Source of the DNA: Deltaproteobacteria bacterium
Lineage (GTDB): Bacteria > Myxococcota_A > Polyangia > JAAYKL01
Assembly (NCBI GenBank): GCA_030595125.1
Contig: JAUVDV010000046.1
Span: forward strand, 1-44,290
Direction: 5' to 3'
DNA length: 44,290 nt
The first letter of the stretch is position 1, and the number at the start of each line of letters is the position of its first letter. Below the pieces are notes generated by a model. It did not search any database. It saw only the letters and a list, made by a program, of their open reading frames with translations, and was not told the DNA's origin. Of the stretch, positions 1-44,290 are shown in pieces. Position numbers and translations under genes: made by a program.

Positions 1-76
1 TCACGGTCACGCCGTCTTGCTCAACCTCGCGCAACACCCGAACGATCTGCTCTTCTTTGAATCTCTTTCCACGCAT
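1..76 (-). CDS. IS3-family transposase OrfA, N-terminal fragment
   Basis: Reading the minus strand from the ATG at 76, the first 25 residues begin MRGKRFKEEQIVRVLREVE. This matches the opening of IS3-family OrfA proteins, whose N-terminal helix-turn-helix binds the element's ends and which is usually joined to OrfB by a -1 frameshift to make the DDE transposase. The start is supported by AGGAGG four bases upstream. The rest of the gene lies beyond the left edge, so it is not known whether the element is complete. The family call rests on a short stretch, but the KRF-x-EEQI pattern is characteristic. Confidence 0.65.
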   Translation of the reverse strand, partial: MRGKRFKEEQIVRVLREVEQDGVTV

Positions 77-141
77 GGGTCCTCCTGTTTCTACAGGAAT
101 ACCCTCTCACTGCGGCTGGTACTAAAAATGGGAGCAACCCA
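1..141 (-). mobile_element. End of an IS3-family insertion sequence, cut by the window edge
   Basis: The first bases carry the start of an IS3-type orfA reading leftward out of the window. About 65 bases of upstream sequence would form the terminal region of the element. The outer boundary is not resolved: a T/A-rich block around 121-130 looks like part of a terminal repeat, but the other end lies outside, so no inverted-repeat partner or target duplication can be compared. The neighbouring open frame (from 142) continues upstream without a stop through this end to position 61, as expected if the element landed inside that gene. Confidence 0.5.
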
Positions 142-894
142 GTGTACCTGTACATCTATCGCAGTCGGCAGGATGAAATCGACAATGAAAAAAGCTGCGA
201 GGTCCTAAACCGAACGGCCACGGAACTGCGCCGTGCCAAATTACTCATGTCTGCCATTAAAGTGCAGGAAAAAATGATCGAACTGTACCCGGAATGTGAG
301 TATTCCAACGCTGCTTTCCCCAATTATAGCTGCGACGAATTGCGACTCCAGGTTTACTCTCCAGTTACGCACTCTACATACAAACTTTACCCAGTCTTCC
401 CTGTTTGCGGCAATTGTTACGAACAGGACCGCGAGAGGCCAAAACGGAACAAAAAGGTCTTTGATAGCGAGCTTGCAACATATGCCGATAGATGCGAGGA
501 AGCATCCGAGATCACCGCAGAAATAATCGGTTACATAGAATATCTCGAAGCAACTGAAGAACACGAATCTGCTTTAAGAAACGCCAACGGTTTGGCCAAG
601 CTGCTTGAAAAGACGCGTCCGGAAATTGCCGCCTTGGCTGAGATGAAAGCTGGTGAAATACTGGTTAGGATGGCGAGGGACGAGCCAAGTGATGAAAACC
701 TGATTGGAATTCAAACTCACTTCAAGGCCTTTCTGAAACGGTACCATAAACACAAATTTATTGATCTGGAAATACGCGCATGGGTTCACCTTGGCGATTC
801 ATACAAACAGCAAAAAGAGCCAGACCTCAAAAAAGCGAACAAGGCTTACCAAAAAGCCGATAGCCTTTACGAAGCATCTCAAGCAGCCCATTGA
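142..894 (+). CDS. TPR-like helical repeat protein, probably truncated at its 5' end
   Basis: A 250-codon frame rich in Lys, Glu and Ala helices. The last 35 or so residues (AWVHLGDSY followed by KKANKAYQKADSLYE) fit a tetratricopeptide repeat, and an earlier segment (about residues 30-50) is a similar helical hairpin. TPR proteins scaffold protein complexes. There is no signal peptide and no Shine-Dalgarno site. The start shown is a GTG with nothing to recommend it, and the frame stays open to position 61, inside the probable IS end. The likeliest reading is the C-terminal part of a larger gene cut by the insertion. Base composition is more A/T-rich than the operon to its right. Function unknown. 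Confidence 0.5.
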   Translation: MYLYIYRSRQDEIDNEKSCEVLNRTATELRRAKLLMSAIKVQEKMIELYPECEYSNAAFPNYSCDELRLQVYSPVTHSTYKLYPVFPVCGNCYEQDRERPKRNKKVFDSELATYADRCEEASEITAEIIGYIEYLEATEEHESALRNANGLAKLLEKTRPEIAALAEMKAGEILVRMARDEPSDENLIGIQTHFKAFLKRYHKHKFIDLEIRAWVHLGDSYKQQKEPDLKKANKAYQKADSLYEASQAAH

Positions 895-1028
895 TGGTGT
901 AAAGAAGGCAATAGGGGTCAATTGGTCCCTTCCTCGGTCTCGGTGACGTCTGTCCGCCGTTGCGCTTTGGCGAGATCTTGGACTGATGTCTTTCGTCATT
1001 GGTCCCCAATCTGGTATGGTCAGGTGTC

Positions 1029-1568
1029 ATGGAAGACATGGAACCATGCAGAAAATGCGGCACGAAAAACCCCCGGAGCAATCAATACTGCCTGAGCTGC
1101 GGTGCGGTTCTCAACGTCTCCACGGCGATGGTCAGGGCTCAACCGAAGACCCTCTTGCCGTTCACGGATCGATTCCGCTGGCGCTGGGTTGTCCTGGGAA
1201 CCCTGGCTATCCTGGGAACAACTACGTTGGCTCTGGGGGGAGTCTTCGCAACAGCGATGCTTCTCCTGAAATCGGAACTGAAGACCGGATCTATTGGCAC
1301 CATCGGGGCGCGGATGCCCGGTCTGGCTGTCGCGGGGGCGGTGGTCTTCCTCGGGGCGTTTGCTCTGGGGGGATTGATAGTGGCGCGGATGTCCAGGGGA
1401 AAGACTATTGCCGAGCCGGCGCTCGCGGCCATACTCGTGCTGGGTCTCCTGGCGGCCGCGGGTTCAGCGTTGAGCCCGGACGCGCTGATGTTGGCGGCGG
1501 CGATGACGCTGCCGTGCGTTTTCATGGCAGCGCTGGGCGGCTGGTTCGGGGGGAGGCAGCGATCATGA
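1029..1568 (+). CDS. Zinc-ribbon protein with four membrane segments
   Basis: 179 residues. The N-terminus holds two paired cysteines (CRKC at about 6-9 and CLSC at about 20-23), a zinc-ribbon as in the zinc_ribbon_2 and related families. Four hydrophobic stretches follow, at about 52-76, 96-117, 128-147 and 152-173, so the ribbon probably sits in the cytoplasm on a small membrane anchor. The start is the ATG at 1029; another ATG three codons later is equally possible. The stop overlaps the next start (ATGA at 1565-1568), so translation is probably coupled to the Omp85 gene. It is first in a five-gene run that includes a sensor kinase. Specific function not recognised. Confidence 0.75.
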   Translation: MEDMEPCRKCGTKNPRSNQYCLSCGAVLNVSTAMVRAQPKTLLPFTDRFRWRWVVLGTLAILGTTTLALGGVFATAMLLLKSELKTGSIGTIGARMPGLAVAGAVVFLGAFALGGLIVARMSRGKTIAEPALAAILVLGLLAAAGSALSPDALMLAAAMTLPCVFMAALGGWFGGRQRS

Positions 1569-3154
1569 AGGCGATGACGTCACTCCTGTGCTCCGGCTTC
1601 TTAACGCTCGCCTCCCTTTGTGCTTCAGCCCAGGAGGATCCTCCAGGGGACGAGGCAACACAACCCGCGGAGAATGAACCGGAGGTGATCGTCGATCAAC
1701 AGACCGGCGAGACCATCACCGAGCCGGTGGTGTCCTGGGTGGAGGATCCCACCGAGCCGATGTTCGACGAGGAGGTCTCTCCCGTGTTCCTCAATGAGGA
1801 GGAAGGGCCGCCGGCGCCCCGGTACGGGCTTCAGAAGATCGTGATCAAGGGCAACCGAAAGACCATGCGGAGGGTGATCCTCCGATACCTGGACCTCAAG
1901 CCGGGGGAGGTGTTCTCGGTCAACGATCCCCGACTGGAGATGGCCCGGTACAGGCTCCTGGCCACCGGTTTTTTCACCAGCGTCAACATGTCCCTCAAAC
2001 GCGGAGAGCGCCGGGGCTGGGCCGTGCTCGTGATCCGGGTGAAGGAACGAAATACCATCCGCATCAAGGATTTCATGTTCGGGGTCTCCGAGATCACGCC
2101 CTACGGAAGTGTCGGCATGACCGACAACTCGTTTTTGGGCACGGGCATCCAGCTATCCGGCTCGGTTGTAGCTTCGAAGAAGCAGTTCGGTTACAGGTTG
2201 GCCCTCGCGGACGATCACTTTCTCAATACCGACGTGGGTCTTCACGTCGAGGGGCTTTACGCCAACGCCAGGGACTTTTTCGGGCATGACAGCATTCAGG
2301 TAAACGCGGCCGGGGACGATATCAACGAACCTTACGCGGTGCTCAATTACAAGCGAGCCGGGATCCAGATAGGCACCGGATACACACTGCTGCTCGACTA
2401 CTTCTTCTGGCTCGATTACCACATCGAGGCCATCAGCGCCGATGTGCCCACCGCAGGATCCCACTATTCCTTCGGCGAGCGCAGGCCAATCGAATTCGGC
2501 CACCTTCTTCCGGGAAACTCGGCCCTGTCCTCCATCATGTTCGGCCTGGCGAGAGATACCAGGGATCATCAGGTTCTTCCGTCTGAAGGGTCACTGACTG
2601 ACTTCACGGTGGAGCTCTCCACCGAGGTGATCGGATCCGATTACGACTACTCCAAGTTCACCCTCGCTCACGACACCTATTTCCCGCTGGGCAAGGGCCA
2701 CTCAATCAGGCTCGGTCTGTTCGGCGGGCTCATCATGGGCGACTCTCCGTTCTACAACCAGTTCTTCGTGGGGGACTATTCGGCGTTCATCCCGTCGCGC
2801 CTTCTGGAGCTCAACTTCTCCCACCTGCAGTCCGCTCTGCTCGGCACGTCGGTGCAGGAGATGCGATACGAGGATATGGTGGGTAACCTGAACCTCGAGT
2901 ACTCCATACCGTTCTATCGCGGCGCCGGTTTGATATACGGAATAAACGGTTTCGTCGGCGCGGGCATCTTCGCCATAGCTTCCAGGGAGGACCTGCGGAC
3001 TGATCCCAAGGGATATCAGGGATACGAGGTTGTTCCCATGGATCTGACCTTCGATCTCGGCGTCCGAATCGATACAAAAATCGGCGTGATCATTTTTTCC
3101 ATGTCCAACCTCTTCCGCCTGATTCCAAACCTGGGATCGGAGATGGCCGAATGA
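1565..3154 (+). CDS. Omp85/BamA-family outer-membrane protein with one visible POTRA domain
   Basis: 529 residues. A signal peptide (about 1-23, ending ASAQ) is followed by an acidic, Pro-rich stretch. One clear POTRA domain lies at about 85-165: IVIKGNRKT, then LDLKPGEVF, then the LLATGFFTSVNM strand. A C-terminal Omp85 beta-barrel fills the rest, including the DTRDH...PSEGS segment typical of the barrel. The family inserts proteins into, or moves them across, the outer membrane. BamA has five POTRA domains, so this is a shorter relative (TamA-like or accessory), not the essential BamA. Its start overlaps the upstream stop and its stop overlaps the downstream start (ATGA at 3151-3154). It shares an operon with an exported DUF4390-like protein and a sensor kinase. 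Confidence 0.85.
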   Translation: MKAMTSLLCSGFLTLASLCASAQEDPPGDEATQPAENEPEVIVDQQTGETITEPVVSWVEDPTEPMFDEEVSPVFLNEEEGPPAPRYGLQKIVIKGNRKTMRRVILRYLDLKPGEVFSVNDPRLEMARYRLLATGFFTSVNMSLKRGERRGWAVLVIRVKERNTIRIKDFMFGVSEITPYGSVGMTDNSFLGTGIQLSGSVVASKKQFGYRLALADDHFLNTDVGLHVEGLYANARDFFGHDSIQVNAAGDDINEPYAVLNYKRAGIQIGTGYTLLLDYFFWLDYHIEAISADVPTAGSHYSFGERRPIEFGHLLPGNSALSSIMFGLARDTRDHQVLPSEGSLTDFTVELSTEVIGSDYDYSKFTLAHDTYFPLGKGHSIRLGLFGGLIMGDSPFYNQFFVGDYSAFIPSRLLELNFSHLQSALLGTSVQEMRYEDMVGNLNLEYSIPFYRGAGLIYGINGFVGAGIFAIASREDLRTDPKGYQGYEVVPMDLTFDLGVRIDTKIGVIIFSMSNLFRLIPNLGSEMAE

Positions 3155-3816
3155 TCGCGAGCCGTGCCATCTTCCGGTACCTTGCCGCGGCGATCGTCAT
3201 TGTACTGATCGTCGCCGTCATCCCCGCGTCCGCCGGCGCTCGCAAGCGAAAGGTCGGACTGAAGATCGGCGGGGACACGCTCTACACCACCTTCAGCTAC
3301 AAGGACGCCTTCACCAAGAGCATTTTGAAAAAGCTCGACTCCGGTCTCCCGACGAAGATGGTGGCGCAAGTGGTTCTGGAGTCCAAGAAGGGCAAGTCGA
3401 TAACCTACTGGGCACGATCCATCGAGATTATCTACGACCTGTGGGAAGAGCATTTCGCCATCACTGTGCAGGACAACGCGGGACGGCGGAGCACGAAGGT
3501 CAAGACCGCCGCAGAGGCAATCAGGATCGCCGGCATTCTGTGGCGCGCGCCGGTGGTCGCAAATATCTCCGGCCTCAAGAACGGGGTGTACCGCCTTCGC
3601 GTCCTGGTCGAGGTCAACCCTGTCTCCGAGGAGATGGTCCGCAACATCCAACGCTGGATCTCAAAACCCAGGGGAGGACACGGCAACATAGAAACGCGAA
3701 GCAATTTCTTCGGGTCCTTCGTCGGTCATTTTGTGGACAGGGGAATCGGACAGGCTGACAAGACCGTGTCCTTCCGCTCCCAGTGGTTCACGCTCGGAGA
3801 ACAGGGCAACAAATGA
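3151..3816 (+). CDS. DUF4390-like exported protein
   Basis: 221 residues with an N-terminal membrane or signal segment (about 9-30, ending in SAGA). The body has the pattern I associate with DUF4390: a KDAFTKSILKKLDSGLP block, a strand with a conserved Trp, then TAAEAIRIAGILW. In several proteobacteria DUF4390 genes sit directly before an NtrY-like sensor kinase, and the same order is seen here, which supports the assignment. The start overlaps the Omp85 stop and its own stop overlaps the kinase start (ATGA at 3813-3816). The role is not established; the arrangement suggests a periplasmic partner of the kinase. The family name comes from memory of the pattern, not from a search. Confidence 0.65.
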   Translation: MIASRAIFRYLAAAIVIVLIVAVIPASAGARKRKVGLKIGGDTLYTTFSYKDAFTKSILKKLDSGLPTKMVAQVVLESKKGKSITYWARSIEIIYDLWEEHFAITVQDNAGRRSTKVKTAAEAIRIAGILWRAPVVANISGLKNGVYRLRVLVEVNPVSEEMVRNIQRWISKPRGGHGNIETRSNFFGSFVGHFVDRGIGQADKTVSFRSQWFTLGEQGNK

Positions 3817-5315
3817 CCCGCCGCCTGGATGTCAAGATCGTCCTCATGCTCCTGTTCACGGCGCTGGTCCCCCTGTCCGTTTCCGTCTACCTGGTGGCCG
3901 AAGCGGTAAACACCTCCCTGGACGTGGGGCTCAACGAGGAAATCGCCGGCCAGATCGAGCGCGGCGTGGACATCCACAGGAAGTACATAGAGGAGGTCAA
4001 GGAGAAGCAGCGCGCCAGACTGGAGCATATTGTCGACTCGGCGGCGCTCCACCAGGCTGCAAGCACTTCGCAAGAGGAAAAGGTGAAGGAGGTCCTCGAA
4101 GGCTTTCTGTCCGGGGATGACGCCATACGCTCAATACGGTTGAGCGGCCCCGATGGCAGGGCCGTGAAGGTAGAGGCAGTGGATGACCCCTCCGCCGCCC
4201 CGGTGCGCACTCTCACTCGTAACGCCGAGGTGAACATCGGACCATACACGTCGGCGGAGATGGTGTTCGGAATAAAAGCATCGATCATAGACGGTTTCGC
4301 AAAGGCCGGTCAGGATATGATCACCTACAAGGCCCTTGCCAGCGCACCGCCTGCGTATCTCAATCGCCGGGTGATTTTCGTCTACCTGATACTGCTCGCC
4401 GTGATAGTGGCGGGGAGCATCACGGGAGGTGTCTTCTGGACCCGGCGCCTGGTGCGCAGGATCCATCGCCTGAGCGAGGCCACCACTGCGGTTGCGCATG
4501 GCGACATGTCGGTGCGGGTGGATCCCGGAGGAGGAGACGAGGTCGGCGCTCTCGTGGAGTCGTTCAACGGCATGGTCGCGGAGCTGTCGGTGAGCCGCAC
4601 CAGGATCGAGTACCTGCAGAAGATCTCCGCATGGCAGGAGATGGCCCGCCGACTGGCTCACGAGATCAAGAACCCGCTAACGCCCATTCACCTGGCGGCC
4701 CAGCAACTCAGGGAGAAGTACCAGCAAGGCGATCCCGAGTTCGAGCGTCTCCTCGATCAATCCACCGAGATCATCGAGGAGGAAGTGGCCACCTTGCGCC
4801 GCCTCACATCGGACTTCTCGTCCTTCGCAAGGCTACCGGAGGTCAAACCCGAGATCATGAACCTGCAGGATTTCCTGGAGGAGTGTGAATCGTCCCTCAG
4901 CCACATCTCGGAGCTCGGCGACGTGGCCATGGTCTGGGAAATACCGTCCGAGCCGATCCCCGTGAGCATCGATCGCATGATGTTGAAACGGGTGATCGAC
5001 AACCTCACCAGAAACGCCGCCGAGGCGCTCGTCAACGCAGATGTACTCGAACCGCAGATCCGGATCCACGCCTCGAAGCGCGAGCAATCCAAACACCCGG
5101 AGGTAATGATCCGAGTCGAGGACAACGGGCCGGGAATCATGCCCGAACATCATCCATCCATCTTCGATCCGTATTTCACGACCAAAACCGAGGGCACCGG
5201 CCTCGGACTCGCCATCTCCAAGAAGATAGTGCTCGAGCATGGGGGGCGAATATGGATCGACGAGGCCTCAAAAAACGGCGCAATATTTGTGGTCGTTCTC
5301 CCCATGCGCGATTGA
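3813..5315 (+). CDS. NtrY-like membrane sensor histidine kinase
   Basis: 500 residues. Membrane helices at about 8-30 and 188-212 flank a periplasmic sensor region. A HAMP linker follows at about 213-262. The HisKA box has the NtrY-type sequence EMARRLAHEIKNPLTPI with phospho-acceptor His283. The ATPase domain has its N box (NLTRNAAEAL), G1 (DNGPGI), F box (FDPYFTTK) and G2 (GTGLGLAI), so all catalytic elements are present. The start at 3813 overlaps the upstream stop; a GTG ten codons earlier is less likely. No response-regulator gene adjoins it, unlike ntrY-ntrX pairs, so its partner must be elsewhere. Coupling to an Omp85 and an exported protein suggests it monitors the envelope. This is inference. 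Confidence 0.9.
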   Translation: MTRRLDVKIVLMLLFTALVPLSVSVYLVAEAVNTSLDVGLNEEIAGQIERGVDIHRKYIEEVKEKQRARLEHIVDSAALHQAASTSQEEKVKEVLEGFLSGDDAIRSIRLSGPDGRAVKVEAVDDPSAAPVRTLTRNAEVNIGPYTSAEMVFGIKASIIDGFAKAGQDMITYKALASAPPAYLNRRVIFVYLILLAVIVAGSITGGVFWTRRLVRRIHRLSEATTAVAHGDMSVRVDPGGGDEVGALVESFNGMVAELSVSRTRIEYLQKISAWQEMARRLAHEIKNPLTPIHLAAQQLREKYQQGDPEFERLLDQSTEIIEEEVATLRRLTSDFSSFARLPEVKPEIMNLQDFLEECESSLSHISELGDVAMVWEIPSEPIPVSIDRMMLKRVIDNLTRNAAEALVNADVLEPQIRIHASKREQSKHPEVMIRVEDNGPGIMPEHHPSIFDPYFTTKTEGTGLGLAISKKIVLEHGGRIWIDEASKNGAIFVVVLPMRD

Positions 5316-5346
5316 CGCCGGGCGATATCGTGAATATCTGTTCCGC

Positions 5347-5907
5347 ATGAGCAACCCAGACAACAATACTGCTTCAACGCGAACGACTCGCAAGAACGGC
5401 ATCGCCTCCAGGATCGGACTGGTGATCATCGCCGGGCTGGTAATCTACTTCGGCTCCATGATCTGGGGCGGTAGCCTCCTTGAGGACGGCTCCGATGCTC
5501 CCCTGTGGACCTTGCCCATAGCTGACGGCTCCGGGCAGAAGCTGTCGCTGCAGGATCTGCGGGGAAAGGTCGTGGTGCTCGATTTCTGGTCGACAACGTG
5601 CCCCCCGTGCATGAAAGAAATGAAGGAACTGGAAAAAATCTGGCGCCGGATGAAGTCGCGGGAGGTCGTGGTGGTCGGCGTCGCCTGCGGCGGGGAGACT
5701 CTGGCCGAGGTGACCGACTTCGGATCTCGAAAAAACGTGGAGTATCAGCTGGTCGTGGACAAGACCGGCACCGTATCGGACACTTACCTGGTGCGGTCCC
5801 TTCCAACAATCTACATCATCGACCGGGACGGAAAGATCGCCGACTCTCATCGGGGATTCTGGGACGGAACCAACGTCGCAAAGGCAGTGAACCGCGCCCT
5901 CGATTAG
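5347..5907 (+). CDS. TlpA/ResA-like membrane-anchored thiol-disulfide oxidoreductase
   Basis: 186 residues. A membrane anchor lies at about 22-41. It is followed by a TlpA-type thioredoxin domain with the active site CPPC (Cys85, Cys88) after the strand VVVLDFWSTT, and a cis-proline loop in SLPTIYIIDRDG. Such proteins reduce or shuffle disulfides on the outer face of the inner membrane, for example in cytochrome c maturation. The start is the ATG at 5347, 31 bases after the kinase stop, so it probably ends the same operon. No cytochrome or ccm genes are visible nearby, so the substrate is unknown. A hairpin follows at 5912-5933. Confidence 0.88.
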   Translation: MSNPDNNTASTRTTRKNGIASRIGLVIIAGLVIYFGSMIWGGSLLEDGSDAPLWTLPIADGSGQKLSLQDLRGKVVVLDFWSTTCPPCMKEMKELEKIWRRMKSREVVVVGVACGGETLAEVTDFGSRKNVEYQLVVDKTGTVSDTYLVRSLPTIYIIDRDGKIADSHRGFWDGTNVAKAVNRALD

Positions 5908-5911
5908 CCCT

Positions 5912-5933
5912 TTTCGGGTGTAACATCCCGAAA
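5912..5933 (+). terminator. Possible terminator hairpin after the sensor-kinase operon
   Basis: TTTCGGG (5912-5918) pairs with CCCGAAA (5927-5933) around an 8-base loop, starting five bases after the tlpA-like stop. No run of T follows, only an A-rich stretch, so it is a weak intrinsic terminator at best. Confidence 0.4.
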
Positions 5934-6077
5934 TAAATAAAGAATAAAAGTGACTGGCACCGTTCCGGGGGGCTACTTTTCAAATTTGAAAATCTTACTT
6001 TCACACGTGTATTACGAATCCACATATTCTCAAATCCCGGGCCCGCCCGTTCTTTTCTCAACAAAACAAAAAATCTG

Positions 6078-6124
6078 CGATATCAAACAGTTACTGAGCA
6101 ATATCCGCGACATCAAACAGTTAC
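6078..6124. repeat. Two direct copies of a 17-base motif, 30 bases apart
   Basis: The motif CGAYATCAAACAGTTAC occurs at 6078-6094 and 6108-6124. It lies in the A/T-rich gap between the tlpA-like gene and the lipoprotein gene ending at 6376. The copies differ at one base. It may be a pair of binding sites or a remnant of a 30-base tandem repeat; no gene assignment supports either. Confidence 0.5.
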
Positions 6125-6195
6125 AAAATAAAGGGGATTTCTGGCACATGTCTTGCTGCAGTCTAGGGGCAATGCCCGATGCAAAGGAGACATCC

Positions 6196-6354
6196 ATGCT
6201 CGACAATATGCAAAAAGAGACCGACGGCATTTGGGCAGGCGCGGTCAAAAATACTTCAGACATTCCCCCTGAAAAGATTCCTCTGGGAGCGCGTGAAACA
6301 GTCCGCACGACAAAGATGAGAAAATCGAAGCAGAAAACCCATTCCGGGCAATGA
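6196..6354 (+). CDS. Possible small protein, unknown
   Basis: A 52-codon frame opens at an ATG preceded by AAAGGAG at 6183-6189 with six bases between, an ideal ribosome site. The product begins MLDNMQKETDGIWAG, is hydrophilic and becomes strongly basic at the end (TTKMRKSKQKTHSGQ), with no membrane segment. I recognise no family. It lies in an otherwise gene-poor 468-base gap (5908-6375) that also holds the hairpin and direct repeats listed separately. The ribosome site is the only real support; composition is unremarkable. Confidence 0.35.
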   Translation: MLDNMQKETDGIWAGAVKNTSDIPPEKIPLGARETVRTTKMRKSKQKTHSGQ

Positions 6355-6375
6355 CTCCAACCCCTGGTTAATAAC

Positions 6376-7860
6376 CTACTCGATCCACACAGACAGTGAA
6401 AACTCCCCGGCGAACTCGTCTGCACCGCTCGCAAAGGTATCGGCCACCACCAGATAGCGACCCGGCGTGATGTCGTAAGTGAACGACTCGTGCCCACGTG
6501 CCAGACACGCGTCCGCGTCGTCGCCCTCGAGTAGATGGATGTCGATGTCCACCGGCGACACACAGTCGACCACCACGTTCAGGGTTCCCTCCTCGTCGGT
6601 GGTGAACACGTACACGATCTCATTGCCCGACTCATCGATCGTGGAACAGTTGTACACATCAAACTCATCCGCCGTGGCCGTGGAAGTATCCCCTTCCTCG
6701 TCCGCGGGAAGCTCGATCTCGAACGGGCACTCGTGGGAGCCGTCGGGTTCACACGGGTACCAGACCTGAGGGTGGATATCCCTCACGTCCACCAGGAAGT
6801 AGTTGACGTGATCCCCCTCCTCTGTCCAGGCGGCATTGATGAACTCGATCCAGCTTGCCATGCCTGGAATGACCTGGCATCCCGCCGACCACACGCTGAC
6901 GTGCGCGGAGCCCAGAGGTGCGTTCACCGATCCCATGTGGATATTGTGCCCGCTGCCCTCTCGGAAGTAGTCGTCGCCGTCCGGCGGTAACCAGCCGTTG
7001 CGATCATCGTCCCAGTGGCCATTGGCGTTGGTATCGTTCCTGACTCGGTACCAGATCTCGTCGATGTGCAGCGCGTTGTAGGGAGTGGATCCGTGCCAGC
7101 CGTTTATGTAGTGGTACCTCCGGTTGGGGCGCAGACTCGACGACGACTCGAAGCCGAAGTACTGATTGCCCACGTCGGTGTGGACCGCGAACTCCCTCAC
7201 GTGTTTGAAGCCGTCCCCGTCAACCCACATCAGCACCAGCGTGTCGTTGAAGAGGTCGGGGGTATTCCCGTGCCACTGGAAGGTCCCCGGGTAAGCCCCG
7301 CGCACCCCTACGACCGTCCGCACCTCCGGATCCGTGTCCACTGAGATGCCGGTGGTTTGCTCTGCGATTTCCCGGTACATGTCGTAGGCTTGATCCTGGG
7401 TGAGCAGGTGTGCACCGTAAGGCAGCTCATAACACCTGGTATCTTCTGACCAGGGAAGCCCCCGCTCGAACATGGGCATGTTGTCTTCGTAACCGGGGAG
7501 CACCAGATCCGCCTTCCCGCCTCCCTTGCCCTCGGGGATGACGTAAGTGTTCGGCGCCGGGGGTTCGATGTGGGCGGTCCAGCCGGGAGGCGCCTGGTTT
7601 TCGATGGTCCCGGGGGGGACTGTTTCAGGCCCATCCATGGCCGCAAAGGTCGCGAACTGCGCGTCGTAATCAAAGTTACAACTCTCCACCGCACTCGTAT
7701 CGGTGTCCGTATCCGTATCGGTATCCGCGTCACTGCCCGTATCGGTATCTGTGTTTGAGTCTGTATCAGTGTCGGCCACCTGCCCTCCCGACTTTGACTC
7801 ACAAGCTACAGTGAGCAGAACCACGGCCAGGAATCCCCAATGGATGTTCCATATTCTCAT
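6376..7860 (-). CDS. Lipoprotein with Asp/Thr linker, L,D-transpeptidase-like motif and C-terminal PPC-like domain
   Basis: 494 residues. A signal peptide leads to a candidate lipidated Cys20, then a DTDTDS-type linker (about 30-56). The middle contains IHMG with His308 and WSAGCQ with Cys328. The spacing HxG-x16-SxGC matches the YkuD (L,D-transpeptidase) catalytic signature and related phage-type domains. L,D-transpeptidases cross-link peptidoglycan or attach proteins to it. The last 90 residues (VVVDCVSPVDIDIHL ... YDITPGRYLVVAD) resemble a bacterial pre-peptidase C-terminal domain. The start is backed by GGAGGA. It is divergent from the glycosyltransferase at 7934. The enzymatic call rests on one motif; a non-catalytic surface protein is possible. 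Confidence 0.65.
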   Translation of the reverse strand: MRIWNIHWGFLAVVLLTVACESKSGGQVADTDTDSNTDTDTGSDADTDTDTDTDTSAVESCNFDYDAQFATFAAMDGPETVPPGTIENQAPPGWTAHIEPPAPNTYVIPEGKGGGKADLVLPGYEDNMPMFERGLPWSEDTRCYELPYGAHLLTQDQAYDMYREIAEQTTGISVDTDPEVRTVVGVRGAYPGTFQWHGNTPDLFNDTLVLMWVDGDGFKHVREFAVHTDVGNQYFGFESSSSLRPNRRYHYINGWHGSTPYNALHIDEIWYRVRNDTNANGHWDDDRNGWLPPDGDDYFREGSGHNIHMGSVNAPLGSAHVSVWSAGCQVIPGMASWIEFINAAWTEEGDHVNYFLVDVRDIHPQVWYPCEPDGSHECPFEIELPADEEGDTSTATADEFDVYNCSTIDESGNEIVYVFTTDEEGTLNVVVDCVSPVDIDIHLLEGDDADACLARGHESFTYDITPGRYLVVADTFASGADEFAGEFSLSVWIE

Positions 7861-7933
7861 CTTGTTCCTCCAAAGGACATTCTATCGTAAGATAAGGTCA
7901 GAGTCGGGCGTATTTTCAGCTCAGTCGGCAAAG

Positions 7934-8689
7934 ATGAAGAACAACATCAAGATAGCCGTGATCATACCAGCGCTGAACGAGGAAAAGACCATCGGCAGGG
8001 TGATCGACGCGGTGCCTTCCTGGGTAGATCGAATCCTCGTGGGGAACAACGGATCCACCGACGGTACCGCGCAAGAGGCCTTGAAACACGGCGCGGTTGT
8101 GGTGGACGAGCCTTTTCGCGGGTACGGCGCCGCGTGCCTGGCGGCCGTGGAAGCGCTTGATTCGCCTGGGTCGCCGGATGCTCCGGGGGTGGTGGTGTTC
8201 CTCGATGGAGACCTGTCGGACGATCCGAAACAGATGGACACTCTGGTGGAACCGATCCTGGAGAGAGGCTTCGATCTGGTCATCGGATCCCGCGTTATGG
8301 GCCGGTGCGAGCCCGGAGCGCTGACCGTTACCCAGCGTTTCGGCAACTGGCTCAGCTGCCGCCTCACCCGGCTTTTCTTCGGCGTGAGCTACACGGATCT
8401 CGGTCCTTTCAGGGCGGTGCGACGATCGGCCCTCGATGCCCTGGAGCTGAACAACCGGGCCTTCGGATGGACCATCCAGATGCAGGTCAGGGCCGCAAGA
8501 AAGGGTCTTTCGATCACCGAGGTTCCCGTGGACTATCGCAACAGACGCGGGGGCGATTCCAAAGTGTCCGGCACCTTGCGTGGGGTAGTGGGCGCGGGCA
8601 CCACAATTCTCTATATCATCTTCGCCGAGGCGGTTGACGCCCAGCTCGAGCGCATGCGCTCAGGGACACTCGATGGGGTGCTCCGCTGA
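7934..8689 (+). CDS. Family 2 glycosyltransferase, polyprenyl-phosphate type
   Basis: 251 residues of a GT-A fold: IAVIIPALNEEKTI at the start, NNGSTDGT at about 38-45, and the metal-binding DGD at 91-93 within VVFLDGDLSDDP. Then comes the QRFGNWLSCRLTRLFFG segment and a conserved TDLGPFRAVRR. This pattern is that of enzymes that move a sugar from a nucleotide donor to a lipid phosphate such as undecaprenyl or dolichyl phosphate at the cytoplasmic membrane. There is no C-terminal membrane domain, so it is soluble or peripheral. The ribosome site is weak. Its last 30 bases overlap, tail to tail, the end of the lipoprotein gene on the other strand. Donor and acceptor cannot be told. Confidence 0.88.
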   Translation: MKNNIKIAVIIPALNEEKTIGRVIDAVPSWVDRILVGNNGSTDGTAQEALKHGAVVVDEPFRGYGAACLAAVEALDSPGSPDAPGVVVFLDGDLSDDPKQMDTLVEPILERGFDLVIGSRVMGRCEPGALTVTQRFGNWLSCRLTRLFFGVSYTDLGPFRAVRRSALDALELNNRAFGWTIQMQVRAARKGLSITEVPVDYRNRRGGDSKVSGTLRGVVGAGTTILYIIFAEAVDAQLERMRSGTLDGVLR

Positions 8690-10285
8690 TGGATCTTCGC
8701 CACCAGGTTCATCGGAGCAACCGTAATAACTCTCGGTACTGCTCCATCCACAATCGATTTCATGTTCAGAAGGGCAATCGACGCAGTAGAGCACCTCGTC
8801 CTCACACCAGATGACCTTCGCCTCCTCGTCGCAGCATCCCTCGAAGGTGACTCCGTTGCAGTCGGGTGAAGACGGCGGGTTGGGAGAGTCTCCAAAACAG
8901 GCTCCGTCTTCCCAGTAGTCTCCCACCTGCTCAGAAACCATGACGTTGATCGTGGTCGAGATTCCCATGCGTTCCCAGTAATGATTGTCGGAATCGAGTA
9001 TACCGGCATACAGTTGGGCGGACAAATACGACGAACCCAGCAATTCATTTTTGTCCACGGTGGATGGGGGCTCCGGCACGGTCATCGACGTCTGACTGGG
9101 GGTACTGCCTACACCCCATACTAGTTGTTCTCCCTTTGACAGAAATAGACCGATGTTAGTCACATTGTCGTCGAACACCTCCCATTCGAGCGGGTCTTGT
9201 ATGGGATACGCGTCGCCCCCCTCTTCCGGAGTCAACCACTCGGGTTTGTCCATGAGGGTGCCAAACGAATCGCCGTCATCAGGATATCCTTCGATAGAAA
9301 TATACGAACCCCAGACCCATTGGTTGCCCACGAGAACATAGACGCCGCAACTCACTCTCGGATCGTCGGCATACTCGGGCTCAACCCACACGAGTGACGA
9401 TTCGAATAGGCTCCCGTCCTCGCTTATATCGAGATGTGTGGACCAGCCCTGGCACCAGTATGAGCCGCTATCGCACATATTGCACACGCCGTATCCGTCG
9501 CGAATCGGGCTCTCGGACCGCGCGGGTACTTCGAAGGTAATGTCGGCGGTATGAGTCTCCATTGCGCTGACCGCGAAGTCCAGCTCGACGTCGGTCAATT
9601 CCTCGGTGGTCGCTTCGAAGCTCCTCTGCATCCACTGATAGATCGGCTGGTCGTAGCCCTGGCCCGATGGAGGCACGGGACCCACGATGTACTCCGTAAC
9701 CTGAATAATGAAAGGTTCTCCGCTCGGCACTTCCAGGGAGAAGGTTCCGTCCGATGTTTTGTCGCAGCTCGACTCGGATTTCATCCCCACCACGCTGGCT
9801 TTCCACTCGTGGTCGGCATCCTGTAGGCCGACAACCGTGCCGCTGACGCCCAATGTCTCCGTCGTTTTGGATTCCAACGGGAGCATTTGCAGCGTGATCG
9901 AACCCTCGATAATCAATGCAATTCCCAAGTCGGAGGGATCAATGTTGACCAAACTGCTAAGCACGTAGTCGGGCTGATGCGCCGTGGCCGCCGCAGTGCC
10001 GAGCGACCAGTCAACACCTTCAAACGTCACCTTGCCGTCGGCGCCGGAGACCGTCTCGGTTCGTTCGCCGCCGGGAGCGTCGAAAGCCACGGTCGCGCCC
10101 TCCATCGACACCCAGTCCTCAGAATCCGTGGACCACTCCACCACAATGAATGTGATGCTCTCGCCGCCTCCGCCACCATCAAGACCGGCGTCCTGCACCT
10201 TCTTGCTATCGTCGCCGCATCCGGCGATCGAAATCGCCATCAGGCACGCTACCGCAACCGACAAATAGACATGTTGGGTTTTCAT
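8660..10285 (-). CDS. Large lipoprotein with C-terminal Cys-rich module
   Basis: 541 residues. The lipobox SIAGC gives lipidated Cys23, followed by a short Gly-rich linker instead of the Asp/Ser type. Two or three beta-sandwich-like repeats are suggested in the first 250 residues (for example GATVAFDAPGGERTETVSG), resembling carboxypeptidase-regulatory or Ig-like folds. The C-terminus has a Cys-rich module of the pattern GCC-x6-V-x-WC, then VDC, CGW and YYGC, that recurs in the lipoprotein at 13731. The start is supported by AAGGAG. No enzymatic motif was found; it is probably a surface or outer-membrane lipoprotein of unknown role. The stop lies within the glycosyltransferase gene (30-base convergent overlap). 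Confidence 0.75.
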   Translation of the reverse strand: MKTQHVYLSVAVACLMAISIAGCGDDSKKVQDAGLDGGGGGESITFIVVEWSTDSEDWVSMEGATVAFDAPGGERTETVSGADGKVTFEGVDWSLGTAAATAHQPDYVLSSLVNIDPSDLGIALIIEGSITLQMLPLESKTTETLGVSGTVVGLQDADHEWKASVVGMKSESSCDKTSDGTFSLEVPSGEPFIIQVTEYIVGPVPPSGQGYDQPIYQWMQRSFEATTEELTDVELDFAVSAMETHTADITFEVPARSESPIRDGYGVCNMCDSGSYWCQGWSTHLDISEDGSLFESSLVWVEPEYADDPRVSCGVYVLVGNQWVWGSYISIEGYPDDGDSFGTLMDKPEWLTPEEGGDAYPIQDPLEWEVFDDNVTNIGLFLSKGEQLVWGVGSTPSQTSMTVPEPPSTVDKNELLGSSYLSAQLYAGILDSDNHYWERMGISTTINVMVSEQVGDYWEDGACFGDSPNPPSSPDCNGVTFEGCCDEEAKVIWCEDEVLYCVDCPSEHEIDCGWSSTESYYGCSDEPGGEDPSAEHPIECP

Positions 10286-10532
10286 GATAATCTCCTTGCT
10301 CCCGATTGAATATCATCCACCACTTTGAAACAGATTGTCTGACCGATCCCACTCTTGCCGAACATTGGTTTTTTTTAAATATCCCCGCAGATTTGAAAAC
10401 CGTAATGTGGGGCGAAATAAAAAACAAGGAAATTAAAAATGTACGCAATTACTGTAGTATTCATTGGTGGGAGTTGAAAATCGGGGGCCACTATCCCTCG
10501 AAATAGAGTTCGTCCGAGAATCTCTGAAGTTA

Positions 10533-11285
10533 CTACTTGGCGTTGGCTCCGTTGACCGCGTTCATGATGTCCGTAATCGACATGTAATTCGTTGAGTCAA
10601 CGTCGCGATCGATCACGATCATTGTTTCCAGGTCTATTACGGCGGTGAACGGCGTGTAAAGGGTGCCGTAAATCGGCGGCCTGACGCCCGTCCAGTACGA
10701 ACCGTTAAAATATGGTGATATGTAAGGCGCCGCACTGCTTATCGGCGCGTCAGCGGACCCGGTTGTATAGGCCGCATAGACCACACCATTTGCTGCGTTT
10801 ATCTGGCTCTCGTATCCGCCTACCGAGCTGAACCAGCTCGGACAGGAGGGTCACGACATGGTCCCGAACATGAGCACCATCGATTGCTTCCCTGAACAAT
10901 GAAGATCCTCGAGAGTGAACGAAACTTCAGTCTGCTCGACCGATCCATCACCGTCTGAATCAATGTAGCCGGTCACTGACCAGTTCGCGACAGTATTGCC
11001 TACGATCAGGTCGCTGCCCCAGCTGATCGACGTACAGGCGCCGGTGTCCGTGTCACTGTCCGTGTCACTGTCTGTGTCGCTGTCTGTGTCGCTGTCTGTG
11101 TCTGAATCCGAGTCGCTGTCGGAATCACTGTCAGAATCGGAGTCGGAGTCGGAGTCCGAATCCGAGTCCGAGTCCGAACTCGATCCGTAATCTTGTCCTT
11201 GATCACAGGCGGCTTGCCCGAAAGACAAAACCGCCAACGTACAGATGCAAAGTAAAACCAAATTCCAGGATCTTGCGCTGTTCAT
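10533..11285 (-). CDS. Putative selenoprotein: redoxin-fold lipoprotein with UxxC active site
   Basis: Read through one in-frame TGA (10853-10851), this is a 250-residue protein. A signal peptide ends near Cys27 (weak lipobox), an Asp-Ser/Asp-Thr linker runs to about residue 79, then a thioredoxin/AhpC-like domain. TGA is codon 145, in the context VLMFGTMS-[TGA]-PSCPSW, exactly where the first Cys of a CxxC redox site should follow the VLMFG strand. Downstream, 105 codons continue the redoxin pattern, with a Pro-containing strand (TPFTAVIDLETMIVIDRD). A SECIS-like hairpin follows the TGA. TGA is a normal stop elsewhere here. The start has AAAGGA. The alternative is a Cys codon mutated to stop, but the hairpin argues against that. 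Likely role: extracytoplasmic thiol or peroxide chemistry. Confidence 0.78.
10823..10853 (-). promoter_or_regulatory. SECIS-like element downstream of the in-frame UGA
   Basis: On the minus-strand mRNA, CCGAGCU (10841-10835) and AGCUCGG (10829-10823) form a perfect 7-bp stem closed by the loop GGUUC (10834-10830). The loop starts 16 nt after the UGA at 10853-10851. Bacterial SECIS elements are short hairpins just after the UGA with a G-U in the apical loop at about this distance (17 nt in E. coli fdhF), and SelB binds that loop. Below the stem, CCUCC and GGCGG could add a further interrupted helix. The agreement in position, loop and length makes chance unlikely. Confidence 0.72.
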
Positions 11286-11379
11286 GACTTTTCCTTTCAG
11301 TGGTGATTCTCACCGAACCACGGCAGATTTGACCATCCACAGTCTATCATTATGCCACACAATAACCCGACCATGGACG

Positions 11380-11886
11380 CTATTTTATCCGGAACTCCCA
11401 GCCGCAGTAGTAGTCGTCCGGGTGATCGTCCGGCGGGCAGGCGATGCACGTGGTCTCGATACGCGAGTCGATGGTCTGCGCGAAGGTCGCGTATTCAACG
11501 AGCCCCACGGGTTTGCAGGGAAAGTCGGGCAGGCCCCGACGCTTGCGGGCACTCTGGACCCGGCAGTCGTTCATGTAGAAGCGCAGGCAACCGTTGACAT
11601 ATTCGCTGCTCTGGCGGTTGAGAACGGCGTACATGCGGTATTCGAGCGCCTCGCGCAGGCCCTCGAGCCCGGCCTGCTCGCTCAGGCCGAGGAGACGTTT
11701 GATGCGCTTGCCCTCGATGGGCGAAAACCTCTCCCAGGCTTCGGTGTCCGCGCGGATGGCTTCTTCCATGCCGTGCACCCGCTCCACCGCCTGAAACCAG
11801 AGACCATCGTGGGCAAGCCAGTTCTTGGCGAAGTTGTTGATGACCTCTATTAGCTGCTCTCGTGAGAGATCGTTCAGGGTCGACAT
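11380..11886 (-). CDS. DUF6125-like cytosolic protein
   Basis: 168 residues without signal peptide or membrane segment. An alpha-helical N-terminus (SREQLIEVINNFAKNWLAHDGLW) and a C-terminal half with paired cysteines (CRVQSARKRRGLPDFPCK, then TTCIACPP and YYCGWEF) match proteins I know as DUF6125. These are related to the L-2-amino-thiazoline-4-carboxylate hydrolase-like fold. Catalysis has not been shown for the DUF, and the conserved Cys suggest metal binding. The start has AGGAGA upstream. It follows the M49 peptidase gene by 34 bases on the same strand and probably shares its transcript. The selenoprotein gene follows after 94 bases, so all three could be co-transcribed. Confidence 0.72.
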   Translation of the reverse strand: MSTLNDLSREQLIEVINNFAKNWLAHDGLWFQAVERVHGMEEAIRADTEAWERFSPIEGKRIKRLLGLSEQAGLEGLREALEYRMYAVLNRQSSEYVNGCLRFYMNDCRVQSARKRRGLPDFPCKPVGLVEYATFAQTIDSRIETTCIACPPDDHPDDYYCGWEFRIK

Positions 11887-11920
11887 GGATTCTCCTGTTG
11901 AAGCCGGGATGGGGTTGTCC

Positions 11921-13663
11921 CTACCAACCCTTCATCTGCTCTTCGATCGTGTAGGTGGGCCGAAGGTCGGTGGGGATATCCGAGAGGCCGTCGAGGGCGG
12001 CCTTGAGATGGTCGGGCATGTCGCCGTACTTCTCGATCATCACCTTTGCCTTGTCGTAATCGCCGAACGCCTCGATCATGAGAACCTCGTGGGCGAGGGA
12101 CTTGATGGCTTGCTGCATCTTCTCGGACACATATACGTACTTGCCATCTTCCAGGATGATCGCGCCCTTTTCCATGAGCCAGTTGAACTGGATGATGTTG
12201 CTCTTGCCGTGAGCCTCGGCGGCGCCGAATCGCACCGAGCGGAAAAACCCGCCGAGCAGCGATGCGTACATGTTCTCCACGAAGCTCTCCTCGTGCAGCC
12301 CCTCCTCGATGAGCAGGTAGTTGAGATACGAGCCGAGGATGTCCGCCTTGCACTCCTCGATGGCCGGGTAGAGCTCTTTCAGCTCGGCGTTGACCGTGGT
12401 CTTCACCTTCTTGCCGTCCTTCGTGACGGTGATCTTGCCCGGGCCGAGTCCGTGCGCGGTCTCGTGGACCAGGGTGTGGTTGAAGAAGGCCTTGAACGAA
12501 ACGTTCTTTGCCTGATCCTCGCGCATGAGCCTGCCGGCGATGGGCACGAGTATCTTGTTGAACTTGGCGTGGGCCACGTTCTTGAGCATCACCTTCTTCG
12601 AGCCCTTCTTCTCACGGACGACCTCGTCGTTGGGAAGGTTGAAGGCCAGGGTCTGTACCCCGGCGCGTGTGTCACCCGCCGTGAAGAGTACTTCCACCAC
12701 GGAGATGGGCGACTCGGAGCCTCTGCTCAGGTTCTTGTGCTCGTCGGGAATGGGAAGGAACGCCTCCATCTTGGGCATGAAAGACTTGATCCGGGCGAGG
12801 TCCCTGGAGTCCTCGGGATCGCGCAGAGCCAGGAAAGTCTCGAACGCGGCCTTGTAGCCCATCAGCTCGTCCTCGTAGACCTCGTACGGCCCGATAACAA
12901 TCTCGATGTCGCCGTCGCCGAGATCCATCCAGTCCATGTCGCTTTGCCGGTACTCGTTGTCGCGAAAAGCTTTTGCCCGCGCGGTCAGGTACTTCTTCAA
13001 CCGGGCGTCCTTTGCCAGTTCCGCGGCCTCGTCGAGCAGCTTCGCCGCCGGCTCCAGCCACTTCTTGTAAAACTCGGAGTAGGGCACGGCCTTCAGTCCA
13101 TCGCCGTCGCGCTGGATAACGGTGAAGTAACCGGTGAATGCCTCCTTGAGATCCGGATGCGATTCGATCCAGCCCTCGAGTTCTTCCTTCTTGATATCTT
13201 CCGGATAGAAGGTGGCGCCCTTTGGCTTCTCAACCTCCCCAAAGAACGGCTTGTTGTGGTCGAGCCTGTTCCACGGACCGTACATGATGTCGAACGCCGC
13301 CAGGGTGTCGGCGTGCGAAGGGTCTCCCGCCAGTTCTTCGCGCCACTTCGGGTTCTGTGCGCTGACCTGGTTCAGGTACAGGTCGTCCATGATCTCGGCG
13401 GCCTCCACCAGCTTTGCGATGACCGTCCTGTGCTGCTCCGGGATCTTTGATTCGTCCATGCCGATATCGGTGGGCGAGAACTTGGCCACCAACTTCTTCA
13501 CTCCGGTATCCACGATCGTAGCCTCCTCTTTTGAGGTTTCCTCATCCTCGATGATCGGTTTTTCGTCGACCTTGGCGGCCTTCTCCTCGGTCTTCTCCTC
13601 GCCCCCGCAGCCGATAGTCGAAGCAAGACCCGCCGCGATGAGCAATCTGATCAAAGTGTTCAT
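11921..13663 (-). CDS. Lipoprotein metallopeptidase of the M49 (dipeptidyl-peptidase III-like) family
   Basis: 580 residues. The lipobox STIGC places a lipid on Cys19, followed by a Glu/Lys-rich linker. The zinc site is HETAH (His400, Glu401, His404), followed by the second family motif EECKAD (Glu436-Asp441), which supplies the third ligand; in human DPP III this motif is EECRAE. Classical DPP III has a one-residue longer HExxxH; the HExxH form here is seen in bacterial and plant (NUDT3-type) relatives. Expected activity is removal of dipeptides from peptides, here outside the cytoplasm. The start at 13663 has AAGGAG; a start ten codons earlier lacks one. The DUF6125-like gene follows after 34 bases. 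Confidence 0.82.
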   Translation of the reverse strand: MNTLIRLLIAAGLASTIGCGGEEKTEEKAAKVDEKPIIEDEETSKEEATIVDTGVKKLVAKFSPTDIGMDESKIPEQHRTVIAKLVEAAEIMDDLYLNQVSAQNPKWREELAGDPSHADTLAAFDIMYGPWNRLDHNKPFFGEVEKPKGATFYPEDIKKEELEGWIESHPDLKEAFTGYFTVIQRDGDGLKAVPYSEFYKKWLEPAAKLLDEAAELAKDARLKKYLTARAKAFRDNEYRQSDMDWMDLGDGDIEIVIGPYEVYEDELMGYKAAFETFLALRDPEDSRDLARIKSFMPKMEAFLPIPDEHKNLSRGSESPISVVEVLFTAGDTRAGVQTLAFNLPNDEVVREKKGSKKVMLKNVAHAKFNKILVPIAGRLMREDQAKNVSFKAFFNHTLVHETAHGLGPGKITVTKDGKKVKTTVNAELKELYPAIEECKADILGSYLNYLLIEEGLHEESFVENMYASLLGGFFRSVRFGAAEAHGKSNIIQFNWLMEKGAIILEDGKYVYVSEKMQQAIKSLAHEVLMIEAFGDYDKAKVMIEKYGDMPDHLKAALDGLSDIPTDLRPTYTIEEQMKGW

Positions 13664-13730
13664 GGAATGCGCTCCTTTCTTTTCGAGGAGCACATAGTAG
13701 TAAAAGTGGAAGAAAAGACCAGAGGTAGCG

Positions 13731-14234
13731 TCAAATGCAGTCTAGCCACTCCTCGGAGGCGTCATATCCGCATACATCGCCTTCACCATCACAATCTGCT
13801 TCTTCGTAGAAAACGCCCTGGTCTTCGCCGCAATACACGGCCGTGCCCAGATCGCCGGTGCAGCAACCGTACCACTGATCCTCTGATGACCAGTTCCACG
13901 ACAGGGGATTGCAGTCGCCGGGGAGCACCTCCGGACAGCAGACCATGTTGGAGTTGGTCTGTGCTTCGACCTCGCAGTCGGTGAGGGGCGGATCCGTATC
14001 GGTGTCCGTATCGGAGTCCGTGTCGGAGTCTGTATCGGAGTCTGTGTCGGAGTCCGTGTCGGAATCCGTGTCGGAGTCCGTGTCACCATCGGAGTCACTA
14101 TCGGAATCACCGTCCGTGTCGCTATCGGAGTCACTGTCCGTGCTCCCGGTATTGAAAACGGGTGACTTGTCGCTGCAACCCAGAGCAAATGAAACGCAAA
14201 GCATGAGAATGGTAAAAACAGGCAGTTTCTTCAT
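13731..14234 (-). CDS. Small lipoprotein: Asp/Ser linker plus Cys-rich module
   Basis: 167 residues. The lipobox ALGC gives Cys20. A DSDSDT/DTDSDT linker fills about residues 31-82 and a compact Cys-rich domain makes up the rest. Its pattern (WYGCC, then VYC, ADC, VCGY and LDC) matches the C-terminal module of the large lipoprotein at 8660, suggesting a shared disulfide-stabilised domain. No catalytic residue is evident. The start has GGGAGGA upstream. It stands alone, divergent from the FMN-binding gene across a 127-base A/T-rich spacer. It is likely an exposed surface protein held away from the membrane by the acidic linker; function unknown. Confidence 0.75.
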   Translation of the reverse strand: MKKLPVFTILMLCVSFALGCSDKSPVFNTGSTDSDSDSDTDGDSDSDSDGDTDSDTDSDTDSDTDSDTDSDTDSDTDTDTDPPLTDCEVEAQTNSNMVCCPEVLPGDCNPLSWNWSSEDQWYGCCTGDLGTAVYCGEDQGVFYEEADCDGEGDVCGYDASEEWLDCI

Positions 14235-14361
14235 GTAATCCTCCCATGGTGACTCGTTGTATTGGTATGGTCACCAAAGTCCATTATTATTAATAGTGTC
14301 ATCATAATGACTTATGGACCAAATATCATTATAGATTTGATCATGTATTGAGGAGAAGCCC

Positions 14362-14823
14362 ATGATCGGAAAGACACCATGGTTTGTTTTGGCGGCCTTT
14401 GTCGTGCTGGCCTGTTCCATGCCGCCCGTCCTCGGCGGCAGGATCAACTCGGCCCTGGTGCGGGACGGCGAGTACACTGGCAAGTACAGGGATTTTCCCA
14501 ACTCCGCAGAGGTACGCGTGGTGGTGGAGGACGGAAAGATCGTGGCGTGCGATGTGGTCGACTTCGGAGGCGTATTGAAGAAAACCTACGCCGAGGACAG
14601 GATCCCGGATCGCATAGTCGACGGTCAGTCCACCGATGTGGACGCGGTCTCCGGCGCCACCAACTTCAGCCGCGTCATAATGAACGCCGCTCAGAAAGCA
14701 CTGGACCAGGCCCTAGCCGAAGAAGATCTCCTTGAACGTGATCACCATGATCATCCCGAGCAGGAGCACGAACCCGACAGTGTTGACGGCGGCGTCCACC
14801 TTCTTGTTGACCCTCCGGCGTGA
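14362..14823 (+). CDS. Exported FMN-binding domain protein
   Basis: 153 residues. A signal segment (1-26) contains a possible lipobox (VLAC, Cys18). The FMN-binding domain (PF04205, as in RnfG and NqrC) follows: DGEYTGKYRDFPNSAEVRV, VEDGKIVACDVV, and the flavinylation motif VDAVSGATNFS, whose Thr receives FMN by phosphodiester bond from ApbE. Such domains carry electrons outside the inner membrane. AGGAGA precedes the ATG. The domain is complete by about residue 122. The remaining tail (HDHPEQEHEPDS...) is read from the antisense of the rseP-like gene, with which it overlaps by 111 bases. No Rnf or Nqr genes are nearby. Confidence 0.82.
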   Translation: MIGKTPWFVLAAFVVLACSMPPVLGGRINSALVRDGEYTGKYRDFPNSAEVRVVVEDGKIVACDVVDFGGVLKKTYAEDRIPDRIVDGQSTDVDAVSGATNFSRVIMNAAQKALDQALAEEDLLERDHHDHPEQEHEPDSVDGGVHLLVDPPA

Positions 14824-15738
14824 GATGACCTCGTAGAGCAGGAATACACCGCGTCCGCCGTCGAGTGCCGGGAGCGGGAACATGTTGAACATGAACAGCA
14901 TGATGCTCAGATATGAAACAAACGCCAGGAAATGCGCCAGACCGGAGTCCAGAGTGCTCGCGGCCATCTTGACGATGCCTACCGGACCCACCGGCGAGAC
15001 GTCCCTGGATTTGCCCGAGATCCAGCCCGCCAGCGAGGTGACTGTGAGCGAGACAGTGCTCGTACACTTTGCTAGCGCGGCGTGGGCGGCCTCGTGAATC
15101 GGAAGTCGGACGTCGGTAGTGGGTTGATGGATCCCGATCAGTCCGATCCCGTTCTTGAGCATGGGCGTGACCTTCACCGTCATCTGTTCGCCGTCGCGTT
15201 CGATCAAGAGGGAGACGTCTTTTTCGGGGTTCTCGTGAAGGTTGCCCGCAAGCTCGTCCCAGGTTGAGATCTTCACCCCGTTGAACTCGAGCACCCGGTC
15301 GTTCAATTTCAACCCGGCTGCGTCCGCCGGGGCGCCTTTCACTATCTGCCCGACCCTGGACTCGTTCACGCTCTCTGGAACTCCGGACGAGTAAAGCCCG
15401 AACAACATGGCCCACGCCAGGAGGAAGTTGGCCACAGGCCCCGCCAGGATCACCGCCATCCGCTTCCAGGCGGCCTTTGTCTGGTAGGAGCCCGGGGCCG
15501 TGTAGGCATCCTCCTCGAACGGATTCACCCCCTTGATCTGCACGAACCCACCCAGTGGGATTATGCCGATCTGATACACGATGCCGGTCTTTTTGGAGGT
15601 CCACTTGATGATGGGATGCAGGAAGCCAATGGAGTAGCGGAGGACCTTCATCCCCGTCCAGCGCGCCACCCAGAAATGCCCCGCCTCGTGAATCGCGATG
15701 AGTATACCGATAACCAGAATTGCTATCAGAATGTTCAT
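14713..15738 (-). CDS. rseP: Site-2 zinc metalloprotease, RseP type
   Basis: 341 residues. HEAGH at 17-21 in the first membrane helix supplies two zinc ligands and the catalytic Glu; the third ligand is in NMFPLPALDGGR near residue 285. One PDZ domain lies between (VGQIVKGAPADAAGLKLNDRV, about 128-200), and a GxxGG-type hairpin is seen in IGIIPLGGFVQ. These intramembrane proteases cut membrane-bound anti-sigma factors and clear signal-peptide remnants. E. coli RseP has two PDZ domains and about 450 residues; the single-PDZ form is common in other phyla. No clear ribosome site. No lipid-A or bam genes adjoin it, unlike in proteobacterial rseP clusters. Its 3' end overlaps the FMN-binding gene. 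Confidence 0.88.
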   Translation of the reverse strand: MNILIAILVIGILIAIHEAGHFWVARWTGMKVLRYSIGFLHPIIKWTSKKTGIVYQIGIIPLGGFVQIKGVNPFEEDAYTAPGSYQTKAAWKRMAVILAGPVANFLLAWAMLFGLYSSGVPESVNESRVGQIVKGAPADAAGLKLNDRVLEFNGVKISTWDELAGNLHENPEKDVSLLIERDGEQMTVKVTPMLKNGIGLIGIHQPTTDVRLPIHEAAHAALAKCTSTVSLTVTSLAGWISGKSRDVSPVGPVGIVKMAASTLDSGLAHFLAFVSYLSIMLFMFNMFPLPALDGGRGVFLLYEVISRRRVNKKVDAAVNTVGFVLLLGMIMVITFKEIFFG

Positions 15739-15784
15739 GGAGGGGTATTAACCGTCATCAGCAAAAAAGTCGAGTTGGAGAATT

Positions 15785-17068
15785 TCAGGTCCAGCAATCG
15801 TAGTTGTATGTGCTAAATTGGTCGGTCTTTCCGTCGACGGGCGTCGAGGTATACTGATCCCCATCCCCCTCCACCATCAACAGGTTGCCCGAGGCATCGT
15901 AGGTGTACGTACGGCGTTCGTCCAGGAAATCATCGTCGAGTTGCTCATCCGTGGTGAATTCGGTGATGTTTCCATTTTCGTCAAAGGAGTATGTTTTTAT
16001 CGTGTCGATGATCCCGTCGGCCTCAATGTCCATCTCCTCGAGAACGACATTTCCGTCTTCATCATACGTAAACCAGGCGCGGTGATCGGGATCGCCATCC
16101 GCCGGGTCTTCCCAGGAACCGTCTGTTTCCGTGAGAACGACATTTCCGTCTTCATTATATGTAAACCAAACGCGGTATTCGGGATCACCGTCCGCCGGGT
16201 CTTCCTGGGAACCGTCTGTTTCCGTCATGAGGTTGTTCCCGTCGGAGTCATAAGTCCAGGTGGTTCGTGTCTCCACCACCCCGTCGGCGCAGTAGTAATC
16301 GGCACCCCAGCTATCGATTTCCCTGCTGAGCATGTTTCCATTTTTATCATATGTGTATTCGATAACATCGTAGAAGCAACCTTGCTTTTTATACGGTTGG
16401 TAGAACCGTTCCCTGAGGACATTTCCATCGCTGTCATTGATGTAATCGCGCTCTGTCTCGATGCTACCGTTAATGCCCTCGTCGAATTCCACGCGAACCA
16501 GAAACTCATTTTCATCATAGTAGAAAGTTGAAAAACTGGTCTCCTGGTTGTCTTCGTAGTCCCCGCCCTTGTGCGTTTCTTGCGTGAGGATTTTTCCCGG
16601 CGCAAGGTAGGTGTAAAAAGACGTGGTGCAGATCACTCCAATGTCCGTACCGCAACAGGATTTACGGGAAAGCACATCACCGTCGGCGTTATGTGTGGCG
16701 TTTCCCCAGGTGTCGGAGTCGGACTCGCCCGAATCAGAATGGCTCCAGGAGGATAAATACCCGTACGTGTCGTACGTCCATGTCCATCTCTCTGTTGCAC
16801 TTCCGTTGTTATTCCTATCAAACTCCTCCAGGATAACCCTGCCCGCATAGTCATACTCAAATGAAGTGCGCTGTATCATTGTTCCATCGCCGTTGATGTC
16901 GTGCTCGATGTAGCAGGGTCCGGGCACTTCCCCGTAGTCGATCGTGCCGCCTTCATCTTCATTGTCGGATTCGAAGTCAATATCGCGATAGTCGGAATCG
17001 TCGCAACCGGAAGACAGCAAGCAAACCAGCAGGAGCAACCCCGCTATTCTCGTAATTTCAATCTGCAT
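15785..17068 (-). CDS. YD-repeat lipoprotein
   Basis: 427 residues. The lipobox SSGC gives Cys22, then an acidic stretch. From about residue 60 onward the protein is made of Rhs-like YD repeats: units such as FEYDYAGRVILEEFD, YTYDKNGNML and FTYDEDGNVVL separated by Asp/Gly/Asn-rich turns. YD repeats build a beta-spiral shell in Tc and Rhs toxins. Here there is no Rhs core motif or toxin tip, so this is a short surface version. Two adjacent units (16041-16226) are near-identical, showing recent duplication. The start at 17068 has AAGGAGG. A paralogue at 22147 lies on the same strand beyond the four-lipoprotein cluster. Ligand unknown. Confidence 0.78.
   Translation of the reverse strand: MQIEITRIAGLLLLVCLLSSGCDDSDYRDIDFESDNEDEGGTIDYGEVPGPCYIEHDINGDGTMIQRTSFEYDYAGRVILEEFDRNNNGSATERWTWTYDTYGYLSSWSHSDSGESDSDTWGNATHNADGDVLSRKSCCGTDIGVICTTSFYTYLAPGKILTQETHKGGDYEDNQETSFSTFYYDENEFLVRVEFDEGINGSIETERDYINDSDGNVLRERFYQPYKKQGCFYDVIEYTYDKNGNMLSREIDSWGADYYCADGVVETRTTWTYDSDGNNLMTETDGSQEDPADGDPEYRVWFTYNEDGNVVLTETDGSWEDPADGDPDHRAWFTYDEDGNVVLEEMDIEADGIIDTIKTYSFDENGNITEFTTDEQLDDDFLDERRTYTYDASGNLLMVEGDGDQYTSTPVDGKTDQFSTYNYDCWT
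16041..16226 (-). repeat. 93-base tandem duplication inside the YD-repeat gene
   Basis: Copies at 16041-16133 and 16134-16226 encode 31-residue units containing EDPADGDP and FTY-x-EDGNVVL. The period is exactly 93 bases, so the frame is preserved. The close match, unlike the divergent units elsewhere in the gene, indicates recent duplication or active repeat-number change. Confidence 0.8.
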
Positions 17069-17373
17069 CGAATCTCCCTCCTTGATATCGGCCACCGCAA
17101 CGGATGCTAACTTGCATGCGCCATGCCATCTGTCGCACGAACCGATCCGGGTGGAAAATCCAATGATTACGAGGTGGATGGCTCAACGATTGTGCCATCT
17201 GTGCCGGAAAAGAAGCCCGAATACCGCACCAATTTACTTCTTTTCTCCGTGGATTCGCGCGCTCTTGAGATGAAACTCGGGGGACTTTCAATCGGCAATT
17301 CTTCGTCAATGAAACCGACTCAGGAAAAACCTGTTATAGTTTGTCTTCACTTCAAGAAAAGAGAGCAAGGTAA
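17069..17373. other. 305-base intergenic spacer between divergent lipoprotein genes
   Basis: No convincing gene. It must hold the start signals for the YD-repeat gene (leftward) and the four-lipoprotein cluster (rightward). TATAGT at 17335-17340 could be a -10 box for the cluster, but no good -35 lies at the right distance. A short open frame covering 17123-17377 has no ribosome site and is discounted. Confidence 0.5.
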
Positions 17374-18390
17374 ATGAACAAACATATGTTGCCGGTGATG
17401 TTGCCTGTCCTTCTTTGCGTGGTCGGCTGTTCGAGTGATGGGCCAAAAGGCAGCGCGGACTCAGGATCGGACACCGACACGGACGTCGATTCCGACACGG
17501 ACACAGACTCGGACTCCGATACCGACACGGATTCTGATTCCGACACCGACACGGATTCTGATACGGACACGGACTCCGATACTGACGCCGTTGAATGTGA
17601 GAACTGGCAGACGGCGCACCCCGAGTGGATTTTCTGCGATGACTTCGAGAGCACCGATCCCATGGTGGGAAGCGGTCGCTATTTTGAGTACGGGGACGAC
17701 GACGGCGACTGTGTTGTAGAAGATGGTGTCGGGCTTGGAGGAACCCGTGGACTCAGTACCCTGTGGCAGGCCACAGAAGTTGGAGCCGGCGGTATGAAGC
17801 TGGCCTTTGGGAGAAACCCGCAATCGTATATGGACACGGGCATTCGACCCGGGGAGGACTTCCCGGAAATCTATTACAGGATGTACCTGAAAAACGAGGC
17901 CGGCTGGCAGGGCAACCCGGCAAAGCTGTCCAGGGCAACGGTGTTTTCGTCGTCCAGTGATTGGTCCCAGGCGATGATCGCCCACCTGTGGAGCGACGGT
18001 GACGAACATCTACTGGTAGATCCCGCCTCGTGTGTCGACGGGAGCGGCAATGTGGAATGCCAGGGTTATAATGATTTCACGCAACTCGATTGGCTGGGCA
18101 ATCAAGCCGGTGTCACACCCATCTTCGCCACCGATCATTCCGACATCTGGTTTTGCATAGAAGCCCATGTCATCTTGAACGACCCCGGCTCCTCCAACGG
18201 GGTTCAGGAATTCTGGATAGATGGAAATCTTGAGGCTCGGCGCGACGGACTGGATTTTGTTGGAACCTATACCGAGTACGCGATCAACGCGGTTTTCTTT
18301 GAAAACTACTGGAACAGCGGATCACCCGTTGAACAGGCGCGATACTTCGACAACATCGTTGTCTCCACCGAACCCATAGGATGTCTGTGA
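17374..18390 (+). CDS. Linker lipoprotein with jelly-roll (lyase/lectin-like) domain, cluster gene 1
   Basis: 338 residues. The signal peptide ends at Cys19 (CVVGC). A DTDTDSDS linker follows (about 29-72), then one globular domain that opens W-x-FCDDFES and closes YFDNIVVSTEPIGC. The same framing is used by the next two genes. The body (IYYRMYLKNEAGW, WFCIEAHVILND, EFWIDGNLEARRDG) has the look of concanavalin-like jelly-roll domains found in polysaccharide lyases (PL7, PL14 or PL20 type) and LamG lectins. No catalytic residues can be assigned by eye. Four same-strand genes follow with gaps of 5-23 bases, so this is probably the operon's first gene. Likely binds or cuts an extracellular glycan (inference). 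Confidence 0.7.
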   Translation: MNKHMLPVMLPVLLCVVGCSSDGPKGSADSGSDTDTDVDSDTDTDSDSDTDTDSDSDTDTDSDTDTDSDTDAVECENWQTAHPEWIFCDDFESTDPMVGSGRYFEYGDDDGDCVVEDGVGLGGTRGLSTLWQATEVGAGGMKLAFGRNPQSYMDTGIRPGEDFPEIYYRMYLKNEAGWQGNPAKLSRATVFSSSSDWSQAMIAHLWSDGDEHLLVDPASCVDGSGNVECQGYNDFTQLDWLGNQAGVTPIFATDHSDIWFCIEAHVILNDPGSSNGVQEFWIDGNLEARRDGLDFVGTYTEYAINAVFFENYWNSGSPVEQARYFDNIVVSTEPIGCL

Positions 18391-18395
18391 ACACC

Positions 18396-19448
18396 ATGAA
18401 AACAGCTCTTTTTATTTTACTTGGGGCTTTGATGTGCCTTTCTTCCTGCTCGAAAGACAGCGCGGGCAAGAGCGCGGACTCTGGATCGGATACGGATTCA
18501 GATTCGGATTCGGATGTCGACACGGATAGTGACACCGATACTGATACAGACAGCGACACGGATACCGACGCCGAGCCGGGGACAGTGTTGTTCACCGAAG
18601 ATTTCGAAGACACGGATTTCGCGTCGCGCGGCTGGTACGACGCTCTCCAGGGCGAACTCTCGACCACCGAACATATTCCGGGTAGCTCTAGCTCCCTTGA
18701 ATGCGAGTTCGAGTCAGGGGCGACCGGATGTTCGGGCGGCACCCCCGGGCGCCATCTCTTCGATGAAACCGAGTCCGTTTATTTGAGTTACTGGGTGAAG
18801 TACTCTGATAACTACGTCGGGTCCGGACAACCGTACCATCCACATGAATTTCATTTCATTACTAACGAAGACGACATTTACATCGGCCCGGCCGGAACAC
18901 ACCTGACAGCATATGTGGAACAGGTTGGAGGCGTCGCCCGATTGGCGCTTCAGGATTTACTCAACGTGGACACCGACTGCATCTTGCTCAACAACGACAG
19001 CTTTGTCGGCTGCGACGGATCCTTCGATACATATCAATTCACCGAAGAGCGTTCGGCCTGCTCATGCAACGGGTTGATGGGCGATTACGATTTGCGAGAT
19101 TGTTTCTCGGTCGGCGGCGGACAATACTACAGCGCCAAGGGTTGGGACGCCGGGAGCCAGACTTTCTCGGATACCCCCGGTGCCAACTACAAGGGCGACT
19201 GGCACTTCGTCGAGACGTATTTCGAACTCAACAGCATCTCGGGCGGCGTGGGTGTCCCCGACGGCGTTGTACGCTACTGGCTTGACGAGAGCATTGTCAT
19301 CGACTCCGACAACGTCCTCCTGCGCACCGGCGCCCATCCGGATATGCGGTTCAATCAATTCCTGATCGCCCCCTATATCGGCGACGGCTCCCCGGTGAAT
19401 CAAACCATGTGGATAGACGATCTGACAGTGGCCACCGCGCCGCTATAG
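18396..19448 (+). CDS. Linker lipoprotein with jelly-roll-like domain, cluster gene 2
   Basis: 350 residues starting MKTALFILLGALMC, nearly the same signal peptide as the next gene, with lipidated Cys18. A DSDSDSDVDTDS-type linker (about 28-60) precedes a domain that begins LFTEDFEDTD and ends MWIDDLTVATAPL. It includes HEFHFITNED and WHFVETYFELNS and a Cys cluster (SACSCNG). The fold resembles that of genes 1 and 3, though sequence identity looks low outside the edges. A start five codons upstream (18381), overlapping the previous stop, is possible; neither has a strong ribosome site, suggesting coupling. Predicted surface glycan-binding or lyase-like protein; enzymatic activity not demonstrable from sequence. 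Confidence 0.7.
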   Translation: MKTALFILLGALMCLSSCSKDSAGKSADSGSDTDSDSDSDVDTDSDTDTDTDSDTDTDAEPGTVLFTEDFEDTDFASRGWYDALQGELSTTEHIPGSSSSLECEFESGATGCSGGTPGRHLFDETESVYLSYWVKYSDNYVGSGQPYHPHEFHFITNEDDIYIGPAGTHLTAYVEQVGGVARLALQDLLNVDTDCILLNNDSFVGCDGSFDTYQFTEERSACSCNGLMGDYDLRDCFSVGGGQYYSAKGWDAGSQTFSDTPGANYKGDWHFVETYFELNSISGGVGVPDGVVRYWLDESIVIDSDNVLLRTGAHPDMRFNQFLIAPYIGDGSPVNQTMWIDDLTVATAPL

Positions 19449-19471
19449 TTGAGAAAGGATGGGGTGACACC

Positions 19472-20521
19472 ATGAAGACAGCACTTTTTATTATCCTTGG
19501 GGTATTGACGTGCATCTCCTCCTGCTCGGAAGACGGCGCGGACAAAAGCGCGGACCCGGGATCGGACACCGACACGGACTCGGACACAGATTCCGACTCG
19601 GACACTGATTCCGACACGGACTCGGATTCCGATTCCGACTTCTCTTGCGACGATCCCGACCCGGCATGGCTTCTTTGCGAGGGCTTCGAGAACGGAGGAG
19701 GTGACTTTGATACCTGGCTATCCGGCTCCGACTTCATCAGCGGTGTGGGAGACGATGATCGGGATCGGTTGGATCTCGCAACCGACATGGTTAGAAGCGG
19801 CAACTACTCCATTCACATGCCGGCCGCGCCCGAATCCGGGTACCGTGGCGCGAGCCTCGATTGGCGGGACTGCGACGGCGAACAAGTTTCCAACTGCAAT
19901 ATGGAAGAACATGAACAGCTGTACTTCCGCGCATGGATACGGTTCGCCGATGACCACGAACTGGTCCATCATTTCCTGAACATCGGGGGAAGCCAGAGCG
20001 ACGACTACTGGTATCACGGCACCGCGGGATGTCTTCCGAACGGAGAGATATCCATGGGTACCACCGTCGATTTCAAGGAAAGCTCACACGAGAGCCACTT
20101 CTATACATACACCCCGGATATGTCCTGTGACACCAACTGCGACAACTACATGGACGCGCAGGCGGTCTGCGATGAGTGCCTGTCAAAGGGGCTGCCCACC
20201 TGTGAAGAGCAACTCCAATGTTGTTGGGGCAACCATTACGAATCAGATACACCTCACTATTTTCCGGTAGGTGAGTGGTTCTGCTTCGAGATGATGATGA
20301 AAGCAAACACTCCGGGCGAGCACGACGGCGAAATGGCGTACTGGGTAAACGAGGACCTCATCCACTCTGAACTCGCCATGATGTGGCGCCTCGTTCCGAG
20401 CCTGTCGCTCAATCGCGTCAGGCTGCAGCACTACATCGAGACGAGTGACGCGGACGGGCACAGCAATAAAGTATGGTTCGATGATGTTGTAGTGAGCACC
20501 GAACCCGTGGGATGCCAATAG
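19472..20521 (+). CDS. Linker lipoprotein with jelly-roll-like domain, cluster gene 3
   Basis: 349 residues. The signal peptide ends at Cys18 (CISSC), then a DTDSDTDSDS linker (about 28-58). The domain opens WLLCEGFENGGG and closes WFDDVVVSTEPVGCQ, almost identical in its last strand to gene 1. The core contains YFRAWIRFADDHEL and NTPGEHDGEMAYWVNED. This recalls the 'klNtpG-x-DG' strand of PL14/PL20-type polysaccharide lyases, the best hint for this trio. A Cys-rich insertion (about 210-255, with CDTNC, CDEC and QCCW) is specific to this member. GAAAGGA lies upstream of the ATG, 23 bases after gene 2. Likely an outer-membrane or surface lipoprotein. Confidence 0.72.
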   Translation: MKTALFIILGVLTCISSCSEDGADKSADPGSDTDTDSDTDSDSDTDSDTDSDSDSDFSCDDPDPAWLLCEGFENGGGDFDTWLSGSDFISGVGDDDRDRLDLATDMVRSGNYSIHMPAAPESGYRGASLDWRDCDGEQVSNCNMEEHEQLYFRAWIRFADDHELVHHFLNIGGSQSDDYWYHGTAGCLPNGEISMGTTVDFKESSHESHFYTYTPDMSCDTNCDNYMDAQAVCDECLSKGLPTCEEQLQCCWGNHYESDTPHYFPVGEWFCFEMMMKANTPGEHDGEMAYWVNEDLIHSELAMMWRLVPSLSLNRVRLQHYIETSDADGHSNKVWFDDVVVSTEPVGCQ

Positions 20522-20535
20522 AAAGAGGTGCGGTT

Positions 20536-22107
20536 GTGACAATAACAGCGAAGATCTTCCCAATTCTGATCGCGGCTTGTGTCTGCTTCTGTTCCTGTTC
20601 CAGGGATAGCACGAGCAGCAACGCTGATTCAGGCGCGGACTCGGACACTGATTCAGACACTGATTCGGACACTGACTCGGACTCGGACACTGACACCGAT
20701 TCCGACACAGACACGGATTCGGATACGGACTCGGAGTACGATACCGATGTCGACACTACCCGTTGCCTCACCGACGAAACTGTTCATGTGGATCTGGCCG
20801 GTACCGATGATAGTACGTGCGGAGACGAGGGTTCGCCCTGCAGGACGATTGACCATGCTCTCGGCAGAGCAGCTTATGGTGACGCGGTGTGTGTTCACGC
20901 CGGAACCTACAATGAGGCGTATCTGCAAGTTCCCGACGGCGTAACACTGATCTCTGCAGACGGCGCGCTGGAAGCGGTAATCTTCTCCGATACTCAGAGC
21001 GCCGTCAGGTTTGAGGGGGTTGACGAGGCCGGGATCGACGGCTTTGAGGTGTACGGTTCCTGGAACCAGGGCAGCGCTGGAGACGGACTGATTCGCGTAT
21101 ACGACGCCACCAATATCACCGTCAGAAACACCATGGCTCATGATGCGCCCTTCGACCAGGACGTGGTGAAGGTGTCGGGGCAGGTCAGCGGATTGCTGCT
21201 GGAAGGTATTGTGGCCTGGAATCCCGCTATACGGGAAAGCAGCGGCATGTATCAGGAGGTTATCGATATTTTCGGGAGTGGAGCCGTATCGGGGGATCCT
21301 CCTCCCGTCAGCAACGTCATCGTCCGGAGGTGCTGGCTGTTTCAGATAGAGGACAAGGGGGATTGGCTCATCTACAGCAAGATCTACGCAGAGAACATCC
21401 TGTACGAGAATAACGTATTTGGCCCCTCGGTATTCGGAGGGTTTGGAAACCCTGCCGTCGGCATAGGCACGGGAGAAGCCGGGATTCCTGACCCATCGGC
21501 TGCGGTTGTGGAAAACGCCATAGTCAGAAACAACATCTTTGTCGGACTCAAGGGAGACGGGGCGTTGTCAATATTGAACGCTGACAACACCTGGGTCTAC
21601 AACAATACTTTCTACGGCAACTCCGGTTCAGAACTGCGTTCGGTCATCATGCTTCGAGGCAATAGCCACGACCTTGGCTATACCAGTGTTTTCAACAACG
21701 TATTTGTCGACAATCATCCTGCAAAAGATGGAGACGGCCTCTTCTACTGGGTGCGTGACGCGATGCCTTCAACCTGGAGCCACCACAACAATCTCTACTA
21801 CGACAACCTTGCCGACTCTGACACTCCGTACACAGCGGAAACCGGTAGCATCTACGACACCGATCCCGACCTTGCCGCCCCCCAGATACCCGATACTTCC
21901 AACCCGAGCCTGGCTTCTGTGGCTCAGATAAAGGCCGACTTTGCCATCCCTTCATCCTCGGCGGCAGTGAACGCGGGAGTTGACGCTATACAGATTACAG
22001 ATCATCCCAACTGGATGCCCGGCGAAACAGACCGGAGATGGGACTATCTGGGCAATTCGCGCCCCTCAGCGGACACTTGGGATCTGGGTGTGGATGAGGT
22101 GAACTGA
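20536..22107 (+). CDS. Linker lipoprotein with right-handed parallel beta-helix, cluster gene 4
   Basis: 523 residues from a GTG preceded by GAAAGAGG. The signal peptide ends near Cys21 (CFCSC) and a DTDSDTDS linker runs to about residue 70. The beta-helix starts with the DUF1565-type entry SPCRTIDHALGRAAYGD, then VHAGTYNEAYL. Coils follow with repeated short strands and Asn ladders (NITVRNT, NVIVRRCWLF, NILYENNVF, AIVRNNIFVG, TWVYNNTFYGN, SVFNNVFVDN). This fold is shared by pectate lyases, chondroitinase B and other glycan-active proteins. Catalytic residues cannot be assigned. It follows gene 3 by 14 bases and closes the cluster; a YD-repeat gene converges on it 39 bases downstream. Confidence 0.78.
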   Translation: MTITAKIFPILIAACVCFCSCSRDSTSSNADSGADSDTDSDTDSDTDSDSDTDTDSDTDTDSDTDSEYDTDVDTTRCLTDETVHVDLAGTDDSTCGDEGSPCRTIDHALGRAAYGDAVCVHAGTYNEAYLQVPDGVTLISADGALEAVIFSDTQSAVRFEGVDEAGIDGFEVYGSWNQGSAGDGLIRVYDATNITVRNTMAHDAPFDQDVVKVSGQVSGLLLEGIVAWNPAIRESSGMYQEVIDIFGSGAVSGDPPPVSNVIVRRCWLFQIEDKGDWLIYSKIYAENILYENNVFGPSVFGGFGNPAVGIGTGEAGIPDPSAAVVENAIVRNNIFVGLKGDGALSILNADNTWVYNNTFYGNSGSELRSVIMLRGNSHDLGYTSVFNNVFVDNHPAKDGDGLFYWVRDAMPSTWSHHNNLYYDNLADSDTPYTAETGSIYDTDPDLAAPQIPDTSNPSLASVAQIKADFAIPSSSAAVNAGVDAIQITDHPNWMPGETDRRWDYLGNSRPSADTWDLGVDEVN

Positions 22108-22146
22108 TAAACAACTGAAACCGCTGTTTGGGTAGTCAGCCCTGCT

Positions 22147-23172
22147 CTACTGGCTCTGGTCCCAGCAGCCATACCAGTAGTCAGTGAGTTCGAGCGCGCC
22201 GCTTGTGAAGTTGTCGTTGGTATACGACAGGGTGAGCACGTTCTTGAACGTGTCGTAGGTGTAAGTGTCGGTAATGCAAAATCCGTTGGTGCAATACCGG
22301 TGCTCCAGCAGGTATCCCTGTTCGTCGTAGGTGTTCTCCGTGTGGAAGTTGTCCACATCAAGAAACCACACCTCGCTCAATGTGAGCACGTTGCCCATCG
22401 AGTCGTACGTGTAGACGATGCGCATATCCAGATTGTCATCGGCGCTGAGATCCAGCTCCTGCATTGTCATGTTCCCGCTCGAATCGTATTCGTAGGCAAA
22501 GGTGTCCAGCTTGTCGACGGTCCCATCGGAAATCTCCCACGCTGTGCCGTCGGTTTCTCTGGTCAGGGGGTTTCCGTGCTCGTCGTGGGTGTACGTGATG
22601 ATGATATCCGATACATCGTCCGCGTCGAGGTCCTCCACGGACTCGATCATGTTGTCGGAGCTGTCGTGAGTAAACGTGACCCGTCGATCCACGGATCCAT
22701 CGGCGACCGCATCGGGCCCGTAACCGTCCTGCTCGAGCTTCGTCACGTTACCGTTGCTGTCGTAAGTGTAAAGGTAACTGATGTCGATGGAGCCGTCGGC
22801 CCCGTTCTGGGGGTGCGCCGCGCTCCATTCGATGCCGTCCCGCGCTTCGGTGAGGACGTTGCCGTCACTGTCGTAGGTGTATTCTGTCAACCTGTCGACA
22901 GTCTCGTCCGCGTTGCCGTCGAATTCTTCTTTCACCATGTAATCACCGTCATAAGTGAAGAAGGTCCGTTCATCCACAGTTTCGTCCGGCCCGAGCTCTC
23001 CGCGATCCAGCTCCGTCACGCACGGACCGGCGTACTTGTCGTTGGCAACGAACGTGTTCGTATCTGTGTCGTTTCCGAAGGCGGGGCCGGGCTCCGACGT
23101 GCATCCCGCCGAACAGAAAACTGCAAGAGTGAACGCCGCTCGCGATAGAATTGAAATGTGATGACGCTTCAT
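22147..23172 (-). CDS. YD-repeat lipoprotein (paralogue of 15785-17068)
   Basis: 341 residues. The lipobox SAGC gives Cys24, followed by a brief NDTDTNT segment instead of a full linker. The segment GPCVTELD-x-DETVDERTFFTYD parallels GPC-x-EHD-x-TSFEYD in the paralogue. About nine YD-type units follow (YTYDSDGNVL, YTYDSNGNV, FTHDSSDNM, YTHDEHGNPL, YTYDSMGNVL), ending in DYWYGCW, where the paralogue ends YNYDCW. There is no Rhs core or toxin domain. The start has GGAGGG. It converges on the four-lipoprotein cluster, so the pair of YD genes brackets that cluster. Possibly a beta-spiral surface protein; partner unknown. Confidence 0.78.
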   Translation of the reverse strand: MKRHHISILSRAAFTLAVFCSAGCTSEPGPAFGNDTDTNTFVANDKYAGPCVTELDRGELGPDETVDERTFFTYDGDYMVKEEFDGNADETVDRLTEYTYDSDGNVLTEARDGIEWSAAHPQNGADGSIDISYLYTYDSNGNVTKLEQDGYGPDAVADGSVDRRVTFTHDSSDNMIESVEDLDADDVSDIIITYTHDEHGNPLTRETDGTAWEISDGTVDKLDTFAYEYDSSGNMTMQELDLSADDNLDMRIVYTYDSMGNVLTLSEVWFLDVDNFHTENTYDEQGYLLEHRYCTNGFCITDTYTYDTFKNVLTLSYTNDNFTSGALELTDYWYGCWDQSQ

Positions 23173-23207
23173 GCAACCCTCCAGGCTCTAATTTTCCAAG
23201 GCCACTG

Positions 23208-23227
23208 AACTACAATATATTATAGTT
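23208..23227. promoter_or_regulatory. 20-base near-perfect A/T-rich palindrome upstream of the YD-repeat gene
   Basis: Nine of ten positions pair across the centre of this 20-base sequence, 35 bases upstream of the start at 23172. On the minus strand it contains TATAAT (23224-23219), a perfect -10 box, without an obvious -35. It could be a promoter overlapped by an operator. Confidence 0.35.
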
Positions 23228-23265
23228 AGAAACAGGTCGAACGCATGGGTTTTTCTCGGCAGGCT

Positions 23266-23970
23266 CTAAGATGTGTAGGGTTTGAAGAGGGCTTCGAACT
23301 CCCCGAGGATGTCCTCGAGCTGCATGGGAAGTATCTGCGCGAACACGTCCAGAAGGACCACGGCATTGAGCGAGGAGTCCTTCGTGCAGACCTCTCGCAA
23401 CCGCTCGGTGACATTCCGATTCACGACGTTGATGACGGAGTAGATCCGTGTGAGGCCTTCGAAGTCGGTTTCACGATCCAGTCCACTCAAATTGCGCATG
23501 TACTGGGCGAGCATGTACATGGAAGTGACCCGGTACAGGGTTTCATCCTGGGTGGAGACGGGCAGGTGAAAACGGGCCATGGGCCTGAAGAACGCCGTGT
23601 GGGGACAGCCGCTCGTGGGGATGATGAGGCCCATCAGTGACCGCAGCGCGTCCTGGGCGGTGGTGTCCATGGACACGGTCCTGTTGGGGAAGGTCACCTC
23701 CAGGGTGACCCGCTCATGGGATACCAGCTGGGTCGTAGCCTCGATCACCTCGACCAGGCTCAGGGCAAGGGGACATCGTGGTGTCTCGTCCGGCGTAAAG
23801 GGGCAGTTGTCGCACTGGTGGTACTCGAGCCGCGTCCAGTCGGGTCGGCCCTCTTCGTCGCCCATGATGAGGGAGAAATTCTCCAGGTCGAATTCAAGGG
23901 AAAAATCGAACTTCGGCCCGTTGGCGACCCCGAAACGATACCTCACCGTGTAACATTCTGTGCATTCCAT
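23266..23970 (-). CDS. DUF6901-like protein with Cys pairs
   Basis: 234 residues, cytosolic by sequence. It starts MECTECYTVRYRFG (CxxC at 3-6) and has a second cluster, CDNCPF followed by RCPLAL, near residues 55-70. These pairs could hold a metal or act in thiol chemistry. The N-terminal strand pattern (YRFGVANGPKFDFSLEFD) resembles what I know as DUF6901; the assignment is tentative and no function is known for it. The ATG at 23970 is chosen because the protein pattern begins there; no clear ribosome site. It follows the flavodoxin gene by 54 bases on the same strand, so the two may be co-transcribed. Confidence 0.6.
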   Translation of the reverse strand: MECTECYTVRYRFGVANGPKFDFSLEFDLENFSLIMGDEEGRPDWTRLEYHQCDNCPFTPDETPRCPLALSLVEVIEATTQLVSHERVTLEVTFPNRTVSMDTTAQDALRSLMGLIIPTSGCPHTAFFRPMARFHLPVSTQDETLYRVTSMYMLAQYMRNLSGLDRETDFEGLTRIYSVINVVNRNVTERLREVCTKDSSLNAVVLLDVFAQILPMQLEDILGEFEALFKPYTS

Positions 23971-24024
23971 CTTGAATGAAATAATAGCCAACTGGGCGGG
24001 CAAACACAAAAAGCCGGTCGTGCG

Positions 24025-24498
24025 CTACGAAATACGGGCGGCAAACTGCTCGATGGCGTCCTTCTTCACATTGCTGACGGTCTCGGACACGCCGGACACC
24101 TTCTTGACAATGGCCCGCTCCACGAAATTCATCTTGTCGAAGTCGACCACCCCACCGAACAGCCCGACGGCGACCGCGTGTTCCCGAAGCTTTTCGGGAA
24201 AGGCGCCCTCGAACTGGGCGGTGGCCTTTTCGCCCTCGTACATGCAGCAAAGGTAGAGACCCAGGCGCTTCTTTTCCAGGACGGCCAGGTTCTCCTCGCA
24301 GAATTTCTTGATTCGCCCTTGCACGCGGCCCGCGTGGATGGATCCGCCCACAATAACGACATCGAAAGTATTCAGATCAAGCCCGGATCTCTCCTTGACA
24401 TGCACCACCGTGACATCGTCGCGCAGCAAGCTTTTGAGGGTGGCCGCCGCGCTTTGCGTACAGCCGTGCTTTGTGTCGTAAACTATCAGGGTCTTCAT
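24025..24498 (-). CDS. Flavodoxin-domain protein (HemG-like fold)
   Basis: 157 residues of a flavodoxin fold. The first strand and FMN phosphate loop are MKTLIVYDTKHGCTQ, then DVVIVGGSIHAGRVQGRIKKF and LGLYLCCMYEG. The GGSIHAGR segment is typical of the Flavodoxin_5 group that includes HemG, the FMN-dependent protoporphyrinogen oxidase. Without other heme genes here, a general flavin redox role is as likely. No clear ribosome site. It sits between the DUF6901-like gene (54 bases downstream) and the esterase gene, which ends 15 bases beyond its start. Confidence 0.82.
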   Translation of the reverse strand: MKTLIVYDTKHGCTQSAAATLKSLLRDDVTVVHVKERSGLDLNTFDVVIVGGSIHAGRVQGRIKKFCEENLAVLEKKRLGLYLCCMYEGEKATAQFEGAFPEKLREHAVAVGLFGGVVDFDKMNFVERAIVKKVSGVSETVSNVKKDAIEQFAARIS

Positions 24499-24513
24499 GT
24501 TTGACAGGTTAGC

Positions 24514-25449
24514 CTAATTGGCGTTGTCCATGAAGAAATTCCACAGGTCGTCGTTGGTCTGGCCGTACTGGGACCTCCACAGCCAGGTGTGTGCGACACC
24601 GCTCACGGGTGTGAAGGTCACGTCCCATCCGGCGGCGTTCAGATCGTTGTAGAACTCCTCGCCCATGCTGTACGGCACTCCAGTATCGCTGGTGCCGTGA
24701 ATGATCCAGACGGGGCCTTTCGGGTCCGCCTGCGTGAGGTCCACGGTTCCCCCCGAGGGGTCGTAGCCCGCATTGATCCCGTAGGCGGCAAACGGCGATA
24801 CCCAGGTTCCCGAAGCGATTTCAGTTTCACCGGAGAACATGGCCATGAGGCCGGTGCACCCGGCTCCCCGGGAGTGACCCACGACGAAGATGGCGCCCGC
24901 GTCGATGTAGTAGGACGCGCTCGTAACGGCGATCATCTGCAGCATTAACTCCATGTCGTTCTCCAGAGAAGAGCTGTAGCCGTCGGTGCCGGGCCAGCCT
25001 TCGTCGCTCTGAACGAACCAGCCGTTGTTGTAGCCATCGGGTGCGATCACGATAAACCCGTGGGCGGCGGCCGTGGCTGGAAGCCCCACAGCAGCGATGA
25101 AGTTATCCGCCGTGTCCCCGGCGCCGTGCAGGGCGATGAGCAGACCGACCGGGCCTTCGTCCATGGCCGCGATCGCCGATTCGGGAATATGGATCTGGTA
25201 ATGCCTGCTAAAGCCGTCCACCAGGATGGTCTCGTCAAACACGCCCGCCGGGCCTATCTCGTCGGGGGGACCGGTATCAGTATCCGAATCGGTATCTGTA
25301 TCCGAACTGGCGTCCGCGCCGGCATCGGTGTCGTCGTCCGAACTGTCTTCGTCGACACACGCAGGAGATCCGAATGCCAGAATCAGGGCCACGGCCGTCA
25401 GCACCAGCCAGAATCCCGCAAGTCGCGGATTTTCGTCTCGTTTTTTCAT
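24514..25449 (-). CDS. Alpha/beta-hydrolase, PHB-depolymerase/feruloyl-esterase-like, with acidic linker
   Basis: 311 residues. The signal peptide ends near Cys31 (SPAC, a poor lipobox), followed by a short Asp-rich/DTDSDTDT linker (about 35-60). The hydrolase domain has the oxyanion-hole strand LLIALHGAGDTADNF, the nucleophile elbow GHSRGAG (Ser193), a candidate acid in WIIHGTSDTGVPY and a C-terminal His in GVAHTWLWR. The family removes esters from plant or microbial polymers or degrades polyhydroxybutyrate. The linker and export signal place it on the cell surface, like its neighbours. The ribosome site is AAGGTG. It is probably in the same transcription unit as the flavodoxin and DUF6901-like genes downstream. 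Confidence 0.82.
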   Translation of the reverse strand: MKKRDENPRLAGFWLVLTAVALILAFGSPACVDEDSSDDDTDAGADASSDTDTDSDTDTGPPDEIGPAGVFDETILVDGFSRHYQIHIPESAIAAMDEGPVGLLIALHGAGDTADNFIAAVGLPATAAAHGFIVIAPDGYNNGWFVQSDEGWPGTDGYSSSLENDMELMLQMIAVTSASYYIDAGAIFVVGHSRGAGCTGLMAMFSGETEIASGTWVSPFAAYGINAGYDPSGGTVDLTQADPKGPVWIIHGTSDTGVPYSMGEEFYNDLNAAGWDVTFTPVSGVAHTWLWRSQYGQTNDDLWNFFMDNAN

Positions 25450-25577
25450 CTCAATTCACCTTGTCGGTTGGGTCGGTTGCCTCGGAGCCGCAGCTTGATT
25501 GCAGTGCCCCATTAATTGTTTCACAAACATAGAGGATGATGGCAATGAAATAAGCTCGCTTTGCCGGGCATCTCTTC

Positions 25578-26327
25578 TTAATTCTTGCCACCGTCGACAA
25601 TCGGGATGTCATCCAGATCATCATTCAGATCCAGCCCACCCCCGAGGCCGATGTCGTCAAGGGAAACGGGAACGCCCTTGACGGAGGCCTTCGGTGGTTC
25701 GGGCAGCTCGCGGAGGGGCGCGCGGGACTGGCGTACCAGGATAGTCTCTCGTTGACTGCCGCCAAGCACCCACATATCGTCGCCCACCTTCCACAGGAGC
25801 ATGTCTGCGGACGATTCGCCGATGGCTGATATCTGTTTGATCTTCCGCGCAGTTCCCCGATCGAAGCGCTTCTCTATTTCCTTTGAGAGGCTGTGATGTC
25901 CATCCGACGGAAACCGGAATGTGATGGAGACGAGCCGCCCGTCCATGAACTCCCCACGGACCGAGGCCAGATTCGATGACTGCCCCACAGATCCGATCTG
26001 GCGAAATGTGCAGTTGGACAGTGAATGATCTCCCGCCCCGCGCTCACTCATGGAGCCGGCCTTCGGATCGATGACATCGATGGTGATCTGAGGGTTGCAC
26101 GTGATGCCTGCGAAGGCGGATTCTTCCGAAAGACCCGCCAGCGCGGTGACAGCCTTCTTGAACTCATTCTCGTCTACCCCCAGGGAGACCTTTTCCCACG
26201 GCAACTCGGATGATCCCTCGACCTCTTTTGTTTCAACAATGTCCTCTTCCCCGCAACACCTGGTACAGCCGCCCGAAGACAGCGCGAGAAACAGGCTTCC
26301 TATTACGATAAAAATGCGAATTTTCAC
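25578..26327 (-). CDS. Lipoprotein of unknown function
   Basis: 249 residues from a GTG. The lipobox SGGC gives Cys21 and is followed by a Cys pair (TRCC). The body is a mixed alpha/beta domain with two further Cys (GITCNPQITID, LSNCTFRQIG), then a Pro-rich segment and an Asp/Gly-rich tail (DDIGLGGGLDLNDD). I recognise no family. It starts seven bases after the stop of a 59-codon gene on the same strand, with no ribosome site of its own, so it is probably translated by coupling. Likely periplasmic or membrane-anchored. Confidence 0.68.
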   Translation of the reverse strand: MKIRIFIVIGSLFLALSSGGCTRCCGEEDIVETKEVEGSSELPWEKVSLGVDENEFKKAVTALAGLSEESAFAGITCNPQITIDVIDPKAGSMSERGAGDHSLSNCTFRQIGSVGQSSNLASVRGEFMDGRLVSITFRFPSDGHHSLSKEIEKRFDRGTARKIKQISAIGESSADMLLWKVGDDMWVLGGSQRETILVRQSRAPLRELPEPPKASVKGVPVSLDDIGLGGGLDLNDDLDDIPIVDGGKN

Positions 26328-26334
26328 GGTGTCA

Positions 26335-26514
26335 CTAAATCGAAAAATCGATGACTATTACACCACGCTTTTCCGACTCGCTGTCCTCGTCGGTTTGGGG
26401 TGATTCGAGGCTTGAATCGCCAGGCGGAGGATTTATGAACAGCTCCTTCGAGCGTTCCTTGTTCCATCGCCGCTCTCGCTCCAGAATATCGTGGACAATG
26501 TACGCAGGTAACAT
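26335..26514 (-). CDS. Small conserved-looking protein (59 residues)
   Basis: The product begins MLPAYIVHDILERERRWN and ends in a strand GVIVIDFSI after a Pro and acidic middle. I have seen small myxobacterial-type proteins with the same layout (an N-terminal PAYIV helix, a Pro-rich linker and a short hydrophobic end), but no function is known to me. The start at 26514 is decided by AGGAGG ten bases upstream; an earlier ATG at 26541 would put that site inside the gene. It is the first gene of a pair with the lipoprotein at 25578. Confidence 0.6.
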   Translation of the reverse strand: MLPAYIVHDILERERRWNKERSKELFINPPPGDSSLESPQTDEDSESEKRGVIVIDFSI

Positions 26515-26605
26515 ATTTCCAAGGCCTCCTGAAGGATCCATACTACTAATACTTGGACGAGCAAACCCGCCTCATGCTTCAATATTATTGTAACACCGGG
26601 AAAAT

Positions 26606-26627
26606 AGAGGTCAACCAAACGACCTCT
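26606..26627. other. Hairpin in the spacer upstream of the 59-residue gene
   Basis: AGAGGTC (26606-26612) pairs perfectly with GACCTCT (26621-26627) around an 8-base loop. On the minus strand the stem is followed by ATTTTC, so it could work as a leader attenuator about 90 bases before the start at 26514. No gene ends here, so it is not an ordinary terminator. Confidence 0.35.
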
Positions 26628-26631
26628 TTCT

Positions 26632-26659
26632 GGGTGTCTGCCATGGGGTGTCTGCCATG
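26632..26659. repeat. Two tandem copies of a 14-base unit
   Basis: GGGTGTCTGCCATG is repeated exactly at 26632-26645 and 26646-26659, in the spacer between divergent genes. Purpose unknown. Confidence 0.7.
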
Positions 26660-26714
26660 GGGGTCAGGCCTCCTTTCCGTGGCGTGGGAGTCCTTATTCG
26701 CGGCCACCTTGCGC

Positions 26715-26742
26715 TTGACATGACGGAGGCTCCGTGTAAATC
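26715..26742 (+). promoter_or_regulatory. Sigma-70-like promoter for the small basic protein
   Basis: A perfect -35 TTGACA (26715-26720) lies 16 bases before a weak -10 TAAATC (26737-26742). It points at the 45-codon gene that starts 54 bases later. Confidence 0.45.
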
Positions 26743-26796
26743 TCCCGCCTCGCGTCGACGGGTTATCCGGGGGCGCGGTTAATATCGGAGTCAGCG

Positions 26797-26934
26797 ATGT
26801 ATCTGTACAGAAAACGCCACGTCAAAAAGAACCGGAAGCGCTGCTCGCGCAAGAACTCCAAGCTCAAGGCCAAGAACCGCAACCGCATGATGCGGGCCGC
26901 ACGCGTCAAACGTAAATCCTCTCTTTCTCTTTAA
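26797..26934 (+). CDS. Very basic 45-residue protein
   Basis: The product begins MYLYRKRHVKKNRKRC and continues as a Lys/Arg-rich helix with NRNRMMRAARVKRK, ending SSLSL. Nearly half of its residues are Lys or Arg. Such composition fits RNA or DNA binding, as in small ribosomal or nucleoid proteins, but it is not a ribosomal protein I recognise. CGGAG precedes the ATG at fair spacing, a promoter-like pair lies upstream and a hairpin follows, so it looks like a complete single-gene unit. It converges with the exporter gene. Too short for many gene finders. Confidence 0.6.
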   Translation: MYLYRKRHVKKNRKRCSRKNSKLKAKNRNRMMRAARVKRKSSLSL

Positions 26935-26944
26935 GATCAACACT

Positions 26945-26972
26945 TGGGGTCTCCCACTTCGTTTCGACCCCA
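26945..26972. terminator. Convergent terminator hairpin
   Basis: TGGGGTC (26945-26951) pairs with GACCCCA (26966-26972) across a 14-base loop, eleven bases after the stop of the small basic gene and before the 3' end of the exporter gene. CTTCTCGTTTT follows on the plus strand. Likely terminator, possibly for both directions. Confidence 0.5.
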
Positions 26973-26984
26973 CTTCTCGTTTTA

Positions 26985-29954
26985 TCAGGTTGGCACGGTC
27001 GAAGTGTCCTCGTCTTCCTGTTCGGTGGCGGGGACCTCGCTGCCCTGGGCGCGAATGGCCGGCAGCAGAACGAACGTCGCGGTAGCGCTCAGGAGCATAG
27101 TCATGGCCACGAGCAGGCCGAATCTCTGCATGGGAATCATGTCCGAGAAGCTCAAGACCGCGAAACCGGCCGCCACCTGAATCGCGTTGGCTGCTATTGA
27201 CGGCCCCACCTGAGCTGTGGTCTTCCCCAGGCTCTCGCCCCGCCGTCGCCGTCGCCACAGGAAATGTATGGAGTAGTCCACACCTATCCCCAGTGCGATG
27301 GCCGCGATCATGCTGGTGGTAACGTCCAGGGGGATTTTTGCAGCCCCCATCACGCCCACCGCCACCGCAAGCATAAATACTGCGGGGGTCAGGCCCTTGA
27401 TAGCGGAAATAACCGAGCGGAAGAAGAGGGACATGATCAGCGCGAGCACTACCAGCGCCAGGGCCAGAGATCTGAGCTGGTTCCTGATGGTGCTGTTGCA
27501 GAAGGCCACGTTTATTACCGGTTGACCCGTGACCCGCGCAAGCACCGTTGTCGCGTTCTTGCCGGTCTTTGGAAAACCGTGAACTATCAAATCGATATCT
27601 GTTATCGCCCACGCCACGCGCTCGTTCAGATCGGTGGAGGGGTTATCGACGGCGGCGGCCGCGAGGGCCGGTCCCGAAAGTCGTCGGGCCCTGATGGCGG
27701 CCTGAGCCTGAAAGAGGCCCGCGACCAGGGCCTGCGCGGTGAGGGTCAACCCTTCCGGATCTCGCGCGGCGGTGAGTGGCAGCGCCTTTTCGATGAACCC
27801 TGTCATTGTCGCGAGATCGGTCCTCTTGCCCGAAAAGCTCTTGAGGGCGGCCGTCATGAGATCTTCCCGAGACTTCCACTCGGCAAGTTCCTCATCCGAA
27901 GCTCCGTCGAGGGGATTCTCGAAGACCGGAGCATCTCCACCCACGTGCTCCGCAACCAGATCCGCGATAGCTTTGTCGATATCCGGGCCGGCCTCGAGGT
28001 CTCCCTTCGCCCCTTCACCCTCGAGAACCTCCAGCACCTCGCGCGCGGCCTCGTCCGTTATTTGCGGACCACCGTGTATCCTCGCAATGCGGACCACCCG
28101 TTGCGCAACCTCCTGCAGGAGTTGAGCGCGCCGCAGCTTTGCCTCACTTGGACCATTGATCACCGCGATATCGACCAGCCTGGAGGGCCTGATCACTTCT
28201 CCGTCGCCGTTGACTTCCTCAAAAGTCACGAACTCGTTGCGGTCCTGCGGGTCGAGAAAGGGCGCCATCTGAACCGGCATAATCCCCCGGGGAATCTCTT
28301 TTTCGATGAAGGCCCGCAGATTCTTGACCGCCGCGTCTACCTGTTGCGGGCCGATGTCCCGAAGCCTTATCTGAACCAGGCAGGCGTCTTTTTCAGGAGC
28401 GATTATCTGGTCTATTGCGGCGGTCCCGTCGAGGAACGGATACAGGTATCCGGTGCGCCGATTGTTGATGGGAAGATCCGCGCGTCCTCCCATGGCCTCG
28501 GATAACATGGTGAGCGGGTCGATTATGGAGTTCACCTGAACGACCTCTTCCATACCCTTCGTAAACTCGACGATCTTTCGCAGCTGGGCGAGCACGAACG
28601 GTGAACGCATGTCGCCCTCGAAATAAACCTGCAGGTAAACCGAGCCACCGAAATTGCGTTCGAGAAACTTGTTGGCCTTGTCCGGCTCGGAACCTTTTTT
28701 GAAAAAGGTCTCCAGGGTTGGATCCGGCGCGATACGCAGCACCCCGAATACACCGGCCACCGCCATGATCACCGCAATTGAAAGGGCCCACGAGCGGTGT
28801 CGCTCGGCCCAATGTCCCAGCTTGCCCAGAGGCTTTGCCATCATGCTGGAGCCGAGTTTCGTGGGAACGCGCCTGGAGAAGGACAGGATGGCCGGGATCG
28901 CCGTGATCGCCAGCAGCGCCGTGAAGGCCACTCCCGCCGCAGCGTACAAGCCGAACTCGCGCAACGGAGCAATATCCATGGCGAGGAAAGACATGAACCC
29001 GGCGCATGTTGTGGCCGCCGACGCGATCACCGGAGCGCCCACGTTTTTCATTGCCTCAATTATTCGTTCCCTTACCGTCGGCGCATTCCCCGCGAAGTAA
29101 GCCGCGAGAATGTGGATTCCGTACGCGCCGCCTATGGCCATCCCAATGGTGGGGAGTGACGATCCCACCAGCGTGAGCCCCTTTCCGCGCAAGGCGATGA
29201 TCCCCATCAGCCATACCAACCCCACGCCAACCGTTCCGAGCGCGAGCAATACGCCGATGGGTTTTCGAAAGATCAGAAAGGTGACCAGCAGGACCACTAT
29301 TGCGACAATGGGCGTGAGCCAGGCCAGGTCCTTCTTGGTGCCCCCGGCGATATGAAGTCTGATGAACGGCGAGCCTCCGAAGTAGATCGGGTCGCCGGTC
29401 CAGATACCGGCGGCCGCTTCTTTGATTTCGGTGGCGATGTGAATAGGGGGACGGTCTCCTCCGAGGAAACACAGGATCATCGCCGCCTTGCCGTCGGGGG
29501 AGATCATATTTCCCACGGCGTTCTCGTTGGAGAGCACACGCTTCTTCAGGGCCTGTAGCTCGTCCGCCTCGGTGGGAACCTTGTCCATTACGAGAGGCTC
29601 CACTCTCAAACCCTCCGCAGACGGCTGGGGATCCGGAACTTCGGTAAAGGACAGGACATCGAACACTCCATCGACCTGACCTATCTTCTTGGTGAGCGCC
29701 CTGATCTTTTCGAGGGTCGCGGCGGTGAACATGGAATCGGACTCTATGCCCACGATGGCCACGTCGAGGCCGCCGAACCGCTGGTTTACCCTGCGAAACA
29801 ACTCTACATCCGGGTCCTTCTGAGGAAGGAACTGCATGACGTCGTCGTCCGCGTAAATGGTGGGCAGCCACATGCCGAGCCCAATGGAAACAACGACGAT
29901 TAGCGAGAGAATCAACACTCTGAATCTGATCACGAGTTTTGAAAATCGTTCCAT
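26985..29954 (-). CDS. RND-superfamily (MMPL/HpnN-like) exporter
   Basis: 989 residues with the duplicated RND layout. An N-terminal helix (about 10-30) is followed by a large periplasmic domain starting at DDDVMQFLPQKDPD. A block of membrane helices (about 205-400) includes GMAIGGAYGIHILAAYF. A second periplasmic domain follows, then a second helix block (about 845-975) with IALGIGVDYSIHFLWRRRRRG. The GxxxDYSIHF-type motif is the proton-relay region of the MMPL/patched-like group. These transport lipids or hydrophobic compounds out of the inner membrane. The second periplasmic domain has an Ala-rich helical insertion (about 600-750). ATG at 29954; no good ribosome site. No fusion-protein or TolC gene is adjacent. 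Confidence 0.88.
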   Translation of the reverse strand: MERFSKLVIRFRVLILSLIVVVSIGLGMWLPTIYADDDVMQFLPQKDPDVELFRRVNQRFGGLDVAIVGIESDSMFTAATLEKIRALTKKIGQVDGVFDVLSFTEVPDPQPSAEGLRVEPLVMDKVPTEADELQALKKRVLSNENAVGNMISPDGKAAMILCFLGGDRPPIHIATEIKEAAAGIWTGDPIYFGGSPFIRLHIAGGTKKDLAWLTPIVAIVVLLVTFLIFRKPIGVLLALGTVGVGLVWLMGIIALRGKGLTLVGSSLPTIGMAIGGAYGIHILAAYFAGNAPTVRERIIEAMKNVGAPVIASAATTCAGFMSFLAMDIAPLREFGLYAAAGVAFTALLAITAIPAILSFSRRVPTKLGSSMMAKPLGKLGHWAERHRSWALSIAVIMAVAGVFGVLRIAPDPTLETFFKKGSEPDKANKFLERNFGGSVYLQVYFEGDMRSPFVLAQLRKIVEFTKGMEEVVQVNSIIDPLTMLSEAMGGRADLPINNRRTGYLYPFLDGTAAIDQIIAPEKDACLVQIRLRDIGPQQVDAAVKNLRAFIEKEIPRGIMPVQMAPFLDPQDRNEFVTFEEVNGDGEVIRPSRLVDIAVINGPSEAKLRRAQLLQEVAQRVVRIARIHGGPQITDEAAREVLEVLEGEGAKGDLEAGPDIDKAIADLVAEHVGGDAPVFENPLDGASDEELAEWKSREDLMTAALKSFSGKRTDLATMTGFIEKALPLTAARDPEGLTLTAQALVAGLFQAQAAIRARRLSGPALAAAAVDNPSTDLNERVAWAITDIDLIVHGFPKTGKNATTVLARVTGQPVINVAFCNSTIRNQLRSLALALVVLALIMSLFFRSVISAIKGLTPAVFMLAVAVGVMGAAKIPLDVTTSMIAAIALGIGVDYSIHFLWRRRRRGESLGKTTAQVGPSIAANAIQVAAGFAVLSFSDMIPMQRFGLLVAMTMLLSATATFVLLPAIRAQGSEVPATEQEDEDTSTVPT

Positions 29955-30070
29955 AATAATCAATTCATATCAAAAACGCCGGTTGATATCACGAGAAGGA
30001 CACATCGAAAGATTATCAAGTGTCGTGAAAAAGTGTTCATTTAAGAATAATAATCCACTCGACGTTGAGC

Positions 30071-30076
30071 TATACT
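30071..30076 (+). promoter_or_regulatory. Possible -10 box upstream of the Pro-rich lipoprotein
   Basis: TATACT, 51 bases before the ATG at 30127, within a small inverted repeat (TGAG...CTCA). No good -35 at 16-18 bases, so weak evidence only. The enolase gene has the same TATACT box. Confidence 0.28.
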
Positions 30077-30126
30077 CACAAAAATCCAGAGCCCATCGCA
30101 TGGGCTCGACAACAAAGGAGTGACGA

Positions 30127-31137
30127 ATGAAGGCTTCCCTTTTCATTGCAATAGTATTCATCACCTCGCTAGTCGCGGTCTGTGGATGCGACGCGCTCCC
30201 GTTCGGTCAACAGCAACCGCCGCCGATGCCGCCACCTACCCTGGTGCCGCCGCCGCCGATGCCCGGAGTCGTCCCGCCGCCCGTGATGCCGGTAGCTCCG
30301 CCGCCCGCGGTAGCGCCATTGCCGGTGCCAGTTGCTGCGGTGGCCGTTCCGCCGTACCAGTGGACCGATAAGCCGGTGATAGACACCGTGCCCCAGGCTC
30401 CTTTGGGCGGCATGGCCAACGGAAGACCCTTCGCCACCCAGGCCATCATCATCGAGCCGATCGGCGACAAGTGGAAGATGAAGATTCACGACAAGCCCCT
30501 CGAGGCCCCGACGTCGCTCATCATGGGCGGGCAGGCGCTCACCATCGATCTGCCGTTCCATCCCGGCGTCGGCGCGAAATTCACCCGCGAGATGGCCTAC
30601 GGCGACGGCTACTTCCAGATCAGCAACGATCCTGCAAACCTGGAGGCCACCACCAGTTGGAACGCGGAAAACGCGTGGGCCATCGAGATAACCAAATGGG
30701 AAGTCGCGGATTACGATCCCGATGGAGATCTGTACCAGGTAGCCGGCACGGCCTCGGGGCGCATCGCCGTATGTTACAAGGGCAACCCCACCGGCATCCA
30801 GAACTCCTGGATGGCGGGCAACTTCGAGGACGTGACCGTTCGCTACATGGGCAAGCCCTACTTCATGGAGAAGGGAAAGTCCTCGAGCGGCAAATCGTCC
30901 GGCAAGCCCGGCAAGAAGATCACGGCCCCCACGCTTCCCGATCCCAAGAAGCTTCCCGATCCCAAGAAGGAGCCCGAGCCCAAAAAGGATCCCGTGAAGG
31001 AACCCGCGCCCAAGAAAGATCCCCCAAAGAAGGACAAGGGCGAAACCGACATCGACAAGGCGAAGAAAACCCTTACACCGATGTTCAAGTCGCTGAAGGA
31101 CAGCTACAACAAGTCCAAAAAGAAAGACACGGAGTAG
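30127..31137 (+). CDS. Pro-rich lipoprotein with Lys-Pro-Asp tail
   Basis: 336 residues. A signal peptide ends near Cys21 (VCGC). A Pro-rich stretch (about 28-75, with PPPMPPP and VPPPP) could span the cell wall. A beta-rich domain lies at about 90-245 (KWKMKIHDKPLEAP, LTIDLPFHPGVGAKF, AWAIEITKWEV). The charged tail repeats DPKK and PEPKKDP and ends in a Lys-rich helix. A long stiff linker and basic tail suggest contact with peptidoglycan or acidic surface polymers; that is inference. The start has AAAGGAG. It is convergent with glmS, 57 bases away. Family not recognised. Confidence 0.72.
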   Translation: MKASLFIAIVFITSLVAVCGCDALPFGQQQPPPMPPPTLVPPPPMPGVVPPPVMPVAPPPAVAPLPVPVAAVAVPPYQWTDKPVIDTVPQAPLGGMANGRPFATQAIIIEPIGDKWKMKIHDKPLEAPTSLIMGGQALTIDLPFHPGVGAKFTREMAYGDGYFQISNDPANLEATTSWNAENAWAIEITKWEVADYDPDGDLYQVAGTASGRIAVCYKGNPTGIQNSWMAGNFEDVTVRYMGKPYFMEKGKSSSGKSSGKPGKKITAPTLPDPKKLPDPKKEPEPKKDPVKEPAPKKDPPKKDKGETDIDKAKKTLTPMFKSLKDSYNKSKKKDTE

Positions 31138-31194
31138 ACTCCGGCGTGATCAGTTACGCAACATGCGCGGCCAATTGTGAGGACACGCGTGTGA

Positions 31195-33024
31195 CTACTC
31201 TACTGTGACCGTCTTCGCCAGATTGCGAGGCTGGTCCACGTCGGTGCCCTTGAAGTCAGCCACATAGTAAGCCAGCAACTGCAGCGGAATCACCGCCAGA
31301 ATGGGATATAGCTCCTCCAGACAGGCGGGTATCTCTATCCGCTTGACATCGAGGGCATCCAGGGTCTTCTCCCCCCGTGTGCCCACGGCGAGCACCTGAC
31401 CACCCCGGGCGAGCACCTCCTGTACGTTTCCCGAGATCCGGTCGAAGGACGAATCGGTGGGCATGACCACCACCACCGGCATATTTTCGTCGATGAGGGC
31501 TATGGGCCCGTGCTTCATCTCCCCGGCGGCGTAGCCCTCTGCGTGGATGTAGGCGATCTCCTTTAGCTTGAGCGCGCCCTCGAGAGCTATGGGGAACAAA
31601 AGCCTCCGGCCCAGGAACAGACAACTCGAGTACGATGCGATCTCTCGAGCCAGTTTGTCGATATGGTCGGAGTCGGTGAGGATCTCCCGCATCAGGGCCG
31701 GTATCTTGAGTAGACCCTCGAGCAACTCCCGGGCGCGGGGCTTTTCGAGAACGCCGCGCCTGCGGCCCAGGTGGATCGAGAGCATGAACAGGGCTGTGAG
31801 CTGGGCTGTGAAACACTTTGTTGAAGCGACTCCGATCTCCGGCCCCGCGTGGGTGTACAAAGATCCGTCCGAAGCCCTCGGTATGGCAGAGTCGAGCACG
31901 TTTGCGATGGCCAGGATCGACGCGCCGCCCGCCTTGGCGACCTTTACCGCCTCCAGAGTGTCGATGGTCTCCCCTGACTGAGAGACCGGAATGACGAGAT
32001 CGTTGGGATCCACCAGCGGGCTGCGGGCCCTGTACTCGCTGGCCAGCTCCACTTCCGTGGGAACCTTCGCCAGATTTTCGAGCCAGTATTTCCCTACGAG
32101 GGACGCGTGGTACGAGGTGCCGCAAGCCACCAGCACGACCCGTCTCACCCGTCGAGCGGAGAGATCGTCGAGCCCCATCAACTCAGTGGCGACCCCCGAC
32201 CCCTCGATGGAGACACGCCCGCGCATGGTATCCTCCATCACCCTCGGTTGCTCGTGGATCTCCTTGAGCATGAAGTGCCGGTACCCGCCCTTCTCGGCCT
32301 GGGTCGCGGACCAGTCAATTGTTTTGGGTTCCCTCGTGATCTTGGGGCCGTCGATCTCATGAATACTGAAGCCGTCCGCGGTCAGCACGGCCAGCTCACG
32401 GTCTTCCATGAAGACCATCCGGTTGGTGTGTTTCAGAATGGCCGGGATGTCGGAGGCTGCGAATGTCTCCCCGTCGCCCACACCGATCACCAGCGGGGAG
32501 GAGTTCTTGGCCACCACCACTTTATCCGGATCGCTCTTTGCGATGACGGCGATGGCATAGGAGCCGGTTACCCTGGAGAGGACGTGTCGAACCGCCGCCA
32601 CCAGGTCCGGATTTTTCTCGAGCGCTGCGGAGATAAGGTGGGCGAAGATCTCAGTATCGGTTTCGGAGGAGAACGTGGCGCCTGCCTGCTCGATCTCCCG
32701 ACGGAGCTCGAGGTGATTCTCCAGGATTCCGTTGTGAACCACCGCCACTCCGTTGACCATGTGTGGATGGGCGTTGTTCTCCGACGGGCGTCCGTGGGTG
32801 GCCCAGCGGGTGTGGCCCATTCCGAGCTTGCCGGCGAGGGGAGTCTTTTCGAGGGCGGTCCCGAGGTTGACGAGTTTGCCCTGCGCCCTCACTACCTTCA
32901 GCGTTTCACCGTCGTGCACGGCGATGCCCGCCGAATCGTAGCCCCGATACTCGAGCCTGGTCAGCCCCTGCTGAATGATGTCGACACATTGTCTGGAACC
33001 TATATAGCAAACGATGCCGCACAT
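31195..33024 (-). CDS. glmS: Glutamine-fructose-6-phosphate aminotransferase (isomerizing)
   Basis: 609 residues, the same length as E. coli GlmS. Catalytic Cys2 follows the start (MCGIVCYIG), with RLEYRGYDSAGIA and HTRWATHGRPSENNAHPH in the N-terminal glutaminase domain. Two SIS sugar-isomerase domains follow (SQSGETIDTLEA and LGRRLLFPIALEGALKLKE). The C-terminus DQPRNLAKTVTVE carries the conserved end that closes the active site. The enzyme makes glucosamine-6-phosphate from fructose-6-phosphate and glutamine, the first step to UDP-GlcNAc for peptidoglycan and LPS. The start at 33024 has AAGGAG. No glmS ribozyme is visible in the 152-base leader. glmU and glmM are not in the window. Confidence 0.97.
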   Translation of the reverse strand: MCGIVCYIGSRQCVDIIQQGLTRLEYRGYDSAGIAVHDGETLKVVRAQGKLVNLGTALEKTPLAGKLGMGHTRWATHGRPSENNAHPHMVNGVAVVHNGILENHLELRREIEQAGATFSSETDTEIFAHLISAALEKNPDLVAAVRHVLSRVTGSYAIAVIAKSDPDKVVVAKNSSPLVIGVGDGETFAASDIPAILKHTNRMVFMEDRELAVLTADGFSIHEIDGPKITREPKTIDWSATQAEKGGYRHFMLKEIHEQPRVMEDTMRGRVSIEGSGVATELMGLDDLSARRVRRVVLVACGTSYHASLVGKYWLENLAKVPTEVELASEYRARSPLVDPNDLVIPVSQSGETIDTLEAVKVAKAGGASILAIANVLDSAIPRASDGSLYTHAGPEIGVASTKCFTAQLTALFMLSIHLGRRRGVLEKPRARELLEGLLKIPALMREILTDSDHIDKLAREIASYSSCLFLGRRLLFPIALEGALKLKEIAYIHAEGYAAGEMKHGPIALIDENMPVVVVMPTDSSFDRISGNVQEVLARGGQVLAVGTRGEKTLDALDVKRIEIPACLEELYPILAVIPLQLLAYYVADFKGTDVDQPRNLAKTVTVE

Positions 33025-33176
33025 AACGCGATCAACTCCTTGTGAAAACGGTTGGTTGCAGAGTACAGGAAATCTGTTTCGCGACAAGACCCCACCCCAA
33101 CCCCTCATCACTGCGCGGAGGGGGAAGAAATGTGGATATTGAGCGATTGTGATATTGTTCAGGGCGAGGAAAAAAG

Positions 33177-33500
33177 ATGAGCGCTCATATCGAAAAGCAT
33201 ACGGATGATTTTACCGTACCCCGGGAACTGCTCTGGGACGTGCATGCTGCGGACGTGTCGTGGAACTCCCATCGGGAATTCATAATCGGTCGGATCCTCG
33301 CGCGGGGCGACGTAGAGCACATCCGGATGCTCGGGAAATTCGCCGGCGACGAGGCGCTACGGGCGCATCTGAGAAGAACGCGCGGAAGGGCAATGGAACG
33401 AAAGAGGCTGCGTTTTTTTGAGAACATCCTGCGACTGTCATCCCGAGAAGTGGACGATTGGCTCGCCGATCCGGTGAGGCGGATCTGGGACAACAGATAG
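33177..33500 (+). CDS. Antitoxin-like partner of the AbiEii-like gene (DUF6922-like)
   Basis: 107 residues, soluble and rich in charged helices. The pattern LLWDVHAADVSWNSHREFIIGRILARGDVEHIRML fits proteins I know as DUF6922, which often sit directly before a nucleotidyltransferase of the AbiEii type. The stop (33500) is separated from the next ATG (33502) by one base, the tight coupling typical of toxin-antitoxin pairs. A GAGGA ribosome site lies upstream. The family name is from memory, and DNA-binding residues cannot be identified by eye. The role as antitoxin is inferred from position. Confidence 0.6.
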   Translation: MSAHIEKHTDDFTVPRELLWDVHAADVSWNSHREFIIGRILARGDVEHIRMLGKFAGDEALRAHLRRTRGRAMERKRLRFFENILRLSSREVDDWLADPVRRIWDNR

Positions 33501-33501
33501 G

Positions 33502-34137
33502 ATGACCGGGTTTCACGAAGAGGTGCTGCCAATCGAGCAGCGCCGTGTTCTGAATGTAATCGGAGACTGGTGTCGGCAGCGAGATTTCTACCTCGGAGGC
33601 GGAACCGCCGTCGCGATCCAGTTGGGGCATCGCCGCTCCCTTGACCTCGACTGGTTCTTTCCTTCGGAGCGATTCGATTCGGACGCGTTGGCGCAAGAAC
33701 TGCGCATGGACGGTATACCCATTGACGTGAGAGAAGTCGGCAGGGGCGCGTTGCACGGCCTCATCGATGGAGTTCGGGTTTCCTTTATTCGATACAGGTA
33801 CCCGCTGCTTGGAGATTTTATCGAATGGCCCGAGTACCGATGTCGCATGGCCTGTCTCGAAGATCTGGCGTGTATGAAACTCGCGGCAGCAGCACAACGT
33901 GGAGACAAGAAAGATTTTTTCGATGTCGTCGCGATTTGTTCCGGACCCGTTCCCTTTGATCGCGCGCTCGAATTGTATTTGAAAAAGTTCGCCGTCAAGA
34001 GCATCGGACATGTCCTCATGTCGTTATGTTATTTCGACGATGCGCAAGCGCAGGAGTCTCCCGAGCTTCTCTCAGAGATGAGTTGGGACGAGGTTCAAAA
34101 GACCTTGAGGACATGGGTCAGGGAAAAAGCGGGGTAG
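33502..34137 (+). CDS. AbiEii-like nucleotidyltransferase (putative toxin)
   Basis: 211 residues. The nucleotidyltransferase signature is YLGGGTAVAIQLGHRRSLDLDWF: GGGT at 32-35, then Asp48 and Asp50 as metal ligands. A later KKDFFDV, near residue 136, supplies the conserved Lys/Asp. This is the DUF1814/AbiEii layout. Members include AbiEii of the AbiE phage-exclusion system and MenT toxins, which add nucleotides to tRNA ends. Full-length AbiEii is near 300 residues, so this is a shorter member. The gene is coupled to its putative antitoxin and inserted between glmS and aspS, a typical place for a mobile defence cassette. No integrase or repeats flank it. Confidence 0.75.
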   Translation: MTGFHEEVLPIEQRRVLNVIGDWCRQRDFYLGGGTAVAIQLGHRRSLDLDWFFPSERFDSDALAQELRMDGIPIDVREVGRGALHGLIDGVRVSFIRYRYPLLGDFIEWPEYRCRMACLEDLACMKLAAAAQRGDKKDFFDVVAICSGPVPFDRALELYLKKFAVKSIGHVLMSLCYFDDAQAQESPELLSEMSWDEVQKTLRTWVREKAG

Positions 34138-34171
34138 AGGTTTCCCCATTTCTTTAAAAAAGGAGTTGAAA

Positions 34172-35956
34172 GTGGGTCGATTCATAACGGAATGGAAAAA
34201 AAGCCACGGGGCCGGCGAGCTACGGATAGAAAATGCGGGGCAGACCGCAGTCCTCATGGGGTGGGTGGACGCGGTGAGAAATCACGGGGGTACGATCTTC
34301 ATCGACCTGCGGGATCGCTTCGGAGTAGCTCAGGTCGTGTTCGACGGGGCAAGCCTCGGCGAGGCCGACATGGAAGTGGCCGGGGGGTTGCGTCAGGAGT
34401 ACGTGGTGGCGGTTCGCGGCACAGTCCGCAAGCGCGCGGGCAAGCCCAACCCCAAGCTGGCCACCGGTGAAGTAGAGGTGGTGACCACCGAACTCGAACT
34501 CTTCAACAAGTCATTGCCCATGCCGTTCCAGGTGGCCGATGAGGTGGACGCCAGGGAGGAAACCAGGCTCAAGTACAGGTTCCTGGACCTTCGGCGCCCG
34601 CCGTTGCGCAAGGCGATGATTCTCAGATCCGAGGCCGCCCGATTGGCGCGTGAGTATTTCGCGTCGCAGGGTTTTGTAGAGTTCGATACCCCCATCCTCA
34701 CCAAATCGACACCGGAAGGGGCCAGGGATTATCTGGTGCCGTCGCGGGTCAACCCCGGAACGTTCTTCGCGCTCCCCCAGTCGCCCCAGCTGTTCAAGCA
34801 ACTCCTGCAGGTGTCGGGCTACGAGCGTTACTACCAGATCTGCAGGTGCTTTCGGGACGAGGATCTGCGCTCGGACAGACAACCGGAGTTTACACAGATC
34901 GACCTGGAGATGAGCTTCGTCGACCCCGACGACGTGATGACCGTCGCCGATGGAATGATCGCCTCCATGTTCGCGGGCTTGAGGAACGTGGAGGTTCCGC
35001 TCCCGATCCCGCGGATCACATACGATCAGGCGATGGCGCGCTTCGGAGTGGACAACCCGGACGTCCGTTTCGGCATGGAGCTGATCGATCTAACGGATCT
35101 GGCAAAGACCTCCGGGTTCCAGGTGTTTTCCAGCGTGGCGGGCGAAGGCGGAGTGGTGACGGGCATGGTGGCTTCAGGCGGCGCCGCGTTCTCGCGCAAG
35201 GAAGTGGACGCCCTCACCGAGTTCGTCAAGACTTACGGCGCGGGCGGTCTCGCCTGGACCAAGCGCGCGGACGGAAAGTTCACCGGCCCCCTGGCCAAGT
35301 TCGTCGACGAGGCACTCGAGAAGGCGCTTCTCGGTGACGCGGGAATGAAGGACGGCGACCTGGCACTTTTCGTGGCGGATCGGGACGCGAGCGTTGCCCG
35401 CACGGCGGCGGGCAGACTTCGCGGTCACCTCGGAAACAAGTTGAGCCTGGTGAACCCCGACAAGTTCGGTTTCATATGGGTGACCGACTTTCCCATGTTC
35501 GAGCGGGACGAGGAGACCGGGAAGCTCGTGGCAATGCATCACCCGTTCACGTCCCCCAATTCCGAGGATCTCGATCTGCTCTCGACCGACCCTCTGAAGG
35601 TCAAGACCCGCGCCTACGACATTGTCATCAACGGCCAGGAGGTGGGAGGGGGGTCCATCCGTATTCACGACCGCAAGGTGCAATCACTGGTGTTCGAGGC
35701 GCTGGGCATCGGCGAGGAAGAAGCCGGGCGGAAGTTCGGATTCCTGCTGGAGGCCCTGTCATACGGAGCGCCTCCCCACGGCGGGCTGGCGTTCGGCTTC
35801 GATCGGCTGGTGTCCATCCTCGTGGGCACGGACTCCATCCGGGACGTAATCGCCTTCCCCAAGACGACACGGGCCGCATGCCTGATGACGGAGGCGCCGT
35901 CGCAAGTGGATACGGAGCAGCTCGCCGAGCTGGGAATAGGGCTCATCGAGAAATAG
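34172..35956 (+). CDS. aspS: Aspartate-tRNA ligase, probably non-discriminating
   Basis: 594 residues, the bacterial type. An N-terminal OB-fold binds the anticodon (GWVDAVRNHGGTIFIDLRDR). The class II core has QSPQLFKQLL, motif 2 FRDEDLRSDRQPEFTQ and motif 3 GLAFGFDRLVSIL, with a GAD domain inserted at about 305-420. His38 in the RNHGG loop corresponds to the His that marks non-discriminating bacterial AspRS, where discriminating enzymes have Leu. Such an enzyme also charges tRNA-Asn with Asp, which GatCAB then amidates. Start: GTG at 34172, six bases after AAGGAG; a TTG at 34166 would touch that site. 34 bases after the AbiEii-like gene. Confidence 0.96.
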   Translation: MGRFITEWKKSHGAGELRIENAGQTAVLMGWVDAVRNHGGTIFIDLRDRFGVAQVVFDGASLGEADMEVAGGLRQEYVVAVRGTVRKRAGKPNPKLATGEVEVVTTELELFNKSLPMPFQVADEVDAREETRLKYRFLDLRRPPLRKAMILRSEAARLAREYFASQGFVEFDTPILTKSTPEGARDYLVPSRVNPGTFFALPQSPQLFKQLLQVSGYERYYQICRCFRDEDLRSDRQPEFTQIDLEMSFVDPDDVMTVADGMIASMFAGLRNVEVPLPIPRITYDQAMARFGVDNPDVRFGMELIDLTDLAKTSGFQVFSSVAGEGGVVTGMVASGGAAFSRKEVDALTEFVKTYGAGGLAWTKRADGKFTGPLAKFVDEALEKALLGDAGMKDGDLALFVADRDASVARTAAGRLRGHLGNKLSLVNPDKFGFIWVTDFPMFERDEETGKLVAMHHPFTSPNSEDLDLLSTDPLKVKTRAYDIVINGQEVGGGSIRIHDRKVQSLVFEALGIGEEEAGRKFGFLLEALSYGAPPHGGLAFGFDRLVSILVGTDSIRDVIAFPKTTRAACLMTEAPSQVDTEQLAELGIGLIEK

Positions 35957-36061
35957 CGGGCGCGGTAATGCTGGACGAACGCAATGTATGTGGAATAGGC
36001 TTAAATACATAAGTCGAAATGACAGTCTCTAGTGTGTTGCCCTTTTTTTCGCGGGAGAATA

Positions 36062-36922
36062 ATGAAAATGAAAAAGACATTTATTATCGGGCTCATGATG
36101 GCGGCGGTTTCAGTCGTTTTCTACACCCTCGCCGGGTGCGAGATCGAGAACGAGGACGGCGAGACCGAACAGGTCGTCATCTCCGCCGAGTGTAACTGGT
36201 ACGGGGGCGTCGAATGCGATCTCCAGTGCGACGATTTCGAGTTCTGGGTCTCCTGCGAGGGGGAAATGGACATCGATTGCTACCCCAACTGCGACGAGTT
36301 CGACTTCACCGTCGAGTGCTCGGCGAGCTGCGAGGCGGATTGCGGTCTCGAGTGCACCGGCGACTGGAGCGTGACGGACTGCGAGCTCTACTGCCAGGGC
36401 GATTGCTCGGCATCCTGCGAGGCCGAGTGTTCCGCGTCCGCCGACGAGGCCGAGTGCGCAGGCCACTGCGAGGGTTACTGCGAGGGTCACTGCTCGGCGG
36501 GCTGTGAAATCGAAGCGCCCGATTGCGACGGATGGTGCGAGGCGTCCTGCGAGGGCGAGTGCAAAGCGGAGGCCAACATCGACTGCCACCTGTGCAACGT
36601 GGATGTCTACGTCGACTGCGAGAGCGAGATGAACATCGACTGCCACGGCGGGTGCGACTCCGACGGTGTCCTCGAGTGCAACGGCGAGTTCATCGACAAG
36701 AAGGATCTCGAGGCCGCCGTGGATTGGGTACAGGCCAACATGACCGCCGAGGTCACCTTCGATGGAGACGCCGAGTGTTACGGTAATACATGCACCGCCG
36801 AGGGTAGCTGCGCCTTCGAATGCGCCGTCGGATCCACCGGCAGGGGCAAAAACGCCCTGGGCACCGGCCTGTTCGTCCTTCTCCTTTGCGCCATCCTGGT
36901 CATCCGCCGCAAGCGGGGATAG
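36062..36922 (+). CDS. Cys-rich acidic lipoprotein with C-terminal membrane anchor
   Basis: 286 residues with 36 Cys. The lipobox TLAGC gives Cys26. From residue 40 to about 215 the protein is a run of short units, mostly C-x3-C with Glu, Ala, Ser and Gly between (for example ECSASCEADC, CEGYCEGHC). After a short region without Cys come six more residues of the same kind and a C-terminal hydrophobic helix followed by RRKRG. That end resembles the tripartite sorting tails (GlyGly-CTERM or MYXO-CTERM type), though the exact tag is not clear. Spacing may suit metal binding or a disulfide ladder. Start at the ATG 36062 with GGGAG. Family not recognised. Confidence 0.72.
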   Translation: MKMKKTFIIGLMMAAVSVVFYTLAGCEIENEDGETEQVVISAECNWYGGVECDLQCDDFEFWVSCEGEMDIDCYPNCDEFDFTVECSASCEADCGLECTGDWSVTDCELYCQGDCSASCEAECSASADEAECAGHCEGYCEGHCSAGCEIEAPDCDGWCEASCEGECKAEANIDCHLCNVDVYVDCESEMNIDCHGGCDSDGVLECNGEFIDKKDLEAAVDWVQANMTAEVTFDGDAECYGNTCTAEGSCAFECAVGSTGRGKNALGTGLFVLLLCAILVIRRKRG

Positions 36923-36949
36923 CTCACACCAGATCTCGTCCGAGATAAA

Positions 36950-38035
36950 TCAATCTGTGGCGTAGGGCTGGGGCGGAATCTCCGTCTTCGATGAGTCGGC
37001 CGGCTTCTTCTTGCAGTCGTTGTCCTTCAAACACTTTTGATACCCCTGGTCCCGGGCCTTCTCGACAAGGCGAGGATAGAACGGGCACTCGGTGAACCGG
37101 CCGTAGATGTCCCTGCAACTCTCAACCTTTGGCTGTTCCTTTGGGGGGAGCACCGACGGAGGCGGGTCATCCCAGGCGAATACGAGCCCTCCTCCGAAGA
37201 AGACGCTGACAGGCCCGTTGAACTTGTGCCCGATGTGGGTGACCATGCCGTTGAGCTGCAGGTCAACCCTGTCCCCCAGGTGAAACACGAGGGCCAGCCC
37301 GCCCCGAAATCGTGCCGCGAAGGACAACTCTGTTTTTACCGAGTTACCGAGGATCATGGCCACCTCTTCTTCGGTCAGTTCCATATCCCCACTGTCGGGA
37401 TCGATCCACCCCTCGATGTCTTCCTCGGATGCGCTGAAGGGTTGGGTCTTGGTGTCCACGTTGATGCTTGGGGCCACCTCGACCCAGGGGACGAACGAGA
37501 TGTGCCTCGAAGCGGAAACGGGCAGGCCGATACCCAGCGGAATGGCGAAGGTAAACTGGTTGCTCTGTTTGCTCAGCAGGGCTGCCGGCGCGCCGCCCAG
37601 AAAGAAGGTGAACGCTGCTCCTGGAAGCCCGTTGTCGTAGCGATCGGCCACCGGGATACCGTAGACCGCCATTGCAGTGGCGCCCAGGCCGTGGTTGACG
37701 GCGCTCTGCGGATCCGCCTGGTAGTTGAGATAGTGGAGGCCAAATTGAGCCGAGAGCTTGCCGGTGGTGGACGTAAAGTTGGAGACGTATGAACCGACGT
37801 GCAGATGTCCGCCTTCGAAAAAGCCTGCGTTGAAGGCAAACATGATTGTGGACAAAGTGGTGTCCCAGGTGGAGACCGCCGGCCCGTGTGTGCCGGGGAG
37901 AGCGTCCGCATCCACGGAGAAGAAAGAAACTGCCAGGCAGGTTGCCAGGGCAACGACCGGCAGGATAGCCCCGGTGCGGGGACGGCGATCGCATTCGCAA
38001 ATGCAACGGCCTGATATTCTTTCTGTCTCTTTCAT
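36950..38035 (-). CDS. Predicted outer-membrane beta-barrel protein
   Basis: 361 residues. After a long basic N-terminus there is a signal segment (about 22-45, ending DADALPG). About a dozen alternating strands with aromatic girdle residues follow (HLHVGSYVSNFTS, QFGLHYLNYQAD, QFTFAIPLGIGLPV, ISFVPWVEVAPSINVD, LALVFHLGDRVDLQLNGMV), as in bacterial beta-barrels. The last 70 residues are a soluble tail with four Cys (CRDIYGRFTEC, CLKDNDC), perhaps periplasmic. The ribosome site GAGGGAA is somewhat distant. It is convergent with the Cys-rich gene. Substrate unknown; the barrel call is from strand pattern only. Confidence 0.65.
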   Translation of the reverse strand: MKETERISGRCICECDRRPRTGAILPVVALATCLAVSFFSVDADALPGTHGPAVSTWDTTLSTIMFAFNAGFFEGGHLHVGSYVSNFTSTTGKLSAQFGLHYLNYQADPQSAVNHGLGATAMAVYGIPVADRYDNGLPGAAFTFFLGGAPAALLSKQSNQFTFAIPLGIGLPVSASRHISFVPWVEVAPSINVDTKTQPFSASEEDIEGWIDPDSGDMELTEEEVAMILGNSVKTELSFAARFRGGLALVFHLGDRVDLQLNGMVTHIGHKFNGPVSVFFGGGLVFAWDDPPPSVLPPKEQPKVESCRDIYGRFTECPFYPRLVEKARDQGYQKCLKDNDCKKKPADSSKTEIPPQPYATD

Positions 38036-38145
38036 CGAAATCTGGTTCCCTCGATTGGTGGTTCCAACAAGTGTACTCCGCGTTTCCCGCGCTACAGAAA
38101 AAATGTTATGGTTTAATTGTAAAAAAGAATGCTGGAGGGCTCTCG

Positions 38146-38775
38146 ATGATCAGACTTTTTCACTGCTTGATACTTGGATTGATGCTTATATCAACGGGGT
38201 GCGCGGAGGGTGACACAACTGTAATAAGCGGCCCGGATTCCGATGTTGACTCCGACAGCGACTCCGACAGCGACAGCGACTCCGACAGTGACAGTGACGG
38301 GGACAGCGATTCCGATTCGGACACTGATTCCGACTCCGATTCGGACACAGACGACCCGTCATGTGGAGACTATGAGCAGTTTTGCTGCGAAACGAGTAGC
38401 TCTCAGGCCACTCCCTGCGACAATAACAATCTTGGTTGTTTGTACGACTGGCCCTCGAGCGGCACGTCGTTCTGTCTGGAAAAATGCGCGCCCGTATCCT
38501 GCACCACGGTGGAAGGAGAGGCGGGGGGTATTTGCCGGATGGCAGGGGACGACGTTTCCTCGATTGGCATCTGCATCGGCTCGGAGGCCGAGCAGTGCAA
38601 CAATACTACCGAGTGTCAGACGTACTTCGGGGTCACCGACGTGGAGTGCGTCGCCGGCATCGCCTCCGTGCCCATTTGTGTGGCCACCGGTTGCAATTTC
38701 TGGTCGTCATGCGCGGCGGCTCATTACTGCTCGGCCGTGGACGGCAACCTCTGCCTGAATATCAACATGCTCTGA
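38146..38775 (+). CDS. Linker lipoprotein with Cys-rich domain
   Basis: 209 residues. The lipobox STGC gives Cys19. A DSDSDS linker (about 31-67) leads to a domain with sixteen or more Cys (FCCETSSSQATPC, LGCLYDW, FCLEKCAPVSC, ECQTYFG, ATGCNFWSSCAAAHYC). The cysteine layout (C-x-P/S, then 'GICIG', then C-x-x-x-xC) is like the small disulfide domains common in myxobacterial surface proteins. GGAGGG precedes the ATG at 38146; the frame is open for 25 codons upstream but without a ribosome site. Stands alone, divergent from the beta-barrel gene. Function unknown. Confidence 0.75.
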   Translation: MIRLFHCLILGLMLISTGCAEGDTTVISGPDSDVDSDSDSDSDSDSDSDSDGDSDSDSDTDSDSDSDTDDPSCGDYEQFCCETSSSQATPCDNNNLGCLYDWPSSGTSFCLEKCAPVSCTTVEGEAGGICRMAGDDVSSIGICIGSEAEQCNNTTECQTYFGVTDVECVAGIASVPICVATGCNFWSSCAAAHYCSAVDGNLCLNINML

Positions 38776-38805
38776 ATCAGAGTGGCGGCATCACCTGAAG
38801 GTCGA

Positions 38806-38835
38806 TTGACATCCATGTCCGCGCGCGGATAAATT
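38806..38835 (+). promoter_or_regulatory. Sigma-70-like promoter directly before the SCP2-like gene
   Basis: TTGACA (38806-38811), 18-base spacer, then TAAATT (38830-38835). Only seven bases separate the -10 from the ATG at 38843, so transcription would begin at or next to the start codon. Confidence 0.55.
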
Positions 38836-38842
38836 CCCTAGC

Positions 38843-39229
38843 ATGCCACAAAACCCCAAATTGAAATATGTCGACAGGGACAGGATGAACCTCATCGGGC
38901 TCATGCTGGGAGGGATACTCGAGGAGAGTATCGCCAGCCCTCGCGGATCGGCCCTCGTTCGAAAGCTTCGAGGCGCTGTCGGTGTGACGGCCGGCAAGAT
39001 GCGGATCACCCTGCGGTTTGACGAAGACGGAGTGACCGTGATCCGCGGGATCGAGCCGGGCACAAGGGCCCGCGTGAAGGGCTCCCTCGACGGGTTGCTG
39101 CAGGTCAGCCTGGGTCGCGGGGCGATTCGCTCGTTCATGACCGGCGAGGTTTCGTTCTCGGGAAATCCGTTCTTCGTGCTCAAGATGCTGCCGCTCCTGA
39201 GGGTGGATCGATCGAGGAGGGCAAAATGA
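38843..39229 (+). CDS. SCP2 sterol-carrier-like protein
   Basis: 128 residues. The C-terminal two thirds show the SCP2 pattern: a strand MRITLRFDEDGVTVIRG, then ARVKGSLDGLLQVSLGRG, then a membrane-facing helix and SGNPFFVLKMLPLL. SCP2 folds enclose a hydrophobic tunnel for lipids. No Shine-Dalgarno site lies before the ATG at 38843, which sits where the upstream promoter would begin transcription. An ATG at residue 15 (38885), preceded by AGGGACAGG, is an alternative that would leave a normal leader. The stop overlaps the next gene (ATGA at 39226-39229), suggesting the lipid carrier and oxidase act on the same hydrophobic compound. Confidence 0.72.
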   Translation: MPQNPKLKYVDRDRMNLIGLMLGGILEESIASPRGSALVRKLRGAVGVTAGKMRITLRFDEDGVTVIRGIEPGTRARVKGSLDGLLQVSLGRGAIRSFMTGEVSFSGNPFFVLKMLPLLRVDRSRRAK

Positions 39230-40671
39230 AGATGACGCCGCAGCAGACGAAGAAGCTCTTTGAAAAAGTCATCCCCGAAGATCGGCTGACAATCGACGAG
39301 GATACCCTGGACAGGTACTCGCGGGATCAAACCGAGTGCGAACCGGGGCGTCCGGATCTGGTGGCGTTCGTCGAGACCGACACCGAGATGGTGGAGATAG
39401 TCAAGATCGCTTCGAAGTACCGGATACCCCTGATACCCCGGGTCGCGGGAACCAATCTCGGGGGGCTCTCATTGGCCACCAGAGGCGGCGTGATCCTCGA
39501 TCTCACCGGGATGAACAAGATCCTGGCCGTCAACGAGACCGACATGCTGGTCGTCATCGAACCGGGGGTCACCTTCCAGCAGCTGGTGGACGAGCTCAAG
39601 GCCCGGGATCTGCCATTGACCATCGGCATCCCCCTGTCCCCTCCGGAAACCTCGGTCATGGCAAACTGCCTCATGGACGGACTGGGCAATCTCTCCTTGC
39701 TCCACGGCACCATGGGCGAATGGATCGCGGGGCTGGAGGTGGTGTTGGCCTCCGGAGAAGTGATCCGGACCGGCGCCTGGGCCGTCTCCGACGTGCCGTT
39801 CTCCCGCGCTCCGCTTCCGGATCTCACGGGCCTGTTCGTCTCCTGGCAGGGCGCCACCGGTCTGGTCACCAGGATGGCAGTCCAGCTCAAACCGAACCCT
39901 CCGCTTCGAAAGAAACTGTTTGTCCTCACCTACGACCGGCACCACACCTACGACATGATGCGCAGGTTCGCCAGGCTCAAGATCTTCGACGACATCGGCG
40001 GTCTGTCCTGGCCCACGGGCAAGATGCTCTACGGCGTGGAAAAACCCCTGCAAAGAGATCCCGACGAGCCGGAGTTCTTCACCTACCTGGATGTCTCCGC
40101 GTTCAGTCCGGCCGAGCTTCGGTTGAAACTCGAGATGGTGGTGGCCGAACTGAAAGACCTGCGCGAGAAGGGCGCCGTGATAGAAGATCCCTTCGATCTG
40201 GACACCATCTGCGCCATCAGCCCCAAGTTCGAAAAATTCGCAGTGTTCCCTACGGATCTGGACTTCCTGACCGACAACCCCGGCGGCGGGCTCACCTGGG
40301 TGGGAACCTACGGACCCATGAGCAGGTTCGACAAGGCGGCCGATCTGGGCATCGAGATCATGGATCGACACGGCTTCCCGCCGATCATCGTTTCGAGGCC
40401 CATGAAGAGCGGGCACTTCGGCGTGCTGCGCTTCATATCCACCTTCAAGCGAGACGATGAGGAGGACACGGCCAGAGTGGGGCGCTGCAACCGGGAGCTG
40501 ACCGACATGGTGCTCGAGCAGGGGTTCATCCCGTACAAGACCCCCGGCTGGGCGGTGGAAAAGGTGCTGCCCGGGATGTGGCCCGGGACCCACGATCTCA
40601 TGAGGCGCGTCAAGGCGCTGCTCGATCCGAAGGGGATCATGAATCCCGGCCGCTGGCAGCTGGATCCATAG
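39226..40671 (+). CDS. FAD-dependent oxidoreductase (FAD-linked oxidase, GlcD/VAO type)
   Basis: 481 residues. The N-terminal PCMH-type FAD domain has PLIPRVAGTNLGGLSLATRGGVILDLTGMNKIL, the pyrophosphate-binding loop, and VVIEPGVTFQQL. The C-terminal FAD-oxidase domain ends in KALLDPKGIMNPGRW, the usual family ending. The group includes D-lactate and glycolate dehydrogenases, vanillyl-alcohol oxidase and alkyldihydroxyacetone-phosphate synthase. The substrate cannot be read from sequence, but coupling to an SCP2-like lipid carrier suggests a lipophilic alcohol or hydroxy acid. No iron-sulfur domain is present. The start overlaps the SCP2-like stop (ATGA). Confidence 0.88.
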   Translation: MKMTPQQTKKLFEKVIPEDRLTIDEDTLDRYSRDQTECEPGRPDLVAFVETDTEMVEIVKIASKYRIPLIPRVAGTNLGGLSLATRGGVILDLTGMNKILAVNETDMLVVIEPGVTFQQLVDELKARDLPLTIGIPLSPPETSVMANCLMDGLGNLSLLHGTMGEWIAGLEVVLASGEVIRTGAWAVSDVPFSRAPLPDLTGLFVSWQGATGLVTRMAVQLKPNPPLRKKLFVLTYDRHHTYDMMRRFARLKIFDDIGGLSWPTGKMLYGVEKPLQRDPDEPEFFTYLDVSAFSPAELRLKLEMVVAELKDLREKGAVIEDPFDLDTICAISPKFEKFAVFPTDLDFLTDNPGGGLTWVGTYGPMSRFDKAADLGIEIMDRHGFPPIIVSRPMKSGHFGVLRFISTFKRDDEEDTARVGRCNRELTDMVLEQGFIPYKTPGWAVEKVLPGMWPGTHDLMRRVKALLDPKGIMNPGRWQLDP

Positions 40672-40695
40672 TCAAAGCTGGCTTCCTTCTACTTC

Positions 40696-40716
40696 CCCGC
40701 GCAGGATCTGCGCGGG
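40696..40716. terminator. Perfect 9-bp hairpin between convergent genes
   Basis: CCCGCGCAG (40696-40704), loop GAT, CTGCGCGGG (40708-40716). It lies 24 bases after the oxidase stop and 12 before the convergent outer-membrane gene's stop. It is very stable, with no T-run, so perhaps a stem that blocks transcripts or protects ends in both directions. Confidence 0.5.
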
Positions 40717-40727
40717 CTGGAGTCAAA

Positions 40728-41768
40728 TCAGAAGACCATCGTCGCGTGGATTCCGGTGTTGAAGAAGAAGCTGTCGTGTTTGCCGGAGAATTTCGAACAT
40801 GAAGAGGACGACTCGGCGATCACTTCCAGATTGGTAGTCGGATCGACAGTTCCGGTCTCCCCGCCATCGATATCGTTGCAGGTAGTTAAGAAGAACGGCT
40901 CGTAGACGGTCACCACTATCCCCAGGGAGAATCGGTCGGCGAGCTTGAAGTCCAGACCCAGGGAGTAGTCCAGGCCGATCCCGTGATTGGTCGATTTCGT
41001 ACCCAGACCATCTTCGTTGTCCCATGACGTGGACCAGATAAAATAACCCAGGTGCGCACCGAGCACCGGCTCCACGACGCTCTGCCTTCCGAGGGGAAAG
41101 AATCGCGCCCCCAGTCTTATCGCGTTGAACCTGCCGGAGAGGTCAAACACATCCGGGTTTGTGTTCTTGAGGATCTGCCCGGTGAACGTATAACCGACTT
41201 CCAGCACCAGCCAGGGCAAGATCCCGTAGCCCACCAGGACGTGCCCACCCAACCCGAAGTCCCCGTCCGGGGTGGTCTTGCAGCCTCCGGACGACGCGCA
41301 CTCGGAGGTTTCGAAGCCCAGGCTCACGAAGATCCCCATCGGTACGTAGGGGTCCTCTTCCACGGCGGCTTCTTCCTCCTCCACGATGACAATATCCGGC
41401 TGCGATGAGGTTATGGGAGGCGACACGGGCACAACGACCGCAGGAGGCGTCTGTGCGGATTTGAGGACACACTCGCCTTCCAACGTGCATTTCTCATCGC
41501 TGTCGCACGGCGGGTTGCACATGCTGATGCACTTGCCCTCGTGGCAGAAGTATCCGGACCGGCACTTGGGGAAACACTTTGCGCCATCGTCGGATTTGCT
41601 CTCGTCGGGCTTGCTTTCGGCCTTTGCAGTCGCTTCAGGCTTCGAAGCGGAATCCTCTGCCCAGGTCTTGTACGGATCTTCCTCCACCTGCGCCGCCACT
41701 GCCGTGGACATGAAAACCGAGCACGCGAAAGCGACCCCTGCAATAAATATTGATTTATGAATCATCAT
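40728..41768 (-). CDS. Outer-membrane beta-barrel protein with N-terminal Cys-rich segment
   Basis: 346 residues. A signal peptide ends near AAAQ (about 26). A charged spacer is followed by eight Cys in a 40-residue block (AKCFPKCRSGYFCHEGKC, SMCNPPCDSDEKC) of the myxobacterial 'C-PPC-x-C' type. A Pro/Glu linker follows, then an eight-strand-like barrel (MGIFVSLGFE, FGLGGHVLVGYGI, LVLEVGYTFTG, IRLGARFFPLG, LGAHLGYFIWS) ending in HATMVF with terminal Phe, as barrel assembly requires. Two ATG codons stand together at the start. The Cys-rich block may sit at the cell surface or in the periplasm. Specific role unknown. Confidence 0.72.
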   Translation of the reverse strand: MMIHKSIFIAGVAFACSVFMSTAVAAQVEEDPYKTWAEDSASKPEATAKAESKPDESKSDDGAKCFPKCRSGYFCHEGKCISMCNPPCDSDEKCTLEGECVLKSAQTPPAVVVPVSPPITSSQPDIVIVEEEEAAVEEDPYVPMGIFVSLGFETSECASSGGCKTTPDGDFGLGGHVLVGYGILPWLVLEVGYTFTGQILKNTNPDVFDLSGRFNAIRLGARFFPLGRQSVVEPVLGAHLGYFIWSTSWDNEDGLGTKSTNHGIGLDYSLGLDFKLADRFSLGIVVTVYEPFFLTTCNDIDGGETGTVDPTTNLEVIAESSSSCSKFSGKHDSFFFNTGIHATMVF

Positions 41769-41858
41769 TCATGAGTACCAGAACATGCATCTTTTGGGTT
41801 AATGATTTTGCTGCCGGCAGGCTGATGATATGATCGTTCCTGTTGATGGAGGTGGGCG

Positions 41859-42533
41859 ATGAATTTACAAGTCATAGTCGTTGTTCTTTCTTTTTTTGCC
41901 ATGGTTTCGCTGCCCCGAGCGGTATCCGCAGAGAATCTGGCGGAACAGGAAGATTCCGCAAATAAAATGGAGACCGGGGACTTCTGTCTGAAGAAATACC
42001 AACCATCTCGCGCGATGTGGTTGTCCGGGGCGACGACTCTGGTGGGAACGGTTGTCGGTTTCGGCGTGGCGGGTATCGGTTTCGCCACGGAAGAGGTGGG
42101 GCTGTTCGCATTTGGAGCATTTACAGGAGCTTTTTTTCTGGTTGTGGGACCGAGCACGGGTCATTTCTACGCGGACAACAAGCTACAGGCATGGATAGGC
42201 ATTTCTCTGCGGACGGTACTGATTTCGGCTGCCGTTTACGGGACGTTTGTATCCTTTGCTAAAATGTTGGGAGGTTCGGAATGCGATAACGACCCGCGTA
42301 TTGAATGTAGCGAGCGGCATGACAGGATGGCGGTATTCTGGCCCGTTTTTGCGGCATCGACGGCTGCAACGGCGTTGGGGCTTGCGTTGTTTGATATCTT
42401 CACCGCCAAGAGAGCGGCAAGAAAAGCAAATGAAAAGGCGTGTGAAGGCCTGAATGTGATGTTTGTACCGACAATCGTGCCGGAAAAGGGAGATGGAACA
42501 CGACTTGGGCTTTCGGTAACAATCGGATTCTGA
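41859..42533 (+). CDS. Small membrane protein, unknown function
   Basis: 224 residues. A signal peptide or first helix (1-24, ending VSAE) and four further hydrophobic segments: about 53-75, 80-98, 110-135 and 160-180, followed by a Lys/Arg-rich cytoplasmic region and a C-terminal strand (LGLSVTIGF). Two Cys in SECDNDPRIECSE could form a disulfide outside. The strand-like end with terminal Phe hints that the C-terminus may be surface or barrel related, as in some small predicted outer-membrane proteins. Ribosome site GGAGGTG. It precedes enolase but with a separate promoter-like box between. Family not recognised. Confidence 0.65.
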   Translation: MNLQVIVVVLSFFAMVSLPRAVSAENLAEQEDSANKMETGDFCLKKYQPSRAMWLSGATTLVGTVVGFGVAGIGFATEEVGLFAFGAFTGAFFLVVGPSTGHFYADNKLQAWIGISLRTVLISAAVYGTFVSFAKMLGGSECDNDPRIECSERHDRMAVFWPVFAASTAATALGLALFDIFTAKRAARKANEKACEGLNVMFVPTIVPEKGDGTRLGLSVTIGF

Positions 42534-43901
<1,368 letters not shown>

Positions 43902-44290
43902 GAGACCCCATCTCCGGCCTGAAGATTCAACATACCTTCAACGATACATTTCGCCTTGCCCTGTCCCGCGGAAAAAAATCCCGCGGCCAGAAATAAAGAA
44001 CACAAAAGGCCCGAGGCCTACGAAAAGACACTTCAGAAACAGCCCTTGTAGCTTTCAGTGCTTCAGGGCGAAGCCCTTTCCGACACGAAGTGGCGCATTT
44101 CTGGCCGCGGGATTTATTTCCGCGGTGCCGCCGCAGGGAGGGGCACAACCTACCGCTGTCAACTTAAGGCGGCGAAAAACAGAGATCTTTTTCGTCGAGC
44201 CCTTGAAGTGTCGCCTTGTCGCGGTGTGCGGGTTTTCAGTGTGCTGAGATCTGGAGCGGCAGGCGGTGGCAGACATTCTGAAACAATATC
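43902..44290. other. Gene-free right end of the window
   Basis: 389 bases after enolase without a convincing gene; short frames on the minus strand lack ribosome sites and simply read through the repeat. The stretch contains the long inverted repeat listed separately. It also has a 9-base pair of inverted motifs, GACACTTCA (44027-44035) and TGAAGTGTC (about 44203-44211). Confidence 0.6.
43966..44125. repeat. 29-base inverted repeat with structured 102-base interior
   Basis: Arms at 43966-43994 and 44097-44125 are reverse complements at 28 of 29 positions and carry CCGCGG and CCCGCGGCC. The interior holds two small perfect hairpins, AGGCC-CGA-GGCCT (44007-44019) and AGGGC-GAA-GCCCT (44065-44077). 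The layout resembles a MITE, a REP/BIME-type palindromic element or a structured RNA. No transposase is inside and flanking duplication could not be identified. Confidence 0.7.

Follow-up and report, generated by a model that had tools for sequence, protein, structure and literature searches.

An apparently broken gene on the minus strand of a Myxococcota contig is almost certainly a single intact selenoprotein gene. The best overall explanation, in which we place high confidence even without protein or selenium data, is that it encodes a membrane-tethered ResA/AhpC-like selenoprotein with a Sec145-Cys148 pair. What we computed were recoding signals, conservation and selection, the predicted fold, and the distribution across lineages, and every genome involved is a draft metagenome assembly.

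Gene structure and the in-frame TGA

The window, meaning the whole stretch of DNA analysed, comprises 44,290 nt (positions 1 to 44,290 of the forward strand of contig JAUVDV010000046.1, assembly GCA_030595125.1) from a Deltaproteobacteria bacterium (GTDB lineage Bacteria; Myxococcota_A; Polyangia; JAAYKL01). The selenoprotein coding sequence occupies 10533..11285 on the minus strand and is defined by its frame, by a TGA kept in close homologues, and by selection on both sides of that codon. An ATG at 11285, preceded by the Shine-Dalgarno-like AAGGAAAAG, opens the frame, and a TGA at 10853-10851 (codon 145) is its sole interruption. Past this codon the frame stays open to a TAG at 10535-10533, which is included in the coordinates, giving 250 residues with the U counted. 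An earlier sequence-only reading had described two same-phase minus-strand frames meeting at this TGA, in the context FGTMS-[TGA]-PSC at a redox-motif position; they are indeed one frame with a single TGA, and the translation reads exactly so (FGTMS-U-PSC-PSW). Nothing resembling a sigma-70 promoter was found close to the gene.

The UGA encoding the putative Sec145 (10851..10853, minus) takes the first position of U-P-S-C. Its partner Cys148 (TGT; 10842..10844, minus) falls in a nearly invariant column of A1, our profile alignment of 44 family members, 43 of which have TGA or a Cys codon at the motif.

Protein architecture and predicted fold

The product is probably exported to a location outside the cytoplasm and is probably a lipoprotein, export and lipid anchoring both being inferred from the signal sequence. 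The signal peptide (11205..11285, minus) has a hydrophobic core followed by a Cys, as in most paralogues, with a probable lipobox QAA-C27 from which lipidation is inferred. Set against the pattern [LVI][ASTVI][GAS]C, the -3 residue of QAAC27, a Gln, is non-canonical; a hydrophobic stretch precedes it. An Asp/Ser/Thr-rich linker, recognized from its sequence, spans residues 35-81 (11043..11183, minus). It has ~47 residues in the window protein, and the longest such run ranges from 0 to 124 residues across paralogues. The earlier inference of an extracytoplasmic selenolipoprotein on an Asp/Ser linker stands in part: signal peptide and linker are both seen, but the lipoprotein component, plausible as it is, is weakened by the non-canonical lipobox.

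Residues 82-250 (169 residues; 10536..11042, minus) form a predicted ResA/AhpC-like thioredoxin-fold domain, as judged by an AlphaFold model, Foldseek, and VIA-align. AlphaFold2 run with the A1 alignment gave a pLDDT of 94.8 and a pTM of 0.91 (Sec modelled as Cys). ResA, CcmG, and peroxiredoxins held the top Foldseek ranks (E ~1e-6), and similarity to the thioredoxin-like fold (ResA/peroxiredoxin group) extended across the whole domain. The best PDB sequence match of the family profile was ResA (E 8e-4). A Pro ahead of the last-sheet V-I-D, as in the thioredoxin cis-Pro loop, was present in 35 of the 44 members. No Pfam or NCBIfam model reached its cut-off in the window protein, including Pfam Redoxin (PF08534) and AhpC-TSA (PF00578; best score 12.2 bits vs 26), neither of which matched at E 0.01, and a PHROGs search returned no match.

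The domain also contains an EF-hand-like loop, DSDGDGSVEQTE, at residues 109-120 (10926..10961, minus), which the sequence-only reading did not describe and which our analysis adds. It fits DxDxDGxVxxxE and meets the 12-residue EF-hand consensus DxDxDGxIxxxE, and the strict loop form is found in 24 of the 44 members. When the family profile was compared with PDB sequences, EF-hand stretches of calbindin and calmodulin matched there, at profile positions 12-55; Pfam EF-hand_5 matched only 2 of the 44 members, both weakly. With no binding data, and judging from the loop alone, we lean slightly towards calcium binding. The loop probably stabilises the fold, which is likewise an inference.

Predicted function

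The function we favour, with reasonable confidence, is that of an extracytoplasmic thiol/selenol-disulfide oxidoreductase, whose activity, redox direction, substrate, and donor are all inferred. Thiol/selenol-disulfide exchange is inferred because the redox motif is a two-residue one, a Pro precedes V-I-D in the members counted above, and the peroxiredoxin motif PxxxTxxC/U is missing: residues 138 and 141, where Pro would be required with Sec145 or Cys148 as the peroxidatic residue, are L and G. In the proposed mechanism, SelB and Sec-tRNA(Sec) would read the UGA at 10853-10851 as selenocysteine, directed by the downstream GUU-apex SECIS, and translation would run on to the TAG at 10533. The exported product, probably a lipoprotein, would carry its ResA/AhpC-like domain, with the active pair Sec145-Cys148, on the flexible acidic linker. 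Outside the cytoplasm, Sec145 may attack a disulfide or some other oxidised thiol; Cys148 would then resolve the bond as a selenenylsulfide, which a donor would reduce. These last two steps are inferred, and the neighbourhood of the selenoprotein gene revealed no gene for an electron donor or a substrate.

A serious rival, though one we consider rather unlikely, is that the selenoprotein is a peroxidase, with Sec145 (or Cys148 at the peroxidatic position) acting at the envelope to reduce H2O2 or lipid hydroperoxides; thiol-disulfide exchange would then serve only for recycling. VIA-align gave a tie between ResA-like and peroxiredoxin chains (Z 13-14), so that matches to AhpC, Bcp, and the peroxiredoxin fold were as good as those to ResA, and some family members showed weak matches to Pfam AhpC-TSA and Redoxin. 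However, the profile search favoured ResA and tryparedoxin, the window protein lacks PxxxTxxC with its required Pro, and almost every member keeps a Cys or Sec as the second residue of the motif, as would suit a dithiol enzyme. Disulfide exchange remains the preferred activity.

Conservation of the TGA and selection beyond it

A TGA occurred exactly once in 37 of the 44 members, always at the redox motif (32 UxxC, 1 UxxxC, and 4 CxxU). The members without TGA comprised six with CxxC and one (L063) in which the motif is lost. The sequence-only reading had proposed a comparison of homologues at codon 145, and these carry TGA or Cys there; its central claim, that the split gene is a selenoprotein, is borne out by the recurrence of TGA in these relatives, by the covarying hairpin, and by the presence of the sel genes. 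At least five paralogues occur in the window genome (G000), counting the window gene itself; four of them have the motifs LSUPYC, WCSTU (two copies), and EDCPPC, the last without TGA. At least three Sec/Cys changes are needed on the tree, the root of which is arbitrary, so gain and loss of Sec cannot be distinguished.

Beyond the TGA, dN/dS was ~0.14, 0.30, and 0.30 for the window gene against three close homologues, and the differences from close homologues in this part lie mostly at third codon positions, which together indicate that the 3' part is translated and selected. The UGA might instead be a true or regulated stop, ending a 144-residue lipoprotein, with a separate downstream gene starting from GTG 10784. 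A downstream open reading frame of 83 residues does exist, and some truncated by-product is likely because read-through of a UGA never reaches completion. However, the stretch from the TGA to GTG 10784 (CPSWF...) shows conservation and makes the fold complete; a product of 144 residues would be without most of the domain and without the second Cys of the motif. The separate downstream gene was rejected on the evidence of that conserved stretch, and we regard a true stop as very improbable.

The SECIS hairpin

Downstream of the UGA, the predicted SECIS hairpin CCGAGCUG-GUU-CAGCUCGG (10823..10841, minus; wider fold 10812-10853) can be drawn as 8 bp with a triloop or as 7 bp with a GGUUC pentaloop 16 nt past the UGA, the latter being just as the sequence-only reading had drawn it. 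The RNA fold of the window gene has an energy of -26.8 kcal/mol (z -3.26), and 1 of 200 shuffles was as low. The published bacterial SECIS rule requires a loop of 3-9 nt, a stem of 4-16 bp, a G in the first two loop positions, a distance of 16-37 nt after the UGA, and an MFE of -7.5 or lower (PMC13188914); the window gene meets it (7 bp, GGUUC, 16 nt, -22.3 kcal/mol).

Since an Rfam search of the window gave no match, the SECIS was tested with our own statistics. A GUU-apex hairpin of at least 5 bp was present in 28 of the 37 Sec genes, against 2.1 expected when codons were exchanged for synonymous ones (200 simulations never exceeded 6). No such hairpin was present in the 7 non-Sec relatives. 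This test was decisive where plain folding energy separated the groups only weakly (mean z in the 60 nt after the UGA, -1.26 for Sec vs -0.05 for non-Sec); a mechanical bSECIS scan also passed 3 of the 7 non-Sec genes. It should be noted that the GUU apex motif was chosen after viewing these same data. The apex agrees with the published rule, under which a small loop contains G and then G or U (PMC13188914), and 7-bp GU[UA] hairpins were found at the same place in 4 of 5 further relatives unused in motif discovery. Five Sec members (L047, L049, L052, L061, and L065) had no GUU hairpin reaching 4 bp; GUA or GGU variants were seen in some of them.

The stem sequences vary with pairing kept (CCGAGCUG/CAGCUCGG, CCUGAUUG/CAAUCAGG, CUGCCCG/CGGGCAG, GAUGAAUU/AAUUCAUC, and others), and the GUU apex occurs mainly at three spacings, with 17, 22, or 30 nt preceding the G. 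In the +17 class, 7 of the 8 pairs change on both sides, with a covariation score of 0.69; shuffles gave 0.24 (0 of 500 reached 0.69) and slid partners at most 0.22. In the gene's own genome, a covariance model of this class recovered the two known sites and no others, and it does not amount to a selenoproteome census. A pseudogene or sequencing error, in which a Cys codon was mutated or miscalled to TGA to leave two dead fragments, requires a single base between TGT/TGC and TGA in a draft metagenome assembly, but the covarying hairpin, the same TGA in separate assemblies and diverged paralogues, and purifying selection 3' of it contradict this explanation, which we rejected as scarcely credible.

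Several relatives carry other arrangements. In the clade of L019, L020, L042, and L043, Sec is second in the motif (WCSTU) and the SECIS G lies at +22 rather than +17. L101 (G000:C50:27000-28900) is a TGA-containing, lipoprotein-like relative with GAPGUAPC and without a GUU hairpin. The distant relatives L103 (G011:C173) and L104 (G009:C215) each carry a UxxU motif with two TGA codons (QTUSFUVP and DUETUKPSSP) and one 7-bp GU[UA] hairpin 17 nt after the second TGA, which may serve both.

Selenocysteine machinery

The window genome, a 5.39-Mb draft in 203 contigs, belongs to a Myxococcota lineage with cold-seep relatives. Its complement of selA, selB, selC, and selD, which the sequence-only reading had named as a check, is complete (4 of 4): tRNA-Sec (selC) scored 61.9 bits, above the Rfam cut-off, with an ARAGORN anticodon of TCA, and SelB, SelA, and SelD scored 351, 456, and 389 bits, respectively. 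The selD gene (L023, G000:C43:6631-7551, minus) is likewise interrupted by an in-frame TGA, at GSG-U-ASK, consistent with the UxxK motif given for SelD proteins that contain Sec (PMC13188914); no family-type GUU-apex hairpin was found in it. Some bacteria recode UGA, but genome-wide reassignment (to Trp or Cys), or reading by some non-Sec suppressor tRNA, was rejected as having virtually no chance, given the full selA/B/C/D set and SECIS, the confinement of TGA within the aligned domains to the redox motif, and its use to end other genes in these genomes, which upholds the earlier view of TGA as a normal stop.

Among the genomes compared, tRNA-Sec was above cut-off in G000 and G008-G013 and was not found in G001-G007. 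SelA passed its cut-off in G000 and G008-G011; G013 has only a fragment, and no SelA was found in G012, which is incomplete. In G009 and G011, selA and the tRNA-Sec gene each occur twice, and in two cases the genes sit near each other on a single contig. This could reflect a double Sec system, or the assemblies may be mixed.

Distribution across genomes

Homologues with the same TGA and 90% and 86% identity occur in the metagenome-assembled genomes CSMAG_220 and CSMAG_2956. Names of the form "CSMAG" occur in a global cold-seep catalogue (PMC10491686), and the homologue genomes are labelled Myxococcota in the tree. The sequences of L026 and L027 are those of G012 and G013 and were not counted as extra witnesses. 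Full-length members were present in 6 of 14 genomes of the same bacterial family (G000 and G009-G013), that is, in 6 of the 7 genomes with tRNA-Sec and 0 of the 7 without (Fisher exact, worked by hand, ~0.002). Outside that bacterial family, only weak relatives without TGA were found in the 241 class and 379 phylum genomes sampled; as 9-15 candidates were scored per genome and genomes were sampled, rare distant members could escape these searches.

In G009, the genome of a related seafloor bacterium, there were 26 profile matches, 23 with an internal TGA, of which 22 were read. The G009 members in A1 share ~21-48% identity with the window protein, and the copies are too divergent among themselves to be strain duplicates. 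According to a 2026 review, the largest bacterial selenoproteomes on record comprise 57 and 63 genes and draw on many families (PMC13188914). In the single Myxococcota genome G009, some 23 genes with TGA belong to just one superfamily, itself uncatalogued, and their proteins apparently lie outside the cytoplasm; standard gene calling would split each such gene in two. We tentatively raise the possibility, without expecting it to be the likelier outcome, that one seafloor Myxococcota clade maintains an array of envelope selenolipoproteins in which a redox centre is tied to a calcium-binding loop and UxxC, CxxU, UxxU, and CxxC share one fold, perhaps the largest single-superfamily selenoprotein expansion, with an undescribed extracellular selenium redox function. 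The natural series of UxxC, CxxU, UxxU, and CxxC in one scaffold, with SECIS stems that vary freely around a fixed GUU apex, makes it testable why Sec is used over Cys and what bacterial SelB must see.

Genomic neighbourhood

Two conserved genes lie upstream on the minus strand, a DUF6125 gene (11380..11886; Pfam E 1e-75) and an M49-like peptidase gene (11921..13693; Pfam E 6e-16), in the same order as in L027. A functional link to the selenoprotein is not shown and none is claimed. Upstream of the peptidase gene, a short protein (13731-14234, minus) has a weak TrAA12 match as its only Pfam match, and the acidic linker of the selenoprotein gives the same weak match. Elsewhere in the window, a conventional TlpA-like redoxin with CPPC (5239-5907, plus), a Cys-only counterpart, lies behind a histidine kinase gene. 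L026, from a species of the same genus, carries a tandem selenoprotein pair (1022-2577, plus), ~80% and 90% identical to the window protein.

Comparison with known systems

The family is best described as new and uncatalogued, a variant of thioredoxin-fold selenoproteins that stands out for its size, its architecture, and the apparent location of its proteins. No such protein is named among the 119 prokaryotic selenoprotein families of a 2026 catalogue (PMC13188914; its sequences were not compared), and our literature search, which most subscription papers lay beyond, found no selenoprotein work on Myxococcota. The sequence-only reading knew of no described family combining these parts; the lack of a Pfam or NCBIfam model and the absence by name from the catalogue support it, but two broad redoxin entries come near and their sequences remain uncompared.

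Those entries, "Prx-like thiol:disulfide oxidoreductase" and "Redoxin family protein" (PF00578, PF08534; PMC13188914), share with the window family a thioredoxin-type fold, UxxC, and a SECIS 3' of the UGA. The window family differs in falling below both Pfam cut-offs, in its EF-hand-like loop, acidic linker, and signal peptide, and in being confined to one Myxococcota family. Two curated NCBIfam redox families with thioredoxin-type members, redoxin_TUGYCR (NF053656, named as a (seleno)protein) and SelL-related redox protein (NF040769), match only 1 and 2 of the 44 members, weakly (E 0.008 and 4e-4); the one score printed, for NF040769, was 14 bits against a cut-off of 120.

Like ResA, CcmG (DsbE), and TlpA, the window protein is predicted to be membrane-tethered outside the cytoplasm and has a two-residue redox motif. 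Unlike them, it shows no cytochrome c maturation context; it shares only ~14-18% identity with them, replaces one Cys with Sec, and has the additional EF-hand-like loop. A fusion of a deiodinase-like selenoprotein with an EF-hand (PMC9402790) likewise joins a selenium redox domain to a calcium-binding motif in marine microbes; it carries a separate EF-hand domain (PF13499), whereas the window protein has a single 12-residue loop inside its redox domain.
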